A stretch of 64,000 nucleotides of DNA, from assembly GCF_001904635.1 (NCBI RefSeq), contig NZ_MRCB01000004.1, forward strand, positions 124,001 to 188,000. The letters run 5' to 3'. The first letter of the stretch is position 1, and each line of letters begins with the position of its first letter. Source of the stretch: Hydrococcus rivularis NIES-593. Its GTDB lineage: Bacteria; Cyanobacteriota; Cyanobacteriia; Cyanobacteriales; Microcystaceae. Both the position numbers and the translations under genes were made by a program. Positions 1 to 64,000 of the stretch are shown in pieces. Below the pieces are notes generated by a model, which was not told the origin of the DNA, searched no databases, and saw only the letters and a program-made list of their open reading frames with translations.

Positions 1-1306
<1,306 letters not shown>

Positions 1307-1344
1307 ACGCGGCTAACGCTTTTAAATCTCATCTATCTAGCTTG

Positions 1345-1380
1345 GCACGGACAAGTTTTGTCCGTGCTTTATTTTCTCTT
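1345..1380 (+). terminator. Intrinsic terminator of rpoC2
   Basis: A perfect 10-bp stem (GCACGGACAA at 1345-1354 with TTGTCCGTGC at 1358-1367) has a 3-base loop and is followed by a T-rich tract (TTTATTTTCTCTT). It lies just after the rpoC2 stop codon and probably ends the rpo operon transcript. Confidence 0.85.
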
Positions 1381-1406
1381 GGTATGGGATATTTACTATA
1401 TCTCAG

Positions 1407-1877
1407 TTACATCTTACTCACAATTCTTTGTAAAATCTCCATTCCCGTAACGGCTTGCCAGCCAAATAGAACCAACAGCCCTACATTGAGAAAAATATGA
1501 GTATAGCGAGCAAATTCATTTCCCTTTTGCATGTAAGGAACCAAGGCAGCAGAGGTAGCGATCGCACCCGTCATGCCCAAACCAACCAGTAAATGCGGTC
1601 CGAAAAAGAGTTTGCCATTGTTGATATAGGTGACTGCCATACCGCCAATGGTTCCTAGCACCATTAACGCTAATAAAATCGAACCTACCTTGTGATGTCT
1701 GATGTTGAAGCCTTTCCCCATCAGTTCTTTTCTGATTTCTTTGTCGGCGGTACGAGTGCGCCGAACTTGGATGCCAAGATACAATGCATAAATGGATAGT
1801 CCCAAAAGAACCCACATCAGAATTGGATGACCGAATTGAGACCAAGTTTTGACGGCTTCTGGAATTTCAAAATTCAT
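1407..1877 (-). CDS. DUF4079 family membrane protein
   Basis: A 156-residue integral membrane protein with four predicted hydrophobic helices (roughly residues 18-36, 64-84, 92-112, 128-146). It looks like the cyanobacterial and plastid DUF4079 family, which has a cytochrome b561-like arrangement of histidines; here His residues occur at the start of helix 1 (GHPILMW), in the loop (IRHHKVGS), near helix 3 (GPHLL) and in TRYTHIFLN-like context (ARYTHIF). No biochemical role is established that I can cite, and haem binding is only an inference from the family resemblance. It faces away from the ankyrin gene, so the two are divergent with a 143-bp spacer between starts. Confidence 0.75.
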   Translation of the reverse strand: MNFEIPEAVKTWSQFGHPILMWVLLGLSIYALYLGIQVRRTRTADKEIRKELMGKGFNIRHHKVGSILLALMVLGTIGGMAVTYINNGKLFFGPHLLVGLGMTGAIATSAALVPYMQKGNEFARYTHIFLNVGLLVLFGWQAVTGMEILQRIVSKM

Positions 1878-2020
1878 CGTGTTCTCTCCGCTGAGGTGCG
1901 ACTCTTAAATCTTCATAAAACTTAACTTAGCACAAGCTCTTTCTGAATTTTGAATTTAGAATTTAGAACTCTCAATGCCCCTAATCTGGAAATAGAAAAA
2001 TTTTTGTTTTGGGGATAGGC

Positions 2021-3475
2021 ATGGCTTCACACCTCGATGTTCGCTTAATTCAAGCCGTTCGCAGTGGCAATCTCAACCAAGTCCAACTGTTACTAGCTAA
2101 AGGAGCAAGGGTTGATGCGACCGATTTGAGCGGTACGAGCGCTCTGATGTATGCTGCTGGGCGAGGAGACTCGGACAGCGTAAAAGTCCTCTTAGAAGCA
2201 GGAGCATCGGTAAACCAGCAGAGACAACCCTACGGCGCGAGCGCTTTAATGTTAGCCGCCGCAGCTAACCAAGTCGAGGTTGTACGAGCCTTGTTGAAGG
2301 CGGGCGCCGATGTCAATCAAACAAATGACGATGGGACTCCAGCACTGACAATCGCGTCATACAAAGGTCACATCGAGGTTGTGAAACTGCTTTTAGCTGC
2401 GGGTGCCAATGTCAATATCCAGGATAAGGATGGCGATACTCCTCTGAATGTAGCAGCTCAAACCAATCATCGCGAGGTTGTCGCTACGCTGCTTCAGGCA
2501 GGCGCCGATCCCTTCGCCGGAGTAGGAGCATTAACCTTAGCCGTTGGTGCGGGAAATCTGGCTACAGTAGAAGTTTTTTTGGCAGCAGGAATCGATGTCG
2601 ATACCACCAACGATCGCGGACGAACTGCCCTAATGGAGGCTGCCGCGACGGGAAATATCGCTATTGCCCAAAAATTAATTCAAGCTGGTGCAGACGTAAA
2701 TTTTCAAGACTCCGATGAAGTCACTCCTCTAACGCTAGCAGCAGAGCAAGGCAATTTGGAAATGCTACAAGTCTTACTCAATGCCGGGGCAAAAGTTCGA
2801 GGGGATATTCTCGTCGCTGCTGCTGCCGAGGGGCATTCAGAAATGGTAAAAGCTTTGTTAAAAGCAGGTGCGAACGTTAACGGTCGCGATCGCGACGGCG
2901 AGACGGCATTACATCTAGCTGCCATTGAAGGTCATCTGGAAATCGTGCGAACCTTACTTGAGGCGGGTGCCGATGTCTATCTGCGCAATCAATTGGGAGA
3001 TACTGCTTTGATGGTCGCTTCTTGGCAAGGTCACGACGAGATCGTCAGAGAACTTTTGCGTCATGGTGCCGATCCCAATGCGAGCAACCAAGGAGAAACG
3101 CCGCTAACCCTTGCTCTCGCTCAAGGATTCGATCGAGTCGTTCGTATTTTACTCGACGCAGGTGCCGATCCCAATACCCGTTTCCCCGACAAAAAAACGG
3201 TTTTGATGCAAGCTTGCGATCGCGGCGATCCTGCAATCGTGAAACTTCTCTTAGATGCGGGTGCCGATCCCAATCTCAAAGATGAGGCAGATGGGACAGC
3301 TCTAATGCGGGCTAGCTATCGCGGTCATGCCGATGTCATCAAGATTTTACTACAAAGCGATCGAGTCGCGCTCAACGAACGAAATCGAGGAGGCTATACA
3401 GCTTTAATGCTAGCTCAGCTCAACAACTATCTCGAAGTCGTTCGCTTATTGCAAGTGGCAGGAGCGAGGGAGTAA
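2021..3475 (+). CDS. Ankyrin-repeat protein, about 15 repeats
   Basis: The 484-residue product is built almost entirely of 33-residue ankyrin units. I count about 15, including degenerate caps, each with the usual T-A-L-x-x-A-A and V-x-x-L-L-x-A-G-A-D-x-N pattern. There is no signal peptide, membrane segment or second domain, so it should be a cytosolic protein-protein interaction scaffold; the partner is unknown. The ATG at 2021 is preferred over an in-frame TTG at 2009. Repeats 5 and 8 are short, missing the beta-turn part (PFAG, KVRG), which probably makes a kink in the solenoid. The units differ enough at DNA level that recent unequal expansion is unlikely. Confidence 0.9.
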   Translation: MASHLDVRLIQAVRSGNLNQVQLLLAKGARVDATDLSGTSALMYAAGRGDSDSVKVLLEAGASVNQQRQPYGASALMLAAAANQVEVVRALLKAGADVNQTNDDGTPALTIASYKGHIEVVKLLLAAGANVNIQDKDGDTPLNVAAQTNHREVVATLLQAGADPFAGVGALTLAVGAGNLATVEVFLAAGIDVDTTNDRGRTALMEAAATGNIAIAQKLIQAGADVNFQDSDEVTPLTLAAEQGNLEMLQVLLNAGAKVRGDILVAAAAEGHSEMVKALLKAGANVNGRDRDGETALHLAAIEGHLEIVRTLLEAGADVYLRNQLGDTALMVASWQGHDEIVRELLRHGADPNASNQGETPLTLALAQGFDRVVRILLDAGADPNTRFPDKKTVLMQACDRGDPAIVKLLLDAGADPNLKDEADGTALMRASYRGHADVIKILLQSDRVALNERNRGGYTALMLAQLNNYLEVVRLLQVAGARE

Positions 3476-3726
3476 TGAAAAAGAGGGAGACTAGGGGAAG
3501 TTGGAATTCGGAAGTAGGGGGAGAACCGGCAGTGTGGGGAGTACGGGGATGGGGAGACAATTAACGAATAACCACTATCTACTAACCGATCCAAAATCCA
3601 AAATCGGCAATCCAAAATCGGATCGCTGGTCGCTGGTCACTGATAAGATAGCTTGGGTCAAACTAAAGTTCGATCTACGTTAAAAGGCGCGAAAAGAAAT
3701 ATTTAAAGTAGAGATTTCAAGCATTC
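3476..3726. other. Intergenic spacer with low-complexity purine-rich DNA
   Basis: About 250 bases between the ankyrin gene and uppP. The first half is G/A-rich short repeats (GGGAG, GGGGA) followed by AATCCAAAATCGG repeats, a kind of filler that recurs near 4560-4680, 37020-37100, 38110-38220 and 56090-56150. I see no coding potential and no clear terminator. Confidence 0.6.
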
Positions 3727-4551
3727 ATGGAATACATTCAAGCTTTTATTTTAGGAATCGTTCAAGGAGTTACCGAATTTTTGCCAATCAGCAGTACGGC
3801 ACATCTTTTAATCTTTACCAAAGTATTTGGCTGGAAAGAACTTGGCAGTAAAGACTTTGTTGATGCCATTCAATTTGGTAGCGTTGGGGCAATTTTGCTG
3901 TATTTTTGGTCGCTTTTATCCGATTTGCTCAAAGGCGGAGTAGCAGCAATACGTCAAAAAGACTGGCAACGGGAGGAATGGAAAATTATTGTCGGTATTG
4001 CAGTGGGAACCTTACCTGCATTAATCACTGGTTTTCTGCTCCAAGATATTTTGCCCGAAAGTGCGCTAATTATTGCGATCGCATCAATTATGATGGCACT
4101 TTTATTGGGAGCAGCAGAACAAATTGGCAGCCGCAAACGAGGTTTTGATGGATTGCAAATCAGAGATGGGATCCTCGTCGGATTCGGTCAAGCGCTCGCG
4201 CTTATTCCTGGTGTTTCTCGTTCTGGTTCTACGTTGACTACTGGCTTATTTTTGGGTTTGCGCAGAGAAGCAGCTGCAAGATTCTCTTTTTTACTAGGAT
4301 TTCCCACGCTTACCATTGCAACGTTATATAAAGCGCTCAAAATTTTTAAAGACTATCAAGCTCAACTACTCCCAGATAATATAGTAGGCTTATTGATTGT
4401 CGGCATTATCTCTACGTTTATTTTTTCCTATTTGGCAATCGCAGTTCTCCTACGTTATTTGCAAACCCAAAACACTTGGATTTTCGTCTGGTATCGATTA
4501 GCTTTTGGAACTGTCATTTTATTGGCGATCGCAACAGGTTGGCAAGGATAG
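3727..4551 (+). CDS. uppP: Undecaprenyl-diphosphatase UppP (BacA type)
   Basis: A 274-residue polytopic membrane enzyme that removes a phosphate from undecaprenyl diphosphate, recycling the lipid carrier used for peptidoglycan and envelope glycans. The two family signatures are intact: the N-terminal EFLPISSTAHLLI block (residues 17-29) with the catalytic glutamate, and the LIPGVSRSGST block near residue 160 with the phosphate-binding arginine. Length and the multi-helix hydropathy fit the family. It stands alone on this strand, although the glycan assembly cluster at 36-51 kb would depend on such a carrier. Confidence 0.95.
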   Translation: MEYIQAFILGIVQGVTEFLPISSTAHLLIFTKVFGWKELGSKDFVDAIQFGSVGAILLYFWSLLSDLLKGGVAAIRQKDWQREEWKIIVGIAVGTLPALITGFLLQDILPESALIIAIASIMMALLLGAAEQIGSRKRGFDGLQIRDGILVGFGQALALIPGVSRSGSTLTTGLFLGLRREAAARFSFLLGFPTLTIATLYKALKIFKDYQAQLLPDNIVGLLIVGIISTFIFSYLAIAVLLRYLQTQNTWIFVWYRLAFGTVILLAIATGWQG

Positions 4552-4680
4552 GAAAAGGGGATGGGAGAAGTGTGGGGGAATGGGGAGAAAACTAACCACT
4601 AACCATTAACTACTCCTCAATCCTTTCATCATATAACCGATGACAAATGACCAATCCCCAATCCTTTCATCGAATAACTG

Positions 4681-4728
4681 ACGAAGTTAGAGGAGGCTCC
4701 GCCGTCTTGCGGCGGAATATCTCTAACT
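4681..4728. repeat. 48-bp palindromic repeat, copy 1 (non-coding)
   Basis: This copy lies just upstream of egtD. It folds as an outer stem AGTTAGAG / CTCTAACT (4685-4692 with 4721-4728) and an inner stem CCGCCG / CGGCGG (4699-4704 with 4710-4715) around a 5-base loop. A second copy with 46 of 48 identical bases sits at 4839-4886 inside the egtD reading frame. Confidence 0.85.
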
Positions 4729-4795
4729 ACTGGTAAGCAATCCCCAGATTGTTGTATGGTTGTCCGCAATTGGCAACAGCAATCAGAGGAGTTTT

Positions 4796-5875
4796 ATGGC
4801 AACTTTTCCATCCCCAGACAACGCCCATTCCGATTTTCACGAAGTTAGAGGAGGCTCCGCCGTCTCGCGGCGGAGTATCTCTAACTCGGCAATTGAGGAT
4901 AGATTGCACCTTGAGTACCTGCTCGCTCCAAATCTAGCGACAGAGAAAGAAGACGGACAAGATGTTGTTTGGGGACTAACGCAACCGCAAAAATCTTTAT
5001 CCCCTCGCTATTTTTACGACGACAGAGGGTCTCAGTTATTCGAGCAAATTTGCAAGCTACCGGAATATTATCCAACCCGGACGGAAGCCTGGATTTTACA
5101 AAATTACGCCACACAAATCGCCCAGATGACGGGGATTTGCGAACTGGTAGAACTCGGTAGCGGCAGTTCTAGCAAAACTCGCCTGCTGTTGGATGCCTAT
5201 CGAGGATTGGGTTATCCTTTGCGCTACGTGCCAATTGATGTCAGTGCGGGAATTTTAAAAGCGAGTGCCAAACAGTTGCTGGCGGATTATCCGACTTTAC
5301 AGGTTTATGGGTTGGTAAGTACCTACGAACTTGCCCTCCAAAAGTTAATGCCAACGCCGCTACCTTCGCGCACGATTTGTTTTTTGGGAAGTACTTTAGG
5401 AAATTTTAATCAAGCGCAATGCGATCGCTTTTTTGCTCAAGTGACTGCGGCACTACAACCAGGGGATTATTTCCTACTTGGGATAGATTTACAAAAACCA
5501 AAAGATATCCTGGAAGCTGCCTATAACGACAGTCAGGGAGTAACGGCAGAATTTAACCGCAATATGCTGCGCCATTTAAACTGGCGTTTTGGCGGGAATT
5601 TTGACCCAAATTTATTTGAACATCGTGCATTTTACAACGCGTCTGAAGCGCAAATAGAAATGCATTTGTCTGTAAAGCGATCGCACTCGGTTCATTTGAA
5701 AGCTCTCGATTTAACGGTACAGTTTAGGGAGGGAGAAACCCTCCTCACAGAAATCTCTCGCAAGTTCGATCGCGAACAGATGCAGAAATACTTAGCCAAG
5801 CAAGGATTAAAACTACGACAAACTTGGAGCGATCCCAACAATTGGTTTGGCTTGATGCTCGCTCAAGTCCCTTAA
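4796..5875 (+). CDS. egtD: L-histidine N-alpha-methyltransferase, ergothioneine biosynthesis
   Basis: EgtD makes hercynine by three SAM-dependent methylations of histidine, the first step to the thiol antioxidant ergothioneine. The core begins near residue 45 with the family pattern SPRYFYDDRGSQLFEQI and LPEYYPTRTEAWIL, followed by the SAM loop VELGSGSSSKTRLLLDA, YVPIDVS, and FLGSTLGNF. The C-terminal half has the histidine-binding region including NRNMLRHLN. The ATG at 4796 (359 aa) has a good GAGGAG-like site; an upstream in-frame TTG at 4760 is less likely. Residues 15-31 are encoded by a 48-bp palindromic repeat found also upstream, so the first 32 residues are not family sequence. A downstream TTG near 4913 could be the original start. 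No egtB lies in the window. Confidence 0.9.
   Translation: MATFPSPDNAHSDFHEVRGGSAVSRRSISNSAIEDRLHLEYLLAPNLATEKEDGQDVVWGLTQPQKSLSPRYFYDDRGSQLFEQICKLPEYYPTRTEAWILQNYATQIAQMTGICELVELGSGSSSKTRLLLDAYRGLGYPLRYVPIDVSAGILKASAKQLLADYPTLQVYGLVSTYELALQKLMPTPLPSRTICFLGSTLGNFNQAQCDRFFAQVTAALQPGDYFLLGIDLQKPKDILEAAYNDSQGVTAEFNRNMLRHLNWRFGGNFDPNLFEHRAFYNASEAQIEMHLSVKRSHSVHLKALDLTVQFREGETLLTEISRKFDREQMQKYLAKQGLKLRQTWSDPNNWFGLMLAQVP
4839..4886. repeat. 48-bp palindromic repeat, copy 2 (inside egtD)
   Basis: It differs from the copy at 4681-4728 at two positions (TCTCG for TCTTG in the loop and GAGTAT for GAATAT). It has no stop in the egtD frame and is read as HEVRGGSAVSRRSISNS, residues 15-31. Both copies are in the same orientation, 158 bp apart. 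Confidence 0.85.
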
Positions 5876-6094
5876 GACTGACGACAATTCATTTTAGCGA
5901 GTCGGATTAAGGAAAGATAAGAATATCGCTCCACTTTCTGATTCCCATGCTAGCCTCATTCTAAAGAAAGATTCCAATTAACTTCCCGCCGAGCGCAAAT
6001 GAGGGAATCGAGCCAATACTTATCCACTAGACATTGAGTAACCACACTCAATTAGCAGCCTTTATTGTTGTCAAAAAAATTTAGGTGAAGACAT

Positions 6095-7285
6095 ATGAGC
6101 GAAGTTTATATCGTCTCAGCAGTACGCACGCCTATCGGTCGCTTTGGAGGGGCGTTAGTAGATTTTTCCCCAGCCGATTTAGGCGGTCACGCAATGAAAG
6201 CCGCCCTAGAGCGAGCAGGCATACCAGGAACGGCTTTAGATCTGTACATTATGGGCAACGTGTTGAGAGCGGGACACGGACAGGCATTAGCCCGTCAAGC
6301 GGCTTTTAAAGCAGGCATTCCCGAAGCCATAAATGGATATGCAGTCGATATGGTCTGCTCCTCGGCAATGATGAGCTTGATGAATGGTGCTACGGCGATT
6401 CGGGCGGGAGAAGCCAATTTAGTTCTTGCTGGCGGCATGGAATCGATGTCCCAAGCTGGCTTTTACCTCTCCCATCGAGCCAGATGGGGTTACAAGTTTC
6501 TCTTGGGCGCTCCAGAGCAACTCGTAGACATCATGCTCAACGACGGGCTGATGGATGGCGTGACTAGCGAGGGAATGGGAGATCAAACCGAACGGATAGC
6601 CGAAGAGCATGGCTTTAGTCGCAAAGATGTCGATGAAATCGCCTTCTATTCGCAAAAACGTGCCGCAGAAGCAACAGAACGAGGGAGTTTCAAAAACGAG
6701 ATCGTCCCGATTGAGATCGAAACGAAAAAAGGCACCCAAGTAGTCGATGCAGATGAGGGGATCCGTGCCGATACAACCCTAGAAACCCTGGGCAAGCTCC
6801 GTCCCGCTTTTAAAAAGGATGGCATCCTCACGGCAGGCAATAGCAGTCAGATCTCCGATGGAGCAGCCGCTCTCATTTTAGCCAGCCAGTCAGCCGTAGA
6901 CCAATACGGACTAAAACCGCTCGCTAAATTTCTGGGAGGAGCCTGGGCAGGCGGTCCGACTTGGCGTTTCACAGAAGTTCCAGTGATGGCAGTGAAGAAG
7001 CTTCTAGATAAGCTCGGCAAGCAGCTCTCGGATTTTGAGCTGGTTGAGAATAACGAAGCATTTGCCGTCAACAGTTTACTGTTTAATAAAGTGTTGGGAA
7101 TTCCGCTCGACAAGCTGAATGTCAATGGAGGCGCGATCGCGCTGGGACACCCCATCGGTGCTTCTGGAGCGCGGATCGTCGTCACCTTGCTCAACACTCT
7201 CAAAGAGCAGGATAAAACGCTCGGTTTGGCAGCCCTCTGTCACGGGACGGGCGGCGGAACGGCAGTCGCGATCGAACGGGTGTAG
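6095..7285 (+). CDS. phaA: Acetyl-CoA acetyltransferase (beta-ketothiolase) PhaA
   Basis: PhaA condenses two acetyl-CoA to acetoacetyl-CoA, the first step of poly-3-hydroxybutyrate synthesis. The 396-residue protein has the thiolase nucleophile Cys88 in DMVCSSAMM, the NEAFAVNS active-site loop, the GGAIALGHPIGASGARI block with the catalytic His, and the C-terminal CHGTGGGTA block with the second catalytic Cys382. The ATG at 6095 begins MSEVYIVSAVRTPIG, the normal start of thiolases. phaB follows 123 bp downstream on the same strand. The neighbouring reductase and the synthase 7 kb away make a biosynthetic role much more likely than fatty-acid degradation. Confidence 0.96.
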   Translation: MSEVYIVSAVRTPIGRFGGALVDFSPADLGGHAMKAALERAGIPGTALDLYIMGNVLRAGHGQALARQAAFKAGIPEAINGYAVDMVCSSAMMSLMNGATAIRAGEANLVLAGGMESMSQAGFYLSHRARWGYKFLLGAPEQLVDIMLNDGLMDGVTSEGMGDQTERIAEEHGFSRKDVDEIAFYSQKRAAEATERGSFKNEIVPIEIETKKGTQVVDADEGIRADTTLETLGKLRPAFKKDGILTAGNSSQISDGAAALILASQSAVDQYGLKPLAKFLGGAWAGGPTWRFTEVPVMAVKKLLDKLGKQLSDFELVENNEAFAVNSLLFNKVLGIPLDKLNVNGGAIALGHPIGASGARIVVTLLNTLKEQDKTLGLAALCHGTGGGTAVAIERV

Positions 7286-7289
7286 TCAT

Positions 7290-7340
7290 TTGTCATCAGT
7301 CATTAGTCATTAGTTAGTAATAACTGGTGACTGATGACAA
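7290..7340. promoter_or_regulatory. Inverted repeat between phaA and phaB
   Basis: Perfect 13-base arms TTGTCATCAGTCA (7290-7302) and TGACTGATGACAA (7328-7340) flank a 25-base A/T-rich loop made of GTCATTAGT repeats. There is no T-run after it, so it is not a typical terminator. It could modulate phaB expression, or may simply be one of the short repeat tracts common between cyanobacterial genes. Confidence 0.5.
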
Positions 7341-7408
7341 TGGTAAATCTTATCGGTTCGCCAATGACAAAGGACAAAGGACAAATGACAAATGACAAAG
7401 GAGGAATT

Positions 7409-8131
7409 ATGGTATCTCTGGGATTGGAAGATAAAGTTGTGGTTGTCACGGGCGGTAATCGGGGGATTGGCGCTGCCATTGTCAAGTTGCTGCAAGAATT
7501 GGGAGCCAAGGTAGCCTACACCGATATCGCGATCGACGGCGGTCCTAGCGGCGTATTAGCCATTCAAGCTGATGTGACTAAGCTAGAGTCGATGGAAGCG
7601 GCGGCAAAACAGATCGAAGAAAAACTCGGACCCGTTTACGGAATCGTTGCCAACGCGGGGATTACCAAGGATAACTTTTTTGCCAAACTGACCCCTGAAG
7701 ATTGGGATGCAGTAATTAACGTCAATTTAAAAGGCGTTGCTTACACTATCAAGCCCTTTATCGCCGGAATGTACGAACGGGGAGAAGGGTCTATTGTTGG
7801 CATTAGTTCGATTTCGGGCGAGAGAGGCAACCTCGGTCAGACCAATTACTCTGCAACCAAAGCCGGTGTCATCGGTATGATGAAATCTCTCGCCAGGGAA
7901 GGCGCTCGTTATAAAGTGCGAGCCAACGCTGTAGCACCGGGATTTATCGACACGGAAATGACCTTGGCAATGCCTGAAAAAGTCAGAGATAAAATTACTG
8001 CCGAAATTCCTTTTGGTCGCTTTGGCAAACCTGAAGAGGTCGCTTGGGCAGTGGCATTTCTACTTTCTCCAGTTGCCAGCAGCTTTGTGACTGGAGAAGT
8101 GCTGCGCGTCAACGGTGCCCATCATACTTAA
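7409..8131 (+). CDS. phaB: Acetoacetyl-CoA reductase PhaB
   Basis: A 240-residue short-chain dehydrogenase that reduces acetoacetyl-CoA to (R)-3-hydroxybutyryl-CoA, normally with NADPH, the direct monomer for the PHB synthase. It shows the Rossmann motif TGGNRGIG (residues 14-21), NAG at 82-84, the catalytic Ser in GISSISG, the Y147-x-x-x-K151 pair, and NAVAPGFIDTEM. The start at 7409 is chosen because the sequence AAGGAGG lies just ahead of it and MVSLGLEDKVVVVTGG is the usual family N-terminus; the longer open frame to 7334 crosses repeats of GACAAA and is probably untranslated. It is probably cotranscribed with phaA and converges on aceA. Confidence 0.95.
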   Translation: MVSLGLEDKVVVVTGGNRGIGAAIVKLLQELGAKVAYTDIAIDGGPSGVLAIQADVTKLESMEAAAKQIEEKLGPVYGIVANAGITKDNFFAKLTPEDWDAVINVNLKGVAYTIKPFIAGMYERGEGSIVGISSISGERGNLGQTNYSATKAGVIGMMKSLAREGARYKVRANAVAPGFIDTEMTLAMPEKVRDKITAEIPFGRFGKPEEVAWAVAFLLSPVASSFVTGEVLRVNGAHHT

Positions 8132-8307
8132 TTAAGAGCAATAAGAAAATGGAAGGAGTCAAGGAGATTCACAAAGATAGGGGCATGCAATCTCCTTGGG
8201 AATGGAGAGACAGTGGGAGGAGAAGCTAATTAAATCATCCTCCCCAGGTGGAAGCTCTGGAGACCTACATCCTTCATCCTTCCTCCCTCCACTGACTAAG
8301 CTTGTCT

Positions 8308-9798
8308 CTAGTCGTCGTCAAGGCGAGCGAATTCTTCTAATTCTCGATAAGCTTGCTTGAGGCGAGCATAGTGAGCTTCTTTAATTTCCTCAAGCGCTTC
8401 TGTATCGACGAGGTGGCGATACACCGAGTTAACTAATTCCGCATGATAGGTTTCGCGTTCGTTACTGTAGTCAATCGTCACGCGAGAGCTATTATATTCA
8501 TCGTCGGTATAGAACTGCTTCGCTTCGGTAGACGCAGCCATAGCAGTTGTTGACGATTGTCCGCCAGAAATCGCCATGGAAACGGCATCAAAATATCCGG
8601 TGCCGACTTCGCGCTGGTGGCGCGTTGCCGTATAGCCGTGAACCTCGCTGGCAAATTCGGCTTCTTGCAATTGGGAATAAGCAGCCATGCCGCTTTGAGC
8701 ATAACCGCGAGCCAACTCAAACATGCTGTAGTTGAGAGCGTGGAACCCAGCTAGGGTGACAAATTGGAATTTATATCCCATTGCTCCGAGTTCTTTTTGG
8801 AACTTAGTAATAGTAGTTTCGTCGAGGTTGGCTTTCCAGTTAAACGAGGGAGAGCAGTTATAAGCCAGCAGCTTGCCAGGATACTTGCTGTGAATCGCTT
8901 CAGCAAACAGGCGGGCTTCTTCGAGATTTGGCTTGGAGGTTTCCCACCAGAGCAAGTCGGCATAGGGGGCATACGCTAAGCCGCGAGCAATGCAGTGAGC
9001 AAGACCGGAACCGGGTTTGAGGCGATAGAATCCTTCAACCGTTCTTTCTCCCGTAATAAAGGGGCGATCGCGCTCGTCCACATCACTGGTAATTAGCGTG
9101 GCACTTTCTGCATCGGTGCGAGCAACGACTAGCGTGGGAACTCCCATCACGTCTGCCGCCAGCCGTGCGGCGTTGAGGTTGCGAATGTGGGCGGCTGTGG
9201 GAATTAGAACTTTCCCGCCGAGATGACCGCATTTCTTTTCGGAAGCAAGTTGATCTTCATAGTGTACGGCAGCAGCACCAGCCTCGATATAGGCTTTCAT
9301 GATTTCAAAGCTGTTTAAGGGACCGCCAAATCCAGCTTCTGCGTCGGCGACGATGGGTGCAAACCAGTAGATATCGCCTTTTCCTTCCAGGTGCTGAATT
9401 TGATCGGCTCGCTGAAAAGTCCGGTTGATGCGACGGCACAATTCCGGACCGCTATTAGCCGGATAGAGGCTTTGGTCGGGATACATGGCTCCGGCGACGT
9501 TAGCGTCGGCTGCTACTTGCCAGCCAGATAGGTAGATTGCCTTGAGTCCGGCACGTACCATTTGCATAGCCTGATTTCCCGTCACTGCACCCAACGCGTT
9601 AATGTAGTCTTCGCTATGCAGGAGTTCCCAAAGCCGATTGGCTCCCATTTCAGCTAAGGTGTAGCAAATGGAAATCGATCCGCGCAGTTTCTGCACGTCT
9701 TCGGGAGTATAGTTGCGCTCGATTCCGTTGAAACGATCCTGAGGGGCATGGGGAACGAGTTGTTCAAAGGTTAGTTGACGTTGGCTAAGTTGACTCAT
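8308..9798 (-). CDS. aceA: Isocitrate lyase
   Basis: Isocitrate lyase cleaves isocitrate to glyoxylate and succinate, the first step of the glyoxylate bypass. The 496-residue protein carries the diagnostic catalytic loop KKCGH (K188-H192, Cys190 as the general acid/base), the metal and substrate regions ADAEAGFGG (151-159) and VHYEDQ (178-183), and the typical stretch [13 protein letters not shown]. This distinguishes it from methylisocitrate lyase and PEP mutases of the same superfamily, which are much shorter. aceB lies 105 bp upstream on the same strand, so the order is aceB-aceA. Isocitrate lyase is absent from most cyanobacteria; its place beside phaAB is notable. Confidence 0.95.
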
Positions 9799-9903
9799 CT
9801 GCTCGTAATTCTCCTCTGGTTAATCTCAAAAATTGACAAAAGATTTCTGAGCCGATCGCAAACGTTAATGAGATCGGTTGATAGTTGCGCCTAATCGGTT
9901 TGG

Positions 9904-11535
9904 CTAGTTAGAAAAAGTAACGAGGTGCCGATAGGCAGGTAGCGTTAAGAACTCTTCAAAGCGCTCGGTCGTTACCAGTTCTGTGAAAAGCTCTGTGGCG
10001 CGATCGAAAGTAGCCTTCCAACTGCTGCGATCGGCAATTTCTCGACGCAGTGCCGCAATTTCTTCTTCCACAATGGTTTGGAAGAGGGCGCGATCGACGG
10101 TGCGACCGTCCTCTAGTTTTGCCTGGTGGCGCAGCCATTGCCAAACCTGTGCCCGACAGATTTCAGCCGTAGCTGCGTCTTCCATCAGGTTATACAGAGG
10201 CACGCAACCATTTCCAGCCAGCCAAGCCGTTAGGTATAAAATCCCGACGCGAATGTTATTGCGAAGACCGCCTTCAGTAATTTTCCCCTTTGGGATGGCG
10301 AGCAGATCCTCTGCCGTAATGGTGATATCATTCAGGAGAACAGACAGTTGATTTGGACCCGTCATTTGTCTGTCAAACACCTCGCGTGCGATGGGAACGA
10401 GCGCGGGGTGTGCTACCCAAGTGCCGTCGTGACCGTCGCCTACTTCCCGCTCTTTATCGGCGCGTACCTTGGCAAAGGCAGCTTCGTTAGCTGCGGGGTC
10501 GTTTTTGATCGGGATCTGAGCTGCCATCCCGCCCATCGCAAAAGCACCGCGACGATGGCAGGTTTTGATGACCAGTCGGCTGTAAGAGCGCATGAAATGA
10601 CACGTCATAGTCACTTCATTGCGATCGGGCAACACGAAATCGGGGCGATTGCGAAACTTTTTGATAAAGCTGAAAATGTAGTCCCAGCGACCGCAATTGA
10701 GACCGACGATATGATCGCGCAGTTCGTAAAGAATTTCGTCCATCTCAAAAGAAGCGAGAATGGTTTCAAGGAGGACAGTCGCCTTGATAGTCCCAATTGG
10801 CAATCCAAGCGCTTCCTGAGCCGCTACAAAAACTTGGTTCCACAAAGCCGCTTCGTACCTATTTTCCAGCTTGGGCAGGTAAAAATAGGGACCAGTGCCG
10901 TTTTCGATTAGCTTGTGGGCATTGTGAAAGAAATAAAGCCCAAAGTCGAATAGTGAACCCGACATAGGACGACCGTCTACTAGAACGTGTGATTCTGGCA
11001 GATGCCAGCCACGGGGTCGAACGATCAAAACGGCAGTTTTTTCGTTGAGCTTGTATTCTTTTCCAGTTTTAGAATCGGTAAAGTCAATGGTTCGGTTGAC
11101 GGCATCGCGCAAATTAATTTGACCGGATACCATATTGTCCCAGGTCGGACTGTTGGAATCCTCGAAATCAGCCATAAAGGCATTAGCCCCTGAGTTGAGG
11201 GCATTAATGACCATCTTGCGATCGGTCGGTCCGGTGATTTCAACGCGACGGTCTAGTAAATCTTGGGGAATTGGCGCAATTTTCCAGTCGCCGTTGCGGA
11301 TCGCCTCGGTTTCGGCAGGAAAGTCCGGCAGTATGCCAGCATCAAATTGCTGCTGAGCATATTCTCTAAGTTTGAGCAATCGCTCGCGTTCGCCACCAAA
11401 ACGGCGCTGCAACATAGCGATAAACTCTAGCGCCTCTTTCGTTAAAATTTCAGCATATTCTGCCGATACTTTGCCGAGAAGATTTACTCCATTGACTATT
11501 TGATTATCTTTCTGTAAGGGAGCGGTAAATGTCAT
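9904..11535 (-). CDS. aceB: Malate synthase A
   Basis: Malate synthase joins glyoxylate and acetyl-CoA to malate, completing the glyoxylate shunt begun by isocitrate lyase. The 543-residue length is that of the A isoform rather than the roughly 720-residue G form. The PROSITE-type signature is a full match at residues 273-288 (RDHIVGLNCGRWDYIF), with the GPTDRKMVINALNSGA and ADFEDSNSPTW blocks near 102-131 and the C-terminal GNGCVPLYNLMEDAATAE region (441-458) that carries the catalytic acid. The ATG at 11535 is followed by normal family sequence. It appears to be the first gene of an aceB-aceA transcript, with a 1.2-kb gene-free region upstream that must hold the promoter. Confidence 0.95.
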   Translation of the reverse strand: MTFTAPLQKDNQIVNGVNLLGKVSAEYAEILTKEALEFIAMLQRRFGGERERLLKLREYAQQQFDAGILPDFPAETEAIRNGDWKIAPIPQDLLDRRVEITGPTDRKMVINALNSGANAFMADFEDSNSPTWDNMVSGQINLRDAVNRTIDFTDSKTGKEYKLNEKTAVLIVRPRGWHLPESHVLVDGRPMSGSLFDFGLYFFHNAHKLIENGTGPYFYLPKLENRYEAALWNQVFVAAQEALGLPIGTIKATVLLETILASFEMDEILYELRDHIVGLNCGRWDYIFSFIKKFRNRPDFVLPDRNEVTMTCHFMRSYSRLVIKTCHRRGAFAMGGMAAQIPIKNDPAANEAAFAKVRADKEREVGDGHDGTWVAHPALVPIAREVFDRQMTGPNQLSVLLNDITITAEDLLAIPKGKITEGGLRNNIRVGILYLTAWLAGNGCVPLYNLMEDAATAEICRAQVWQWLRHQAKLEDGRTVDRALFQTIVEEEIAALRREIADRSSWKATFDRATELFTELVTTERFEEFLTLPAYRHLVTFSN

Positions 11536-12716
11536 TGTCGTTTCTCGCTTTTTTGGTATTACCGATCTCTACTTATAGTCAGTCTTGTTCGACTTTTCGT
11601 GCGCGAAAATAGCGCAATCTTAAGTAAAGATACCTACAATAAATACAGCTCTTTTACAAAAAATGAAAAACTCCTCACACCTATCCTTTTTTTAATAGGC
11701 TGCATCGAGAATTTGACGAAATAGCAAAGATTTATTGACTAGGTTGAGTTATCTAGGCGTTTGTTTGCCTAACCTAATGGCTTAGTTGTTTTTTGGAGAT
11801 TATTATCGATCCCCAAAGAGAACTGTATTTAACTATACGACATTTTAACAAAAAAATCTTATTAAGTTCGGAAATTTTTCTCAAGATATTAACAAGATTT
11901 TAATAATCTACACTTATTATAGTTTAACCTCAAGTTTTTGTTTTCTAGAACATTTTTTTATAGTCAACTATGTTATTCAGTGTGTAACAATTAAGATTTT
12001 TTTATATATACCATCACTGCTCGATCTTCTTGTTTTGATTAACAGGGTTATTCAGGGTAAAATTAATATCGATAATGTTTAATAAGGCGAGATAGAGTCA
12101 AATCCATCTAGCTTTTTTTCTATGAGTAGAAACAACTAATAAATAAAAAAATTGTATTTTGAGAACTATTGCTCGATCGATTTAACAAAACTAATTTTAA
12201 GTTCGATCGATCGTCAAAGGCATTCTATTGTCAAAAAGAGTGAGGAGTCTAGTTAACTGACAAAACTCAAATCGCCCTCACCCTAACCCCTCTCCCAGAG
12301 CGGGAGAGGGGCTTTCAACTTAAGACTTTGTCCTGAAGTTCCTTCGTCCCTTGCGGGAAAAGAAATTTAGGGATGAGGAGTCAAATCGTGAGACTGGGTA
12401 TTAGGTTATTAATATGCAATAGACTTTACAAAGTAAGACAGTGTTTACAGCCATGGTTGCGTTTGATTCACCAAAAGTGACTGTCGCCCATTCCAGGTGC
12501 GGAATAGTTATTAGTCATTGGTGTAAGTGACAAGTGACAAAGGACACGAATTGGGGGAAATGCATGGCAAAGGCAAATGGCATTTGTCCCAACACCTTGT
12601 CTGTACTACACTGCTCGATCGTTGCTGGCAAATTCTAGAAATGGCAGAAAGCTCCATCTCGCAGACAAAGTAACTGGGAAAATATTAACTTCTGCCCTGG
12701 AGCTTCTGCTTTGTGC
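11536..12716. other. Gene-poor region upstream of aceB
   Basis: About 1.2 kb of A/T-rich DNA with no credible gene. It holds the aceB promoter region near 11540-11700 and one inverted-repeat element at about 12252-12389. The small open frame at 12577-12759 has no family resemblance or ribosome site and is rejected. Confidence 0.6.
12252..12389 (-). repeat. Inverted-repeat element family A, copy 1 (one end degraded)
   Basis: This copy is reversed relative to the copies at 17371-17519 and 30188-30336. It begins GTTAACTGACAAAACTCAAATCG and has the shared core with CCCTCTCCC / GGGAGAGGGG pairing, then the TTTAGGGATGAGG end. The far terminal repeat has decayed. It contains no open frame. Confidence 0.75.
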
Positions 12717-13055
12717 CTACTGTTTTTTAGCCGCGATGAGCTGTCGTTTCAAATTGTAGGTGTAGGCTAGAAATTTGTTGTCAATATAGTCTTTGATTTG
12801 CCGTTCTAAGTTTCTTTGATAGCGTTGAAGTGCCGTGTTGATTCTTTCGTCGATAATGTCTGGCGCGCGATCGTCGCTAGAGTGCAATTGCATCTCGTGT
12901 TGTACTAAAAATTGCTCGATCGCATCCAAAATTACTTGAGAGCGATTGGGGTTTCTCCCTGCCCGACGCGATGGATACAATTTCTGTGCCAGCAGATCGA
13001 TGCGTTCCAATGTTTCGGGTGGAATGCGGATAGATACTAAGGGGGATTTTGTCAT
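12717..13055 (-). CDS. Ribbon-helix-helix protein, possible regulator of the storage genes
   Basis: A 112-residue protein. Residues 5-50 (SIRIPPETLERIDLLAQKL, then RSQVILDAIEQFL) fit the beta-strand plus two-helix pattern of CopG/Arc-type DNA-binding dimers. The remaining 60 residues are a charged, probably helical tail (RYQRNLERQIKDYIDNKFL) that may be an oligomerisation coiled coil. No toxin-like partner lies next to it, so an antitoxin role is less likely than a stand-alone regulator. Its position, with aceB on one side and phaE on the other, suggests it may control these genes, but this is inference from context only. Confidence 0.65.
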   Translation of the reverse strand: MTKSPLVSIRIPPETLERIDLLAQKLYPSRRAGRNPNRSQVILDAIEQFLVQHEMQLHSSDDRAPDIIDERINTALQRYQRNLERQIKDYIDNKFLAYTYNLKRQLIAAKKQ

Positions 13056-13893
13056 TTCTATTAATTCTTACCTCATCTGTTTTACATTGTATAACATAGT
13101 CATACTAAATGTCGTTACCCCAACGTGTGAGATGGCAGCATGACTTACGAGCGCTCCTTGCTTTTTTGTGTTGCTCAAAGCACTCGTGCAGAAATAAAAA
13201 GTCTGCATATAAAAAAATAAAAATATGGAAAACTCTACTTGAGAAATCGATAGATATCTTATAGATATCTTAATTTTGCCGTTTTCTTGGGATATTTTAG
13301 CAAAATCTGCTAAATTTTAAGTTGGGAATTTTTACAGTGCGCGATCGCTTCCAAGCAATCCCGAACAAAATCCGAACTCAATAATTTGTTTAGATCTCCA
13401 TATCTCTAGAATAAATTAAGATTTCCAGATGAGAAATATAATCTTTATAAAGATTTAAGATTAAACCATCATTACCAGCATGATATTAAGAAATGTTATT
13501 GTTACTCTAACAAGAGTAAGAAGCGCTCAGCTGTGGTGGAATAGCGGTCAGGCTCCGGGGTCATTCGTGCCAAATGTCTAAGAAAGAGAATTTTATAGAG
13601 CGAACGAATCTATTTCTGATTAAAACTAACCGATTGACAAAAAAGAAAAAGTAGGCGAGCTGCGATCGTCAATTCTTGACGATCGCTTAATTCTAAGATA
13701 GTCAGTTATCTAGTAGATATAAAATAGTAAATGGAGCAAGAATAGAGGTAAATGCGCAACAAATTTAAATTTTTTCTAAAGAATTAAAGCTATGTCTAAC
13801 TAAAGATAGAAGGAAAGATAGAAGTAAGGAATAGATTAACACACAGTAGAGTTACCGAGCAAAATTTTGTTTGTACTAAATTGAGGAAAGATC
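13056..13893. other. Gene-free region between the RHH gene and phaE
   Basis: About 840 bases without a coding gene. It contains a 7-bp hairpin at 13502-13519 (TTACTCT / AGAGTAA) and a perfect 11-bp hairpin at 13662-13686. The region must include the promoters of phaE and of the RHH gene, and may include a small RNA (see findings). Confidence 0.55.
13662..13694 (+). terminator. Perfect hairpin upstream of phaE, terminator-like
   Basis: GCGATCGTCAA (13662-13672) pairs with TTGACGATCGC (13676-13686) around TTC, and is followed by TTAATTCT. It lies 208 bases before phaE and no gene on this strand ends just before it, so it would end either a short RNA or act as an attenuator of the phaE leader. 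The tail is only moderately T-rich. Confidence 0.45.
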
Positions 13894-14985
13894 ATGGTAG
13901 AAACAACGAATCACTGGAGTGAGATGACCAACGATCTCGTTAGAGCTTGGGCTGATACGGGAACTCAAATGTGGAAAAGCTGGTTTAACCTGATGGGACT
14001 AGCACCAACTGCTGAGACGCTTGCCGATGCCAAACCGGCATTCAAGTACGTTGCCCAGCGATTTGTAGATAATCAAGACCTGTTTGTGCGCTTTCTCAGA
14101 TTATCCTACAAAGCCTGGACGGATATTTTTCCCAAGGTAGAATCGGGCGAAGACTGGCAACAGACATTGAGCAAATACACCGAGCAGATTCGCCAGCAGT
14201 TTGACCAGTTTTTCACGGGAACGCTTAGAGTGAGTCAAGATACAGCCCAGTTGTGGCAGCTATACTTGAAAGAAACGCAGAAATTTAACCAGCTTTGGGC
14301 ATCTGCTCTCATGTCGTCCTCTGGATTGATTAGTAAGACGGTCACGGGAACCAGCACGCCTTGGATCGAGCTAAATAACCTCTACTGGAACTTACTGTAC
14401 GAAGAAACCTTTGGCAGCTTGATGCAAAGCCCCATCCTCGGGCCGACTCGCGAGTTCAATGGCAAGTTAGTACGAGCTTTCGATGCCTGGACAGATCTTT
14501 ATCAGGCGACCATCAATTATCAAATCGTGCTAGCCAACGTCCAAATTCGTTCTTTTGAACAGTTGATGCGAGAGTTGGTTTCTTTAGCCGAGAAGGGCAA
14601 AACCGTGAAGAACTGGCGAGAGTTTCAGGATATTTGGAGCCAGGTTGCCGACGACGTTTTTGCCCAGGCATTCTGCGATGAAGAGAACCTCAAGATTCGG
14701 GGTAAGTTCCTCAACTCCCTTAATAACTATAGGCTCCAACAGCAAGAACTGCTAGAATTGTGGATGAAACTAGCGGGAATGCCCGTGCGCAGCGAAGTAG
14801 ACGAGATGCATAAGAATATTTACGAGCTGCGGAAAGAGGTCAAGAACCTGAAAAAAACTTTGGCCAGGTATGAGGCGAGCGATCGCGAAAACCAAGAAGT
14901 GCTCAAGGAACTCAAGGCTCTCAAACAAACCCTACTCGCCTATGAGAGTAGCGAGCCACCAACCCAGCCACAAGCCCAAGATTAA
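13894..14985 (+). CDS. phaE: PHA synthase class III subunit PhaE
   Basis: PhaE is the non-catalytic partner that activates PhaC in class III synthases of cyanobacteria and purple sulphur bacteria. The 363-residue protein is helix-rich and has family landmarks: TQMWKSWFNLMG near the start, SPILGPTREFNGKLVRAFDAW around residues 180-200, FCDEENLKIRGKFLNSLNNYR around 265-285, and RSEVDEMHKNIYELRKEVK leading into a C-terminal coiled coil (about 300-350). The ATG at 13894 follows a GAGGAAAG site. phaC starts 21 bases after its stop, so the two subunits are translated from one message. Confidence 0.95.
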   Translation: MVETTNHWSEMTNDLVRAWADTGTQMWKSWFNLMGLAPTAETLADAKPAFKYVAQRFVDNQDLFVRFLRLSYKAWTDIFPKVESGEDWQQTLSKYTEQIRQQFDQFFTGTLRVSQDTAQLWQLYLKETQKFNQLWASALMSSSGLISKTVTGTSTPWIELNNLYWNLLYEETFGSLMQSPILGPTREFNGKLVRAFDAWTDLYQATINYQIVLANVQIRSFEQLMRELVSLAEKGKTVKNWREFQDIWSQVADDVFAQAFCDEENLKIRGKFLNSLNNYRLQQQELLELWMKLAGMPVRSEVDEMHKNIYELRKEVKNLKKTLARYEASDRENQEVLKELKALKQTLLAYESSEPPTQPQAQD

Positions 14986-15006
14986 CCTCAATAGGAAATA
15001 GGACTG

Positions 15007-16167
15007 ATGCATTTTGATAGTCCTACAAGAAAAATTCATCTAGCGCAGTTAGATAAAGAGGAAACAAAAGACATGCTGCCGTTTTTAACTCAGATACGCC
15101 TTGAAGATGTGAGCCACGAGTACACCGAACTAACCAAAAAAGTCCTTCAAGGCATTGAAAACCTAAGCCGCCTGCGAGAGGAAGATATTGAAATTGGCGC
15201 TACGCCTAAAGAAGCGGTTTACAGAGAGGATAAAGTAATTCTATACCGCTTCAAGCCGATGGTCGAGCAGCCTTTGAGCATTCCCCTCCTAATTGTTTAT
15301 GCTTTGGTTAACCGTCCCTATATGGTCGATCTACAAGAGGATCGATCCCTGGTTGCCAATTTGCTCAAACTGGGTTTGGATGTCTATTTGATTGACTGGG
15401 GATACCCCAGCAGAGCCGATCGCTGGTTAACCCTCGACGATTACATTAATGGCTATATCAATAACTGTGTCGATTTCATCAGAGAAAAGCACGGTTTGGA
15501 GAAAATTAACCTTTTAGGGATTTGTCAAGGGGGAGCTTTCAGTCTGTGCTACTCCTCCCTTTATCCCGAAAAGGTAAAAAATTTAATCGTCATGGTTGCG
15601 CCAGTAGATTTTAACATGCCCAACACCTTGCTCAACATGCGCGGAGGCTGCACCCTTGGGGCAGAAGCTTTGGATGTGGATCTGATGGTCAAGAGCCTGG
15701 GCAATATTCCTGGCGATTTTCTCAACCTTGAGTTTTTGATGCTCAAACCCCAGCAGTTAGGAATTCAAAAATACCTTGACTTTCCAGAAGTCATGACCAG
15801 CGAAGACAAGCTATTAAACTTTATGCGGATGGAAAAGTGGATCTTTGACAGCCCCGATCAGGCAGGGGAGGCATACCGACAGTTCATGAAGGATTTTTAT
15901 CAGGAAAATAAACTCATTAAAGGGGAAGTGATGCTCGGCGATAAGCGCGTGGATCTAAAAAACGTGCGGATGCCAGTCTTGAACCTTTACGCCGAAAAGG
16001 ATCATCTGGTAGATCCCGAATCTTCTAAAGCACTAGAAAAATATGTGGGAACAGAGGATTATACGGTGCGCTCCTTCCCAGTCGGTCATATCGGTATGTA
16101 TGTCAGCGGCAAGGTACAGCGAGATTTGCCTCCTACAATCGTCGATTGGTTGAAGGCACGAATGTGA
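15007..16167 (+). CDS. phaC: PHA synthase class III catalytic subunit PhaC
   Basis: PhaC polymerises (R)-3-hydroxybutyryl-CoA into PHB at the granule surface. It has the alpha/beta-hydrolase fold with a lipase-like box GICQGG in which Cys173 replaces serine, as in all PHA synthases; the other triad members are the Asp in YAEKDHLVDP and the His in PVGHIGMYVSG near the C-terminus. The length of 386 residues fits class III (about 40 kDa) and excludes class I and II. The start at 15007 gives MHFDSPTRK; a second ATG at 15073 (MLPFLTQ) is the common family start and is equally possible. It forms an operon with phaE. Confidence 0.95.
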   Translation: MHFDSPTRKIHLAQLDKEETKDMLPFLTQIRLEDVSHEYTELTKKVLQGIENLSRLREEDIEIGATPKEAVYREDKVILYRFKPMVEQPLSIPLLIVYALVNRPYMVDLQEDRSLVANLLKLGLDVYLIDWGYPSRADRWLTLDDYINGYINNCVDFIREKHGLEKINLLGICQGGAFSLCYSSLYPEKVKNLIVMVAPVDFNMPNTLLNMRGGCTLGAEALDVDLMVKSLGNIPGDFLNLEFLMLKPQQLGIQKYLDFPEVMTSEDKLLNFMRMEKWIFDSPDQAGEAYRQFMKDFYQENKLIKGEVMLGDKRVDLKNVRMPVLNLYAEKDHLVDPESSKALEKYVGTEDYTVRSFPVGHIGMYVSGKVQRDLPPTIVDWLKARM

Positions 16168-16275
16168 ACTCATAGTTAGCTTCTGGCGATAGAGTTGACT
16201 TTACAGGCGTTCGGAGACGTAGATAGTAGGCTACGTCTCTACCTGTGAGAGGCCATTTTTCAATTCACAACAGTA

Positions 16276-16390
16276 ATACCAATTTTCATGTTTTCACGAT
16301 ATACATTCTTCACCCCTCTCCCTATTTGGGAGAGGGGTTGGGGGTGAGGGCAATCGACTATCTGTGTCATTAATGAATGAAAAATGATAT
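16276..16390 (+). repeat. Inverted-repeat element family B, copy 1
   Basis: A 115-bp non-coding element with ends ATACCAATTTTCA and its imperfect complement TGAAAAATGATAT. The centre is CCCCTCTCCCTATTTGGGAGAGGGG, a strong hairpin. Related copies lie at 17526-17642 and, reversed, at 21846-21959. It sits between phaC and the patatin gene. Confidence 0.8.
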
Positions 16391-16405
16391 AAGGACTCAG
16401 AAAAA

Positions 16406-17356
16406 ATGCAAGAAAACGGGGAAAAGCGGCGGGTTGCGGTCGCCTGTCAAGGAGGTGGTAGCCATACGGCGTTTACTGCTGGAGTTTTGAAAAGAATCCT
16501 CAAGCAAGCAGGAGAGGAGTTTGAAATTGTGGCTCTGAGCGGAACTTCAGGAGGCGCTATCTGCGCTCTCTTGACCTGGTATGGTCTACTCTTGGGAAGT
16601 CAACAGAAAGCGATCGAACTGCTCGATACTTTTTGGCGCGATAATTCTGCTACGTCGTGTTGGGATAATTATCTCAACAACAGCCTTGTTTGGGCTTCTC
16701 GCCTCAGCAGCGTTTTTTCGCTGCCCGAAGTTAGCCCGTATTTTTACCCCAATTGGGGTCAGCAGATCCTCAAGCAACTGTTGAAAAAGCACGTTCGATT
16801 TGACAAAATCGGAGAACTGCTCGACGAATCAAGTCCCGTGTTAATTGTGGGAGCGGTCAACGTCCTTGACGGTCGTTTTAAAGTTTTTAAGAATGCTGAA
16901 ATTACTCTAGAGGCGATTCTCGCCTCAGCCGCGATTCCCATTTTATTTAGAGCCGTGCGAATCGGACAAGCGGCATTTTGGGATGGGCTGTTTACGCAAA
17001 ACCCCCCGATAAGAGACTTGCCAGATGCTAAACCCGATGAGATCTGGGTCATCCAAATCGAGCCGCCAGCTCGCAAGGAGGAGCCAAAGTCCGTAGAAGA
17101 CATACGCGATCGGCGTACCGAACTCTCTGGTAATCTTTCCCTAGAACAGGAAATCCATTTTATAGAAAAGATCAATCAGTTGCTCCAAAGCAAGCTCCTT
17201 ATAGATAGCAAGTACAAGCCTATTGAAGTCAAGCGAATTATGATGCTTCGCGAGCTTGATTATTCGTCCAAAATAGATCGCAGCCCTTCATTTATCCAGA
17301 GTATGATGGCTTATGGTGAAACAGAGGCTGAAACCTTCTTGAAGAGCTATCAATGA
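16406..17356 (+). CDS. Patatin-like phospholipase, candidate PHB depolymerase
   Basis: A 316-residue serine hydrolase of the patatin family. It shows the glycine-rich oxyanion loop CQGGGSHTAF (residues 14-23), the nucleophile box GTSGG (serine near 48) and the aspartate of the dyad in FWDGLFTQNPP near 194. No signal peptide or membrane helix is seen, so it should act inside the cell. Patatin proteins are usually lipid acyl hydrolases. However, a patatin-like enzyme (PhaZh1 of Haloferax mediterranei) is known as a granule-bound PHA depolymerase, and the position directly after phaEC makes a role in polymer mobilisation a reasonable inference. A general phospholipase function cannot be excluded. 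Confidence 0.85.
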   Translation: MQENGEKRRVAVACQGGGSHTAFTAGVLKRILKQAGEEFEIVALSGTSGGAICALLTWYGLLLGSQQKAIELLDTFWRDNSATSCWDNYLNNSLVWASRLSSVFSLPEVSPYFYPNWGQQILKQLLKKHVRFDKIGELLDESSPVLIVGAVNVLDGRFKVFKNAEITLEAILASAAIPILFRAVRIGQAAFWDGLFTQNPPIRDLPDAKPDEIWVIQIEPPARKEEPKSVEDIRDRRTELSGNLSLEQEIHFIEKINQLLQSKLLIDSKYKPIEVKRIMMLRELDYSSKIDRSPSFIQSMMAYGETEAETFLKSYQ

Positions 17357-17370
17357 AAATAAAACATCTG

Positions 17371-17519
17371 GTTGACTGACAAATTTTTATCCCCTCATCC
17401 CTAAATCCCTTTTCCCACAAGGGGCGAAGGGACTTCAGGCAAAAGTTTTAAGTGGAAAGCCCCTCCCCCAGTGCGGGAGAGGGGTTGGGGTGAGGGCGAT
17501 TTGAGTTTTGTCAGTCAAC
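17371..17519 (+). repeat. Inverted-repeat element family A, copy 2 (intact)
   Basis: A 149-bp element with terminal repeats GTTGACTGACAAA and TTTGTCAGTCAAC, a perfect 13-base inverted pair. Internally it holds CCCTCATCCCTAAATCCC and GGGAGAGGGGTTGGGG tracts. No coding potential. It is the best preserved of the three copies. Confidence 0.85.
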
Positions 17520-17525
17520 TAGATA

Positions 17526-17642
17526 ATACCAATTTTCAGGTTTTCGCGATCGACATTCTTCTCCCCTCTCCCTATTTGGGAGAAGGGTTGGGGGTGTGAG
17601 AGCGATCGACCATCTCTGTCATTAATGAATGAAAAATGGTAT
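17526..17642 (+). repeat. Inverted-repeat element family B, copy 2
   Basis: A 117-bp element with ends ATACCAATTTTCA and TGAAAAATGGTAT, close to perfect inverted repeats. It is separated by only 6 bases from the family A copy. Confidence 0.8.
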
Positions 17643-17882
17643 GAAACATTCAATTTCCAATAGAAATCAACTTTGTTTCCACAATCAGGCAAAAATTCCG
17701 TAAGGACGGCAGCCAAAATAGCAGCCACCATCCTCCTAGCCGCCAAATGTTACCCCAACGTTCTGGATAAGCATCTAACAAAGGCTGCACCCCTCAAGAG
17801 CGATCTTGAGGGTCGGTTTGATTGCACAAGGGCTGCGGCGACTCCTGGGAACCCAAGACGCACTCAAAGGTTGACGGCAAAT

Positions 17883-18287
17883 TTAATTTACACTACTGTC
17901 TGGGGTTTTCTGCATCATATCAAAATAGCTATTCCAGATCTGCCGTTGGGTTTCCACCATCGTTGGTGTTTTTTGCAGCAAGTCAAAATAGTTATTTACA
18001 AGCTGCTTTTGAGTTTCCATCACTGTTGGTATTTTCCGCAGCAAGTCAAAATAGTTATTCCAGAACTGCCGTTGGGTTTCTATTAGCATCTGAGCTGTTT
18101 TCTCTTGAGCTTCAAGGGAAGTTTTTACGACTTCTTCTTGGAATTTCATCGTTTTATCGAAATTTTCCGAGAAATTAAGCGTATTCTTTCCCGCAGTAGT
18201 AGGTATTGTTTCAAGCCAAATGTCGAAATACTTTTTCTGCCAATTGGCGATTTCTTGTTGATAATCTTCAAATACTTTGGTATCCAT
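17883..18287 (-). CDS. phaP: Phasin-like PHB granule protein with triplicated helix unit
   Basis: A 134-residue protein closely related to the 90-residue phasin-like protein encoded at 19886-20158 and, from memory of the family, to the cyanobacterial PhaP type. Such proteins coat PHB granules and control their size and number. Residues 1-69 are amphipathic helix with the shared pattern MDTK(V/I)...WQKK...W(L)E...NF.ENF.KT.KFQEE. Residues 70-132 are three tandem 21-residue units (ETQRQFWNNYFDLLRKIPTVM-like), whereas the paralogue has one. The start at 18287 is followed upstream by a leader conserved with the paralogue. The context of phaEC and the patatin gene supports the granule role; direct binding is inferred. 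Confidence 0.82.
   Translation of the reverse strand: MDTKVFEDYQQEIANWQKKYFDIWLETIPTTAGKNTLNFSENFDKTMKFQEEVVKTSLEAQEKTAQMLIETQRQFWNNYFDLLRKIPTVMETQKQLVNNYFDLLQKTPTMVETQRQIWNSYFDMMQKTPDSSVN
17892..18080 (-). repeat. Three tandem 63-bp repeats inside the phasin gene
   Basis: The units encode residues 70-90, 91-111 and 112-132, each ETQ(R/K)Q..N.YFD(L/M)(L/M)(R/Q)K.P followed by three variable residues. The nucleotide sequence repeats with the same 63-base period (CAAGTCAAAATAGTTATT is shared), so the expansion is fairly recent. Confidence 0.88.
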
Positions 18288-18365
18288 TGATTTTTTTTAC
18301 CGCTAGATACCCCATCCTTTTTTGTGGATGGAGAGGAAGCGGGGCGGGATATTAACCACTTCCTA
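18288..18365 (-). promoter_or_regulatory. Conserved two-hairpin leader of the 134-residue phasin gene
   Basis: Reading on the minus strand, hairpin 1 pairs GGAAGTGG (18363-18356) with CCGCTTCC (18342-18335), and hairpin 2 pairs CTCCATCC (18333-18326) with GGATGGGG (18317-18310). The start codon follows 22 bases later. The same two hairpins, with base changes that keep pairing, precede the other phasin gene at 20159-20233. Confidence 0.65.
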
Positions 18366-19067
18366 ATTTTTTCCTCTCATCCATTAATATTATAGGCTTT
18401 CGCCTGAAATTGAAGTCTTAAAAATAACATCTCGAAACTTAAAATTCTTATCAAAACTTGACAAAGTCTAGTCAAATTCTCATTTAGATAGGAAACGATG
18501 TTTAATTATTTGTTGAAAAATGTTAAATAGATAACAGTCCTAATAAGTTGGATTGGTTACAATCTATCATTAGAGGGATGGAAAGACTGAGGATGTAATA
18601 TTCTTTACACAACTGAGTAAGGATTCACTTTTCTCGCTAGTATGGTTCTGTGAAGCTTTTGATTCTTATTCAAAAATAGCTTTACCAGAGCTTTACCAAG
18701 AATTAAATTAGTAAAGAATTTTGTGATTCTCTAGATGAGTATTTGTGTAGATATTGCACTAAAAGTAATCATCAAAGAGAATTATCGCGTCTAGCGAATT
18801 ACTATGCACTACTTCTTGACTAGGATTTAAAAACTTTGATAGTCGATCTAATCTAATAGGTTGTCCCAAAGGTAGAGAACGTCATGTTGAGCGTAGCAAT
18901 AGCAAAACGAAACATCTGATAGCAGTTTTCAGTAAGATGAGAGACAAAATGGACTTTTCAGATCGGATGTCCTCTAAACCTAAGTTCCAAAGAGAATCTG
19001 CCGAACAGACCTTATCTATCAATTTGTAGATAGATTTATAGACAGACGAGGTTGAAATAAATGCACC
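18366..19067. other. Gene-free region between the phasin leader and the SGNH gene
   Basis: About 700 bases of A/T-rich DNA without a gene. It must contain the phasin promoter (minus strand) and that of the SGNH hydrolase (plus strand). A TAGATAGATTTATAGA-type tract lies near 19027-19042. I see no repeat element or structured RNA I can support. Confidence 0.5.
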
Positions 19068-19769
19068 ATGCCAACTCTTTCTTCTCCCACGATGACATCA
19101 ATGCTTCAACGCCATCGCTTTCCGCTAAGGATTATTGCCCTTGGGGATAGCCTGATCTATGGCTTTGGCGATCCTGTCGGCGGCGGTTGGGTAGAACGTC
19201 TGCGAAGGCAGTGGATGCATCTCGATGGTTCCGGTCACGCTCTCTATAATTTGGGCATTCGCGGGAATGGTGTGGCTCAAGTGCATCAGCGACTCGAACA
19301 GGAGTTTCGCCAACGGGGCGAGCTGAAAAATCGAGTCCCAGACATGATTATTCTATCGGTGGGAGTTAATGACTCGCCGAGAGTGGGTCGTCGAGACGGA
19401 CGCAACTTAACCGATTTTGGAGCGTTTATGGCACAGCTAGCCGACTTGTTAGATCGAGCGCAGCAGTTGTGCCCGGTCATGTTTGTGGGGATGACACCAG
19501 TCGATGAGAGCAAGATGCCCTTTCTTGAGTGTTTGTATTACGATCGCGCCGAACAATACCGCTATAAAGAGGCCACCAGAATTGCTTGCAAGCTACGCCG
19601 TATCCCTTACTTAGACATTTTTGATTTATGGATAGAACGCGGAGAAGAATGGATCGAATCGCGCCTCTGCCCGGACGGACTCCATCCCAATGTTAAAGGC
19701 TACGAAGCTTTGCTAGAAGATATTCGGGCTTGGGAACCATTTTCAAAGCTCTTTGTTCGCCATTCTTAG
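19068..19769 (+). CDS. SGNH/GDSL-family esterase
   Basis: A 233-residue hydrolase with the four SGNH blocks: GDSL with the nucleophile Ser28, the glycine in NLGIRGNG, the asparagine in SVGVND, and the Asp and His of DGLHPN near residue 205. No signal peptide is obvious, so it is probably cytosolic. Family members act as lipases, acyl-CoA thioesterases or carbohydrate esterases, and the substrate is not decided by the sequence. It lies between the two phasin genes on the opposite strand, which invites but does not prove a link with polymer turnover. The ATG at 19068 is used; in-frame ATGs at 19092 and 19101 are alternatives. Confidence 0.88.
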   Translation: MPTLSSPTMTSMLQRHRFPLRIIALGDSLIYGFGDPVGGGWVERLRRQWMHLDGSGHALYNLGIRGNGVAQVHQRLEQEFRQRGELKNRVPDMIILSVGVNDSPRVGRRDGRNLTDFGAFMAQLADLLDRAQQLCPVMFVGMTPVDESKMPFLECLYYDRAEQYRYKEATRIACKLRRIPYLDIFDLWIERGEEWIESRLCPDGLHPNVKGYEALLEDIRAWEPFSKLFVRHS

Positions 19770-19786
19770 CTGATTTGTGTGAAAAC

Positions 19787-19820
19787 CCCTCAACTGCGAT
19801 CGCAGTTGAGGGTTCTGTTT
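19787..19820 (+). terminator. Terminator hairpin after the SGNH gene
   Basis: A perfect 26-base palindrome (CCCTCAACTGCG paired with CGCAGTTGAGGG, centred on the HIP1 octamer GCGATCGC) at 19787-19812 is followed by TTCTGTTT. It is 17 bases past the SGNH stop and may also serve the convergent phasin gene. Confidence 0.65.
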
Positions 19821-19885
19821 AGGATCGATATTTAACTGCCTGCCGGCTGGGCGCCGGAATACTGACCGCAACCTCCCTACCCAAT

Positions 19886-20158
19886 CTAACCAGAAGTTGT
19901 AGCAGGTGTTTTGCGCATTGTTTCAAAATAATCGCTCCAGAATTGCTTTTGAGTTTCTATCAGCATCTGAGTGGTTTTTTCTTGGACTTCGAGGTAAGAG
20001 CGTACTATTTCCTCTTGGAATTTCAACGTTTTCTCGAAATTCTCTCCGAAATTTAGAGCATTTTTTCCATTGGGTAGACTTTCAAGCCAGGTGTCGATAA
20101 ACTTTTTCTGCCATTCGGAGAATTGCTTTTGATACTCTTCCCAGATTTTCGTATCCAT
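19886..20158 (-). CDS. phaP: Phasin-like PHB granule protein, short form
   Basis: A 90-residue helix-rich protein, paralogous to the 134-residue protein at 17883-18287, with one copy of the ETQKQFWSDYFETMRKTP unit at its end. Its size matches the small cyanobacterial phasin type, which is under 100 residues. The ATG at 20158 (MDTKIWEEYQ) is chosen over an open frame that reaches 20188, because it aligns with the paralogue start and lies after the shared leader. It probably coats PHB granules together with its paralogue. The high similarity of both gene and leader indicates duplication. Confidence 0.85.
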   Translation of the reverse strand: MDTKIWEEYQKQFSEWQKKFIDTWLESLPNGKNALNFGENFEKTLKFQEEIVRSYLEVQEKTTQMLIETQKQFWSDYFETMRKTPATTSG

Positions 20159-20233
20159 TAGCCTTCTGCCGCTAAATTCCCCATCCACAATTGGGACGGA
20201 GAGGAAGCGGGGCGGAATCTTTACCGCTTCCTA
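20159..20233 (-). promoter_or_regulatory. Conserved two-hairpin leader of the short phasin gene
   Basis: On the minus strand, hairpin 1 pairs GGAAGCGG (20231-20224) with CCGCTTCC (20210-20203), and hairpin 2 pairs CTCCGTCC (20201-20194) with GGATGGGG (20186-20179). Compared with the leader at 18288-18365, one G-C pair is G-U there and one A-U pair there is G-U here, so pairing is preserved. Confidence 0.65.
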
Positions 20234-20558
20234 CTTTTTGCTTTTACACCATTATTATAGTCAATTTTTCTCCGCATACTTCATAAATTTAAGCAATTAA
20301 AAGATAATAAACTTTATTAAAAGTTGAAAACTTTTAAACAATTACATTGTCACGATCCCCTGATATTTTTAACTAGCAAGATCGCTAAAAAACTCTGAAA
20401 AAACCCAATTTGTAGATTGACTGACCTTATTTTTGCTGTAATAATTCTATGGTCGCCTTAAATTTTGATTGTTTATCAAAAAATTAAGCGCCTAGAAGCC
20501 TCCGTCGTCAACGACAGATATAGAATTGGTCTCTATTTTTTGAGCGTAACTTTAGGAA
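20234..20558. other. Gene-free region upstream of the short phasin leader
   Basis: About 325 A/T-rich bases containing the promoter of the short phasin gene and the 3' flank of the CAAD gene. The open frame at 20465-20695 is antisense to the CAAD gene and is rejected. Confidence 0.5.
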
Positions 20559-20969
20559 TTAGCGCTCCGATGGTTCGAGCCGGATGGGAGTTGACGATCG
20601 CTGATAAGAGCGAGTTAGATAGCGAGAACCGAACCAAACCGTATAACCTAGACCGACAAGTTCAAATATCGGTTCTAGTAAAGGAACGTCGTTAATAGCA
20701 CCCATTACAGCTAGGGTTAGCTTGAGAACGATCCCCGCTCCTACAAGCCAACCTAGCAAGATTACAGGTTTCTTGTAAGCTTGCCATAAATCATTCCAAT
20801 ATTGTTGCGACTGTTCTATGTAATTAGTGATTTGCTGTCCCAACAGCAGCGACTTTTCTTGGTACGATCGCGGCGCTAAAGTACCGGCGGGTTCGGTACC
20901 GAGCTTGATTTGAGGAGTTTCGGTTTCAAGCAGTTGTTCTTGTGGCACAAATGGTTCAACCATATTCAT
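20559..20969 (-). CDS. CAAD-domain thylakoid-type membrane protein
   Basis: A 136-residue protein with the CAAD domain, first described as an appendage of some cyanobacterial aminoacyl-tRNA synthetases and also found alone (plant CURT1 relatives). Two membrane helices occupy about residues 72-93 and 99-120, with the typical KPVILLGWLVGAGIVLK and PLLEPIFELVGLGYTVWF segments. The N-terminal 60 residues are polar, acidic and proline-rich. The ATG at 20969 is preferred over a TTG at 20999. As a stand-alone form it probably sits in the thylakoid membrane, shaping it or anchoring partners; this is family inference. Confidence 0.85.
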   Translation of the reverse strand: MNMVEPFVPQEQLLETETPQIKLGTEPAGTLAPRSYQEKSLLLGQQITNYIEQSQQYWNDLWQAYKKPVILLGWLVGAGIVLKLTLAVMGAINDVPLLEPIFELVGLGYTVWFGSRYLTRSYQRSSTPIRLEPSER

Positions 20970-21028
20970 TCCCAATCTTTCTAAAGGCGAGAATGCCAAC
21001 CCATCGAGTGGGTTTAATGTAATTTATA

Positions 21029-21835
21029 CTAGCGTTTTTTGTACGGTGACGAATTGTTTAATGGTAATGCCCAACCCAATCGCGTTGGCTGCTGATAGAC
21101 TTTTTTAAGCGTGTTGATATCTCTAGGAGAAATTGAGGGCGGGGTGCGAACTTGAGAAAAATACATAATATCGGTTTCCACCCGACTGTGCCCCCAGATT
21201 CCCAGGGCGTGACCGAGTTCGTGGCGCGCCGCTGAGAGGATCGAGCGATCGCTCAACCCCGGATTAATGAGAATCGTCATGCGATGGGATAAAATAGGCG
21301 GATTTCCTGCGCGGATATAAAACTCGCAGCGAGTTTGCGCCGATCGCGCTCTAAATCTCTTTATCCGTCCCGTTTCGCGGTCTATTTGCACTCCCAAAGG
21401 TGGCAGATATCGCTCGATCGCGATATCTGCCAGTTCTGGTTGCTTAACTTCTATCAAAGGTAGATAGGCGTTCCATTCCCGGATCGCTTCTGCAACGGCA
21501 TTTGTCCATTGCTGGAAACGGCGGTTGCTAGCTGAGGAGTCTTGGAGATTTTCAGGACGATCTAGATAAACTTTAATCGGAAACTCAGACCAAACTAAAT
21601 AACCCGCAGCAGTAGGCTTGACCTCGGAAAAATAGTCCCCTGCCTTTGAGAGAACTTGCCACTGTGCCAATGTAGGCGGCAAGAGATGAACCTGTAAGGG
21701 AGGTAGAAAAGAATTGGAGTCTTTCGCTTCTACGCCCCGAAATTCTAGAAGGATAACAAGGATGCCAATCGCGATCGCAACTCCTATCGCTATAGGATAG
21801 GGGGAGTGGGGAGAGTTGGAGGAGTTGGGAGACAA
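21029..21835 (-). CDS. Membrane-anchored or secreted metzincin zinc protease
   Basis: A 268-residue protein with one N-terminal hydrophobic helix (about residues 14-31) and a matrixin-like zinc motif HELGHALGIWGH (residues 205-216) followed by the Met-turn DIMYF (Met224). All three zinc histidines and the catalytic Glu206 are present. It should act outside the cytoplasm; the substrate is unknown. No ATG is available: the only start giving the signal segment is the TTG at 21835, and the first dozen residues (SPNSSNSPHSPYP) are encoded by CTCCCAACTCC-type filler repeats seen elsewhere between genes, so the N-terminus has probably been remodelled. Confidence 0.85.
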   Translation of the reverse strand: MSPNSSNSPHSPYPIAIGVAIAIGILVILLEFRGVEAKDSNSFLPPLQVHLLPPTLAQWQVLSKAGDYFSEVKPTAAGYLVWSEFPIKVYLDRPENLQDSSASNRRFQQWTNAVAEAIREWNAYLPLIEVKQPELADIAIERYLPPLGVQIDRETGRIKRFRARSAQTRCEFYIRAGNPPILSHRMTILINPGLSDRSILSAARHELGHALGIWGHSRVETDIMYFSQVRTPPSISPRDINTLKKVYQQPTRLGWALPLNNSSPYKKR

Positions 21836-21845
21836 TTAACGACTA

Positions 21846-21959
21846 ATATCATTTTTTAAAAGTAATGACGGAGACGGTCGATCGCCCTCACCCCCAACCC
21901 CTCTCCCTATTTGGGAGAGGGGAGAAGAATATAGATCGTGAAAACATGAAAATTGGTAT
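21846..21959 (-). repeat. Inverted-repeat element family B, copy 3 (reversed)
   Basis: A 114-bp copy in the opposite orientation to those at 16276 and 17526, with ends ATATCATTTTTT and AAAATTGGTAT and the CCCTCTCCCTATTTGGGAGAGGG core. It lies between secG and the protease gene. Confidence 0.8.
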
Positions 21960-22022
21960 AACCCCTAACCACTAACCGATGACCAATGACCAATGACCAA
22001 TGACAAACGACCAATCCCCAAT

Positions 22023-22256
22023 CTACCGATTCAACCAACCAGCACTCAAGACTATCGTTGTTCCCATAAATATAGCAGTCAGCGTCCAAGCGATCTGGTT
22101 CAAGGTTTTTTCTGCGCTTTTGGCGCTGGTGAATAATTGTGCTTGTCCGCCGATTCCGCCTAACCCGTCTCCTTTAGGACTGTGGAGTAAGACGATAACG
22201 ACGAGCAACAAACCAGATACTGCCCAAATAACTTCAACCAGTTGAACGATAGTCAT
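22023..22256 (-). CDS. secG: Protein translocase subunit SecG
   Basis: A 77-residue inner-membrane subunit of the SecYEG channel. It has two membrane helices (about residues 3-23 and 50-71) separated by the family loop HSPKGDGLGGIGGQAQLF, which is typical of cyanobacterial SecG. The start at 22256 (MTIVQLVEVIWAVSG) is chosen; the longer frame to 22355 would overlap gpmI. It follows gpmI by 55 bases on the same strand, the common cyanobacterial arrangement, and is likely cotranscribed. Confidence 0.93.
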   Translation of the reverse strand: MTIVQLVEVIWAVSGLLLVVIVLLHSPKGDGLGGIGGQAQLFTSAKSAEKTLNQIAWTLTAIFMGTTIVLSAGWLNR

Positions 22257-22311
22257 GACATTCAATGAAAGGATGTTAGTTTTTAGATTTTGGCTAGAGC
22301 CTATATCTAGA

Positions 22312-23910
22312 TTATAGGGAAACCCGGATCGGTGTCCGACTGGGTTTGACTTCAAACTCTATCGGTTTAATCAGCGATCGCCCGGTCATTTCCTCTGGCT
22401 GAGGGATTTGTAAAATTTCGAGGATTGTTGGGGCAATATCGCACAACCGTCCGTCGTCGCGAAGTTCTACTTTGGCACCGTGTCCGGGAATTTTGCGTCC
22501 TTCTCCTTCTATAAGAATCAAGGGTACAGGATTGGTTGTATGAGCCGTCCAAGGATTTCCTGCTTCATCGCTCATATATTCTGCATTGCCGTGATCGGCA
22601 GTAATCAAAACGGTTCCGCCCATTTTACTAATGCTCGCGAGTAAGCGTCCCAAACAGCGATCGACGGTTTCAATAGCTTCGATCGCCGCTTCTAGGTTGC
22701 CCGTATGACCGACCATATCGGGATTGGCGTAATTCATGACCGCCAGGGAGTAAATCCCTTTTTCAATGGCAGCACATGCGACATCGGTAACCGCTTCTGC
22801 TGACATTGCGGGGGCTTTATCGTAAGTCGGCACCATTGGACTTTGAACCAATTCTCGATCTTCCCCTTCAAACGGTTTTTCTAATCCACCATTGAAGAAG
22901 TAGGTTACGTGGGGATATTTTTCCGTTTCCGCCGTGCGAAACTGGCGCAACCCGTGCTTGGATATCACTTCCCCCAAAATGTTGCTCAGATTTTGCGGTT
23001 CAAAGGCGACGCTGACGGGTAAAGTAGGGTCGTATTGAGTAAAAGTAACAAAACTCAGCGGCTTAATCTGTTCTCTCTCAAAGCCGTTAAAACCAGGGCT
23101 TACGAAAGCGTAACATAACTGTCTGGCTCGATCTGGGCGGAAATTGAAGAAAATCACTCCATCTCCGGCTTCTACGGCACCAGGTGCGATCCGAGTTGGT
23201 ACGATAAACTCGTCGGTAACGCCTTGGGCATAGAAATCCTGCAAGACTTGAGTCGCCGAACGTCCGTCTCCCGCCCCATCTTGCACGAGCAGATCGTAGG
23301 CTTTTTTGGTGCGATCCCAGCGGCGATCGCGATCCATGGCATAATAGCGACCGCTAATCGTGGCGATGCGCCCTATCCCAATTCTATCGATGTGTGCCTG
23401 GATTTTACCAATTGCGATCGCGCCTTCAGTCGTATTCGTATCTCGACCGTCGGTAATAGCGTGAACGCAGACATTGGCAACCGATTGTAGCTTGGCTAAA
23501 TCCAGCAATCCCAATAAATGCGTTAAATGCGAATGAACGCCGCCTTCGGAACACAAACCGATCAGATGGAGTTTGCCACCACGGGCGCGAACCTCCTCGC
23601 AAACTTTTACTAAGGCAGGGTTGCGAAAAAAAGAACCGTTTTCTACCGCATCAGAAATACGAACCAACTCCTGCGGCACTACTCGTCCAGCACCTAGGTT
23701 GAGGTGTCCTACCTCAGAGTTCCCCATTTGACCGTCTGGAAGTCCCACGTCTTTGCCGGAAGTATGAATTAAGGTTCTAGGATAGGCTGCCCACAGGCTA
23801 TCCATAGTGGGGGTTTTTGCCATTGCGATCGCGTTGGCTTTTTTTTCTTCGCGATAACCCCAGCCATCTAGAATAACTAGCACCACCGGAGATATAGGTG
23901 CTTGTGCCAT
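22312..23910 (-). CDS. gpmI: 2,3-bisphosphoglycerate-independent phosphoglycerate mutase
   Basis: A 532-residue cytosolic enzyme that interconverts 3- and 2-phosphoglycerate with manganese and a phosphoserine intermediate. It belongs to the alkaline-phosphatase superfamily: metal site VILDGWG (residues 12-18), nucleophile Ser65 in GQMGNSEVGH, HAITDGRDT, the GRYYAMDRDRRWDR substrate segment, and ITADHGNAE near the end. The length is normal. It sits upstream of secG on the same strand. It connects the Calvin cycle to PEP and acetyl-CoA, the feedstock of the PHB genes. Confidence 0.96.
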   Translation of the reverse strand: MAQAPISPVVLVILDGWGYREEKKANAIAMAKTPTMDSLWAAYPRTLIHTSGKDVGLPDGQMGNSEVGHLNLGAGRVVPQELVRISDAVENGSFFRNPALVKVCEEVRARGGKLHLIGLCSEGGVHSHLTHLLGLLDLAKLQSVANVCVHAITDGRDTNTTEGAIAIGKIQAHIDRIGIGRIATISGRYYAMDRDRRWDRTKKAYDLLVQDGAGDGRSATQVLQDFYAQGVTDEFIVPTRIAPGAVEAGDGVIFFNFRPDRARQLCYAFVSPGFNGFEREQIKPLSFVTFTQYDPTLPVSVAFEPQNLSNILGEVISKHGLRQFRTAETEKYPHVTYFFNGGLEKPFEGEDRELVQSPMVPTYDKAPAMSAEAVTDVACAAIEKGIYSLAVMNYANPDMVGHTGNLEAAIEAIETVDRCLGRLLASISKMGGTVLITADHGNAEYMSDEAGNPWTAHTTNPVPLILIEGEGRKIPGHGAKVELRDDGRLCDIAPTILEILQIPQPEEMTGRSLIKPIEFEVKPSRTPIRVSL

Positions 23911-24071
23911 GATGATTGTCCTATCAATAATATTTCTACATGCACATTGATAATATCATTGACTTCTCTATCATGCCTACTTTTTTGCTTTTTCTGCATA
24001 AAGCTATCAGCGATTTTCTGCCCCTGTACCCGATTTATCTATCAAAAAAAACCTTAATATTATCATAATCA

Positions 24072-24094
24072 ATCCCCTCAAAAGATGAGGGGAT
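24072..24094 (-). terminator. Hairpin downstream of the DUF4149 gene
   Basis: A 9-bp perfect stem ATCCCCTCA / TGAGGGGAT around a 5-base loop lies 31 bases past the minus-strand gene end at 24125. The T-run (eight T on the minus strand, near 24040) is some 25 bases further on, so it is not a textbook terminator. Confidence 0.4.
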
Positions 24095-24124
24095 CGGATG
24101 AGTTTCTATGCAATTTCTGCATGA

Positions 24125-24643
24125 TTAGCTGAGATGGCAAGAACTGCGGTAGCACCAGCGCAGTAAAGTCGTTCCTGCTACAAACTTGAGAACCTCTAGC
24201 AACCAGTAACCTTCGTGCAGGGAAATCATGGCGGCAGGCATCGTGCTAGTTGTTTCAAACAGGTTTAGCTGTAACCCCAAGCCACTCATTTGGGGAGTTA
24301 GAAAATAGATGTAAATTAGGGGAATAATGACAAGGAGTCCTGACAAAATAATCGACAAGCGCTCTTGCAAGAGGTCTGCATAGGAAATGAGATGGCAGAA
24401 ACGAAGCCCTAAAAAACCTGTTAGCACTAAAGCGGCACACAGTAATTCAAGGCGGTTAAACATTCCAAAGATCGTATAGCCAGCGCTAGCAAATCCGGCT
24501 TGATTCATCATTCCAGAAGCCCACAAGCTAGGAAGAATTAGCAGATCGAGAATCAAGCTACCACTGAGCCAGAAACCCAAAGCAAACAAAATAACAGTTG
24601 ACCAGCTTATGGACTTCAAGCCACGGTCGGACATAGCATTCAT
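24125..24643 (-). CDS. DUF4149-like four-helix membrane protein
   Basis: A 172-residue membrane protein with four predicted helices (about residues 15-37, 58-82, 91-112 and 145-163). The FWLSGSLILDLLILPSLWASGMM start and the MFNRLELLCAALVLTG segment resemble the DUF4149/TMEM205-type family present in most cyanobacteria. The function is not known. The first ATG at 24643 is used, and a second at 24634 is possible. It stands between gpmI and an M42 peptidase gene on the same strand, separated from each by small spacers, without an obvious operon relation. Confidence 0.75.
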   Translation of the reverse strand: MNAMSDRGLKSISWSTVILFALGFWLSGSLILDLLILPSLWASGMMNQAGFASAGYTIFGMFNRLELLCAALVLTGFLGLRFCHLISYADLLQERLSIILSGLLVIIPLIYIYFLTPQMSGLGLQLNLFETTSTMPAAMISLHEGYWLLEVLKFVAGTTLLRWCYRSSCHLS

Positions 24644-24708
24644 AATCGTATAATTCCTCGGCTTTTAGTCTTATCTCCATTCTATGAGGCGATAGATAGT
24701 CTCAAGTT

Positions 24709-25746
24709 TTAAGAAGTTTGACAAAAAGTTTTAAGTAATGTGATGCAATTAGCGATCGCGCCTAAATGAGCAATTTCGTAGCCGTGGGTATTTTGCGTCG
24801 GAAACCCCAAACAAGCAGCACGAGCGACGTGACCGAATTTCATGGCGATCGAAGCATCACTGCCAAATCCGCTAATCGCCGCTAATTGCAAGGGAATTTC
24901 CTCTTTTTGGGCAACTTTTCGCAATTCATCGTTCAACTTTTCATCGTAAATGCCATAGCTATCCTGAGATAGCAATACGGGTGCTTCTCCGTCTGCGATC
25001 GGATATTCGGAAGATAAAGGACAAATTTCTAGAGCAATCAGCGCATCCAAAGGCTGATTTTGAGTAAAAAAGAGCGCCCCAATCGCACCCACCTCTTCTT
25101 TTGCCGAGGCAACTAAATAGATATCTACTCCAGGATCTTGCAAATATTCCGCCAGTGCCAGCAAAATTGCCACAGAAGCCTTGTTATCCAGAGTATAGCT
25201 AGCAATATGGTCTTTTAAGCGAATAGGACGCTTGCGATGTTTTCCTACAACGACTCGACTTCCGGGACGCACGCCTACTTCGGCTAATTCTGTCATACTC
25301 CGTTTGGTTTCTACCCAAGCATCTTCCCAGCGCAGCGGGGCATTGTCCTGTTGTGCCTTTTGGGGAGATTCGTGCGAGACGTGGCGAGAACCAAAAGAGA
25401 GAATGCCGCTAATCGTTGCCTTGTCGCCCAGAATATCGACTACGCCTTCGCCATACACCCAAGGAAAAGAACCGCCGAGTCTGCGAACTTGCAAGCAACC
25501 ATTTTCGTCGATGGATTTAACGATCGCGCCGATTTCATCTTTATGACCCGTAATCGCGATGGATCTTTGAGAATCTCGACCGGGAATTTTGGCAATAATA
25601 TTTCCTGCCCGATCCTGCCAGGTTTCTAATCCGAACGATCTCAAGCGATCGAGTAGAAGGCGATCGATTTCCTCCTCTACGCCGCTAGGAGAATGATGCA
25701 GTACTAATTCTTCAATAGTTTTAAATAAGATATCGTAAGCTAGCAT
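24709..25746 (-). CDS. M42 family aminopeptidase
   Basis: A 345-residue metallopeptidase of the M42 clan (tetrahedral aminopeptidase / glutamyl aminopeptidase / FrvX type), which trims N-terminal residues from peptides in the cytosol. Expected features are present: HSPSGVEEEI near the start, GHKDEIGAIV with a metal His and Asp, the bridging Asp in YTLDNKASVA, the catalytic glutamates in SAKEEVGAIGA, and the C-terminal PTQNTHGYEIAH with the last metal His. The ATG at 25746 (MLAYDILFKT) is chosen instead of the TTG at 25776. Confidence 0.9.
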   Translation of the reverse strand: MLAYDILFKTIEELVLHHSPSGVEEEIDRLLLDRLRSFGLETWQDRAGNIIAKIPGRDSQRSIAITGHKDEIGAIVKSIDENGCLQVRRLGGSFPWVYGEGVVDILGDKATISGILSFGSRHVSHESPQKAQQDNAPLRWEDAWVETKRSMTELAEVGVRPGSRVVVGKHRKRPIRLKDHIASYTLDNKASVAILLALAEYLQDPGVDIYLVASAKEEVGAIGALFFTQNQPLDALIALEICPLSSEYPIADGEAPVLLSQDSYGIYDEKLNDELRKVAQKEEIPLQLAAISGFGSDASIAMKFGHVARAACLGFPTQNTHGYEIAHLGAIANCITLLKTFCQTS

Positions 25747-25859
25747 TATTAAATAATTATTGGGAATTAGAGCCAATTTTGGCAGTAAAAAACTGAAATT
25801 TTCGTTTAGAAATAATCGCTTTTCAACCGCTAACTAATACTGAGTTGCGTTCAAAAATG

Positions 25860-27170
25860 TCAGTCGCTGATATCTGTGACAACGCGACCCGTTATTGGTT
25901 TTCCAAACCAAGGAGTATTGGTAGAAAGAGAATTCAACTCTCGCTGTTCTACCGTCCACCTAGCTTTTGGATCGAACAATACCAACTCGACAGGTTGTCC
26001 GGGGGTACAACTTATCGGTTTTTGATGCAAACACGATAGAGGACGAACGCTCAAACACTGCCATAACTCAAGCGCAGACCATTCACCGCTTTCCACAAAG
26101 CGATCCCACAAAAGTGGCAAGGCTAACTCCAAACCGATTGCTCCCGGCGGTGCCTCAGCAAAGGAAAGGGTTTTCTCCTCATAAGTATAAGGCGTGTGGT
26201 CAACCGCAACAGCATCGATAATTCCCTGCTTCACGCCTTCGATTAAGGCTGCCATGTCTTCCTTGTTGCCCAAAGGAGGTTCTAAGCGTAAATTGGGATC
26301 GTAACTGGCAACGTCGTTAGTATTGAGCAATAGATGCATCCAAGTCGTACTGGCAGTTACGGGTACTCCCCGCGCTTTAGCTTGGGCGATTAACTCGACC
26401 CCTCGACGTGTCGATACCCTCATTAGATGAACTGGAGTATCGATAGCAGCAATGAGTTCTAATAAAGACGCGATCGCGGCGGCTTCTGAAACGGCTGGAT
26501 CTCCGGGCAATCCATAGCTAATCGAAGCTACTCCCTCTCGCATTACCCCTTTACCCTTGAGGGATTCGTTCGCTGGAACTAGGGCAACTGGCTTGTTTAA
26601 AGGTTTTACATACTCCAGCAATCGCCGCAGCAAACCTAAGTTTTTCACCGGACGACCGTCTGCAAACCCCACCGCGCCTGCCGCTGCTAGGTCGGTTAGT
26701 TCCGTCATTTGCTGCCCTTCAATGGCAACAGTCAAAGCGCCCCAGAAGTTGAGATGGGGGGACTTTGGGAATTCTTTTGTCTGACTTGCGACTTCTAACT
26801 TCTGTTGCAGTAAGGCTAAGGTGGCGGGGTTATCGACGGGAGGAATGGTATTGGGTAAAATGGCTAAACGAGTAAAGCCCCCTGCTTTGGCAGCGGCGAT
26901 CAGAGAAGCAAGCGTTTCTCGTTCTTCGTGTCCTGGTTCTCCGCTGTAGCTGTAGAGATCGACCAGTCCCGGCGCTAAGATTAATCCCTCAGTCTCCAAA
27001 ACTGATGCATCTTGAGGAATGGAATCGAAATGCGTTTCAATTGCTTCTATGCGATCGCCAGCAATGAGAACGTCGGCAATGCGATCGGTATCGGAAAGCG
27101 GATCTAGAACCCTTACTCGTTGCAGTAATCGTTTGGGTGAATTTAGCAATTGCAGCAGTAAAGTTTTCAA
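25860..27170 (-). CDS. Dihydroorotase-like protein lacking the metal-binding histidines
   Basis: A 436-residue amidohydrolase-fold protein of the dihydroorotase I group, related to PyrC, which closes carbamoyl-aspartate to dihydroorotate. However, the metal motif D-x-H-x-H-x-R-E-P-G reads DLYSYSGEPG here, with Tyr73 and Tyr75 in place of both histidines. The usual HCED metal site reads PANES, and the usual CHVST reads MRVST. The AVDHTPYTYEEK block keeps its Asp and His. The protein should therefore be catalytically inactive as a dihydroorotase and may act as a structural partner of aspartate carbamoyltransferase, as inactive PyrC' proteins do in pseudomonads. The start is an in-frame TTG at 27170; no ATG fits. 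Confidence 0.85.
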   Translation of the reverse strand: MKTLLLQLLNSPKRLLQRVRVLDPLSDTDRIADVLIAGDRIEAIETHFDSIPQDASVLETEGLILAPGLVDLYSYSGEPGHEERETLASLIAAAKAGGFTRLAILPNTIPPVDNPATLALLQQKLEVASQTKEFPKSPHLNFWGALTVAIEGQQMTELTDLAAAGAVGFADGRPVKNLGLLRRLLEYVKPLNKPVALVPANESLKGKGVMREGVASISYGLPGDPAVSEAAAIASLLELIAAIDTPVHLMRVSTRRGVELIAQAKARGVPVTASTTWMHLLLNTNDVASYDPNLRLEPPLGNKEDMAALIEGVKQGIIDAVAVDHTPYTYEEKTLSFAEAPPGAIGLELALPLLWDRFVESGEWSALELWQCLSVRPLSCLHQKPISCTPGQPVELVLFDPKARWTVEQRELNSLSTNTPWFGKPITGRVVTDISD

Positions 27171-27273
27171 TCAGTTAAATCGTATAAATCGTATCAAGTT
27201 TTGGTTATCTCCACTCTTGCATCATGTGAATTTAGACCCCGCTGTTCCCAAAAAGCTGCGATCGCACAAAGCC

Positions 27274-27804
27274 TCACTCTTTGATACGAACGTCAATAAT
27301 GGTAGCGTTAAAACTGTAGTTAAATCCTTCTAACTCGATCGGTACGCCAATCTTAATTTTTTCACCCCCTAAGACGGCACCGTTTTTAGTAATTTGCGCT
27401 TTGCCTGCCAAGGTTAGAAGCAAATCGGTAGCGTAGGCATCGGCTTTGGGATCGGGAAGGGCTTTTACCGTACCGTCGGGTTGGGGCACGGTTACCGTTC
27501 TAGTAAGTTGCTTGACCGCTTTAATATCGATTTGACCGTGGGGTTGCTTGCGAATAATTAGATTGGCTTTATTGGCTTTATCAAACTCGCTCAATAAAAC
27601 TTTTGGATCTCGGATCCCCAATCCCCGCACGATCGCGTCAACTTCAATGGGTTTCATTCCAGTTCCGCTACCTGCGATCGACGTACCAGACGTTCCAGGG
27701 AAGAAAAAGATCCCAATAATAACTAAAAGAATAACGCAGGCAGCACCCAAATCTAGGATACTGATCGTTCCAAATAAACGTCCTTTAGAATCTACAATTT
27801 TCAT
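27274..27804 (-). CDS. DUF4330 domain membrane-anchored protein
   Basis: A 176-residue protein with a short cytosolic start (MKIVDSKGRLFGTISILD), one membrane helix (about residues 19-38) and an extracytoplasmic domain of about 130 residues rich in beta strand. The pattern matches the cyanobacterial DUF4330 family, which is common beside pyrimidine or cell-surface genes and has no assigned activity. The ATG at 27804 is preferred over a TTG six bases upstream. It lies upstream of the dihydroorotase-like gene on the same strand, about 100 bases apart. Confidence 0.78.
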   Translation of the reverse strand: MKIVDSKGRLFGTISILDLGAACVILLVIIGIFFFPGTSGTSIAGSGTGMKPIEVDAIVRGLGIRDPKVLLSEFDKANKANLIIRKQPHGQIDIKAVKQLTRTVTVPQPDGTVKALPDPKADAYATDLLLTLAGKAQITKNGAVLGGEKIKIGVPIELEGFNYSFNATIIDVRIKE

Positions 27805-28015
27805 AGCCAATTGTTTATTAATTATCTACATTTACTTCTCAATCGCCCATCGTCAATTGTTGTGAGTTACCTTGTCTTCCTCTCTCCCTATCTCCCTTTT
27901 AGTTCTTTTGATAATCTATCCGAGGAAATTTTACCATAGCCATTACTTAACCCCGTTCAAACGGCAGAAAAGCTAAGATAAGAAACGGTTGCAATTGAGA
28001 GGTAACGACAGAGTA

Positions 28016-30052
28016 ATGGGTGCAAAAATCAAAGCGCTAGGAAAAACTCATACAGAAAAAATGCCAACCCAACAACAATTCGACTCCCAAGAAGACGGCA
28101 ATCGAGAGCAGAAAGTTGCCAGTCGATCTTGGACGATAGAAGATAGCGAAAACCTATATCGCATCCAGGGATGGGGAGAACCTTACTTCTCAATTAATGC
28201 AGCCGGTCACGTGACGGTTTCGCCTCAAGGCGATCGCGGCGGTTCTCTAGATCTGTACGAACTGGTTGCAGCGTTGCGTCAGAGAAATATCGGACTGCCC
28301 TTACTCATTCGCTTCTCGGATATTTTAGCCGATCGGATCGAACGCTTAAATGCTGCTTTTGCTCGCGCGATCGCCCGCTACAACTATCCTAATGTCTACC
28401 GGGGAGTTTACCCGATCAAATGCAACCAGCATCGCCACATTGTCGAATCCCTAGTTCGTTATGGCAAACCTTACCAATTCGGACTAGAGGCGGGATCGAA
28501 ACCCGAATTAATGATTGCGCTGGCGACGCTAGAACCTAGTTCGGAAGCTTTATTGATTTGCAATGGCTACAAAGATCGAGAGTATATCGAAACGGCACTT
28601 TTAGCGAGACGACTAGGACATCAAACGATTGTCGTTATCGAGCAACTCGAAGAACTGTATGTAGCACTTCAAATTAGTAAGCAATTGGGGATCGAACCCG
28701 TTTTAGGCGTCAGAGGCAAATTGAGTACCAAGGGATCGGGGCGCTGGGGTACTTCTACGGGCGATCGCGCTAAATTCGGTCTGACCATTTCCGAAATGCT
28801 TAAAGTCGTCGATGAGTTACAAGCGACAGGAATGCTTCATTGCTTGCAACTGCTTCACTTTCATATCGGCTCTCAAATTTCTTCGATTAGCGTCATCAAA
28901 GATGCTATTCGCGAAGCCAGTCAGATTTACGTGCAACTGACTAGATTGGGAGCGAATATGTGCTATCTAGATGTGGGAGGTGGCTTAGGCGTTGATTACG
29001 ACGGCTCTAAAACCAACTTTTACGCCTCGAAGAATTACAATATGCAGAATTATGCTAACGATATCGTCGCATACGTTAGAGATGCTTGCGAGCAAGGTCG
29101 GGTCAATGCCCCCATTCTCGTGAGCGAAAGCGGGCGGGCGATCGCTTCCCATCAATCCGTTCTCATTTTTGATGTTTTGGAGACTAACGATGTTCCCTCT
29201 ACGCCGCCTCAAGCTGTAGAAGAAACCGAACATTTAGTTCTGCGCAATCTTTGGGAGACCTACGAATCTATTAATGAGAATAACTACCAAGAAACCTATA
29301 ACGATGCCATTCAATTCAAAGAAGAAGCCACCAGTCTATTTAACTTCGGCTATTTGAGTTTAAAAGAAAGAGCCAGAGCCGAACAATTATACTGGGCTTG
29401 CTGCGGTAAAATTCTCGATATTGCTCGCCGTCAAGAATACGTTCCCGACGATTTAGAAGACTTAGAAAAGATCATGGCTTCTATCTATTATGTCAATCTT
29501 TCTGTCTTCCAATCGGCACCGGATTCCTGGGCGATCGATCAGCTTTTTCCCATCATGCCCATTCATCGCTTGAATGAAGAACCAACCCAACGGGCAATTT
29601 TAGCCGATTTAACTTGCGATAGCGATGGCAAAATCGACCAATTTATTGACTTGCGAGACGTTAAATCTGTCTTGGAATTGCATCCGCTCAAACCGCTCGA
29701 AAAGCCGAATAGCGATCGCCAAAAATCTCACGAACCTTATTATCTGGGAATGTTTTTGGTAGGAGCCTATCAAGAAATTATGGGCAATTTGCACAATCTT
29801 TTTGGCGATACAAATGTCGTTCACATTCAAATGTCTCCAAAAGGATATCAAATTGAATATTTAGTCAAAGGCGATACCATTACTGAAGTTCTGAGCTACG
29901 TTCAATACAAGGCAGAAGATTTACTAGAAAATATTCGCCGCCGCACCGAACAAGCTTTACAAGAAAATCGAATTACTCTCAAAGAATCTCAACTTTTACT
30001 CAACGACTACGAACGCAGTTTGAGTCGCTATACCTATTTGGTTGGGGAGTAA
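28016..30052 (+). CDS. speA: Biosynthetic arginine decarboxylase
   Basis: A 678-residue PLP-dependent fold-III decarboxylase that makes agmatine from arginine, the first step of polyamine synthesis and a branch of arginine catabolism in cyanobacteria. It has the PLP lysine in RGVYPIKCNQHRH, the LLHFHIGSQIS segment, DVGGGLGVDYDGS with the glycine loop for phosphate, and ESGRAIASHQSVLIF. The length matches the SpeA type. The ATG at 28016 is chosen over a TTG at 27989; a later ATG at 28061 (MPTQQQFDS) is also possible. It is divergent from the DUF4330 gene, with about 210 bases between. Confidence 0.95.
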   Translation: MGAKIKALGKTHTEKMPTQQQFDSQEDGNREQKVASRSWTIEDSENLYRIQGWGEPYFSINAAGHVTVSPQGDRGGSLDLYELVAALRQRNIGLPLLIRFSDILADRIERLNAAFARAIARYNYPNVYRGVYPIKCNQHRHIVESLVRYGKPYQFGLEAGSKPELMIALATLEPSSEALLICNGYKDREYIETALLARRLGHQTIVVIEQLEELYVALQISKQLGIEPVLGVRGKLSTKGSGRWGTSTGDRAKFGLTISEMLKVVDELQATGMLHCLQLLHFHIGSQISSISVIKDAIREASQIYVQLTRLGANMCYLDVGGGLGVDYDGSKTNFYASKNYNMQNYANDIVAYVRDACEQGRVNAPILVSESGRAIASHQSVLIFDVLETNDVPSTPPQAVEETEHLVLRNLWETYESINENNYQETYNDAIQFKEEATSLFNFGYLSLKERARAEQLYWACCGKILDIARRQEYVPDDLEDLEKIMASIYYVNLSVFQSAPDSWAIDQLFPIMPIHRLNEEPTQRAILADLTCDSDGKIDQFIDLRDVKSVLELHPLKPLEKPNSDRQKSHEPYYLGMFLVGAYQEIMGNLHNLFGDTNVVHIQMSPKGYQIEYLVKGDTITEVLSYVQYKAEDLLENIRRRTEQALQENRITLKESQLLLNDYERSLSRYTYLVGE

Positions 30053-30490
30053 GAGAACTTGGGTAATGTAGCGATGCCACTGTACAAAATATTGTTAGCT
30101 TTTCTTAAAACGATAGGAAATATTCTACTCATATTTGCGCTACCATGAAGGGCTATCTTATAGCTCATACTATAATCAAAAAACCTGGTTGACCGATCAA
30201 TCTTTGTCCCCTCATCCCTAAATCCCTTCTCCCACAAGGGGCAAAGAGACTTCAGGTAAACTCTTAAGTAAAAAACCCCTCTCCCGCTCTGGGAGAGGGG
30301 TTGGGGTGAGGGCGATTTGAGTTTTGTCAGTCAAACTAGCCAGTAAACATTAAAATCTCGCCAAGAAATCAATTTCTTGGCTAACAGCATAAGTCCATTA
30401 AAATGAACTGAAAACTTTTCTAGTAATCATCATTTAGTCTTATAGGCGAGGACTTTTGCAAGGGGTGAAGCGTCAGTGTCAAATCAGAAG
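30053..30490. other. Convergent spacer with a family A element
   Basis: Between speA and the minus-strand GT-C gene. A 149-bp inverted-repeat element occupies 30188-30336. A short stem with AAGAAAT and ATTTCTT (around 30362-30377) follows. No gene is supported. Confidence 0.6.
30188..30336 (+). repeat. Inverted-repeat element family A, copy 3
   Basis: A 149-bp copy, same orientation as 17371-17519, with one end diverged (GTTGACCGATCAA) and the other intact (TTTTGTCAGTCAAAC). The core CCCCTCTCCCGCTCTGGGAGAGGGG forms a strong hairpin. Confidence 0.8.
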
Positions 30491-32137
30491 TTATAAACGC
30501 GACCGCTCGATAATCGTTCCCTCGTATATAGGATACTTACCAAATTTTCCTAAATTTAAAAATTTAATTTTTAAATCTCGATTTTTTTGATAAATTTTTA
30601 GATTTTCCGAGGTTTGTTTGGGAAGCTCGCAAGGACGATGAGGATAGCAAATATAAATAAATCTTTGCTGCTTCTGGGCTAGTAAAGCTAAGCTCAGTTT
30701 TTCCAAATCTTTTTGATTTTCTACCCAGAAAAGTAACTTATCTCGACGTAGAGAAGCTTCAATAGCTTGTGCCACATATTGATGAGAAATCGCGATTACA
30801 TTATTGGGAGACTTTTGTAAAAATTCAATAGCAGGTAAAACCCCTTGATAATTTTTTTGAAGAAAACCTGTAGCCTCGTAGGTATTTTTATGAATTCCCC
30901 AGATTAAAAGTAGAGAAATAATAAAAAGTGCTGTATATCCTAAAATAGAACGACCTGTTTCTCTGAGTCGGGTTAACTCTTGAAACGTCACTACAGAGAC
31001 CATTGGAATTAGTATGAATAAAAATCTCGCTCCCCATTGCTTTCCACCAGCAATTAATCCTTGTTTTCCGGGAGGAACGATTAAAGATACGCCAATAATA
31101 AAGAAAATACAAATCAAATAGGTCAAAAATAATTTGAGATTAAATTTGCTTTTTGTTGTTTTAAAGAGCGATAGCAGAGGAAGAATCAATAAAAATAAAG
31201 CAACTGGAAAGTACTGAAAAAAAGCGAATCCAAGTTGGCGAAAACTTTTCCAACTATCTTTCAATTTTTGAGCCAGTGAAGATTCTTCAACCACCTGAAT
31301 GGCATGAATACCCAAAGGATGGTTGTAAATTAGCTTATTGCACAAGAAAAATAAACCAATCGTCACTAGCGTGCTAGCAACGAAAATGTTTTTATTCTTC
31401 GACAAAAAAGCCAAAGAATCTAAATTAATTTTTTTTCTCAAACTTGCCAATAGACTTGTCTGAGTTAGCGCAGCAAAATAAACCAGTACTGCGAGAGTAA
31501 TGACCCAACACAAAAATTCAGGTCTAAACCAAACAGACAAACCAATTAAACTGCCACTAATGACAGCATTTTTTATTGATAACCCCGATAATTCTTTAGA
31601 AACGAAAAGGATTGCCGTGCCAGCAAATGCGAGAACAAGAGCGAGAGTATGTTCCCAATACATGGCACTATAAATTGTTATGGGCGATGCAAAGATTAAA
31701 CTGATTAGCGCTAAAGAAGTGTCTAGATTATTCAACTTCAATTGTTGACAAACCCAATAAAAAATAAACCAAATCGCCCAGGTAGAAATAAGAGGAATTA
31801 GATAAAGACCTCGATACCCGAAAAGTGCCTCAAAAGGAGCAGTAACTAGCGGAAAAGTAAAGGGAAAAGTAATATAATATTTGTCGGCTACGTTATAAAC
31901 ATAGGGTTTGTCATAGGGATATAATCCTTGCGCCCAAAGATCCCGCACCCAACCTTGGGCGGGAGGAACGAGATCGAAATGTAAAATTCCATCGCTCAAC
32001 TGTCGCGCGAGTAGTGCTTTTAATCCGGCATCGCCGCTAAAATAAACCCCATCTGGAACTTGCCATTGTAAATAAATTGAGAATACAATTCCAGCTAAAA
32101 TAATTAACAATGGAAGATAAAACGGTTTGAGTTTCAT
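30491..32137 (-). CDS. Polytopic GT-C-like membrane protein
   Basis: A 548-residue membrane protein with about 11-12 helices and an N-terminal luminal loop containing acidic residues ([16 protein letters not shown]), the layout of GT-C glycosyltransferases that use polyprenyl-linked sugars. The C-terminal 90 residues are soluble. No specific family motif is clear, so the donor and acceptor are unknown, and this is a class-level call. It is divergent from cofH, with 20 bases between the start codons. Confidence 0.65.
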
Positions 32138-32157
32138 TAGAAATCTGCGATCGCAAA

Positions 32158-33285
32158 ATGGAAGCTGTTAAAGCTATTTTAGAACGAGCCAAAAGCGGTG
32201 CTGACTTGTCAGAAACAGAAGGAGTTGTTCTCCTAAGGCAAAAGGAACCAGAAGCGATCGCTGAGATCTGTCAGACAGCCGATGACCTACGTCAGAAACA
32301 AGCAGGCGATACCGTTACCTACGTCATCAATCGTAATATAAACTTTACTAACATCTGCGAGCAGCATTGCAGCTTTTGTGCCTTTCGCCGCGACGAAGGA
32401 GAAGAAGGGGCATTCTGGTTAAATACTAGCCAAATTTTGGAGAAAACAGCCGATGCCGTCCGACGGAACGCGACAGAAATCTGCATGCAGGGAGGCTTAA
32501 ATCCCAAAGCGAAACTGAATGGCGCTTCCTTGCCTTACTATTTACGATTGGTACAAGCCATCAAAGCAGAATATCCCCAACTCCATCTCCATGCATTTTC
32601 TCCCCAGGAAGTACAATTCATCGCCAGAGAAGACGGGATTAGCTACGAAGATGTTATTATCTCTCTACGAGATGCAGGGGTAGGTTCGATGCCGGGAACT
32701 GCCGCCGAAGTTTTCAGCGATCGCGTCAGACGAGTAATTTGCCCCGAAAAAATCGATACGGCTACCTGGCTAGAAATTGTCAGTATCGCCCATCGTATGG
32801 GAGTTCCAACCACCAGTACCATGCTATGCGGGCATATTGAAACCCCAGAAGATGCGATCGCCCACTTACAAAAATTGCGATCGCTACAACAAAATGCGAT
32901 CGAAAACGGATACCCCGCTAAGATTACAGAATTTATTCTCTTACCTTTCGTCGGTCAAGAAGCACCCAAACCCCTACGAAACCGAGTCGGACGCGATCAA
33001 CCCATTCTAGAAGATACCTTACTGCTAACCGCAGTCGCTCGCATCTTTCTCGGTAATTGGATTGTCAACCATCAACCCAGTTGGGTCAAACTAGGTTTAG
33101 AAGGCGCTACAGAAGCCCTTAAATGCGGCTGTAACGACATTGGCGGGACGTTGATGGAGGAACACATTACCACCATGGCAGGGGCGCAGGGAGGCACGTG
33201 CATGGAGGTAGAAACCCTACAGAAAGCCATTCAATCTATCGATCGTTCCTATCAACAAAGGAGTACGCTTTACGAGTACCTATAG
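32158..33285 (+). CDS. cofH: F0 synthase subunit CofH (radical SAM)
   Basis: A 375-residue radical-SAM enzyme that joins tyrosine to 5-amino-6-ribitylamino-uracil on the way to 8-hydroxy-5-deazaflavin (F0). In cyanobacteria F0 serves as an antenna of DNA photolyase. The iron-sulphur motif is CEQHCSFC (Cys67, Cys71, Cys74). Other family features include the MQGGLNP block, [10 protein letters not shown] and the C-terminal [15 protein letters not shown]. The partner CofG is not in the window, which is usual for cyanobacteria where the two are unlinked. The ATG at 32158 leaves only 20 bases to the divergent membrane-protein gene. Confidence 0.94.
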
Positions 33286-33654
33286 AAAGACTCCTATTAA
33301 ACTCGAAAACTAACATATATGCTTCGACCAAACATAGATTTATGCTATCTACTTGGCACAAAAAGACAAGAGTATAGACCCTGACCGTGCTTTCATGAGG
33401 TCGGCGATATCGGAGGAGACCTCCGATATTTCAGCCGACCGTCCCCTTCACTCCGCTACGCTGCGTCAAGGGTCTTCCCGCACGAAAGGATAAATTTAGC
33501 TGCTCGTACCTTTCTTTTAGGGGAATTTCCTTCTGACTCGATCGCACCAAGAAATCAATTTCTTGTTCCTCAAATATCAGTTTAATTTTCATAAATATAT
33601 GATTACAATGGGATTTGGGCTTTAATTCAAGTGAGAATAATAGATTCTAAACGT
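33286..33654. other. Spacer with a strong hairpin and repeat tract
   Basis: Contains the hairpin at 33399-33440 followed by a CTTCACTCCGCTACGCTGCG tract of the kind scattered in cyanobacterial genomes. No gene is seen. Confidence 0.55.
33399..33440. repeat. Two-stem palindrome between cofH and the ferredoxin gene
   Basis: Inner stem ATATCGGAGG (33407-33416) pairs with CCTCCGATAT (33420-33429) around 3 bases, and outer stem GGTCGGC (33399-33405) pairs with GCCGACC (33434-33440). There is no T-run. It looks like a mobile palindromic repeat rather than a simple terminator, although it could stop transcription from cofH. Confidence 0.6.
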
Positions 33655-34140
33655 ATGAGCGATCGAACAACTGCTATTCAATCCAGTCTAGAAGAACAAA
33701 ATATTGCTCCAGAAGTAATAACAAACCCCTTAACCGAAAGCGCGAACAATCTTAGACTCAAACAAATTCAGCGACATATTTTTATTTGTGCCGATCAAAC
33801 TAAACCAAAATGCTGCTCGAAAGAAGCGGGTTTAGAAGCATGGGACTATTTAAAACGCCGCCTGCAAGAACTAGGACTCGATAAACCAACAGAAGTTAAC
33901 CCCAGTTACATTTTCCGTACCAAAGCCAATTGTTTGCGCGTGTGTACCGCAGGACCTATCCTGTTAGTTTATCCTGATGGCGTATGGTATCGTCATGCTA
34001 CCCCAGAAGTCATCGAACGAATTATCCAAGAACATTTGATTGGCAATAAGGTAGTGGAAGAATACGCCTTTCTGACTCATCCTTTACCAGAAACGACAAT
34101 AGTAGTGGAAGCCAATAGCAATAAAGTCGATCGCGTTTAA
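33655..34140 (+). CDS. Thioredoxin-like [2Fe-2S] ferredoxin domain protein
   Basis: A 161-residue soluble protein whose central part resembles the thioredoxin-fold [2Fe-2S] ferredoxins. Four cluster ligands are likely: Cys45 in FICADQ, Cys53 or Cys54 in PKCC, Cys93 and Cys97 in [10 protein letters not shown], giving the C-x(7-8)-C and C-x3-C spacing. [23 protein letters not shown] follows, as in the family. Its electron partner is unknown. The ATG at 33655 is chosen over a GTG at 33631. It stands alone on its strand. Confidence 0.85.
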
Positions 34141-34340
34141 AACGCTGCTACTAGAAATGGGTAAAAAACTTTAATGCAGAATAAAGTCTCAAATATCTCA
34201 GATTAAATTAACATAAAAGTTAGCGAATAAATCGAGCCGATGGGCTAACGTGCTTTTAGCTCATAGCCGATAAATAAATAAAAAATAGCGATCCCACTAC
34301 TAAATCCGTGAATTAAAACTGGCATAGTCAAGTATCGCCC

Positions 34341-34988
34341 ATGAAAGACAACTCCCATAAAGATAGTAAGAAACTGCTGCTAGTTGACGACGATCCCAAC
34401 CTAATTTTGTTGGTCAAAGATTATTTAGAGTTTCAAGGCTATGAGGTTATAACAGCCGAAAACGGTCGGGAAGCCTTAGAAATTTTAGAAAACCAAACTC
34501 CTGACATGATCATTTGCGATGTAATGATGCCAGAGATGGATGGTTATGCCTTAGTAGAAAAGGTCAGACAAGATTCCCGAACCAGTTGGATTCCTTTTAT
34601 GTTTCTTTCAGCCAAAGGTCAAAGTCAAGACCGCGTTAAGGGACTCAACACGGGGGCTGACGTATATATGGTGAAGCCTTTTGAACCGGAAGAACTCGTA
34701 GCCCAGGTAGAATCATCTCTCAAGCAAGCCAAGCGCTTGATGAAGCAGAATACAGCCAAAACAAACGAGGGATCGAAAATTCAGGTGCCTCAAAATGTGG
34801 AGTTGACTCCCACCGAATTGAGAGTTGTTCAGTTGTTAGCCCAAGGAATGGCAAATAAGGATATTGCCGAAAAGCTGAACGTCAGCCAGAGAACAATTGA
34901 AAGCCACGTATCCAACATGCTCAACAAAACCAATCTCAAGAATCGGACGGAGTTAGCGCGTTGGGCGATCGAAAGTCGGATGGCATAA
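34341..34988 (+). CDS. NarL-type response regulator
   Basis: A 215-residue transcription factor with an N-terminal receiver domain (residues 10-125: DDD at 16-18, phospho-acceptor Asp60 in ICDVMMPEMDG, conserved Lys112 in VKPFEPEEL) and a C-terminal LuxR-type helix-turn-helix (about 150-212: LTPTELRVVQLLAQG, NKDIAEKLNVSQRTIESHVSNML). All phosphotransfer residues are present. No histidine kinase is adjacent, so it is an orphan here. It resembles the Ycf29 type kept in some plastids and has a close relative at 56206-56877. Confidence 0.9.
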   Translation: MKDNSHKDSKKLLLVDDDPNLILLVKDYLEFQGYEVITAENGREALEILENQTPDMIICDVMMPEMDGYALVEKVRQDSRTSWIPFMFLSAKGQSQDRVKGLNTGADVYMVKPFEPEELVAQVESSLKQAKRLMKQNTAKTNEGSKIQVPQNVELTPTELRVVQLLAQGMANKDIAEKLNVSQRTIESHVSNMLNKTNLKNRTELARWAIESRMA

Positions 34989-35090
34989 CAGTTACCAATT
35001 ATCAGTGACCAGTTGTCCCGTGCCTTCTGACTTCTAGCTCCTGACGCCGCGATTCTGGTAACTGATATGCTATTCTAAACTATGGTATCT

Positions 35091-35162
35091 GCTGGTGTAG
35101 CTCAGTGGTAGAGCACCCGCCTTGTAAGCGGGCGGTCGAGGGTTCAAATCCGTCCACCAGCT
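35091..35162 (+). tRNA. trnT: tRNA-Thr (anticodon TGT)
   Basis: The 72-base gene folds as a cloverleaf: acceptor GCTGGTG / CACCAGC, D-arm GCTC...GAGC, anticodon stem CCCGC / GCGGG around CTTGTAA (anticodon TGT), and T-loop TTCAAAT. No CCA is encoded. The T-stem GAGGG / CCGTC has one G-G mismatch in the middle. The discriminator base is T. Confidence 0.93.
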
Positions 35163-35349
35163 TAAAAAAATCAATGATTTAGCGACTATCTAGCAGTTGG
35201 AATAAGAAATCCTATCGATGATGTATCCGCAGTGGCTCTTCATGGGTACACTTAGGAAAATCCTTCTGTTAAATTGGAGGGTCTAGATCGACAGCCCCAA
35301 TTACAAGTAAATCATTAGAATGGTGCAACTGATATGAAAAAGGTGCATT

Positions 35350-36120
35350 ATGAGTATCAGTCTAGGTTTTGAGATTAGGAAAAAACTTAGTGAAGGGCAA
35401 AAAGACTTCAAAAACATGGATTTAAAAATGGTTTACTTAGAAAGAGTCGATCTAAGTCATACCAATTTAGAAGAGTCCGATCTAAGTTACGCTAATTTAA
35501 AAGGTGTTAACTTAAGTTGCGCCAACTTAAAAGGAGCTTATTTAGAAAGAGCCAATCTTACAGATGCTAATTTGATCGCAGCCAATCTGAAGGGAGCTAA
35601 CTTACAAAAAGCTTGCTTGATTGGAGCGAATTTAAGGAACGCAGAATTAGATGAAGTCGACTTAAGCGGCGCTCGCTTGAGCGGTGCTAATCTTCACGAA
35701 GCTTTGTGGACTAGAATTTATTATGACAACGATACTGAATTCGGAGCAGAGTTCGATCTAAATTTATTAAAAGATAAAAAAACTTATAATTTAGATCTTT
35801 TCTCAGAACAGCAAATCACTATAGAAAAAATCTTAAGGCAACTAAATGTTGTCTATAAATCTGCAAAGTATTACTTAGGAAATAAACTAGCGACAAAATA
35901 TCTACACGATTCAAAACCAAATTTAGACTGGCTAAAAGGCTTCGAGATAGATCGCAATGGTGAAATAATTTTTACAGGAGCCTTAATAGAGCATGTGGGA
36001 TCGATAGAAACAAAATTGATGGAAAAGTTGACGGAAAAGTGGATAGCAGATTTTACTAAAAATTGTGCTCTAATTATCCCTCATTTCTCTTGCCCCCTCG
36101 ATCGCGAGCAAGATAAGTAA
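35350..36120 (+). CDS. Pentapeptide-repeat protein with an unknown C-terminal domain
   Basis: A 256-residue soluble protein. Residues about 25-120 are pentapeptide repeats (A-N-L-K-G, A-N-L-T-D and similar; 18 or so units) that form a right-handed square helix. Residues 125-256 are a separate, lysine-rich domain (NLLKDKKTYNLDLFSEQQ ... GEIIFTGALIEHVG ... FSCPLDREQDK) that I do not recognise. The ATG at 35350 follows a weak AAAGG-like site. The stop lies 5 bases from the stop of the convergent tab2 gene. The function is unknown; the repeat part usually serves as a scaffold. Confidence 0.82.
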   Translation: MSISLGFEIRKKLSEGQKDFKNMDLKMVYLERVDLSHTNLEESDLSYANLKGVNLSCANLKGAYLERANLTDANLIAANLKGANLQKACLIGANLRNAELDEVDLSGARLSGANLHEALWTRIYYDNDTEFGAEFDLNLLKDKKTYNLDLFSEQQITIEKILRQLNVVYKSAKYYLGNKLATKYLHDSKPNLDWLKGFEIDRNGEIIFTGALIEHVGSIETKLMEKLTEKWIADFTKNCALIIPHFSCPLDREQDK

Positions 36121-36125
36121 TTCGC

Positions 36126-37001
36126 TCAAAATTTCTCTCCCTTCAACAACCAAAATCCCGCAAACGATTCCGATTCTGGATTCGATTGAATTGCCAGAAA
36201 ATGAACTTGTTGCGCCTTCTGTTTGGCTTCCTCAAATCCTTTGGCTTCTGCTAGCATTTTGGGATCGGTTAGGCTTGCTAAAATCCAACTATCGCTAGCC
36301 CCTGTCTCTAAACGAACTATCGGTCGAGATCCGCCTTCAAACTTGAGAAAAGCCAATTCTAACCCCGACATCCAACCCGCTAAAGGCAGCGCCCTAGACG
36401 AGAAAATAATTAACCCCGGAATTTTCATTTCGGGAGTTACGCCAGCCAGCGAGAGAGGAAACGCCTCTCCAAAAGCAATATCCCACTCATTCATCTCCTC
36501 GAAGGCTGAAGCCTCTAACGAAACGAATGCCCATTTATCCCCTTTATCGCCTCTAACGGCATCGGGTAAGGGAGTAGCATTCAAGGGGGGATACTGAACG
36601 GAAGCCGACTTAGCGGCTGCTGCATCGTATCCGGGTTGGTTTGGGTAAAATTCTTTCAAGCGCTGCGCCAGCCACCGTTCGAGGGCGTAGGTGCGACGGC
36701 TAGGTGCGGGCGGAATTCCCAAATCTTCGCAGGCTTTGACGATCATATTATTCATTTGGCGGCGGAAAAAGCGAATTTTTTTGGGGGCAACGCCCGCTTG
36801 CGCGATCGCCTTTTTAATTTCTTGCTGCAACCAGAGAGAATTGACGCTCTGATTGGAGCAAAATTGCGAGTATTTAAACAAAGAATCGGGCGATTGTTTG
36901 GAATCGGTAGGAGTCTCGCAAATTAAAACTTCCCAAAGCTTCTTTTTGTTTTCATCTAAAATCGGACGCGAATAAAAATCTAGTTCCCAAATTTTTGTCA
37001 T
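36126..37001 (-). CDS. Tab2/Atab2-like RNA-binding protein (DUF1092)
   Basis: A 291-residue soluble protein of the Tab2 family. In algae and plants these proteins bind psaB or related mRNAs and are needed for photosystem I (and II) translation. The sequence begins with the typical MTKIWELDFYSRPILDENKKK, followed by FFRRQMNNMIVKACEDLGI, PSRRTYALERWLAQR, and ends in GFWLLKGEKF. In cyanobacteria the RNA target is not established. It is the last gene on the minus strand of the glycan region, but is separated by a 99-bp repeat-rich spacer and is probably unrelated to it. Confidence 0.88.
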   Translation of the reverse strand: MTKIWELDFYSRPILDENKKKLWEVLICETPTDSKQSPDSLFKYSQFCSNQSVNSLWLQQEIKKAIAQAGVAPKKIRFFRRQMNNMIVKACEDLGIPPAPSRRTYALERWLAQRLKEFYPNQPGYDAAAAKSASVQYPPLNATPLPDAVRGDKGDKWAFVSLEASAFEEMNEWDIAFGEAFPLSLAGVTPEMKIPGLIIFSSRALPLAGWMSGLELAFLKFEGGSRPIVRLETGASDSWILASLTDPKMLAEAKGFEEAKQKAQQVHFLAIQSNPESESFAGFWLLKGEKF

Positions 37002-37100
37002 TTGTCATTCGATGAAAGGATTTTGGATTGGTTAGTAGTTAGTAGTTAATGGTTAATTGTCTCCCCATCTCCCCGTCCCCCAGCCTCCAGCGCCCGATCG

Positions 37101-38096
37101 CTATTCAACCACCTCGCGCACTCGATAGATCGGTCGCTTCTGAGATTCATGGTAAGTCCGCATGACCAATTCTGCCAACAGCCCGAAGCTAAATAGCTGT
37201 ACGCCCGTCAAAAAGAGAAGAACTGCTAAAATCAGCAAGGGTCTATTGCCGATGCTTTGTCCCAAGCCGAGTTTGAGGAAAGTAAGATATCCCCCCAACA
37301 CAGTTCCTAAAACTATCGAAATCAGACCCAACAGTCCAAATCCGTGCATGGGTTTGGTGAGGAATTTTTTAATAAAATAAATCGTCAGCAAATCCATGAC
37401 AACTCGAAACGTCCGTCCCAAACCGTATTTACTTTTTCCGTAACGGCGGGCGTGATGGCAGACTGGCAATTCCGTAATCCTCGCACCTTCAATGTAAGCC
37501 AAGGCTGGCAGAAAGCGATGTAACTCCCCGTAGAGGTTCATATCGGCAACCAATTCCGTTCGATAGGCTTTTAAGGAACACCCATAGTCGTGTAATTTTA
37601 CCCCAGTCACTCGTCCGATCAACCAGTTGGCTATCTTAGAAGGAAGCAGTCGCGTGAGGGCATCGTCCTGCCTCTGCTTGCGCCAACCGCTAACGAGATC
37701 GTATCCTTCATCTAACTTAGCGATCAGTTTGGGAATATCGGTCGGATCGTTTTGCAAATCGCCGTCGAGGGTAACGATGACTCGACCTCTGGCATATTGA
37801 AATCCCGCCGCCATCGCTGGTGTTTGTCCGTAGTTACGGCGTAAAAGAACTGCTCTTAGATCGCTACGATTTCGAGCCAACTGGCGCAACATCTCAGTCG
37901 AACCGTCAGTAGAGCCATCATCGACGCAGATAATTTCATAATCGAGTCGATCTCGTTCTAGGGTAGTCGCGATCGCATCGATGAGGTGAGATAAACTTTC
38001 TACCTCGTTATAGATGGGAACGACTACCGATATTTCGGGAAAGGCAGAGACGATCTCTGGCGCTTTAATCCCATTTGACGATATTGAATAACTCAT
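37101..38096 (-). CDS. Family 2 glycosyltransferase with two membrane helices (DPM/GtrB-like)
   Basis: A 331-residue enzyme. The N-terminal GT-A domain has VVVPIYNEVESLSHLIDAI, the DDGSTDGS nucleotide loop and DGDLQNDP, the divalent metal DxD-type site, followed by SGWRKQRQDD. Two membrane helices (about 230-255 and 265-290) end the protein. This architecture is that of enzymes that load a sugar onto polyprenyl phosphate, as substrate for GT-C enzymes like those upstream. The ATG at 38096 is chosen over a GTG at 38102. It is related to, but clearly different from, the next GT2 gene upstream. Confidence 0.9.
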   Translation of the reverse strand: MSYSISSNGIKAPEIVSAFPEISVVVPIYNEVESLSHLIDAIATTLERDRLDYEIICVDDGSTDGSTEMLRQLARNRSDLRAVLLRRNYGQTPAMAAGFQYARGRVIVTLDGDLQNDPTDIPKLIAKLDEGYDLVSGWRKQRQDDALTRLLPSKIANWLIGRVTGVKLHDYGCSLKAYRTELVADMNLYGELHRFLPALAYIEGARITELPVCHHARRYGKSKYGLGRTFRVVMDLLTIYFIKKFLTKPMHGFGLLGLISIVLGTVLGGYLTFLKLGLGQSIGNRPLLILAVLLFLTGVQLFSFGLLAELVMRTYHESQKRPIYRVREVVE

Positions 38097-38219
38097 CCTC
38101 ACACCTTATTTCAGTTATCAGTTATCAGTTAGTGGTTAGTTTTCTCCCCACTCTCCCTTGTCCCCTTGTCTCCTTGTCTCCCCACACTCCCGGTTCTCCC
38201 CACACTCCCCCTTGTCCCC

Positions 38220-39194
38220 TCATCCTTCATCCTTGCTCTCCTGCTTTTGATTAAAGCCATAGCAGTCTCGCACTAAGTATAGCGGGCGCTGCTTGACTTC
38301 ATCGTAGACGCGACCGAGATATTCTCCAATAAAACCCAGACTAATGAGTTGAACTCCGCCAAGAAATAGTACGGCTACCATGATTGACGCATAACCGGGC
38401 ACATCTATCCCCAAAATCAGGGTACGAACGATCAAAAAGCTGGCATAGACAAAAGATATCAGGGAAACGAACACCCCGATATAGCTCCAAACCTTGAGCG
38501 GGACAAAGCTGAAGGAGGTAATCCCTTCTAGGGCAAAATTCCAAAGTTTCCAGTAATTCCACTTCGTCGTGCCTTGATAGCGGGGATCGCGATCGTATTC
38601 GACAGAAGTTTGTTTGAATCCCACCCAAGCAAACAATCCCTTCATAAAACGCCGTCTCTCTGGCAAAAGCTTGAGTGCTTCTACCACCCGTCGGTCGAGC
38701 AAGCGAAAATCGCCCGTATCCTTGGGAATTTGAATGTGAGTCATCCCAGAAATAACGCGATAGAATGCTCCAGCTGTAGAGCGTTTGAGCCAGCTTTCGC
38801 CTTTGCGGGAGCGACGCACGCCATAAACCACATCGTAGCCTTCGCGCCATTTTTCGAGCAGTTGCTCGATGAATTCCGGCGGATCTTGGAGATCGGCATC
38901 GATAGGCACGACGGCTTGACCAGAAGCATAATCGATTCCTGCCGAGAGCGCGATTTCCTTCCCGAAGTTACGGGATAAGTTGACCACCTTGATAGCCGGA
39001 TTGCGACGATGGTATTCGACTAGGTATTTTAGGGTATCGTCCCTGCTGCCATCATTGACGCAGATAATCTCGTATTTGAGGTTAAGGCGATCGAGGGCGG
39101 AGGTCAATCGCTCGAACAGATAGTGAATATTTTCTTCCTCGTTGTAACAAGGAACTATCACAGAGAGTACTACGTCTTCTAAATCTGAGGACAT
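38220..39194 (-). CDS. Family 2 glycosyltransferase with membrane helices (GtrB/ArnC-like)
   Basis: A 324-residue enzyme with the same architecture as its downstream neighbour: LSVIVPCYNEEENI, CVNDGSRDDT, DADLQDPPEF metal site, YGVRRSRKGESWLKR, and FRLLDRRVVEALKLLPERRRF, then two helices (about 225-250 and 258-282) and a short tail ending in KQRPLYLVRD. This is the bactoprenol glycosyltransferase group that forms undecaprenyl-phosphate sugar. The ATG at 39194 has GAGGTGCTGGCAT ahead of it; the longer TTG start at 39236 would overlap the previous gene and is rejected. Confidence 0.9.
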   Translation of the reverse strand: MSSDLEDVVLSVIVPCYNEEENIHYLFERLTSALDRLNLKYEIICVNDGSRDDTLKYLVEYHRRNPAIKVVNLSRNFGKEIALSAGIDYASGQAVVPIDADLQDPPEFIEQLLEKWREGYDVVYGVRRSRKGESWLKRSTAGAFYRVISGMTHIQIPKDTGDFRLLDRRVVEALKLLPERRRFMKGLFAWVGFKQTSVEYDRDPRYQGTTKWNYWKLWNFALEGITSFSFVPLKVWSYIGVFVSLISFVYASFLIVRTLILGIDVPGYASIMVAVLFLGGVQLISLGFIGEYLGRVYDEVKQRPLYLVRDCYGFNQKQESKDEG

Positions 39195-39217
39195 ATGCCA
39201 GCACCTCGCAAATCGTT

Positions 39218-40852
39218 TTATTTTGTTAGTTTCCAAAGCGTAGTTTTAGTTTCATAGACGGGTTCGATTTGTTTTTTCCATTTGTAAACGCGATCGATTC
39301 GGTAGCCGGGTTTTGTCTCCATTAAAGCCTTTAAAGCCTTGGAAGATTCATAAACAAAGATCTCGCTCCCGCGATTTCCTTCCTCTTGGATAGAGATCGG
39401 TTGCCTCTCCAAAGGCTGAAGTCTGACTTTGGGATGAAATGCATGACTAAAAGCCATCAAACCATGCCAAGATGTGACAAAAACTGGATTGGAAGACTGA
39501 TTCACGACGCTTACTACTTCGGGAAGCGTCGCAGCATTGTATTTATTCCACCAAACTCGTGCTTGAGAACTAACCGCACAGGAGGCAATCCCGCCGGAAA
39601 TCAGAACGACTGTAGCAATTCGCCATAACTGCTGTTGCCATGGACTGGTAGCGATGGAGATAAGTTGAGAAGCCAGCAGATAAGCGACTGCAATTTGAAT
39701 GCCTAAAAAACAGGGGATCGCGTATCTCGCCACGCTAGAGCGTATTCCGCCAGAAACCAAGTCGGGTACGATTAAGATAAATGCCGTCCCTCCTATCAAA
39801 GTCAGGACAAATAACCAAATACGCGGTTGAGTATTGCGACACAGAAAATAAAACGAATATCCTACTAGAATGACTAAGAGGAAAATAACTGCATACATCA
39901 ATAAATTTTGAGTAACAAAGTTATAATTAAAATCGACGAAAGGACGGCTGAGATTGAGGATCCAGGTTTTGATTAAAGATTTTAGAGGGACTTTCATTGC
40001 TGTCCAATTTGTTGTTGCGTTCGCTTCTGAAAAATTAGTTACAACTGCAACAATCCAAGGAGAAAAAAGAAGTAGGCTAATTGCTAGGGTAATTAGATAG
40101 TTTCTAACGGTTTTTGTCAGTTTAAACTCTTCGTTAATGAAAAGGTACATTCCGTGCGCGATCGCGATGGCTCCAGACAAAGCAAAAGTATAAAATCCTA
40201 TAATTAGCGTTAGTATGTATAAGCGCCAACTGGCGTTTGTTTGTAGTCGCCTCGCACGCAATAAAGCCGCACTAGAGAGCAGAATTGTCACCGTCCACAA
40301 ACTATTCGATCGCGCTTCTTGTGCGTACAATACGTGAAATGGGGAAACCGCCATCAACGCAACGGCAATCCACCCAGTCAGAGGAGATTTAAATAATTCT
40401 TGGGTTAGCCAATAAATGCAAGGAAATGCTAACAAACTAATGATAGCAGAAAAACTCCTCGTTACTGCGACTGAGTTACCAAATAGTTGCACCCAAATTT
40501 TTGCCAGGACAAAATAGAGCGGTGGGTGTTGGGGTTCTTCTGCAGCTAACCCTTTAACGGTATCGAGAACGTTTTTTTTTGGATTGGGATATTGATATTG
40601 CTGCATCTGGGCTACACTTATCTCCTCACCCCGAAATGCTAGCTGTTTCAATTCTGCTAGGGTGTGACCAGAAATTCGCAGCGAAGTAACCGTTTCATCT
40701 CCCCAATAAACTTTGGTATCGAGGTTGGTAAATCGAAAAAAAACGCCAAGGATTAATAGGATAGCAATAATAAATCCCAGAAAATTTCTTCGCCTTTTGG
40801 ATTTCCTTTGGCGGGTCGATTGTAGAAGTTCTAAGATACCTTTAGCTCTCAT
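39218..40852 (-). CDS. GT39-like (PMT/ArnT family) membrane glycosyltransferase
   Basis: A 544-residue polytopic protein with about 11 helices. The first luminal loop has the DE-type acidic pair (WGDETVTSLRI) and AEEPQHPPLYFVLAKIW, the latter with the P-x-x-x-x-L pattern of PMT/ArnT glycosyltransferases using polyprenyl-phosphate sugars; this fits the two polyprenyl GT2 enzymes directly downstream. The C-terminus carries a soluble domain. The ATG at 40852 is used instead of an overlapping TTG. The acceptor is unknown. Confidence 0.82.
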   Translation of the reverse strand: MRAKGILELLQSTRQRKSKRRRNFLGFIIAILLILGVFFRFTNLDTKVYWGDETVTSLRISGHTLAELKQLAFRGEEISVAQMQQYQYPNPKKNVLDTVKGLAAEEPQHPPLYFVLAKIWVQLFGNSVAVTRSFSAIISLLAFPCIYWLTQELFKSPLTGWIAVALMAVSPFHVLYAQEARSNSLWTVTILLSSAALLRARRLQTNASWRLYILTLIIGFYTFALSGAIAIAHGMYLFINEEFKLTKTVRNYLITLAISLLLFSPWIVAVVTNFSEANATTNWTAMKVPLKSLIKTWILNLSRPFVDFNYNFVTQNLLMYAVIFLLVILVGYSFYFLCRNTQPRIWLFVLTLIGGTAFILIVPDLVSGGIRSSVARYAIPCFLGIQIAVAYLLASQLISIATSPWQQQLWRIATVVLISGGIASCAVSSQARVWWNKYNAATLPEVVSVVNQSSNPVFVTSWHGLMAFSHAFHPKVRLQPLERQPISIQEEGNRGSEIFVYESSKALKALMETKPGYRIDRVYKWKKQIEPVYETKTTLWKLTK

Positions 40853-40865
40853 CAATCTATTAACC

Positions 40866-42950
40866 TTATTTTTTGATATAAGTTTGAAGCTGAAGATTAG
40901 CTCCCCTAGCCAAGTTAACTTCGCGCCTTAATACTGGAGGTTTCGGAATAAATTTAACGCGCCCTGCTCCAGGAACCACTGTTTCTATTGCAGGTTTACC
41001 AAAGCGCGCGTAAAACTCGGTGACGCAATCTTCCGATAATAGATCTACGTAAAGATTTATGCCAGCAAAGTCGTTCAAGATATAAAAATCTGTAAAAAAC
41101 GACCATTCTTCCCGCTGAAAACAACGTTTTTGACGTTTTGCTTGACCGTGTTTATCGGGCTGGTCGGGTAATAATAATTGACCCCATCCAGCTCGAACGT
41201 ATGGCTCAATTTGAGAGGGATGCAATCGACCAAAGTATTGACCCATAACTTTTTTCTCATGAAACCTTCTGAGTGCATAGATTCCGCCATTAAATCTCCA
41301 GTACGGACACAAACCAGATTCATTGCCTACAGTATTACCTCCTATTACGCAAAATGGCCAATCTAAAACTGCTTCCCCTGGTTGTTCTTTTACATAATTC
41401 ATGTAATTAAAAAAGTTTTTTTCAAATGAATAGGGTTTATAGTCTAATTTGAAGGAGTAGGCAGTGTAAGTTTCAATACATATTAAAGAAACTAAGAATA
41501 TCGATAGCACTTGTCTGCGAGAAATCAATTTATTAAGGTTAATTTCTAAAGCAAATAAAGACAAAATCACTGGATAAATAACAGTGCTACGACCTGGAAC
41601 GCGATTAAATGAGAACCAGGGAAATATTTTTAGCGTTGGAAAATACACTTCGTTATAGAAAAGTAAGCCAAGCACGACGAACAATAAAGGTAAAAAGAAA
41701 GCCATTTGTTTTCGTACTAGCCATAAACTTATAATTCCTATAATCAGTAAGGAAAACCTCTTGAGAGTTGGGAAATATTCTGGATGATAGAAAATACAAA
41801 GGAAAAAAATTATTAATAGAGGGATAAAAATAGCAATTCGTTTGCGTGCTTGGCATAAACCTAAAAAACCTATAATGAGTAAAAACAAGCCAGGACTTCC
41901 TGCAAATAAATCTTCTGGCGCATCCCTAAAAACTTTTTTCCAAGGTAATCCTGGATTAAAGCCTGGTAAAAATGGAATCAGCAACCTGTAGGCGCTAGTC
42001 CACCACCCCGTAGGTGGTTGGTACTTCCTATTTAGAGCGAAGATGTTCGCTGCTTTGTCTCTAGCTTCTGCATAGTTAAAGTTTAAACTTTTAGCCTCTG
42101 TGGCAATCTGAAAAGCTAATGGCAGGTAAATATATGCAACAATAATGCCTATACCGAGCAAAGCTATAGAAATACGGGGATGAGCTAAAAAATCTCTTTT
42201 ATAGGTTGCTATAGAATTTGAAAGTAGCCCGGTTAAATTAAAATAACCTTTGAAATATCTGTAAGTTAGTAGTGCAGCAATAAACAGAATAGAAACCGTA
42301 AAAGACATTAGGGCAAAACCAGCTACATATCCTAAATCTTGACCCAATGACAGCACGAGCAAACAAGCTCTGATAAGAATAAGTTTTAGAGAGACATGTT
42401 GGTTCAAAACAATCCTTTTTACAATTAGAAAGTCGGCTATAAAACTGAGGGTAGTCCAGTGGACTATAGACATGTTGAGGTGACGTGGAAACTTGTAAAT
42501 GGCGTAAAAATTAGAAAATGAAACGAGAAGTCCAACTCCGCTGGCACGAGCTAAACCATAATCCCGAACTAAAAGAGTATAAGCTCCAATCGCTGTTATT
42601 AATATAGTTAAAAGATAATAGAGCTGTAACCAAGGTCCAATGCCAAATAATGAGGAAAAAATAGAAGAGAAAATATCTCGCTCAATTCCCCAAGCTTGAA
42701 ATACACTATTTGTTCCATAGGGATAAAATACCTGATTGTTAGTAAAATTGAGGTGAGGAAAAGGAATAAAACTAAGATTTTTAGCAAAGTAGAATCCTGT
42801 ATATTCCCAACTATTTACATCAATATCTTCAGAGAAGATTGGATGGAAGAAATCTTTAATTACCAACAAACTAAAAGCGCAAGATATACAAATAAGAGCT
42901 AGCAGTGGAAATGCGATCGCTCTTACTGGTACTCTTAAAATTTTACCCAT
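40866..42950 (-). CDS. Large polytopic membrane protein, GT-C-like
   Basis: A 694-residue protein with 11-13 helices, long luminal loops and a soluble C-terminal domain of about 150 residues (ending EVNLARGANLQLQTYIKK). The first loop, SEDIDVNSWEYTGFYFAKN, has acidic residues near the first helix, as in GT-C enzymes. I cannot assign a specific family; it may be a glycosyltransferase or a YfhO-like protein. It is placed in a same-strand series with 13-bp and 48-bp spacers to its neighbours, which suggests cotranscription. Confidence 0.62.
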   Translation of the reverse strand: MGKILRVPVRAIAFPLLALICISCAFSLLVIKDFFHPIFSEDIDVNSWEYTGFYFAKNLSFIPFPHLNFTNNQVFYPYGTNSVFQAWGIERDIFSSIFSSLFGIGPWLQLYYLLTILITAIGAYTLLVRDYGLARASGVGLLVSFSNFYAIYKFPRHLNMSIVHWTTLSFIADFLIVKRIVLNQHVSLKLILIRACLLVLSLGQDLGYVAGFALMSFTVSILFIAALLTYRYFKGYFNLTGLLSNSIATYKRDFLAHPRISIALLGIGIIVAYIYLPLAFQIATEAKSLNFNYAEARDKAANIFALNRKYQPPTGWWTSAYRLLIPFLPGFNPGLPWKKVFRDAPEDLFAGSPGLFLLIIGFLGLCQARKRIAIFIPLLIIFFLCIFYHPEYFPTLKRFSLLIIGIISLWLVRKQMAFFLPLLFVVLGLLFYNEVYFPTLKIFPWFSFNRVPGRSTVIYPVILSLFALEINLNKLISRRQVLSIFLVSLICIETYTAYSFKLDYKPYSFEKNFFNYMNYVKEQPGEAVLDWPFCVIGGNTVGNESGLCPYWRFNGGIYALRRFHEKKVMGQYFGRLHPSQIEPYVRAGWGQLLLPDQPDKHGQAKRQKRCFQREEWSFFTDFYILNDFAGINLYVDLLSEDCVTEFYARFGKPAIETVVPGAGRVKFIPKPPVLRREVNLARGANLQLQTYIKK

Positions 42951-42998
42951 AATTAACTTAATTAAATAGATTTTTCTGAAAGATTGCCAAAAATCGCT

Positions 42999-44573
42999 CT
43001 ACTCGACAACATAAACATATGCCGCTGGCGTTTCTAAAAACAGACGGTAATTCCCTTTAAGTTGTTCATTTTTTAAGCGAGTAAACATAGGCCAAGAAAT
43101 TTCAATAGCTTGAATGATTTCATTTTTTGGTTGCAATGCATAGTTTCCTGGCTGACAGTCTTTCACAAATTCTAAGTCTCTTTTAGAGATATACTTATCT
43201 AGATATTTGTAGGAATAGGAAATATTAAACAATTGCCATTTTTCTTCTGCTTTTAGGTCGCAAACCGTCGATCTAGCTGGTATTTGCTCGAATATTTCAA
43301 CAATATCAGCAGTTGATATCGCTCTATCCCCTCCATACTTAGCAGCAAACAACTTAGTATTAAAATTGATATTTAGAATTATAGATAACAAAATAAATAA
43401 AGTTAGTACAGCGATCGCAATTTTATTAAATAAACTAGAAAAGTCCAAAGAATCTAGAGCGACAACTGTTATCAGAATTGGGACAAACAAAATAATAAAT
43501 TTGTTATGAATGACGGATAATCCCCAAAAATTGGAAGCAGCATAGATATAAACTAGCCAAGTAAATGCTAGAAAAAGAGTAATAGTCGAATTGCCTTTGT
43601 ATTTCTTATAGGTAAGAAATGCTAAAACTAATAAAAGCGAAAAGAAAGCGATAGATATAGCAGTTTGCCATCCAGAAAATCCTAAAAAGTAAGCTTGCTG
43701 GGCGAGTTCGACAAAAGTTTGAAACGCCTTGCCGATTCTTTCTAAAATATTGCGATCGCCTGCTTCTGCGCTAGCACTGGTAATTTTAGTTAGAATCCCT
43801 TTAGTATTAGCCCAATTGCGACTCAATTCGCCTCTCCAATAAGGCGCTAAAGAGACAATCGCCGCAGCAACAGATAATAGTGGGAGCAAACATTTCTTAA
43901 GATTTTTACGATTTCTTGAAATAAACAAAATACAGCTAGCAATAAACGCCACTGGCATAACAAACAGTGTTGTCGAATGCAAACTAACTAGAATAGCTAA
44001 AACAATCCCGTATAATATCCAAAGACCAACTTGAGCTGAATGAGGAAGTTTTGCTTCTAATTGCCATTTGTATAGCAACAGAAAGCAAAGCATAAAGAAA
44101 AGAATCGGACCTGGATTCCAATGATAGGTATTAATAAAAATTTCAACAAAAAGTAAACTATACCAAAAACCAGCCAGTGCTGCTAAAAACAATCGTTTTG
44201 AATTCTCAGTCTTTTCTAACAGTTGATAAACGAAATATATAAGTAGGGGAATCGACAGAAAAGACAGTAAGGCATTAGGCAAAACTTGAAAAACTGGATC
44301 GACTCCCAAAATAGTAGAAGGAAAAACAAGATAATAATAGAGTGGCAGTAATTTATATCCGCCTACAGAAGCACCAGGTCCTAAAGTTGGCAGCTTTCCC
44401 TGCCACATGCTCATATAAACTTCAGCGTCTCTAACCTGATCTGGATAAAAGAAAGTTATATACCTAAAAACAGCAACTAAACGACTGAAAAAACCAAAAG
44501 CTAGTGCCAAGCAAATTAGACTATAAGCAGCTATTTTTAGTCGATCTCCTTTAACTTTAAATAGTTCAGACAT
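42999..44573 (-). CDS. GT39-like membrane protein
   Basis: A 524-residue polytopic protein with about 11 helices. Early in the sequence are FFYPDQVRDAEVYMSMW and GKLPTLGPGASVGGYKLLPLYYYL, which resemble the first periplasmic loop of GT39-type transferases with a D residue near the end of helix 1. The C-terminal soluble part is short (about 90 residues). Likely works at the outer face of the plasma membrane on polyprenyl-linked sugars. Specific donor and acceptor are not decided by the sequence. Confidence 0.68.
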   Translation of the reverse strand: MSELFKVKGDRLKIAAYSLICLALAFGFFSRLVAVFRYITFFYPDQVRDAEVYMSMWQGKLPTLGPGASVGGYKLLPLYYYLVFPSTILGVDPVFQVLPNALLSFLSIPLLIYFVYQLLEKTENSKRLFLAALAGFWYSLLFVEIFINTYHWNPGPILFFMLCFLLLYKWQLEAKLPHSAQVGLWILYGIVLAILVSLHSTTLFVMPVAFIASCILFISRNRKNLKKCLLPLLSVAAAIVSLAPYWRGELSRNWANTKGILTKITSASAEAGDRNILERIGKAFQTFVELAQQAYFLGFSGWQTAISIAFFSLLLVLAFLTYKKYKGNSTITLFLAFTWLVYIYAASNFWGLSVIHNKFIILFVPILITVVALDSLDFSSLFNKIAIAVLTLFILLSIILNINFNTKLFAAKYGGDRAISTADIVEIFEQIPARSTVCDLKAEEKWQLFNISYSYKYLDKYISKRDLEFVKDCQPGNYALQPKNEIIQAIEISWPMFTRLKNEQLKGNYRLFLETPAAYVYVVE

Positions 44574-44633
44574 TATTCTCTGTGCCTCTGCGTCTCTGCG
44601 TAAAATAAAACTTACTAAATATTCTCCACAAGT

Positions 44634-45848
44634 TTATTTAGTTTTCTTAGTTTCTTGTTCCTGCTTAATTATTTTGACTAATTCAGCATCATTGGGATTA
44701 GCTTTTACCCACTTTTCTCGATTGGCTCGAATTTTTGCTAAATGAGACTCTATATTGTCTGGTGTAAGGTAGACCCCAAAATCTTTAGGTACCTCAACTT
44801 TTTTGTAAGATAGAATGCGATCGAGAACTAAATTGCCGATCGCTTCTTTATAATGAGAACTATCGATGTAATTTTTCATCTTCTCGCTGACTGGTTCTGT
44901 TGTAATGCTGTTATAGTCAGAAAAATCCCAGACGGGCAAAATTTTGACAACTTCTCGCTTCCATTGCTCTAAAATTTGCCATTGTCCGGCGGCATAAATT
45001 GCCTCCGATTGGGTAACATGAGCGGGAGAGATAAAACCGATTAAAGTAATGCCGCGTTCTCGGCACAGATTGACAATCTCTCTTAAATCATCTAAGTATT
45101 GTTGCGAGAGCTTATAGTTGCTGTGAACGTTGAAATAAACCGCGATCGATTTCTTAAATTCTGTTAAATTTTTATCTTTGTCTCCTCGCTGAAGGCGCAT
45201 GAAGCCGTTGGGATAATAAATATCGCGATCTGAATTAGTTCTGTTAGCTTCAATAGTCTTTTCGCTCAAAGATAAAGTATCTAATGAGAAAGTCGTATTA
45301 ATAAAATCTTGAGAAGTTATTGCCTGTTTTTCTAACCTTCCTTCATCAAACCCCGGTTGATTTCCTAGCTCCTGATTGAACATAATAAAATCGAGACCCA
45401 GAATAACTAACTTAAGGTCTTTTTGATTTTTTATCGCATGTTGTAAGTAGCGCAGCGTTTCATAAGTATTAGCGCCATTGAGTCCGAGATTGTAAGCAGG
45501 TTGCTTGTCATCGAGTGCCGAATAAGTAGGATTCAATCCGAGATTCATTCTTGAAGATCCCAGAAAAATTGTAACGGGTTTGATGCGCGTAATTGCGATC
45601 GCTTTAAATAACCTCTGGTGTTTCCATTTTTCGGGTTTTGACTGGTTAAATTGAGTAAAAGTAGGGCTATTATAAATCCCGTAAGGATCGACAGCGATAT
45701 TAAAAATCCCAACTGAAATTAAGGGAACTAAAGCCGTCGTCAAAAAGATTAAATTAAAACGACGATATTTAGCTTTCTTCTGGTTGACTTTCTTCTTGCC
45801 AATTAGAAAATCTGATAAAGCAAACTTTAATCGACTGTAGGCACTCAT
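44634..45848 (-). CDS. AlgJ/AlgX-like SGNH protein, partner of the MBOAT acyltransferase
   Basis: A 404-residue protein with one N-terminal membrane helix (about residues 31-50) and an extracytoplasmic SGNH-type domain. The nucleophile block is IFLGSSRMNLGLNP (serine 98 or 99) and the Asp-His pair is in YIDSSHY. This matches AlgJ-type accessory proteins that, with an AlgI-like MBOAT, O-acetylate exported polysaccharide. The MBOAT gene lies 14 bases upstream on the same strand, the expected pairing. The ATG at 45848 is used because the TTG at 45866 would overlap the MBOAT stop. Confidence 0.8.
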   Translation of the reverse strand: MSAYSRLKFALSDFLIGKKKVNQKKAKYRRFNLIFLTTALVPLISVGIFNIAVDPYGIYNSPTFTQFNQSKPEKWKHQRLFKAIAITRIKPVTIFLGSSRMNLGLNPTYSALDDKQPAYNLGLNGANTYETLRYLQHAIKNQKDLKLVILGLDFIMFNQELGNQPGFDEGRLEKQAITSQDFINTTFSLDTLSLSEKTIEANRTNSDRDIYYPNGFMRLQRGDKDKNLTEFKKSIAVYFNVHSNYKLSQQYLDDLREIVNLCRERGITLIGFISPAHVTQSEAIYAAGQWQILEQWKREVVKILPVWDFSDYNSITTEPVSEKMKNYIDSSHYKEAIGNLVLDRILSYKKVEVPKDFGVYLTPDNIESHLAKIRANREKWVKANPNDAELVKIIKQEQETKKTK

Positions 45849-45862
45849 TGCGACAACCTCTG

Positions 45863-47344
45863 TCAAAACTGGAAGTAGAGAAATTCGGACACACGATTAA
45901 GTGATAGTAAGGATAAGCTAGTAATCATTCCCACCCATATCGCCCACCACCACGTTGGCTTAAGTTTCTGAATTATTTGCTGCGTATTTGGTAATAAAGT
46001 GACGCATAATGTTAGTCCAGCCAAGATGTAAATGCTCAAGATTCTACTGTTATTAATTTCTGGAAGATAGGTAAAATTTTTCCAGTTTTGAAGCTGCAAG
46101 CCAAACTGATTTAAGAAAGATAATTTACCTTGAGGATTGCCAGGTAACACAATGCCTTTCATGCCTGTCATCGCTTTGATAATTTCTGCTGCATCGTGAA
46201 AATTCATCGCCCTAAATAAAACCCAACTAAATATGACAGCCAAAAAAGTTATTAACCATCCCAATAATTTTGGTAAAGGAATATTTAATTTTCGCCATCC
46301 ATGATTGATAGATAAATAGGCACCGTGCAATCCTCCCCACACAACAAAAGTCCAGCCCGCACCATGCCATAAGCCGCCCAATAACATAGTCGTCATAAGA
46401 TTAACATAGCGGCGTATTTGTCCTCGGCGACTGCCTCCCAATGGAATGTATAAGTAATCTCTCAGAAAGTTTGATAAAGTAATGTGCCAGCGCCGCCAAA
46501 AATCGATAATAGAAATAGCTTTGTAGGGCGAATTAAAATTAATGGGAATGCGAATATTGAACATCAATCCCAAACCAATCGCCATATCCGAGTAGCCAGA
46601 AAAATCGAAATAGAGTTGAAACGTATAGCTTAAAGCACCTACCCAAGCCTCAAGAAAAGTAACCGCATCGGCATTATTAAAAACCAAGGCAACCCATGGC
46701 GATAGATGATCGGCAATCAATACTTTTTTAGCTAACCCCAAACCAAACATTGTTAAACCTAAAGCAAGATTTTTTTGAGAGAAAAGAAAGCTTTTTAGCT
46801 GGTGAAATTGGGGAATGAGTTCATCGTGACGGAGAATTGGTCCTGCAATGAGTTGAGGGAAAAAACTGATAAATAATGTATAAGTTACTAAATCATATTT
46901 ATTGCCTTTGGTTTCTCCTCGATAGGCATCTACTAAATAAGCTATCTGGGTGAAAGTATAGAAAGAAATTCCCGGCGGTAAGACGACCCTTGGAGAGCTA
47001 AAATTAGTCTGAATTACGCTATTGATAGAAGAGAGAAAAAAATTAGCATATTTGTAGTAGCCAATAATAGCTAAATTAAGAATAATACCGATTAAAATAA
47101 TAATTTTTGCTCGTGTGCTAACAGGTTTACTTGAGGCTATGAGTTCGCCTAGTTGATGGTTAATAATAATAGAAATAACCATCACTAGCAGATTAGTAAA
47201 ATCCCAATAGCCATAAAAAAATAGCGAACTGACAGTCAGCCAAATTAAAGCGGCTTTAATTAAACGAAAGCGAGAGAAACTAAAAAATATTAGAAAAGTT
47301 ATTGGCAAAAAAGCAAAGATAAAAACATAAGAGTTAAATAGCAT
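45863..47344 (-). CDS. MBOAT O-acyltransferase (AlgI-like)
   Basis: A 493-residue membrane protein with about 11 helices. It has the MBOAT features of AlgI: a PPGISFYTFTQIAYLVD segment, GPILRHDELIPQF, YFDFSGYSDMAIGLGLMF, NFNSPYKAISIIDFWRRWH and the catalytic histidine in GGLWHGAGWTFVVWGGLHG. These proteins move acetyl groups from a cytosolic donor across the membrane to a sugar or lipid. Its AlgJ-like partner follows directly. The likely role is acetylation of a polysaccharide built by neighbouring transferases; the substrate is an inference. Confidence 0.92.
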   Translation of the reverse strand: MLFNSYVFIFAFLPITFLIFFSFSRFRLIKAALIWLTVSSLFFYGYWDFTNLLVMVISIIINHQLGELIASSKPVSTRAKIIILIGIILNLAIIGYYKYANFFLSSINSVIQTNFSSPRVVLPPGISFYTFTQIAYLVDAYRGETKGNKYDLVTYTLFISFFPQLIAGPILRHDELIPQFHQLKSFLFSQKNLALGLTMFGLGLAKKVLIADHLSPWVALVFNNADAVTFLEAWVGALSYTFQLYFDFSGYSDMAIGLGLMFNIRIPINFNSPYKAISIIDFWRRWHITLSNFLRDYLYIPLGGSRRGQIRRYVNLMTTMLLGGLWHGAGWTFVVWGGLHGAYLSINHGWRKLNIPLPKLLGWLITFLAVIFSWVLFRAMNFHDAAEIIKAMTGMKGIVLPGNPQGKLSFLNQFGLQLQNWKNFTYLPEINNSRILSIYILAGLTLCVTLLPNTQQIIQKLKPTWWWAIWVGMITSLSLLSLNRVSEFLYFQF

Positions 47345-47397
47345 TTTTGTTTTTAAATATTAAAGCAAACTTTCTTAAGAATTAGGGAAAATTTTAG

Positions 47398-48558
47398 TCA
47401 GACTACTAGAGAATACCCACAACTCCAAAAGACCATTAAAAACCCTTGTATCAAAGCTAAAGATAAAGTTACAACTTGGTCAAATAAACGATTACTTGCT
47501 AGTTTAGCTAACAGAATATAAAGAGTAAAAATCGGTAAAATAAACCGAGGCATAGAATCTATTCCAGCGAGAAGAGGTACTACTATCGAGTAGATGCCAA
47601 ATATCCAGTAGGAGACTGGGATTTTTCGGAAAAATATGCATAAAAGACCTAATGCAGCTATCGAAAAAGTCGATTCCAACAGAGTTTTTATTTTGAATAA
47701 ATTACGCACATTTGGTTGAAGAAAACCTTTACGCAAGCCATTTACTATTGCCGATAAAGGATCGGATAGACTTCGATTCCAAGCTGATTGAATGTTTGAG
47801 AAAGCAAAGAAATTGCTCGTCAAGTGATAGTTATACAAAACAAATAATGATAACCCTAAAGGAATTAATAGTAAAAATAAAATATCATATCGAATCTTTT
47901 TCAACTGAAATTCTTGACTCTGAAGATACTCGTAGAGCATGGGAACAACGATCAGAACCCCAACACTTCTCGTCAAAGCTAAAAAGAAACCAGCTATCCC
48001 TACCAATAACCACTGCTTTTTCTCAGCAAGATAAAAACATAGAATAGCTAACATTAAATAAAGAGATTCCGTAAAAACCCCCGATAGAATAAAACCAGTT
48101 GGCGACACTAATAAAAATTTGACAGACTGCAAAGCATTTTCTCGGTCGGATTTTAACTGAACTAATCGATAGAGTAAATAACAAGCAATAATTAAGCAAA
48201 CATTAGAAATAATAATCCCAGCGATAAAATATTTTCCTCCCATGACGGTTCCAATTAGTCTCATTAACATGGGATAAAGCGGAAAAAAAGCATAATTAGC
48301 TTGAGTTTCGGAGAAAGAAGTTCCAACTTCGGCTGAATAACCGCCTTCGGCAATATCTATGTACCAATATGAATCCCAAACTCCCCAGATGTCTAACCAA
48401 AGTTGAGTGGAGTAAATGTATTGTTTGCCGTACTGTCGTTCTAGGAGAGAACGCGAAATAACTCCAATAATAGTTAAAATGAGTCTAGTAGAAAGAAATA
48501 ATAAAAGAATGTATTTTAGTTCTGGCAGATTTTTCTTTAGGGTAGCGGCAATCTTCAT
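47398..48558 (-). CDS. PIG-V-like GT-C mannosyltransferase-family protein
   Basis: A 386-residue polytopic protein (about 9-10 helices) with the PIG-V landmarks: WDSYWYIDIAEGGY in the first luminal loop, ANYAFFPLYPMLMR, SPTGFILSGVFTESLY and FLALTRSVGVL. PIG-V in eukaryotes adds mannose to GPI precursors using dolichol-phosphate mannose; bacterial relatives probably use polyprenyl-phosphate sugars. This is consistent with the GT2 genes at the end of this cluster, which may provide such donors. The natural substrate is unknown. Confidence 0.82.
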   Translation of the reverse strand: MKIAATLKKNLPELKYILLLFLSTRLILTIIGVISRSLLERQYGKQYIYSTQLWLDIWGVWDSYWYIDIAEGGYSAEVGTSFSETQANYAFFPLYPMLMRLIGTVMGGKYFIAGIIISNVCLIIACYLLYRLVQLKSDRENALQSVKFLLVSPTGFILSGVFTESLYLMLAILCFYLAEKKQWLLVGIAGFFLALTRSVGVLIVVPMLYEYLQSQEFQLKKIRYDILFLLLIPLGLSLFVLYNYHLTSNFFAFSNIQSAWNRSLSDPLSAIVNGLRKGFLQPNVRNLFKIKTLLESTFSIAALGLLCIFFRKIPVSYWIFGIYSIVVPLLAGIDSMPRFILPIFTLYILLAKLASNRLFDQVVTLSLALIQGFLMVFWSCGYSLVV

Positions 48559-48595
48559 TAATTTATATCCCCTCGTGCCATATTATTGTTAATCC

Positions 48596-49476
48596 TCATG
48601 TTTTCGCTTTAATAATTTCGATTAGCTTAAAATGCTCGATACCGCGATTATCTTTAATGTTATAAACTTCTTTCCAGTTATAACCTTTCGCAGCTAGTTC
48701 TGAAACCTTTTCTGGACGAAGAATAAATAAACATCGCTCGTCTAACTTGCTCTGTTTGGAAAGGGACATTAGACGGTATTTGCCAAGCGCGTATATTTTA
48801 TCGCGCGAACCGCCAATCCAAGGAGGAATGGGAGACTTCTGATATTCCTGCGGCGAGTATTGGGTGTAGAAAGGAACTTTGGCAATAAAATCCTGAATGG
48901 CAAAACAGTTGCTATTGCTGTCGCTATTAAGGACGACGCAAGTATATGAGCTTTTTTGAGCAAAAGCGATCGCTTCTCCCATACCGTATTGCCAGTGTAT
49001 AGCAGCTTCAGTGGGATACTCAAAGAAATAGCGCTTGACGAATATTGTTAGACTGGCTACAACGATAAACAAAGCCGCGACTATCAACAGCTTTCTTCTA
49101 GCAATTCCGATTAGCTCTATTAATCGAACAGCACCGTAAGCAGAGAAAATAGCAAATACAGGTGCGCCTACCAGTGCTCTCAAAGAACTTGCAGCTCCTA
49201 CCAATGCAGCAGGAAGTGGATAGAGTAGCAGCCACAAGAATAAGATAGCTCTTTCTTTTTTAGTCTAAACTCCAGGAAAAAAGTAGGAAGAAATTTACCA
49301 TAGCGATCGCGTAAAGTTTCAAGAATAGAGTAAGCTTCATACCCATCAGCCGCTTCATCGCAGTTAAATCCTTGGGGAATCGCATCTAAAAATAGCAGTC
49401 TCAGCAGAGCTGCGATCGCTAAAATAATTAGCAGATAAATTCCGGTATTATCTCTAGCACTCTTGCCGCTCGACAT
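48596..49476 (-). pseudogene. GT39-like gene broken by an internal deletion and frameshift
   Basis: The first 80 codons (MSSGKSARDNTGIYLLIILA...; first loop GFNCDEAADGYEAYSILETL) read the start of a GT39-like transferase. Then, around 49255-49270, the frame stops matching; a second frame begins KERAILFLWLLLYPLPAAL and runs for about 225 codons to the end at 48596. A full member has some 500-600 residues, so several hundred central residues, including most membrane helices, are missing. The overlapping ends of the two frames mean the deletion also changed the frame. It should not give a working enzyme. The neighbours on both sides are intact. Confidence 0.72.
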
Positions 49477-49513
49477 AGCTTACTTTCAAATTTAATAGAT
49501 TGCCAATCCTAAC

Positions 49514-51403
49514 TTATTTGGAATTAGAGGGATCGGAGCAAGATTGTTGCCAAGGTAGCGTTTTTTCTACCGTTTGAGTCTCGCCGGGAGGAACAGTTCT
49601 TTCGCTCATAAAATAAATGTCAATCCTCTCTAATTTTTGGGAATTTTTAGGGGTTGCATTCCAATTTCGACATAAATATGCTCCATAAAAAGGATAAAGC
49701 GCTTTGCCAATGCCGCGATTGAGATTGATAAAATAAGTCCGCCATTGCATATTTCTATAAAGTGCATTGCGCTGACCGATTGTTGGCTTCTCCCAACTCA
49801 CCGAACCGCTATCTTTGAGGACATCAATTGTCGTGCCATCTTTAAGTTTCCCTTCAATAACGTGCCATCCATCATCTCTCGGCGGTGCTGGTGCAAAAAT
49901 ACTCCAAGATTGATCTAATCGCGTTACGCGACTGAGAATATCGAGTTGTTGAATCGTTCGTCTCTTGAAAAATTTATCGGTTGCACTAACCCAATCATTT
50001 TTAGGTTCTTCTCTTCTCGCAACTGTTTGTTCGACAAAACTTTTTAGATTCCAAAGCGAGGTGTAAATTAATAGGAATAAAGTAACAATATTTAGCCACA
50101 AAGAAGACCGGATTGCTAACGGGCGAAATTTAAACAGTCTGGTAAACATGCCTGCCGTTTGCCGATTAGAAGCAATCGTCTCATAAAACTTAGTTCCTAC
50201 AGCCATTAAAGGTCTCCATTTAAGGATGGGGGCGAGAAACCAAAAGACGGGAGATAAGCTACAAACATACGCGATCGCTTCCCATTTATAATGCCGATTT
50301 TCCTGCCAATCGACCACAACCCAAGAATTTTTTTCCTGCATATCGGCATAAATTGAAGGGTCATCTTGTGCTACCAATAACGGTGTTTTGGGTAAAATTA
50401 AAAAAGTACGTAGAAAATGAACGACCTTTTTACAAAATCCGCAGTCTGCATCGTAATTAATTCTCAATCCAGCACGCTGGGGAGTATATAGTTTCTTCGC
50501 CAGTGCATCCCAAATATTAGTCGGAATAAAAACTAACCAACTGGAAATACTTAAAAAGGGAAAAATTCCCAATTCAAAACACAATCCGAAAGAAATATGC
50601 AAAAGAATAAAACAGACAATAGCAACGCAACGGAAAAAGCTGTTATAGAAGGGAATAAAAATCATCAAAGGACCCAACCACTCAAACCAAAGAGCAGATA
50701 GGGTTAGCAACCTTAACAACTCAACGGGAAGACTTAAAAGCCATTGACCGAATGCCGTTCCGTATTGGTCGAAACTCAACGCATAATAAACCGCATCCCC
50801 ATCAGGAAACCAAAGTTCGCTTTTGGTTTTGTATGCCGCCGACCAGATATAGATAAAGCAAATTTGCACCATGAAGGCAAAAGTTGCCCCAGAAACTACC
50901 CGCTTAGGCAGGGGGTTAGGAGAAGAATTCAAGGCGCTGTCGATGGAATAACAAGCTCCCAGAGGCAAAAATATCGCCCAGAAAAGCAACGCCCTCAACA
51001 CGTCGTCGGCGGCAAAAATGAGAGCGGGGTTGCGGTTGTGAATAGAGATAATCATCGCCCAAGTCGCGATCGTTGCCAGTCTGGTGCGGTATCCGACTAG
51101 CATTACTAGGACGAAAAAGATAGCTAACAAAAATATTAGCCCTTGGACGAAGGGCTGACCGCTTATCGATAAAAACGACCAATGCCAGGGACTAGAAAGA
51201 ATGCGATCGAGGGCAGTGCGAGGCAATACGCCAGCATCGCTGTAATGTGCCGTCAGGTCGCCAAAACGGATGATGAGATCGGTAAGAACGACTAGGGCTA
51301 AACCAATGCGAAATAAGGCGAGCGATCGCAGGTCAAAGCCCAAGACTTCCTCGATCTTGGCAGCTAATTGATTTTTTGCTCTTTTTTCCTCGCTGGCAGT
51401 CAT
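49514..51403 (-). CDS. HTTM-domain protein fused to a DUF393 thiol-redox domain
   Basis: A 629-residue membrane protein. The first 310 residues contain the HTTM arrangement shared with vitamin K-dependent gamma-carboxylase: several helices with FRIGLALVVLTDLIIRF, LPRTALDRIL and HNRNPALIFAADDVLR. After it comes a DUF393-type thioredoxin-like domain with YDADCGFCKKVVHFLR, the Cys-x2-Cys redox pair, then two more helices and a soluble tail (WSIFAPAPPRDDGWHVIEG). The activity is unknown; HTTM proteins have been proposed as carboxylases or redox enzymes. The ATG at 51403 is used. It is the first gene of the minus-strand cluster. Confidence 0.85.
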   Translation of the reverse strand: MTASEEKRAKNQLAAKIEEVLGFDLRSLALFRIGLALVVLTDLIIRFGDLTAHYSDAGVLPRTALDRILSSPWHWSFLSISGQPFVQGLIFLLAIFFVLVMLVGYRTRLATIATWAMIISIHNRNPALIFAADDVLRALLFWAIFLPLGACYSIDSALNSSPNPLPKRVVSGATFAFMVQICFIYIWSAAYKTKSELWFPDGDAVYYALSFDQYGTAFGQWLLSLPVELLRLLTLSALWFEWLGPLMIFIPFYNSFFRCVAIVCFILLHISFGLCFELGIFPFLSISSWLVFIPTNIWDALAKKLYTPQRAGLRINYDADCGFCKKVVHFLRTFLILPKTPLLVAQDDPSIYADMQEKNSWVVVDWQENRHYKWEAIAYVCSLSPVFWFLAPILKWRPLMAVGTKFYETIASNRQTAGMFTRLFKFRPLAIRSSLWLNIVTLFLLIYTSLWNLKSFVEQTVARREEPKNDWVSATDKFFKRRTIQQLDILSRVTRLDQSWSIFAPAPPRDDGWHVIEGKLKDGTTIDVLKDSGSVSWEKPTIGQRNALYRNMQWRTYFINLNRGIGKALYPFYGAYLCRNWNATPKNSQKLERIDIYFMSERTVPPGETQTVEKTLPWQQSCSDPSNSK

Positions 51404-52108
51404 GCTGCAATAACCCTCGGTAAACAATTAGCATTTAGCCAACAATTTTCGCATTAGATTATCGACTCGGCAAGCTAATTCGGAACTTAAAGTTCTACAG
51501 ATCTTCTCAAATGGTTTCTTGAAGATAATTTTTTCTCTTTTTTTCTGGTTTTCTATATCTCATTGCCTCAGAAGCCTTTTTGTCCATCTCAAATAGCATT
51601 AAGTAAACGCTGCTTAAAATGGGTTATCGACAATGATTAATTAAATATATTTTTAAAAAAGTCAAATTTTATCTTTAATCGAGAAGTATAATTTACTAGG
51701 AAATAACTATTACCCACTTCCAGTTTTACTTTGTTATTAAGTGCTTCTACTTTTGGAGCTAATCGAGTAAGTAAATCTTAAATAGGGTAGGATGTCTCAT
51801 TGAGATACCTTCAGCTTCAGCTACTTTCTGTGCGTTTCGGCATTAACTTGAATCAAATCGCTCGATGCATGGCTCTAATCTCGGTACGAACCCTACGCAA
51901 TTTAAATTTTTATCAAAAAAATGGAAATAAAAGTTGATAATTTCAGGTCACATATCTCCACATTGGTCAAGGTTTGGGAATTTGAGAATAGGCAAATTAA
52001 ATCTCTCAAAACTAGCTAGAAAAAGTCAATGTGCAGCTTAATACTTTTTCGATCGCTTCTGAAAGAGTAAGCTTTTCTTTCAGATTGAGTTGTTCGCATT
52101 TCCCTATT
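51404..52108. other. Divergent regulatory region without genes
   Basis: About 700 A/T-rich bases between the HTTM gene and a response regulator gene. It must hold the promoter of the glycan cluster. I see no hairpin or repeat strong enough to report. Confidence 0.5.
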
Positions 52109-52720
52109 ATGATTCGCATTCTAATCGTTGACGATCTCTTAACCATTCGGGAAATTTTGACTGAAGCTTTAGCCGTCGAACCAGAATTCCAAATCGTAGG
52201 CACGGCTTGTGACGGAGTTGATGCCATCGAGAAAGTCGATTGTCTCAGACCAGATGTCGTGCTTATGGATGTAGAGATGCCCAAAATGGATGGATTGAAT
52301 GCTACTCAAATTATTTCTCAACGATGGGGACAGGTAAAAGTATTAATTTTGACCGTTCACGAATGCGAAGAATATTTCGATCGCGCCGTGCAAGTGGGAG
52401 CTAAAGGCTATTTTCTCAAGACAACTCCCACAGAGGATTTAGTCCGGGCAATTCGCTATGCGGCTCAAGGCTATTTCCAACTTCCTTTTGACTTGGTGAA
52501 TAAATATCTCTCAAAACTCGTCGAAGTGCAAGCGACTTTCAACGAGTTAGCTTCCCTAAAACAAGTGATTCAGACGCAATTGGAACAATGCAAGCAATTC
52601 AGCTACCTGTCAGGGGAAAAGTGTCTCCAAATCGAGCAAGAACTTCACAAACAGCAAAAGATGATAAGCGTTTATTTTCACCAGAGCCAAACCGAACAAG
52701 ACTGGCACAGAATCAAGTGA
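52109..52720 (+). CDS. Receiver-domain response regulator with a coiled-coil tail
   Basis: A 203-residue protein. Residues 1-120 form a receiver domain (acid pair DD at 8-9, phospho-acceptor Asp54 in VLMDVEMPKMDG, conserved Lys in GYFLKTTPTEDL). No DNA-binding domain follows; residues 135-195 are a coiled coil. The stop at 52718-52720 is followed in the -1 frame by an open frame encoding continuing helix and a membrane anchor (to 52854), so the reading frame may be interrupted. The ATG at 52109 (MIRILIVDD) is chosen because the preceding 26 codons of the open frame are not receiver-like. Confidence 0.8.
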   Translation: MIRILIVDDLLTIREILTEALAVEPEFQIVGTACDGVDAIEKVDCLRPDVVLMDVEMPKMDGLNATQIISQRWGQVKVLILTVHECEEYFDRAVQVGAKGYFLKTTPTEDLVRAIRYAAQGYFQLPFDLVNKYLSKLVEVQATFNELASLKQVIQTQLEQCKQFSYLSGEKCLQIEQELHKQQKMISVYFHQSQTEQDWHRIK

Positions 52721-52854
52721 ATCAACACTTAGTTCATTTGAAAAAAGATTTACTTGGTATGAGACGGACGCTTTGGGTATTGATAGGAATTCTTCTCTCA
52801 CTACTGTCGTTTGGTTTGGCTTTGGGAATAACTCTTTGGTTGAAAAGGTCTTAA
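52588..52854 (+). CDS. Small membrane-anchor frame overlapping the response regulator
   Basis: The frame overlaps the end of the response regulator gene. Its last 50 residues (NQVNQHLVHLKKDLLGMRRT, then a 22-residue hydrophobic helix, then WLKRS) look like a real tail anchor, whereas its first 35 residues look like out-of-frame sequence. It is probably the 3' part of the same gene, separated by a frameshift. An independently translated small membrane protein starting at the ATG at 52760 is the alternative. Confidence 0.45.
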   Translation: MQAIQLPVRGKVSPNRARTSQTAKDDKRLFSPEPNRTRLAQNQVNQHLVHLKKDLLGMRRTLWVLIGILLSLLSFGLALGITLWLKRS

Positions 52855-53192
52855 TCCTAATTTAAAACGATAAGGCTTGGTGCTTCTGACATTTTTATGT
52901 CACTTTTTCGCATCACAATAAAAGTAACAACAGTTAAGAAGTCGATCGCCCTAGAAAGGGTCACTTAAAACCGATGCACTCTGAAAATTAGAACAAGTTA
53001 AATACGTTTGAGGAAACAATCTTTTTACTCATTGAAGTTGCACGTTATATCAAATCCGATCGAACAAACACAATAACCAGTAGTGCGAGCTAGAAGCTCG
53101 CGTTCGAGCAAGCATGAAAAGCGAGCAAGACGTATGCGCTTACGCGCACTGCGCTACATATTATGGTCAATTAAACGGATTTAATATTAGAA
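52855..53192. other. Spacer with GCGAGC-type hairpin repeats
   Basis: About 340 bases with no gene. A small hairpin GCGAGC / GCTCGC (about 53087-53103) begins a tract rich in GCGAGC and GCGCTTACGCGC motifs. No promoter can be named with confidence. Confidence 0.5.
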
Positions 53193-53678
53193 ATGCTAAA
53201 AATTTCTCGTTTAGGAACTGTAGCTACTTTGGTTAGTACCTCGATCGCTAGCAGTTTGCTAATTTTCCCGCTTGCAAGCGCCGTTCGGGAAGGACAGGCT
53301 AATCTGTCAGCCTTAAGTGCTACCGATGAAATTGTTAACACGAGGGTGGATTTTACTGGAGTTCGATCCTTAGATGAAGCTGAAAAAATCCTGGGGATAA
53401 CAGCACTGGGATTAGGAGCTGGTGCTGCTGGTATAGTTTGGCGTAGAGCAAAGGCAAAGAAGCCATTGGTTTTTAGCTCTACTCGTCTAGAAAATGCCCT
53501 CTCGATCGATCGCGCTAGCCCTCAACTGCGGCAGAAGCTGCTGAGACTGCTACATAACGATCGCCCGACTGCCAATCGCTTGCTTGCCGGAGCGCAAATC
53601 CACTATCCCAACCGTTCGGTTAATTGGTTAGTCGAGAAAGTGATTTACGATCTAGAACGCGATCGCGGTCGCTATTAA
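53193..53678 (+). CDS. Hypothetical exported or membrane-anchored protein
   Basis: A 161-residue protein with an N-terminal signal-like helix (SRLGTVATLVSTSIASSLLIFPLASAV), a second hydrophobic segment at about 67-85 (ITALGLGAGAAGIVWR) and a basic C-terminal domain (LRQKLLRLLHNDRPTANRLL, YPNRSVNWLVEKVIYDLERDR). I do not recognise a family beyond similarity to uncharacterised cyanobacterial proteins. The stop lies 4 bases from the stop of the convergent NDH-2 gene, leaving no space for a separate terminator. Confidence 0.7.
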   Translation: MLKISRLGTVATLVSTSIASSLLIFPLASAVREGQANLSALSATDEIVNTRVDFTGVRSLDEAEKILGITALGLGAGAAGIVWRRAKAKKPLVFSSTRLENALSIDRASPQLRQKLLRLLHNDRPTANRLLAGAQIHYPNRSVNWLVEKVIYDLERDRGRY

Positions 53679-53681
53679 TTT

Positions 53682-54926
53682 CTAGCGCGATCGCCTACAA
53701 GTCAATAAGCGTTTCAATCGATCCAGAATTCCCAACGCAACCCGAACCAGCAAATGCTTAAAAACTAGCAGGCGATGGCGAAGGGTTGGAAGGCGCTGAA
53801 TATAGACTAGCCGCCTGATTGCGGCGGCTAGCTTTCCTTCGAGATTGAGAAAGGAACTGGAGACAACTGCGGCTCCCTTGCCCAAGGTCAGCATATCTCC
53901 CAAGTGCAAATAGCGGAAGGGCTGCAACCGCTTGCCTTGCAAAGCAGCCGCGAGGTTTTTTGCCGCCCGACTTGCCTGCTGATAGGCGGCTTGTGCCGTC
54001 GCGGGGACGGGTTGGCTGCCATTGCCAACATCCGCCAAATCGCCCAGAGCAAACACTTCTGGATAATCGACCAACTGTAGGGACGGATGGATGAGGAGCT
54101 TTCCGCGATCGCTTTTAGGGCAATCTAGGCGAGCGATCCAATCTCTGGCTTGAGTTCCCGCTGTCCACAGCACTAGATCGACTGGCAGCACGACGGTTTT
54201 GCCGTCCCGAACGACTGTCATCGAATCGGCTTCAATCGCTGTCACCTCGGTGAGGCGAGCGATTTTAATGTTGCGAGAGCGCAGCGCTCGGTAGGCAGCC
54301 TTGCGAACGCCAGATGGGAAGTTTTTGAGGATTTCCTCTCCCCTTTCGATTAAATGTACTTGTCCTCGCTTGCCCAAGCGATCGGCTAGCTTGCACGCCA
54401 ATTCCACCCCGTTAGCACCGCCGCCGATCGCTGCCAGACGAAGGCGCTGGCGATCGCTAGCTTCGAGAATTTTCAGTCTTGCCTCCAGACGTTCTACATC
54501 GGCAAGCGTGCGGAAAGTAAGCGCATGGGTTTGAACCCCAGGGATATTTGCCCAGCGATTCTGAGTCCCAACGGCGAGAACGAGATAGTCGTAGGCGAGT
54601 TCTGCGCCATCGTCGAGTACGACTTGACGAGTTTTGAGGTCAACGCCTCGAATGGTTTGCTGATAAAAAGCAATCTCGGTGCCGCCGAGTAGTTTCTGAT
54701 AGGAAGGAGCGATTTCCCAGGGTTGCAATTCTCCCGTAATCAGTTCGTAAAGCAAGGGCGTAAAAAGAAAGCGATCGTTTTGCTCGACCAGAATCATTTT
54801 GCATTTGCCCGCTCTCACCCAAGCAAAGCGACTTAAATACAGAGCCGTATATAAGCCGCCAAAACCGCCACCGAGGATGCAAATGCGGATTGGGTTAGCG
54901 ATCGTTGGTTTCACTTTGTCGCGCAT
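53682..54926 (-). CDS. Type II NADH dehydrogenase-like FAD oxidoreductase
   Basis: A 414-residue flavoprotein with an FAD-binding Rossmann motif GGGFGG near residue 19-24, the NAD-binding GGGANGVELA near 165, the mid-region TAGTQA (second FAD contact), and the FALGDLAD motif near 290. The architecture fits NDH-2, which oxidises NAD(P)H and passes electrons to quinone without pumping protons. Cyanobacteria have several such genes, some thought to sense redox state. The ATG at 54926 gives MRDKVKPTIANPIRICILGGG and overlaps the end of the preceding SGNH-like gene by 32 bases, so the two are probably translationally coupled. Confidence 0.88.
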   Translation of the reverse strand: MRDKVKPTIANPIRICILGGGFGGLYTALYLSRFAWVRAGKCKMILVEQNDRFLFTPLLYELITGELQPWEIAPSYQKLLGGTEIAFYQQTIRGVDLKTRQVVLDDGAELAYDYLVLAVGTQNRWANIPGVQTHALTFRTLADVERLEARLKILEASDRQRLRLAAIGGGANGVELACKLADRLGKRGQVHLIERGEEILKNFPSGVRKAAYRALRSRNIKIARLTEVTAIEADSMTVVRDGKTVVLPVDLVLWTAGTQARDWIARLDCPKSDRGKLLIHPSLQLVDYPEVFALGDLADVGNGSQPVPATAQAAYQQASRAAKNLAAALQGKRLQPFRYLHLGDMLTLGKGAAVVSSSFLNLEGKLAAAIRRLVYIQRLPTLRHRLLVFKHLLVRVALGILDRLKRLLTCRRSR

Positions 54927-55848
54927 CGACCCCAATTAATGGTTTTAGCTGTTCGACGAGCTGCTGCGCTCGAATTTTTCTGGCTTCTGGCAAGAGATGA
55001 TAATGGGTATCGGCAAATAAACTTGAATCGGTTTTAAGATTTAACGAGTCTTTTTCATAGATGAGGGGAGCAATTTTAGCCAGTTCTTGAGCCGTTTTTT
55101 TCACGCTAGCAATTGTTTTTTCGTCCTTGCTCGCGTAAACCCAGGGCAGCGACAGAATGAGTCTTCCTCCTTTTGCTTCCACTTCTTGACGAAATTGACT
55201 AATCCGCTCGATCGCATGGCTGGAAATGGGGCTATCGATTGGCAGTTGCCACCACTGACCGACTCGCTCTTTCGTGACTGTAGGGTCGCCGCGATCGCTC
55301 ACGGGATCGGAATAGTACCCCGTCATTTTTCCCCGCTCGACCCAATCTACCGCAGATTTGGTTAGCGCTCTCAGGCTCGGAATCCCAAGCAGCCAAACCT
55401 CTTGAGCGAGTTCTTTGGGTGGGATTCCGCCCAATCCCGGTCGGGCGATCGCCACGCCAAAACTAGCAGAGCGATCGCCCAAACCATTATCATCTAGCAG
55501 GATTAAATATTCGGGAATCAGCAGAACGATATCCCCAGAACGCACTTGGTCTATGACGCTCGGTAGGATTACGTCTAGACCGACGGGTCCGTCCAATCCC
55601 AGATTCACTACCGGAATTCCCAATCCCCTTTCGATCGCTTTGGAATCGATGGTGTAGTGAGCGCCTGACCCGCCAGTCACCAACAAGCGTCTGGGAGCTT
55701 GGATCTGAGCTGCTATTGCCATTTTGTCTTCATACATCTGACGCAGCCAGCTCAACTCGCCGCCGTAGTAAACGTTATAAACGAACCCTAACGACCACGC
55801 TGCACCCACTGCGATTAGGTAGGGAACAAGCCCAAGCAGTTTTCCCAT
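54895..55848 (-). CDS. SGNH-like exported protein of unknown function
   Basis: A 317-residue protein with an N-terminal membrane helix (about residues 7-25) and a soluble domain with weak SGNH features: nucleophile-like Ser61 in LLVTGGSGAHYTID, NLGLDGPVG, and an Asp-His pair in FADTHYHL near residue 280. It resembles the AlgJ-like protein at 44634-45848 in general plan but not closely. It may be an esterase of envelope sugars or lipids. Its 3' end overlaps the NDH-2 gene start. Confidence 0.68.
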   Translation of the reverse strand: MGKLLGLVPYLIAVGAAWSLGFVYNVYYGGELSWLRQMYEDKMAIAAQIQAPRRLLVTGGSGAHYTIDSKAIERGLGIPVVNLGLDGPVGLDVILPSVIDQVRSGDIVLLIPEYLILLDDNGLGDRSASFGVAIARPGLGGIPPKELAQEVWLLGIPSLRALTKSAVDWVERGKMTGYYSDPVSDRGDPTVTKERVGQWWQLPIDSPISSHAIERISQFRQEVEAKGGRLILSLPWVYASKDEKTIASVKKTAQELAKIAPLIYEKDSLNLKTDSSLFADTHYHLLPEARKIRAQQLVEQLKPLIGVDARQSETNDR

Positions 55849-56205
55849 TAGCCCTTAATAATTCTTAATCTCAATCATATCAACAACACTGGTTCGTGTC
55901 ATTGGCGATCGGGAGTCAGGAATCGTACAGACGCGATAGGAGCGCGCCTGTACCTAGTTATACCATTTTGGATGAAAGGATTTTGGATTGAGAAACCCTT
56001 TCTACGATTGAATTGTGTAAATTCATCTGTCGCCTTCTTATTTCAAATTGGTATTAGATCGATTACCTTAAATATTGGCTACAAATCTCTTTCCCCGTCC
56101 TCTCCTCTCCCAGTCTCCCCATCTCCGGGTCCCCCCACTCCCACCTATTTCTCACAGGAGTGATAGGCTAAAGATAGCAAAAAAATCCTTTTTTCTCGGT
56201 CAAAT
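55849..56205. other. Divergent spacer between the SGNH-like gene and a response regulator
   Basis: About 360 bases. It contains a possible short inverted-repeat element (55960-56054), followed by C/T-rich filler. The 45 bases just before the response regulator start resemble a stretch at about 63650-63715. Confidence 0.5.
55960..56054. repeat. Possible shortened relative of family B elements
   Basis: The ends ATACCATTTTGGATGAAA and TTTCAAATTGGTAT are imperfect inverted repeats like those of the family B elements, but the CCCTCTCCC core is absent and the length is 95 bp. The relation to family B rests only on the ends. Confidence 0.4.
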
Positions 56206-56877
56206 ATGCCTCTTTTGATCCTGATCGCAGATGACGATCCAGGAATTCGATTAGCCGTTAAAGATTATCTAGAACTCGCAGGATATTCGGTCATTACTGC
56301 TCAAAATGGACAAGAAGCGCTCTCCCTGTTGGAAACCTATCACCCTTACCTGCTGGTTTCCGATATCAAAATGCCAGGAAAAGACGGTTACGATCTCGTT
56401 AGGCAAGTGCGCCAACGTCCCGAATTCCGACTGCTGCCCGTTATCTTTTTGACACAGAGAAATACGACCGAAGAGCGAATTATTGGCTATCAGGCAGGAT
56501 GCGATGTCTATCTGCCTAAGCCCTTTGCAATGGAGGAACTGGGGGCAGTGATTCGCAATCTGTTAGAGCGATCGCAGATGATTCAGTCTGAAAGACAATT
56601 CTCCGATCGCCAATCTAGTCATAAACCTTTACAGGCACGAGAAGGAAACGAGCGAGTCCCTTGTGTCGAACCACCTCCCTCTTTCAAGTTTACTCAGCGA
56701 GAAGAACAGGTTCTGAGCTTACTGACGAAAGGACATTCTAATGCCGAGATTGGCAACGAGCTTCATTTAAGTCCTAGAACCGTCGAAAAGTACGTTAGCA
56801 GCCTTCTCAGAAAAACAGAAACTAGCAATCGAGCCGAATTAGTCCGTTTTGCTTTAGAGCACCATTTGGTCGATTAG
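56206..56877 (+). CDS. NarL-type response regulator
   Basis: A 223-residue transcription factor with a receiver domain (ADDDP at 8-12, phospho-acceptor Asp53 in VSDIKMPGKDGYDL, Lys in YLPKPFAMEEL), a 45-residue linker, and a LuxR-type HTH (FTQREEQVLSLLTKGHSNAEIG, LHLSPRTVEKYVSSLLRKTE). All phosphorylation residues are present. It is a clear paralogue of the regulator at 34341-34988, and both resemble the Ycf29 group. No sensor kinase is nearby. The ATG at 56206 is used. Confidence 0.9.
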   Translation: MPLLILIADDDPGIRLAVKDYLELAGYSVITAQNGQEALSLLETYHPYLLVSDIKMPGKDGYDLVRQVRQRPEFRLLPVIFLTQRNTTEERIIGYQAGCDVYLPKPFAMEELGAVIRNLLERSQMIQSERQFSDRQSSHKPLQAREGNERVPCVEPPPSFKFTQREEQVLSLLTKGHSNAEIGNELHLSPRTVEKYVSSLLRKTETSNRAELVRFALEHHLVD

Positions 56878-56886
56878 CCAGAGACT

Positions 56887-57375
56887 TTAAGGTTTTCTGC
56901 CATTATTTAAGTCGCTGACGTGATTCAACAACCCTTCACAGGCATCCAAGAGCAAATTGATAACTTTCTCAAAACCCTCTCTACCGCCATAATAAGGATC
57001 TGGAACTTCTTTGGCTTGATAGCGAGTAGCAAATTCACAGATTAACTTTACTTTGTCGCTATGTTGCTTCTGAGGGTCGAGAGCGAGAATATCCCAATAA
57101 TTTTCGCGATCCATTGCTAAAATTAAGTCAAATTTTTCAAAATCGTCAATCTGAAATTGTCTGGCCTTGCCTTTCATAGAAATCCCGCGAAGTGCTGCGG
57201 CTTCCGCCATCCGACGGTCGGGAGGAGAACCGATATGATAGCTCGAAGTTCCGGCTGAATCGCAAATAATTTCTTCGCTCAAACCTGCCCGTTCGATCAG
57301 ATAATTCATGATATTCTCTGCTGCCGGAGAACGACAAATATTCCCCAAACAGACAAAAAGTAATCTGTAAGCCAT
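56887..57375 (-). CDS. Low molecular weight protein-tyrosine phosphatase
   Basis: A 162-residue cytosolic phosphatase. The P-loop CLGNICRS (nucleophile Cys9, Arg15) is at the N-terminus, and the general acid Asp is in VPDPYYGG near residue 125. Bacterial members often act on tyrosine kinases that control exopolysaccharide export. The start at 57375 (MAYRLLFVCLGN) is chosen; the open frame goes further to 57432. It converges on the response regulator gene and is divergent from the OmpA gene. Confidence 0.93.
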   Translation of the reverse strand: MAYRLLFVCLGNICRSPAAENIMNYLIERAGLSEEIICDSAGTSSYHIGSPPDRRMAEAAALRGISMKGKARQFQIDDFEKFDLILAMDRENYWDILALDPQKQHSDKVKLICEFATRYQAKEVPDPYYGGREGFEKVINLLLDACEGLLNHVSDLNNGRKP

Positions 57376-57434
57376 AAATATCGGTTGAGTGCCATCAAAA
57401 TTAAGATTATAACCACAGTGGAGATCGCACACGA

Positions 57435-58070
57435 ATGCGATCGCTTAATTTTTTAAGCATATTTGCATTATTTGTAGGTTCATCCTGCTTTACCATTGCC
57501 TGTCATTCTCAGTCAGAAACTACTGAGTTGCAACCCCCTTTATCTTCTCAGCCTAAACCCGATCGTCTAACGGTTGAAAGACCAACGGTTCGACAACCAG
57601 AAATTCGGCAACCAAAAGTCGAAGCTCCCCAAGTTACGATTCCAGAAGTGCAAATTCCGGAAATCACTTTTCCTGGCATTCGCGTACAACAGGGTCAAAA
57701 TTCAACTGTTATTACTATTGCTGCTGATATACTATTCGATTTCGATCGAGCAACCCTTCGACCTGATGCCGAAGCTGCACTGCGACAAATCAGTGCTGCA
57801 ATTGCTAAACACTATCCCCAGAATCCGATGCAAATTCAAGGACATACGGATGCGATCGGAAGTGATTCGTATAATCAAGATTTGTCGGTGCGTCGCGCTG
57901 TTGCTGTCAAGCAGTGGTTGCAACAACAAGGAAATGTGGCTGCATCGCGCATGACTACGATCGGTTACGGTGAATCTAGACCTGTAGCTGCCAATACAAA
58001 GGCAGATGGTTCAGACAATCCTGAAGGACGACAAAAAAATCGTCGAGTGGAAATTGTCATTCGTCGCTGA
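57435..58070 (+). CDS. OmpA-family outer-envelope lipoprotein
   Basis: A 211-residue protein with a lipoprotein signal (hydrophobic segment and a lipobox ending TIAC, lipidated Cys near 24), a spacer of P-E-I/V-x-Q/P repeats (TVRQPEIRQPKVEAPQVTIPE...) at 45-80, and a C-terminal OmpA domain from about 98 (FDFDRATLRPDAE, IQGHTDAIGSD, GYGESRPVA, NRRVEI). The domain binds peptidoglycan, so the protein probably tethers the outer membrane to the cell wall. The first ATG at 57435 is only 60 bases from the start of the divergent phosphatase gene. Confidence 0.9.
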   Translation: MRSLNFLSIFALFVGSSCFTIACHSQSETTELQPPLSSQPKPDRLTVERPTVRQPEIRQPKVEAPQVTIPEVQIPEITFPGIRVQQGQNSTVITIAADILFDFDRATLRPDAEAALRQISAAIAKHYPQNPMQIQGHTDAIGSDSYNQDLSVRRAVAVKQWLQQQGNVAASRMTTIGYGESRPVAANTKADGSDNPEGRQKNRRVEIVIRR

Positions 58071-58225
58071 CAACGGAAGTAGTGAAAATGGTCAATCGTG
58101 GTGATAACAGGTCATTTTTCCTTAGCGATCGCGCCAGGGGTTGCTCAATTGTGACACAGCTATTTTACCTTGGGGATGATTCTGTGTTATTGGAAAGATA
58201 AGTTATCTACAAATTCAATTTCATA

Positions 58226-59353
58226 ATGTCTACCCCTCGTTCTGGATATACTTTACCCGTGTTTGCTTGTGCATCTGCGATCGCGGCGTTGCGCTATTTA
58301 CATCGAGACGAGATTGGAGATACGATTTCACTGGATTTAATCGAACCCGCCCAAATTGTTGAAATTTCCATCGAACAAGTCGCTCGTATTGGCGAAAATA
58401 GTGCTCTGGCAATTACTCGCAGCGATCCAGGGGATAATTTAGATTTAACTCGCAATACTCCGGTTTGGGCATTGGTAGAAATAGAGGTGCAGCGATCGCA
58501 TCCAGAACAGATTATCATTCAAGGTGGCGAAGGAGTTGGCAAACAAATCGATAATGAAGGGAAAGCGGCAATTTATAGTTACGCCCAACGGCTGTTACGA
58601 GAGAATCTGCAAAGACTCCTCAAACCAGAAGAGAAAATTCTCGTAACGATTATTTTACCGGAGGGGCGCAGGCTGGCAGAACGAACCTCCAATGAGGCTT
58701 TTGGCGTAGTTGAAGGGCTGTCTTTACTGGGAACGACAGGAATTTCTCAACCGTTGAGCGCACCGAGTCAGTTGGAAGCTTTTCAGGAAGAATTAACGAT
58801 TAAAGCAAAGCAATGCGATCGCTTGGTTTTTTGTGTAGGAGAAAATGGACTAGATTTAGCCCAGCAAATGGGAATTCACCCAGAACAATTAATTAAAACC
58901 GCGAATTGGTTGGGTTCTATGTTAGTTGCCGCAGCTATGCAACAAGTGCGATCGATTTTGCTGTTTGGCTACCACGGCAAACTGATTAAATTAGCAGGCG
59001 GAATTTTCCATACCCATCACCACTTGGCAGACGGACGCTTGGAAATTTTGACGGCTCATTGCGCTCAAATTGGATTGCCCACACCAATTTTGCAACAAAT
59101 ATTTACAAGTTCTACCGCAGAAGCCGCTTTGAAACTGCTGCGGGAGATAGACGAACGAGAGGGAAGCAATTGGGTTGAGCAAGTGTACGGCGCGATCGCG
59201 CAAACCATCGATCGCCGTTCTCAAGACTATATTCGCAAGCAAGCTGAAAAAGAAGTGCAAGTCGGTTCGATTTTATTTGACCGAAAGCGATCGATTCTCG
59301 TCAGTTCTCCGATGGGGAAAACACTGTTAGATCGCCTTCGCGCAAATAGATGA
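58226..59353 (+). CDS. cbiD: Cobalt-precorrin-5B (C1)-methyltransferase
   Basis: A 375-residue enzyme of the anaerobic cobalamin pathway that methylates C1 of cobalt-precorrin-5B. The N-terminus SGYTLPVFACASAIAALRYL is the cyanobacterial version of the CbiD start. It also has QGGEGVGKQ, the EGRRLAERTSNEAFGVVEGLSLLGTTG block and the GYHGKLIKLAGGIFHTHHH block. The protein length is normal. No other cob/cbi gene is in the window. The 155-bp upstream region has no sign of a cobalamin riboswitch. Confidence 0.93.
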   Translation: MSTPRSGYTLPVFACASAIAALRYLHRDEIGDTISLDLIEPAQIVEISIEQVARIGENSALAITRSDPGDNLDLTRNTPVWALVEIEVQRSHPEQIIIQGGEGVGKQIDNEGKAAIYSYAQRLLRENLQRLLKPEEKILVTIILPEGRRLAERTSNEAFGVVEGLSLLGTTGISQPLSAPSQLEAFQEELTIKAKQCDRLVFCVGENGLDLAQQMGIHPEQLIKTANWLGSMLVAAAMQQVRSILLFGYHGKLIKLAGGIFHTHHHLADGRLEILTAHCAQIGLPTPILQQIFTSSTAEAALKLLREIDEREGSNWVEQVYGAIAQTIDRRSQDYIRKQAEKEVQVGSILFDRKRSILVSSPMGKTLLDRLRANR

Positions 59354-59416
59354 AGAGAGAGGGAGGTGTAGGGAGTGTTGGTAGATTAAAATTATAAGCG
59401 GTCAGCGCCCGATAGT

Positions 59417-61066
59417 TCACGAATCTTCGATCACGAATTCAAGAATTTGACCGTAAGGACTGCCAAACTTCAACTGTACGCCCGACTCTAGAGAAATTTC
59501 TTGATGGTGAACTTTGTGCCATTCGCCAGCACAGTAAACCAACGTCCCGAAGCGAGAAAAATCTCTGAGGAAATAAGTGTATTGTCTATTAGCGGTGGAG
59601 GAAGTGTCTCGACAGATGATCTCGGCGTGTCGGCGACCAACCCATCTTTCCTGAAGCACCAAGTCGTTTTCTGGATGACGACCAACTCTCATCAATCCGC
59701 CATAAATTCGCCAAATCTTATCGCTGCGTTCTAGGGAATGAAGATAGGCAGCGGGAAAATCGTCGCGATCTACACTCGGTATCGTGGTTGGGAGTTGGGT
59801 AATTCCCTCCTCGATGGGTTGCAGCAGTTCGCCATCAAATTGGGGATGCATGTAAAGAATCGGCAGCGTCCAAGCAGGTTGATTGAATTTGTAGAGGGAG
59901 AGCAACTGTTGTCTGGCAACTCGGACTGCTTGGTCGATCGACAAGCGTTGCGCTAGGGCTTTAGTAAATGCTTGAATAAAACTTAATGCCTCGCGATCGG
60001 CAATGGAATCCCGCATCCCCAAAACGGCAGGGACTCCATGGTGAATTAAAACTTCTGCCAAACTGCTGCGCTCGATTGTCTGTTGTCCCATGCAGTCGGG
60101 TTGTGCGCCCCAGCAGGCGTTAAACACTGCTAGAATAACGCGATTGCGAACTAGAACTTGCGCCAGCTCCGTCCCATTCATGATGGCATTTGGTCCCAAA
60201 AATAACAAACCGCCATCGGGCGCGGGCATGCCATGACCTGCATAGAAAAGGACATTATACATTCCCGTATCTAAAGTGTCGATCAGTTGGGCTGGCGTAG
60301 GTTGTACGAGAGTGCGAACGCTAGCAGAAACCCGGAACGCCGAAGAGTTAATCGCGCTAGCCACGCGCGCTCCTTCTTCGATCGCTTGTGCCAGGGCGGC
60401 AGCTTCGGTTTCGAGTTGTAAGGTTTTAGAAGAACTGCGAATCGAGTCCGACTGAGTTTCTCGCGGATCTAGCGGGTTTTGGTCTTGTCCGAGCACTAAT
60501 AAAATATTGAGTGAGTCGCCCGATTGTTGAGGGGCTAGAGGATCTACATTACTGGTCGTTCGACTGAAGAGGATTTGAGGATCGAGAGAAATAGACTGTT
60601 TGCCCACTTCCGGTTGCATAATTTCCCACGGTAGCGGAATTAAATTAGGGTCGCGAATTTCTAATCGCACCCGCAGAAGTTTATTTTGTCCCATCGCCAT
60701 TCCCCGACTTTGGGCTAAGCTCTGACGGATGGGATCGTCAAACACCCACTGCCAGAGACTGATGCCTAACTCCTGCATCAGTCGTCCGCCATAGTTCTCT
60801 TTCGGACTAGAAAGCGGCAAGTTAAACGGCAGCAGAGAGGTAGAAGGGTCTCGGTGAGCGACGGGAATGTGAAATTCGCTTTGTAAGGAAAACATTTCCT
60901 GCCATGCCAGCCATTTTCGCGTTAAAGTTGGCGACCAAATTGAGTCATGATGAACGTAACCTCCCGGTAAGGGAGATTGAATTACCCAAGTAGCAAAATT
61001 TTCAGGTCCTGCTGAGGTCAAACGAGCGATCGCTAGACTGAGGCAGGGAATTTCCCTGACAGACAT
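59417..61066 (-). CDS. CHAT-domain caspase-like protease with a C-terminal FHA domain
   Basis: A 549-residue protein. Residues about 90-410 include a CHAT domain with the caspase-type dyad: His278 in LFYAGHGMP and Cys318 in VFNACWGA. Residues 456-545 form an FHA domain (RVGRHPENDLVLQERWVGRRHAEI), which normally binds phosphothreonine; here the usual Ser before R-x-H is glycine (GRRH). No signal peptide or membrane helix. It is transcribed after the PP2C protein gene, 123 bases apart, so a phosphorylation signal may be linked to proteolysis. The substrate is unknown. Confidence 0.88.
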   Translation of the reverse strand: MSVREIPCLSLAIARLTSAGPENFATWVIQSPLPGGYVHHDSIWSPTLTRKWLAWQEMFSLQSEFHIPVAHRDPSTSLLPFNLPLSSPKENYGGRLMQELGISLWQWVFDDPIRQSLAQSRGMAMGQNKLLRVRLEIRDPNLIPLPWEIMQPEVGKQSISLDPQILFSRTTSNVDPLAPQQSGDSLNILLVLGQDQNPLDPRETQSDSIRSSSKTLQLETEAAALAQAIEEGARVASAINSSAFRVSASVRTLVQPTPAQLIDTLDTGMYNVLFYAGHGMPAPDGGLLFLGPNAIMNGTELAQVLVRNRVILAVFNACWGAQPDCMGQQTIERSSLAEVLIHHGVPAVLGMRDSIADREALSFIQAFTKALAQRLSIDQAVRVARQQLLSLYKFNQPAWTLPILYMHPQFDGELLQPIEEGITQLPTTIPSVDRDDFPAAYLHSLERSDKIWRIYGGLMRVGRHPENDLVLQERWVGRRHAEIICRDTSSTANRQYTYFLRDFSRFGTLVYCAGEWHKVHHQEISLESGVQLKFGSPYGQILEFVIEDS

Positions 61067-61189
61067 TCTCTCTTTTTTACTGATTGCGCTATGAAAGTAT
61101 TGTTACACAGTCTCCTATGAATTCTGAATGCAGAATTCTAAATTCTCAATTGAGTAACTTGCTTGCCAATCGGTCATAATTATGATAAG

Positions 61190-63478
61190 TCAACGGGGTA
61201 ACTGTTCGGGTTGCGATGGCGGTGGAGAGGGCACCTCGGTAGGATCGGAAGAATCGGTAGCAAGACAGTTGTCAGCTGCAGGCGATATGGCTCGAAACCC
61301 CAATTCCTTTAAGGTTTCCAATTTGATCCACCCCTCTTTTCCCTCAGGAGAAGAGGCCTCGCCTCCAATGCTATGGGAAGTGACTTTTTCATCGACTTGA
61401 CAGACTTGCAACTTCAGCCAAGTAGAATTGGGTTCGGTTTGCACGACTTTAAGCATGCTGTCTTTTGGTACGTCACCCACTCTTTTTTCAGCGGCCGGGC
61501 TGTCGAGAAGCGTAATGGTTCTAAAGATTTCGATCGCGTCTCCTGCTGCTAGCGGCAGTTGGGAAGAAACCGTTGGTTCGGGCACAATTGGAGTCCCTTG
61601 CGGATCGGAAGTCACGATAGGAACTCGCGTATCCTCTGTGCTGCTGTTTGCCAGTTGCCATAACCAATAGCCCCCACCCAAGGCGAGCAAACCAAGAGAA
61701 GCCATTGCCAAGACTAAAAGCCATGGCGAGCGCTGGGGCGGAGCTTCGGGAGATGAGACGTCCTCAAATCGCGCGGTCAACACCGTGTCTTCAGCCTCCT
61801 CGTCCGTCTCAAGGTCTTCTGATTCGGGTAACGGTGGTTCGTCGCTCGATTCAGCCTCAAATTCCGGATAGACCAAAGGAGTTGACTCGGCACCCGCTTT
61901 CGGTTGCACCTGACAGTGAACTAAGGCAATCGTTACGTTATCGTGCCCGTTTCTTTGGTTAGCAAGGGCTAATAACCGTTTTCCCGCCTCCATCACATCT
62001 CGTTTGCCTTCTAAAATGGGAGCGATTTCTTTCTCCCAATACTGCTCGACGCGATCGAAATCGCTCAGCCCATCAGAACAAAGCAGGAAAACGCAGTCCT
62101 CATCCAAAATTAGGTGCTGAATCGTCGGGTGAAGCGAGGCAGATGAACTCATGCCCAAAGCTTGTACCAATGCGCCAGCGTTGGGATATTGCACGGCTTC
62201 TCGATAGAGCAGGTAGCCCAGTCGAACTTCTCTCGATGCCAAATCGTCGTCAACGGTAACTTGATGGCAGCTTGTCGGCGTAATCCAGTAAATGCGAGAA
62301 TCCCCAACGTGAGCGACATAGATTTCGTGAGCGCGAGCTAGTCCCATAACTAGCGTCGTTCCCATGCGCTGTCGTTCCTGGCGATTTTCGCTATCGTTGC
62401 GATCGCTAATCAAATCGTTGGTGTCGCAGATGGCGCGTTCTATTGCCTGCATGTAAATTTTGGGATCGGACTCGGTTGCATTGCCGAGGGAGCGATCGAT
62501 GTCCTCAACCAAGGTATCGATCGCCAGTTGCGAGGCAATTTCTCCGCCTTCTTGTCCGCCGATCCCATCGCAGACGATCGCTAGTGCCCTGTTGCGATCG
62601 CCAATCGTAACGATTTTGCCACTGGGCGGATAGCAGGCATCTTCGTTATGCTCGCGAGTCGGTCCGGCATCGGTGCTGGTATAAATCTGATAGGTTCGCT
62701 CTTGCAGGCGAGCGGCTTGCCCTATGGCTTTTTCTAGAAGAGCAACGAGCTGTTCGGCTCGCTCGATTTTTCCTTGCTCTAGATGCTCGCACAGTTTTTG
62801 TAAAAACTCGCTCAGGTTCGGCGATGCTTGCTCGATCCATTGAGACCAAAGCTGTCCCAACTGATGCAAACTTGGCTGCTTTTCCAGGTCAGACTGCAAT
62901 TCGAGGAGCTGAATCAGGGGTCCATTGACCCTCAGTAGCGATGGAGCGAGCAAACTGGCAGCTACGCCCCTATTCTGTAGCGGTTGCCAGAGGCGAGCCA
63001 TTTGCCACAACCAGTTGAGTTGTCTTAATCCAGTTGCCTTGTGCCAAACTTCGGTTAATTTGGGAAAGAGTTCGTCGTATTTCAATTTGCCCGATTCGTC
63101 GGTCGGAATGCTGTTGTATTCTAATAACCAAATCTCTGGCTCCGTCCGTTCGCCCGAACTGGAGAGGTAGCCGTAAACTTGAGGAACGTGCAGTCGATAG
63201 GGCAGAAGCTTCAAATAAGGAAGAATGTTATCGGGAACTTCTTCTGGCGTTAGGGGGGAGATGGCGGGTTGGGTGTCGAGAAGAATGCGCGGTCTAACGA
63301 AAAGATAGCGATCGCCAATTAACTCTCCCTCGCTAAAGTCTTTCTTCCACTCTCCTACAGTCCATAGATAGCGCCTCACAATGGGCGTTCGGCATTTGTG
63401 ACAGTCTCGATCGGTTAGGAGATTGGGTGCCTGACAACTGGGATTTGAACATTGAATGGTTGCCACAGAATTTTCCAT
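61190..63478 (-). CDS. PP2C-type phosphatase with zinc ribbon and membrane anchor
   Basis: A 762-residue multi-domain protein. It starts with a zinc ribbon (Cys10, Cys15, Cys26, Cys29), followed by a region (about 40-250) with weak resemblance to a protein kinase fold lacking the motifs for catalysis, then a complete PP2C domain (260-520: TREHNEDAC, CDGIGGQEGG, MGTTLV, HVGDSRIY, LLCSDGLSD, GHDNVTIA) with all metal-binding aspartates. An acidic linker, one membrane helix (585-609) and a proline-rich, SH3-like tail follow. It should remove phosphate from Ser/Thr residues at the membrane and probably forms an operon with the CHAT-FHA gene downstream. Confidence 0.9.
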   Translation of the reverse strand: MENSVATIQCSNPSCQAPNLLTDRDCHKCRTPIVRRYLWTVGEWKKDFSEGELIGDRYLFVRPRILLDTQPAISPLTPEEVPDNILPYLKLLPYRLHVPQVYGYLSSSGERTEPEIWLLEYNSIPTDESGKLKYDELFPKLTEVWHKATGLRQLNWLWQMARLWQPLQNRGVAASLLAPSLLRVNGPLIQLLELQSDLEKQPSLHQLGQLWSQWIEQASPNLSEFLQKLCEHLEQGKIERAEQLVALLEKAIGQAARLQERTYQIYTSTDAGPTREHNEDACYPPSGKIVTIGDRNRALAIVCDGIGGQEGGEIASQLAIDTLVEDIDRSLGNATESDPKIYMQAIERAICDTNDLISDRNDSENRQERQRMGTTLVMGLARAHEIYVAHVGDSRIYWITPTSCHQVTVDDDLASREVRLGYLLYREAVQYPNAGALVQALGMSSSASLHPTIQHLILDEDCVFLLCSDGLSDFDRVEQYWEKEIAPILEGKRDVMEAGKRLLALANQRNGHDNVTIALVHCQVQPKAGAESTPLVYPEFEAESSDEPPLPESEDLETDEEAEDTVLTARFEDVSSPEAPPQRSPWLLVLAMASLGLLALGGGYWLWQLANSSTEDTRVPIVTSDPQGTPIVPEPTVSSQLPLAAGDAIEIFRTITLLDSPAAEKRVGDVPKDSMLKVVQTEPNSTWLKLQVCQVDEKVTSHSIGGEASSPEGKEGWIKLETLKELGFRAISPAADNCLATDSSDPTEVPSPPPSQPEQLPR

Positions 63479-63744
63479 GAAAACTATTCGCTCCCTTGGG
63501 CGATCGATAATTGGATGCTGCGTGCATGCCTCTGTGGAGGCTGCCTAAAACTCAACTGCATCTAAAGATGGTTTGATCTGGTAGGTTATTTCCAAATTTT
63601 AGCAATCCATGCAGAAATACTTCTTTGAAAATCTTTGACGCAAGCTTTTAGGCTGAAGATAGCTAAAACGAAAAAGGAAAAATATCTGCTTTCTCGGTCA
63701 AATATCCCTCTTTAATTTTGGATGAAATACGTTCCGTCTAGTTG
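63479..63744. other. Spacer between the PP2C gene and the broken GT2 gene
   Basis: About 265 bases without gene or clear hairpin. Bases 63650-63715 resemble the promoter-proximal stretch of the response regulator at 56165-56215 (both end CTCGGTCAAATAT(C/G)CCTCTTT), but here the ATG is ATC and no frame follows. Confidence 0.45.
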
Positions 63745-64000
63745 CTATTGGCGCTGACTAGAGGAGCGATCGCCCGAAACCAATTCCGAGAGCTTGGAAA
63801 AACTGGAAATCTCGAAAGAGGTAACGGAATTCTCTAAGCTCAAGCCATCGCGCGATGCTTGCTGCATTTCTTCTACTTTTAGGAGAATTAAGTATTCGTA
63901 AAATGCCTGTAAGGTACACCAAGCAAATCCCGCTCTAAAATACCGCCTAGTATAAAGTACATGTAAAACCAACGCAAAAGCGGTCTAAACGGAAGGCGTA
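63745..64000 (-). pseudogene. 3' end of a frameshifted family 2 glycosyltransferase gene (continues outside window)
   Basis: Reading from the window end on the minus strand, one frame gives RLPFRPLLRWFYMYFILGGIL, the segment that precedes the C-terminus in WaaE-like GT2 transferases. About 63945 the frame changes, and the second frame gives RAGFAWCTLQAFYEYLILLK and VEEMQQASRDGLSLE, the usual last segment of the same family. A few bases coding the expected D-G between the two are missing. So the gene is broken by a small deletion near 63945, unless this is a sequencing error. The main catalytic part lies beyond the window. Confidence 0.65.

Follow-up and report, generated by a model that had tools for sequence, protein, structure and literature searches.

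A triplicated C-terminal helix unit in a Hydrococcus phasin, and a putative structured RNA leader shared by phasin genes

Described systems and the pha locus

According to PMC7203880, PhaP controls granule size in Synechocystis PCC 6803, and in Synechocystis PhaP, PhaE and PhaC form a group with Slr0060, a patatin protein. Binding of phasins through amphipathic helices is put forward as a proposed mechanism in PMC5658603, which also describes the tandem repeats of PhaF as AAKP-like and DNA-binding, unlike the units considered below. The literature covered on phasins, PhaE and leader RNA also includes PMC2864571 and PMC11844001.

The phasin treated here is encoded in a 64,000-nucleotide stretch of Hydrococcus rivularis NIES-593 DNA (the window) and is a variant of an already known kind of protein. 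It is a full-domain homologue of cyanobacterial PhaP-like proteins and has in common with the Synechocystis type the same ~90-residue domain (residues 1-87 are 47% identical to the homologue of Synechocystis salina) and a gene set beside PHB synthesis. The PhaP-type relatives examined have one C-terminal unit, whereas the window phasin has three. The genes and units are the following.

13894..14985, plus strand: phaE, whose residues 20-49 align with the phasin unit
15007..16167, plus strand: phaC, class III PHA synthase (TIGR01836, 548 bits)
16406..17356, plus strand: patatin-like phospholipase, between phaC and the three-unit phasin
17883..18287, minus strand: three-unit phasin, 134 aa, ATG start
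18018..18080, minus strand: unit 1, residues 70-90, equivalent to the C-terminus usual in the family (ETQRQFWNNYFDLLRKIPTVM)
17955..18017, minus strand: unit 2, residues 91-111 (ETQKQLVNNYFDLLQKTPTMV)
17892..17954, minus strand: unit 3, residues 112-132 (ETQRQIWNSYFDMMQKTPDSS)
19068..19769, plus strand: hydrolase ORF, which we take to be of the SGNH type, between the two phasin genes
19886..20158, minus strand: one-unit phasin paralogue, 90 aa, ATG start at 20158

The original prediction took both proteins for phasins, and this identity is supported: the gene lies near phaE and phaC, and among 58 related genomes the family and PhaE occur in exactly the same 21. (The two lists were compared by eye, and the genomes are not independent; the positives represent 12 of 37 genera for the phasin and the same for PhaE.) The single unit ascribed to the paralogue at 19886 is also confirmed, and homology supports its start at ATG 20158, not at GTG 20188. 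The Pfam phasin families (presumably PF05597, PF09361, PF09602 and PF09650) comprise small helical granule-type proteins, as the window phasins would be, yet neither of the latter matches any of them at E<=1. A PDB sequence search with the phasin returned only weak matches to unrelated proteins (best E 0.004).

Of the 388 genomes sampled from the order 66 gave a phasin match, as did 24 of the 386 genomes of a phylum-wide draw, two of the latter being marginal. Phasin-like sequence also occurs in longer proteins. A 153-aa ORF of one congener (G003, L027:1606-2064, minus strand) has a phasin-like C-terminal motif after a DUF2934 domain, and a 309-aa ORF of another (G001, L028:913-1839, minus strand) has such a motif between DUF2934 and DUF2382; each is a possible granule protein. 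Chlorogloeopsis-type strains have ORFs of ~500 aa with a terminal phasin domain (L044:2765-4252, L045:1507-3000, L046:1867-3405), those of L044 and L046 giving no family at E<=0.1 in a Pfam scan, and several phasin-like ORFs are clustered in these strains. In both phasins found in one further genome (G056, L011 and L025) the N-terminal helix contains 7 inserted residues, the length of one heptad.

The 21-residue repeat and its history

The 21-residue repeat is real. The three tandem units predicted at 17892-18080 do start at residues 70, 91 and 112, and the 63-bp period of the DNA is recovered by Tandem Repeats Finder (17901-18080, period 63, 2.9 copies, 78% matches, score 206). The three pairs of units together have 38 identities out of 63; when the protein was shuffled 3000 times and scored at periods 18, 21 and 24, the highest total was 16. 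In an alignment of 13 phasins ten columns are invariant, and four of these lie within the unit (Q72, F75, W76 and Y79).

The copies are not uniform. In unit 2 a V stands in place of W, the usual F of YF is gone from unit 1 of the three-unit orthologue in the congener G002, and unit 3 of that orthologue ends KTQ, which breaks the supposed rule that each unit is ended by proline. Apolipoprotein-type repeats are amphipathic segments of 11 or 22 residues punctuated by proline, and the likeness to them that had been suggested fits poorly, the period here being 21 and the prolines not all being conserved.

Among the sequences examined the repeat is lineage-restricted. A set of 120 loci, with the new matches of the phylum draw left out, yields 88 phasin-like ORFs, all distinct and some fragmentary, and a unit HMM finds three units in two of them: the window gene and its G002 orthologue, which is 93% identical. 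None of the remaining 86 has a second C-terminal unit by this HMM; four have weak second matches (4.6-6.7 bits) that are N-terminally placed, and two have no unit score at all. Four genomes of the genus were searched, and G001 and G003 have the one-unit gene and no three-unit gene. Unit number, which the original prediction proposed to count in relatives, is thus not fixed at three in distant homologues.

The same prediction spoke of a recent expansion, and this is not what the units indicate. Orthologous units of the window genome and G002 are identical at 57, 61 and 58 of 63 nt, as against 41-49 of 63 for units inside one gene; since units are closer to their orthologues than to their neighbours, the triplication is older than the split of the two species. 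The comparison gives no sign of homogenisation among units. Comparison of these genomes gives dN 0.012 and dS 0.176 over residues 1-69, and dN 0.047 and dS 0.192 over the units (rough values, the sequences being short), and with dN so low relative to dS the gene looks constrained. It evolves faster than its one-unit paralogue, for which dN is 0 over 267 nt. In G001, phaC is separated from the SGNH-type gene by 628 bp that hold neither patatin nor three-unit phasin and that align, as small collinear pieces, with the window region upstream of the SGNH-type gene. The segment comprising these two genes was therefore either gained in the lineage of the window genome and G002 or lost in G001. Faster evolution, the losses from unit 1 in G002 and absence from the syntenic place in G001 together suggest that the three-unit gene may be dispensable. 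AU tests on the date of the paralogue duplication leave the alternatives unseparated (p 0.26-0.56).

Predicted structure, likeness to PhaE and possible roles of the tail

The units are amphipathic, as had been proposed: their hydrophobic moments (muH 0.42-0.61) each exceed 95% of the values for their own shuffles. The AlphaFold models of both phasins, which are of low confidence and built on 14-15 sequences, also accord with the proposal of separate helices. In the three-unit protein (helices 3-27, 39-85, 90-106 and 108-126; pLDDT 66, pTM 0.40) units 2 and 3 correspond to the two last helices, which follow the long helix 39-85; the one-unit protein (helices 3-26 and 37-83; pLDDT 72) has its unit as the end of the long helix. 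Units 2 and 3, predicted as separate helices, thus resemble additional helices set on hinges.

The unit has a counterpart of sorts near the N-terminus of PhaE. Positions 4-22 of the Pfam profile PHA_synth_III_E (PF09712) match phasin residues 112-130 (whole-protein E 3.1e-5); the score for the three-unit phasin, 23.9 bits, is below the gathering cutoff of 25.7, and the best stretch is 19 residues long. The profile matches five of 13 phasins at E<=1 and gives no match at that threshold with the one-unit window paralogue. When 73 phasin rows, without the three-unit ones and with the window paralogue added, are compared as a profile with the window PhaE and its relatives, phasin columns 67-96 align with PhaE 20-49 at a score of 32.7 (maximum 24.8 in 400 column shuffles; 14.5 with columns reversed), and hhalign gives the match of phasin unit and PhaE a probability of ~50%. 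A search of 13 PhaE ORFs (two lacking the N-terminus) with the unit HMM found nothing significant (best 1.8 bits). Significant likeness to PhaE (PF09712, TIGR01834) is limited to this one helix, which is N-terminal in the 363-aa window PhaE and C-terminal in the phasin. These comparisons hint that phasins and their synthase partner PhaE share a docking helix; the likeness may be due to common descent or to convergence of W/F-rich amphipathic helices, the latter being possible. A PhaE-like N-terminus is also seen in a G003 ORF of ~250 aa (L147:1468-2229) that has no Pfam match at E<=0.1.

Taken together, the locus can be read as encoding a cyanobacterial-type phasin with a granule- or synthase-docking helix that was triplicated before the species split, behind a structured leader that controls initiation of translation; we regard this reading as fairly probable. 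The C-terminal 21-residue helix would most likely lie on the granule surface or dock on synthase parts there. Three hinged copies could then increase avidity or enable a single molecule to link several sites, and the one-unit paralogue would do the basic job, in a division of labour. The repeat is probably functional, and the mechanism we favour is the multiplication of a helix that would dock on the granule surface; an oligomerisation arm and a neutral tail are live rivals.

The first rival, in which the repeats form an oligomerisation or coiled-coil arm and not a granule-binding surface, is unlikely but deserves to be taken seriously. Twenty-one residues are three heptads, and the moments of the three units are aligned when calculated at the coiled-coil pitch of 102.86 degrees (204, 221 and 203 degrees) and rotate when calculated at 100 degrees (174, 134 and 60). 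However, a proline stands near the end of each unit in the window protein, the model breaks at 86-89 and 107, and the family motif is W/F-rich, not a leucine heptad. It is likewise unlikely that units 2 and 3 came from DNA slippage and are tolerated as the harmless tail of a dispensable paralogue. Such an origin would sit well with the absence of the gene from its syntenic place in G001, with the weaker constraint on the units than on the N-terminal part and with the loss of W, F and terminal P, each in some unit, but the units remain in frame and amphipathic, their dN/dS is ~0.25 at a dS of ~0.19, and unit 2 differs between the two species at 1 of 21 residues.

The leader upstream of both phasin genes

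The preQ1-II riboswitch is an H-type pseudoknot with an embedded hairpin. Riboswitches of this kind comprise a stem, a short loop, a pseudoknot strand and a hairpin in loop 3, and lie near a start codon. The same topology is proposed for a leader of 76-77 nt that lies ahead of both window phasin genes; it differs from them in having no Rfam match in the stretches scanned and in the great diversity of the genes downstream. Its elements are the following.

18389..18394, minus strand: possible -10 box TATAAT upstream of the three-unit phasin leader (consensus match only)
18295..18371, minus strand: leader of the three-unit phasin (model match 73.9 bits, E 1.4e-16)
18363-18356/18342-18335, minus strand: P1 of this leader
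18333-18326/18317-18310, minus strand: P2 of this leader
18347-18344 (CCGC) with 18303-18300 (GCGG), minus strand: P3, putative pseudoknot of this leader
20164..20239, minus strand: leader of the one-unit phasin (model match 68.7 bits, E 2.7e-15)

The start codon follows GCGG by 12 nt in the three-unit gene and by 10 nt in the one-unit gene (GCGG at 20172-20169). These are the only two places in the window that the leader model matches at E<=1.

The case for a structured leader rests on covariation, not on folding energy. In an alignment of 27 phasin leaders that was not fitted to the structure, 12 of 21 pairs in P1, P2 and P3 are changed on both sides (11 of 16 for P1 and P2), and on each of five measures the alignment surpasses all 500 shuffles. 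A set of 80 leaders, which was taken from the best matches and is not a random sample, was aligned by fitting to P1 and P2 (this flatters the two stems; P3 is outside the model). Both-side changes occur there at 15 of 21 pairs, a count reached by 3 of 500 shuffles, and at 13 of 16 in the fitted P1 and P2; the number of cells changed on both sides is 177 (72.1 +- 6.6 when shuffled) and the covariation 0.330 (0.182 +- 0.007 when shuffled), each reached by none of 500. The CCGC/GCGG core of P3 is nearly invariant in the 80 leaders (one row is compensatory and one broken); the outer pair of P3 can form in 36 of the 80 (permutation p 0.009). The leader may thus be described as two stems shown by covariation together with a putative pseudoknot.

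From the first leader alignment RNAalifold predicts the P3 core and part of P2, and not P1. Four leaders folded singly have z-scores of -3.28, -2.93, -1.88 and -0.29. P3 as a lone alternative fold is disfavoured because P1 with P2 is stabler than P3 with P2 in 76 of 80 leaders.

In 75 of the 80 leaders an ATG that opens an ORF of 55 aa or more lies 3-20 nt downstream of GCGG (median 11), and for the other five no such ATG was found; of random points in the same loci 10.2% are as near to any start codon and 3.7% to ATG. It is improbable that a DNA operator or mobile repeat, and not RNA structure, accounts for the conserved blocks. Such a reading would suit the near-invariance of CCGCC and GCGG, which is what one would see in a protein site, the no more than moderate covariation of the outer pair of P3 and the no more than modest enrichment of exact TATAAT upstream (16 of 80, where 5.4 are expected), but the excess of both-side changes, the placement on the same strand just before start codons and the near-constant spacing of P1 and CCGC (6 nt in 68 of 80) all speak for RNA.

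The leader is common to both window phasins and many others, and many phasin genes, mostly more distant ones, are without it. Matches at E<=0.01 were found in 183 of 388 genomes of the order, and in the phylum draw, which overlaps that sample, in 39 of 377 (37 within that order, the other 2 weak and from outside); copies per genome in these searches are lower bounds, at most 12-13 candidates per genome having been scored. One weak match in G003 (C111, E 0.0017) has no ATG start close behind it and looks coding, so that some of the weak matches counted in the 183 genomes are probably spurious. Five genomes chosen for having matches contain 1, 2, 7, 5 and 5 leaders at E<=0.5 (150 candidates scored; one match is only 25 nt long).

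By a motif rule the 75 genes that follow the leader divide into 25 acyl carrier proteins, 21 phasins and 29 others. Eighteen of the others were scanned and 14 have a Pfam family, including plastocyanin (petE), glutamyl-tRNA reductase (hemA), S30AE (HPF-type), Ser/Thr kinase and trypsin-like protease as well as phycobilisome protein, ribosomal L33, Nif11, PAS, HATPase and PadR. Further leader genes we take to be sigma factors, 6-phosphogluconate dehydrogenase, GAPDH, ribosomal L19 and a response regulator. Besides the window pair, the leader loci include L175, L177, L197, L219, L227 and L243; at 15 loci the motif finder, whose placement is rougher, gave an ORF in 13. These diverse genes suggest no ligand, and none fits all of them. 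The acpP gene of the window genome has a degenerate copy (26 bits, E 0.01; L260:1501-1583) that keeps CCGC/GCGG, and in which a rival hairpin, AAGCGGGAAUCCCGCUU, could hide CCGC.

An SD-like tetramer is present in 2 of 31 phasin leaders that have the element and in 34 of 46 without it (related sequences, not independent), the two exceptions being the window one-unit phasin and its G002 orthologue; over all leader genes it is found in the spacer of 6 of 75. With GCGG ending 12 and 10 nt before the starts, the leader most likely controls initiation of translation. We consider it quite probable that it represents a new class of cyanobacterial cis-regulatory RNA over both phasins, an H-type pseudoknot, with a hairpin embedded in it, that for the most part replaces the Shine-Dalgarno sequence and controls, via a ligand or a protein, translation of a lineage-variable regulon. 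As part of that same reading, the regulon would comprise acpP, phasins, plastocyanin, HemA, phycobilisome protein, GAPDH, sigma factors, the HPF-type protein, L33, L19 and Ser/Thr kinases.

Rfam 15 gives no match to the leader at E<=1 in positions 14000-21500 of the window or in sets of 5 and 18 loci. No description of it was found in the literature covered, of which subscription papers were mostly outside the scope, as was a 2017 RNA survey that reportedly lists 224 candidate RNAs. The leader RNA is the stronger discovery of the two and is apparently undescribed. The repeat can be thought of as a natural experiment in valency, one family having one or three copies of a conserved helix. The leader, if the reading given here is true, would be a new layer of cyanobacterial gene control placed before central genes, and a usable expression part.
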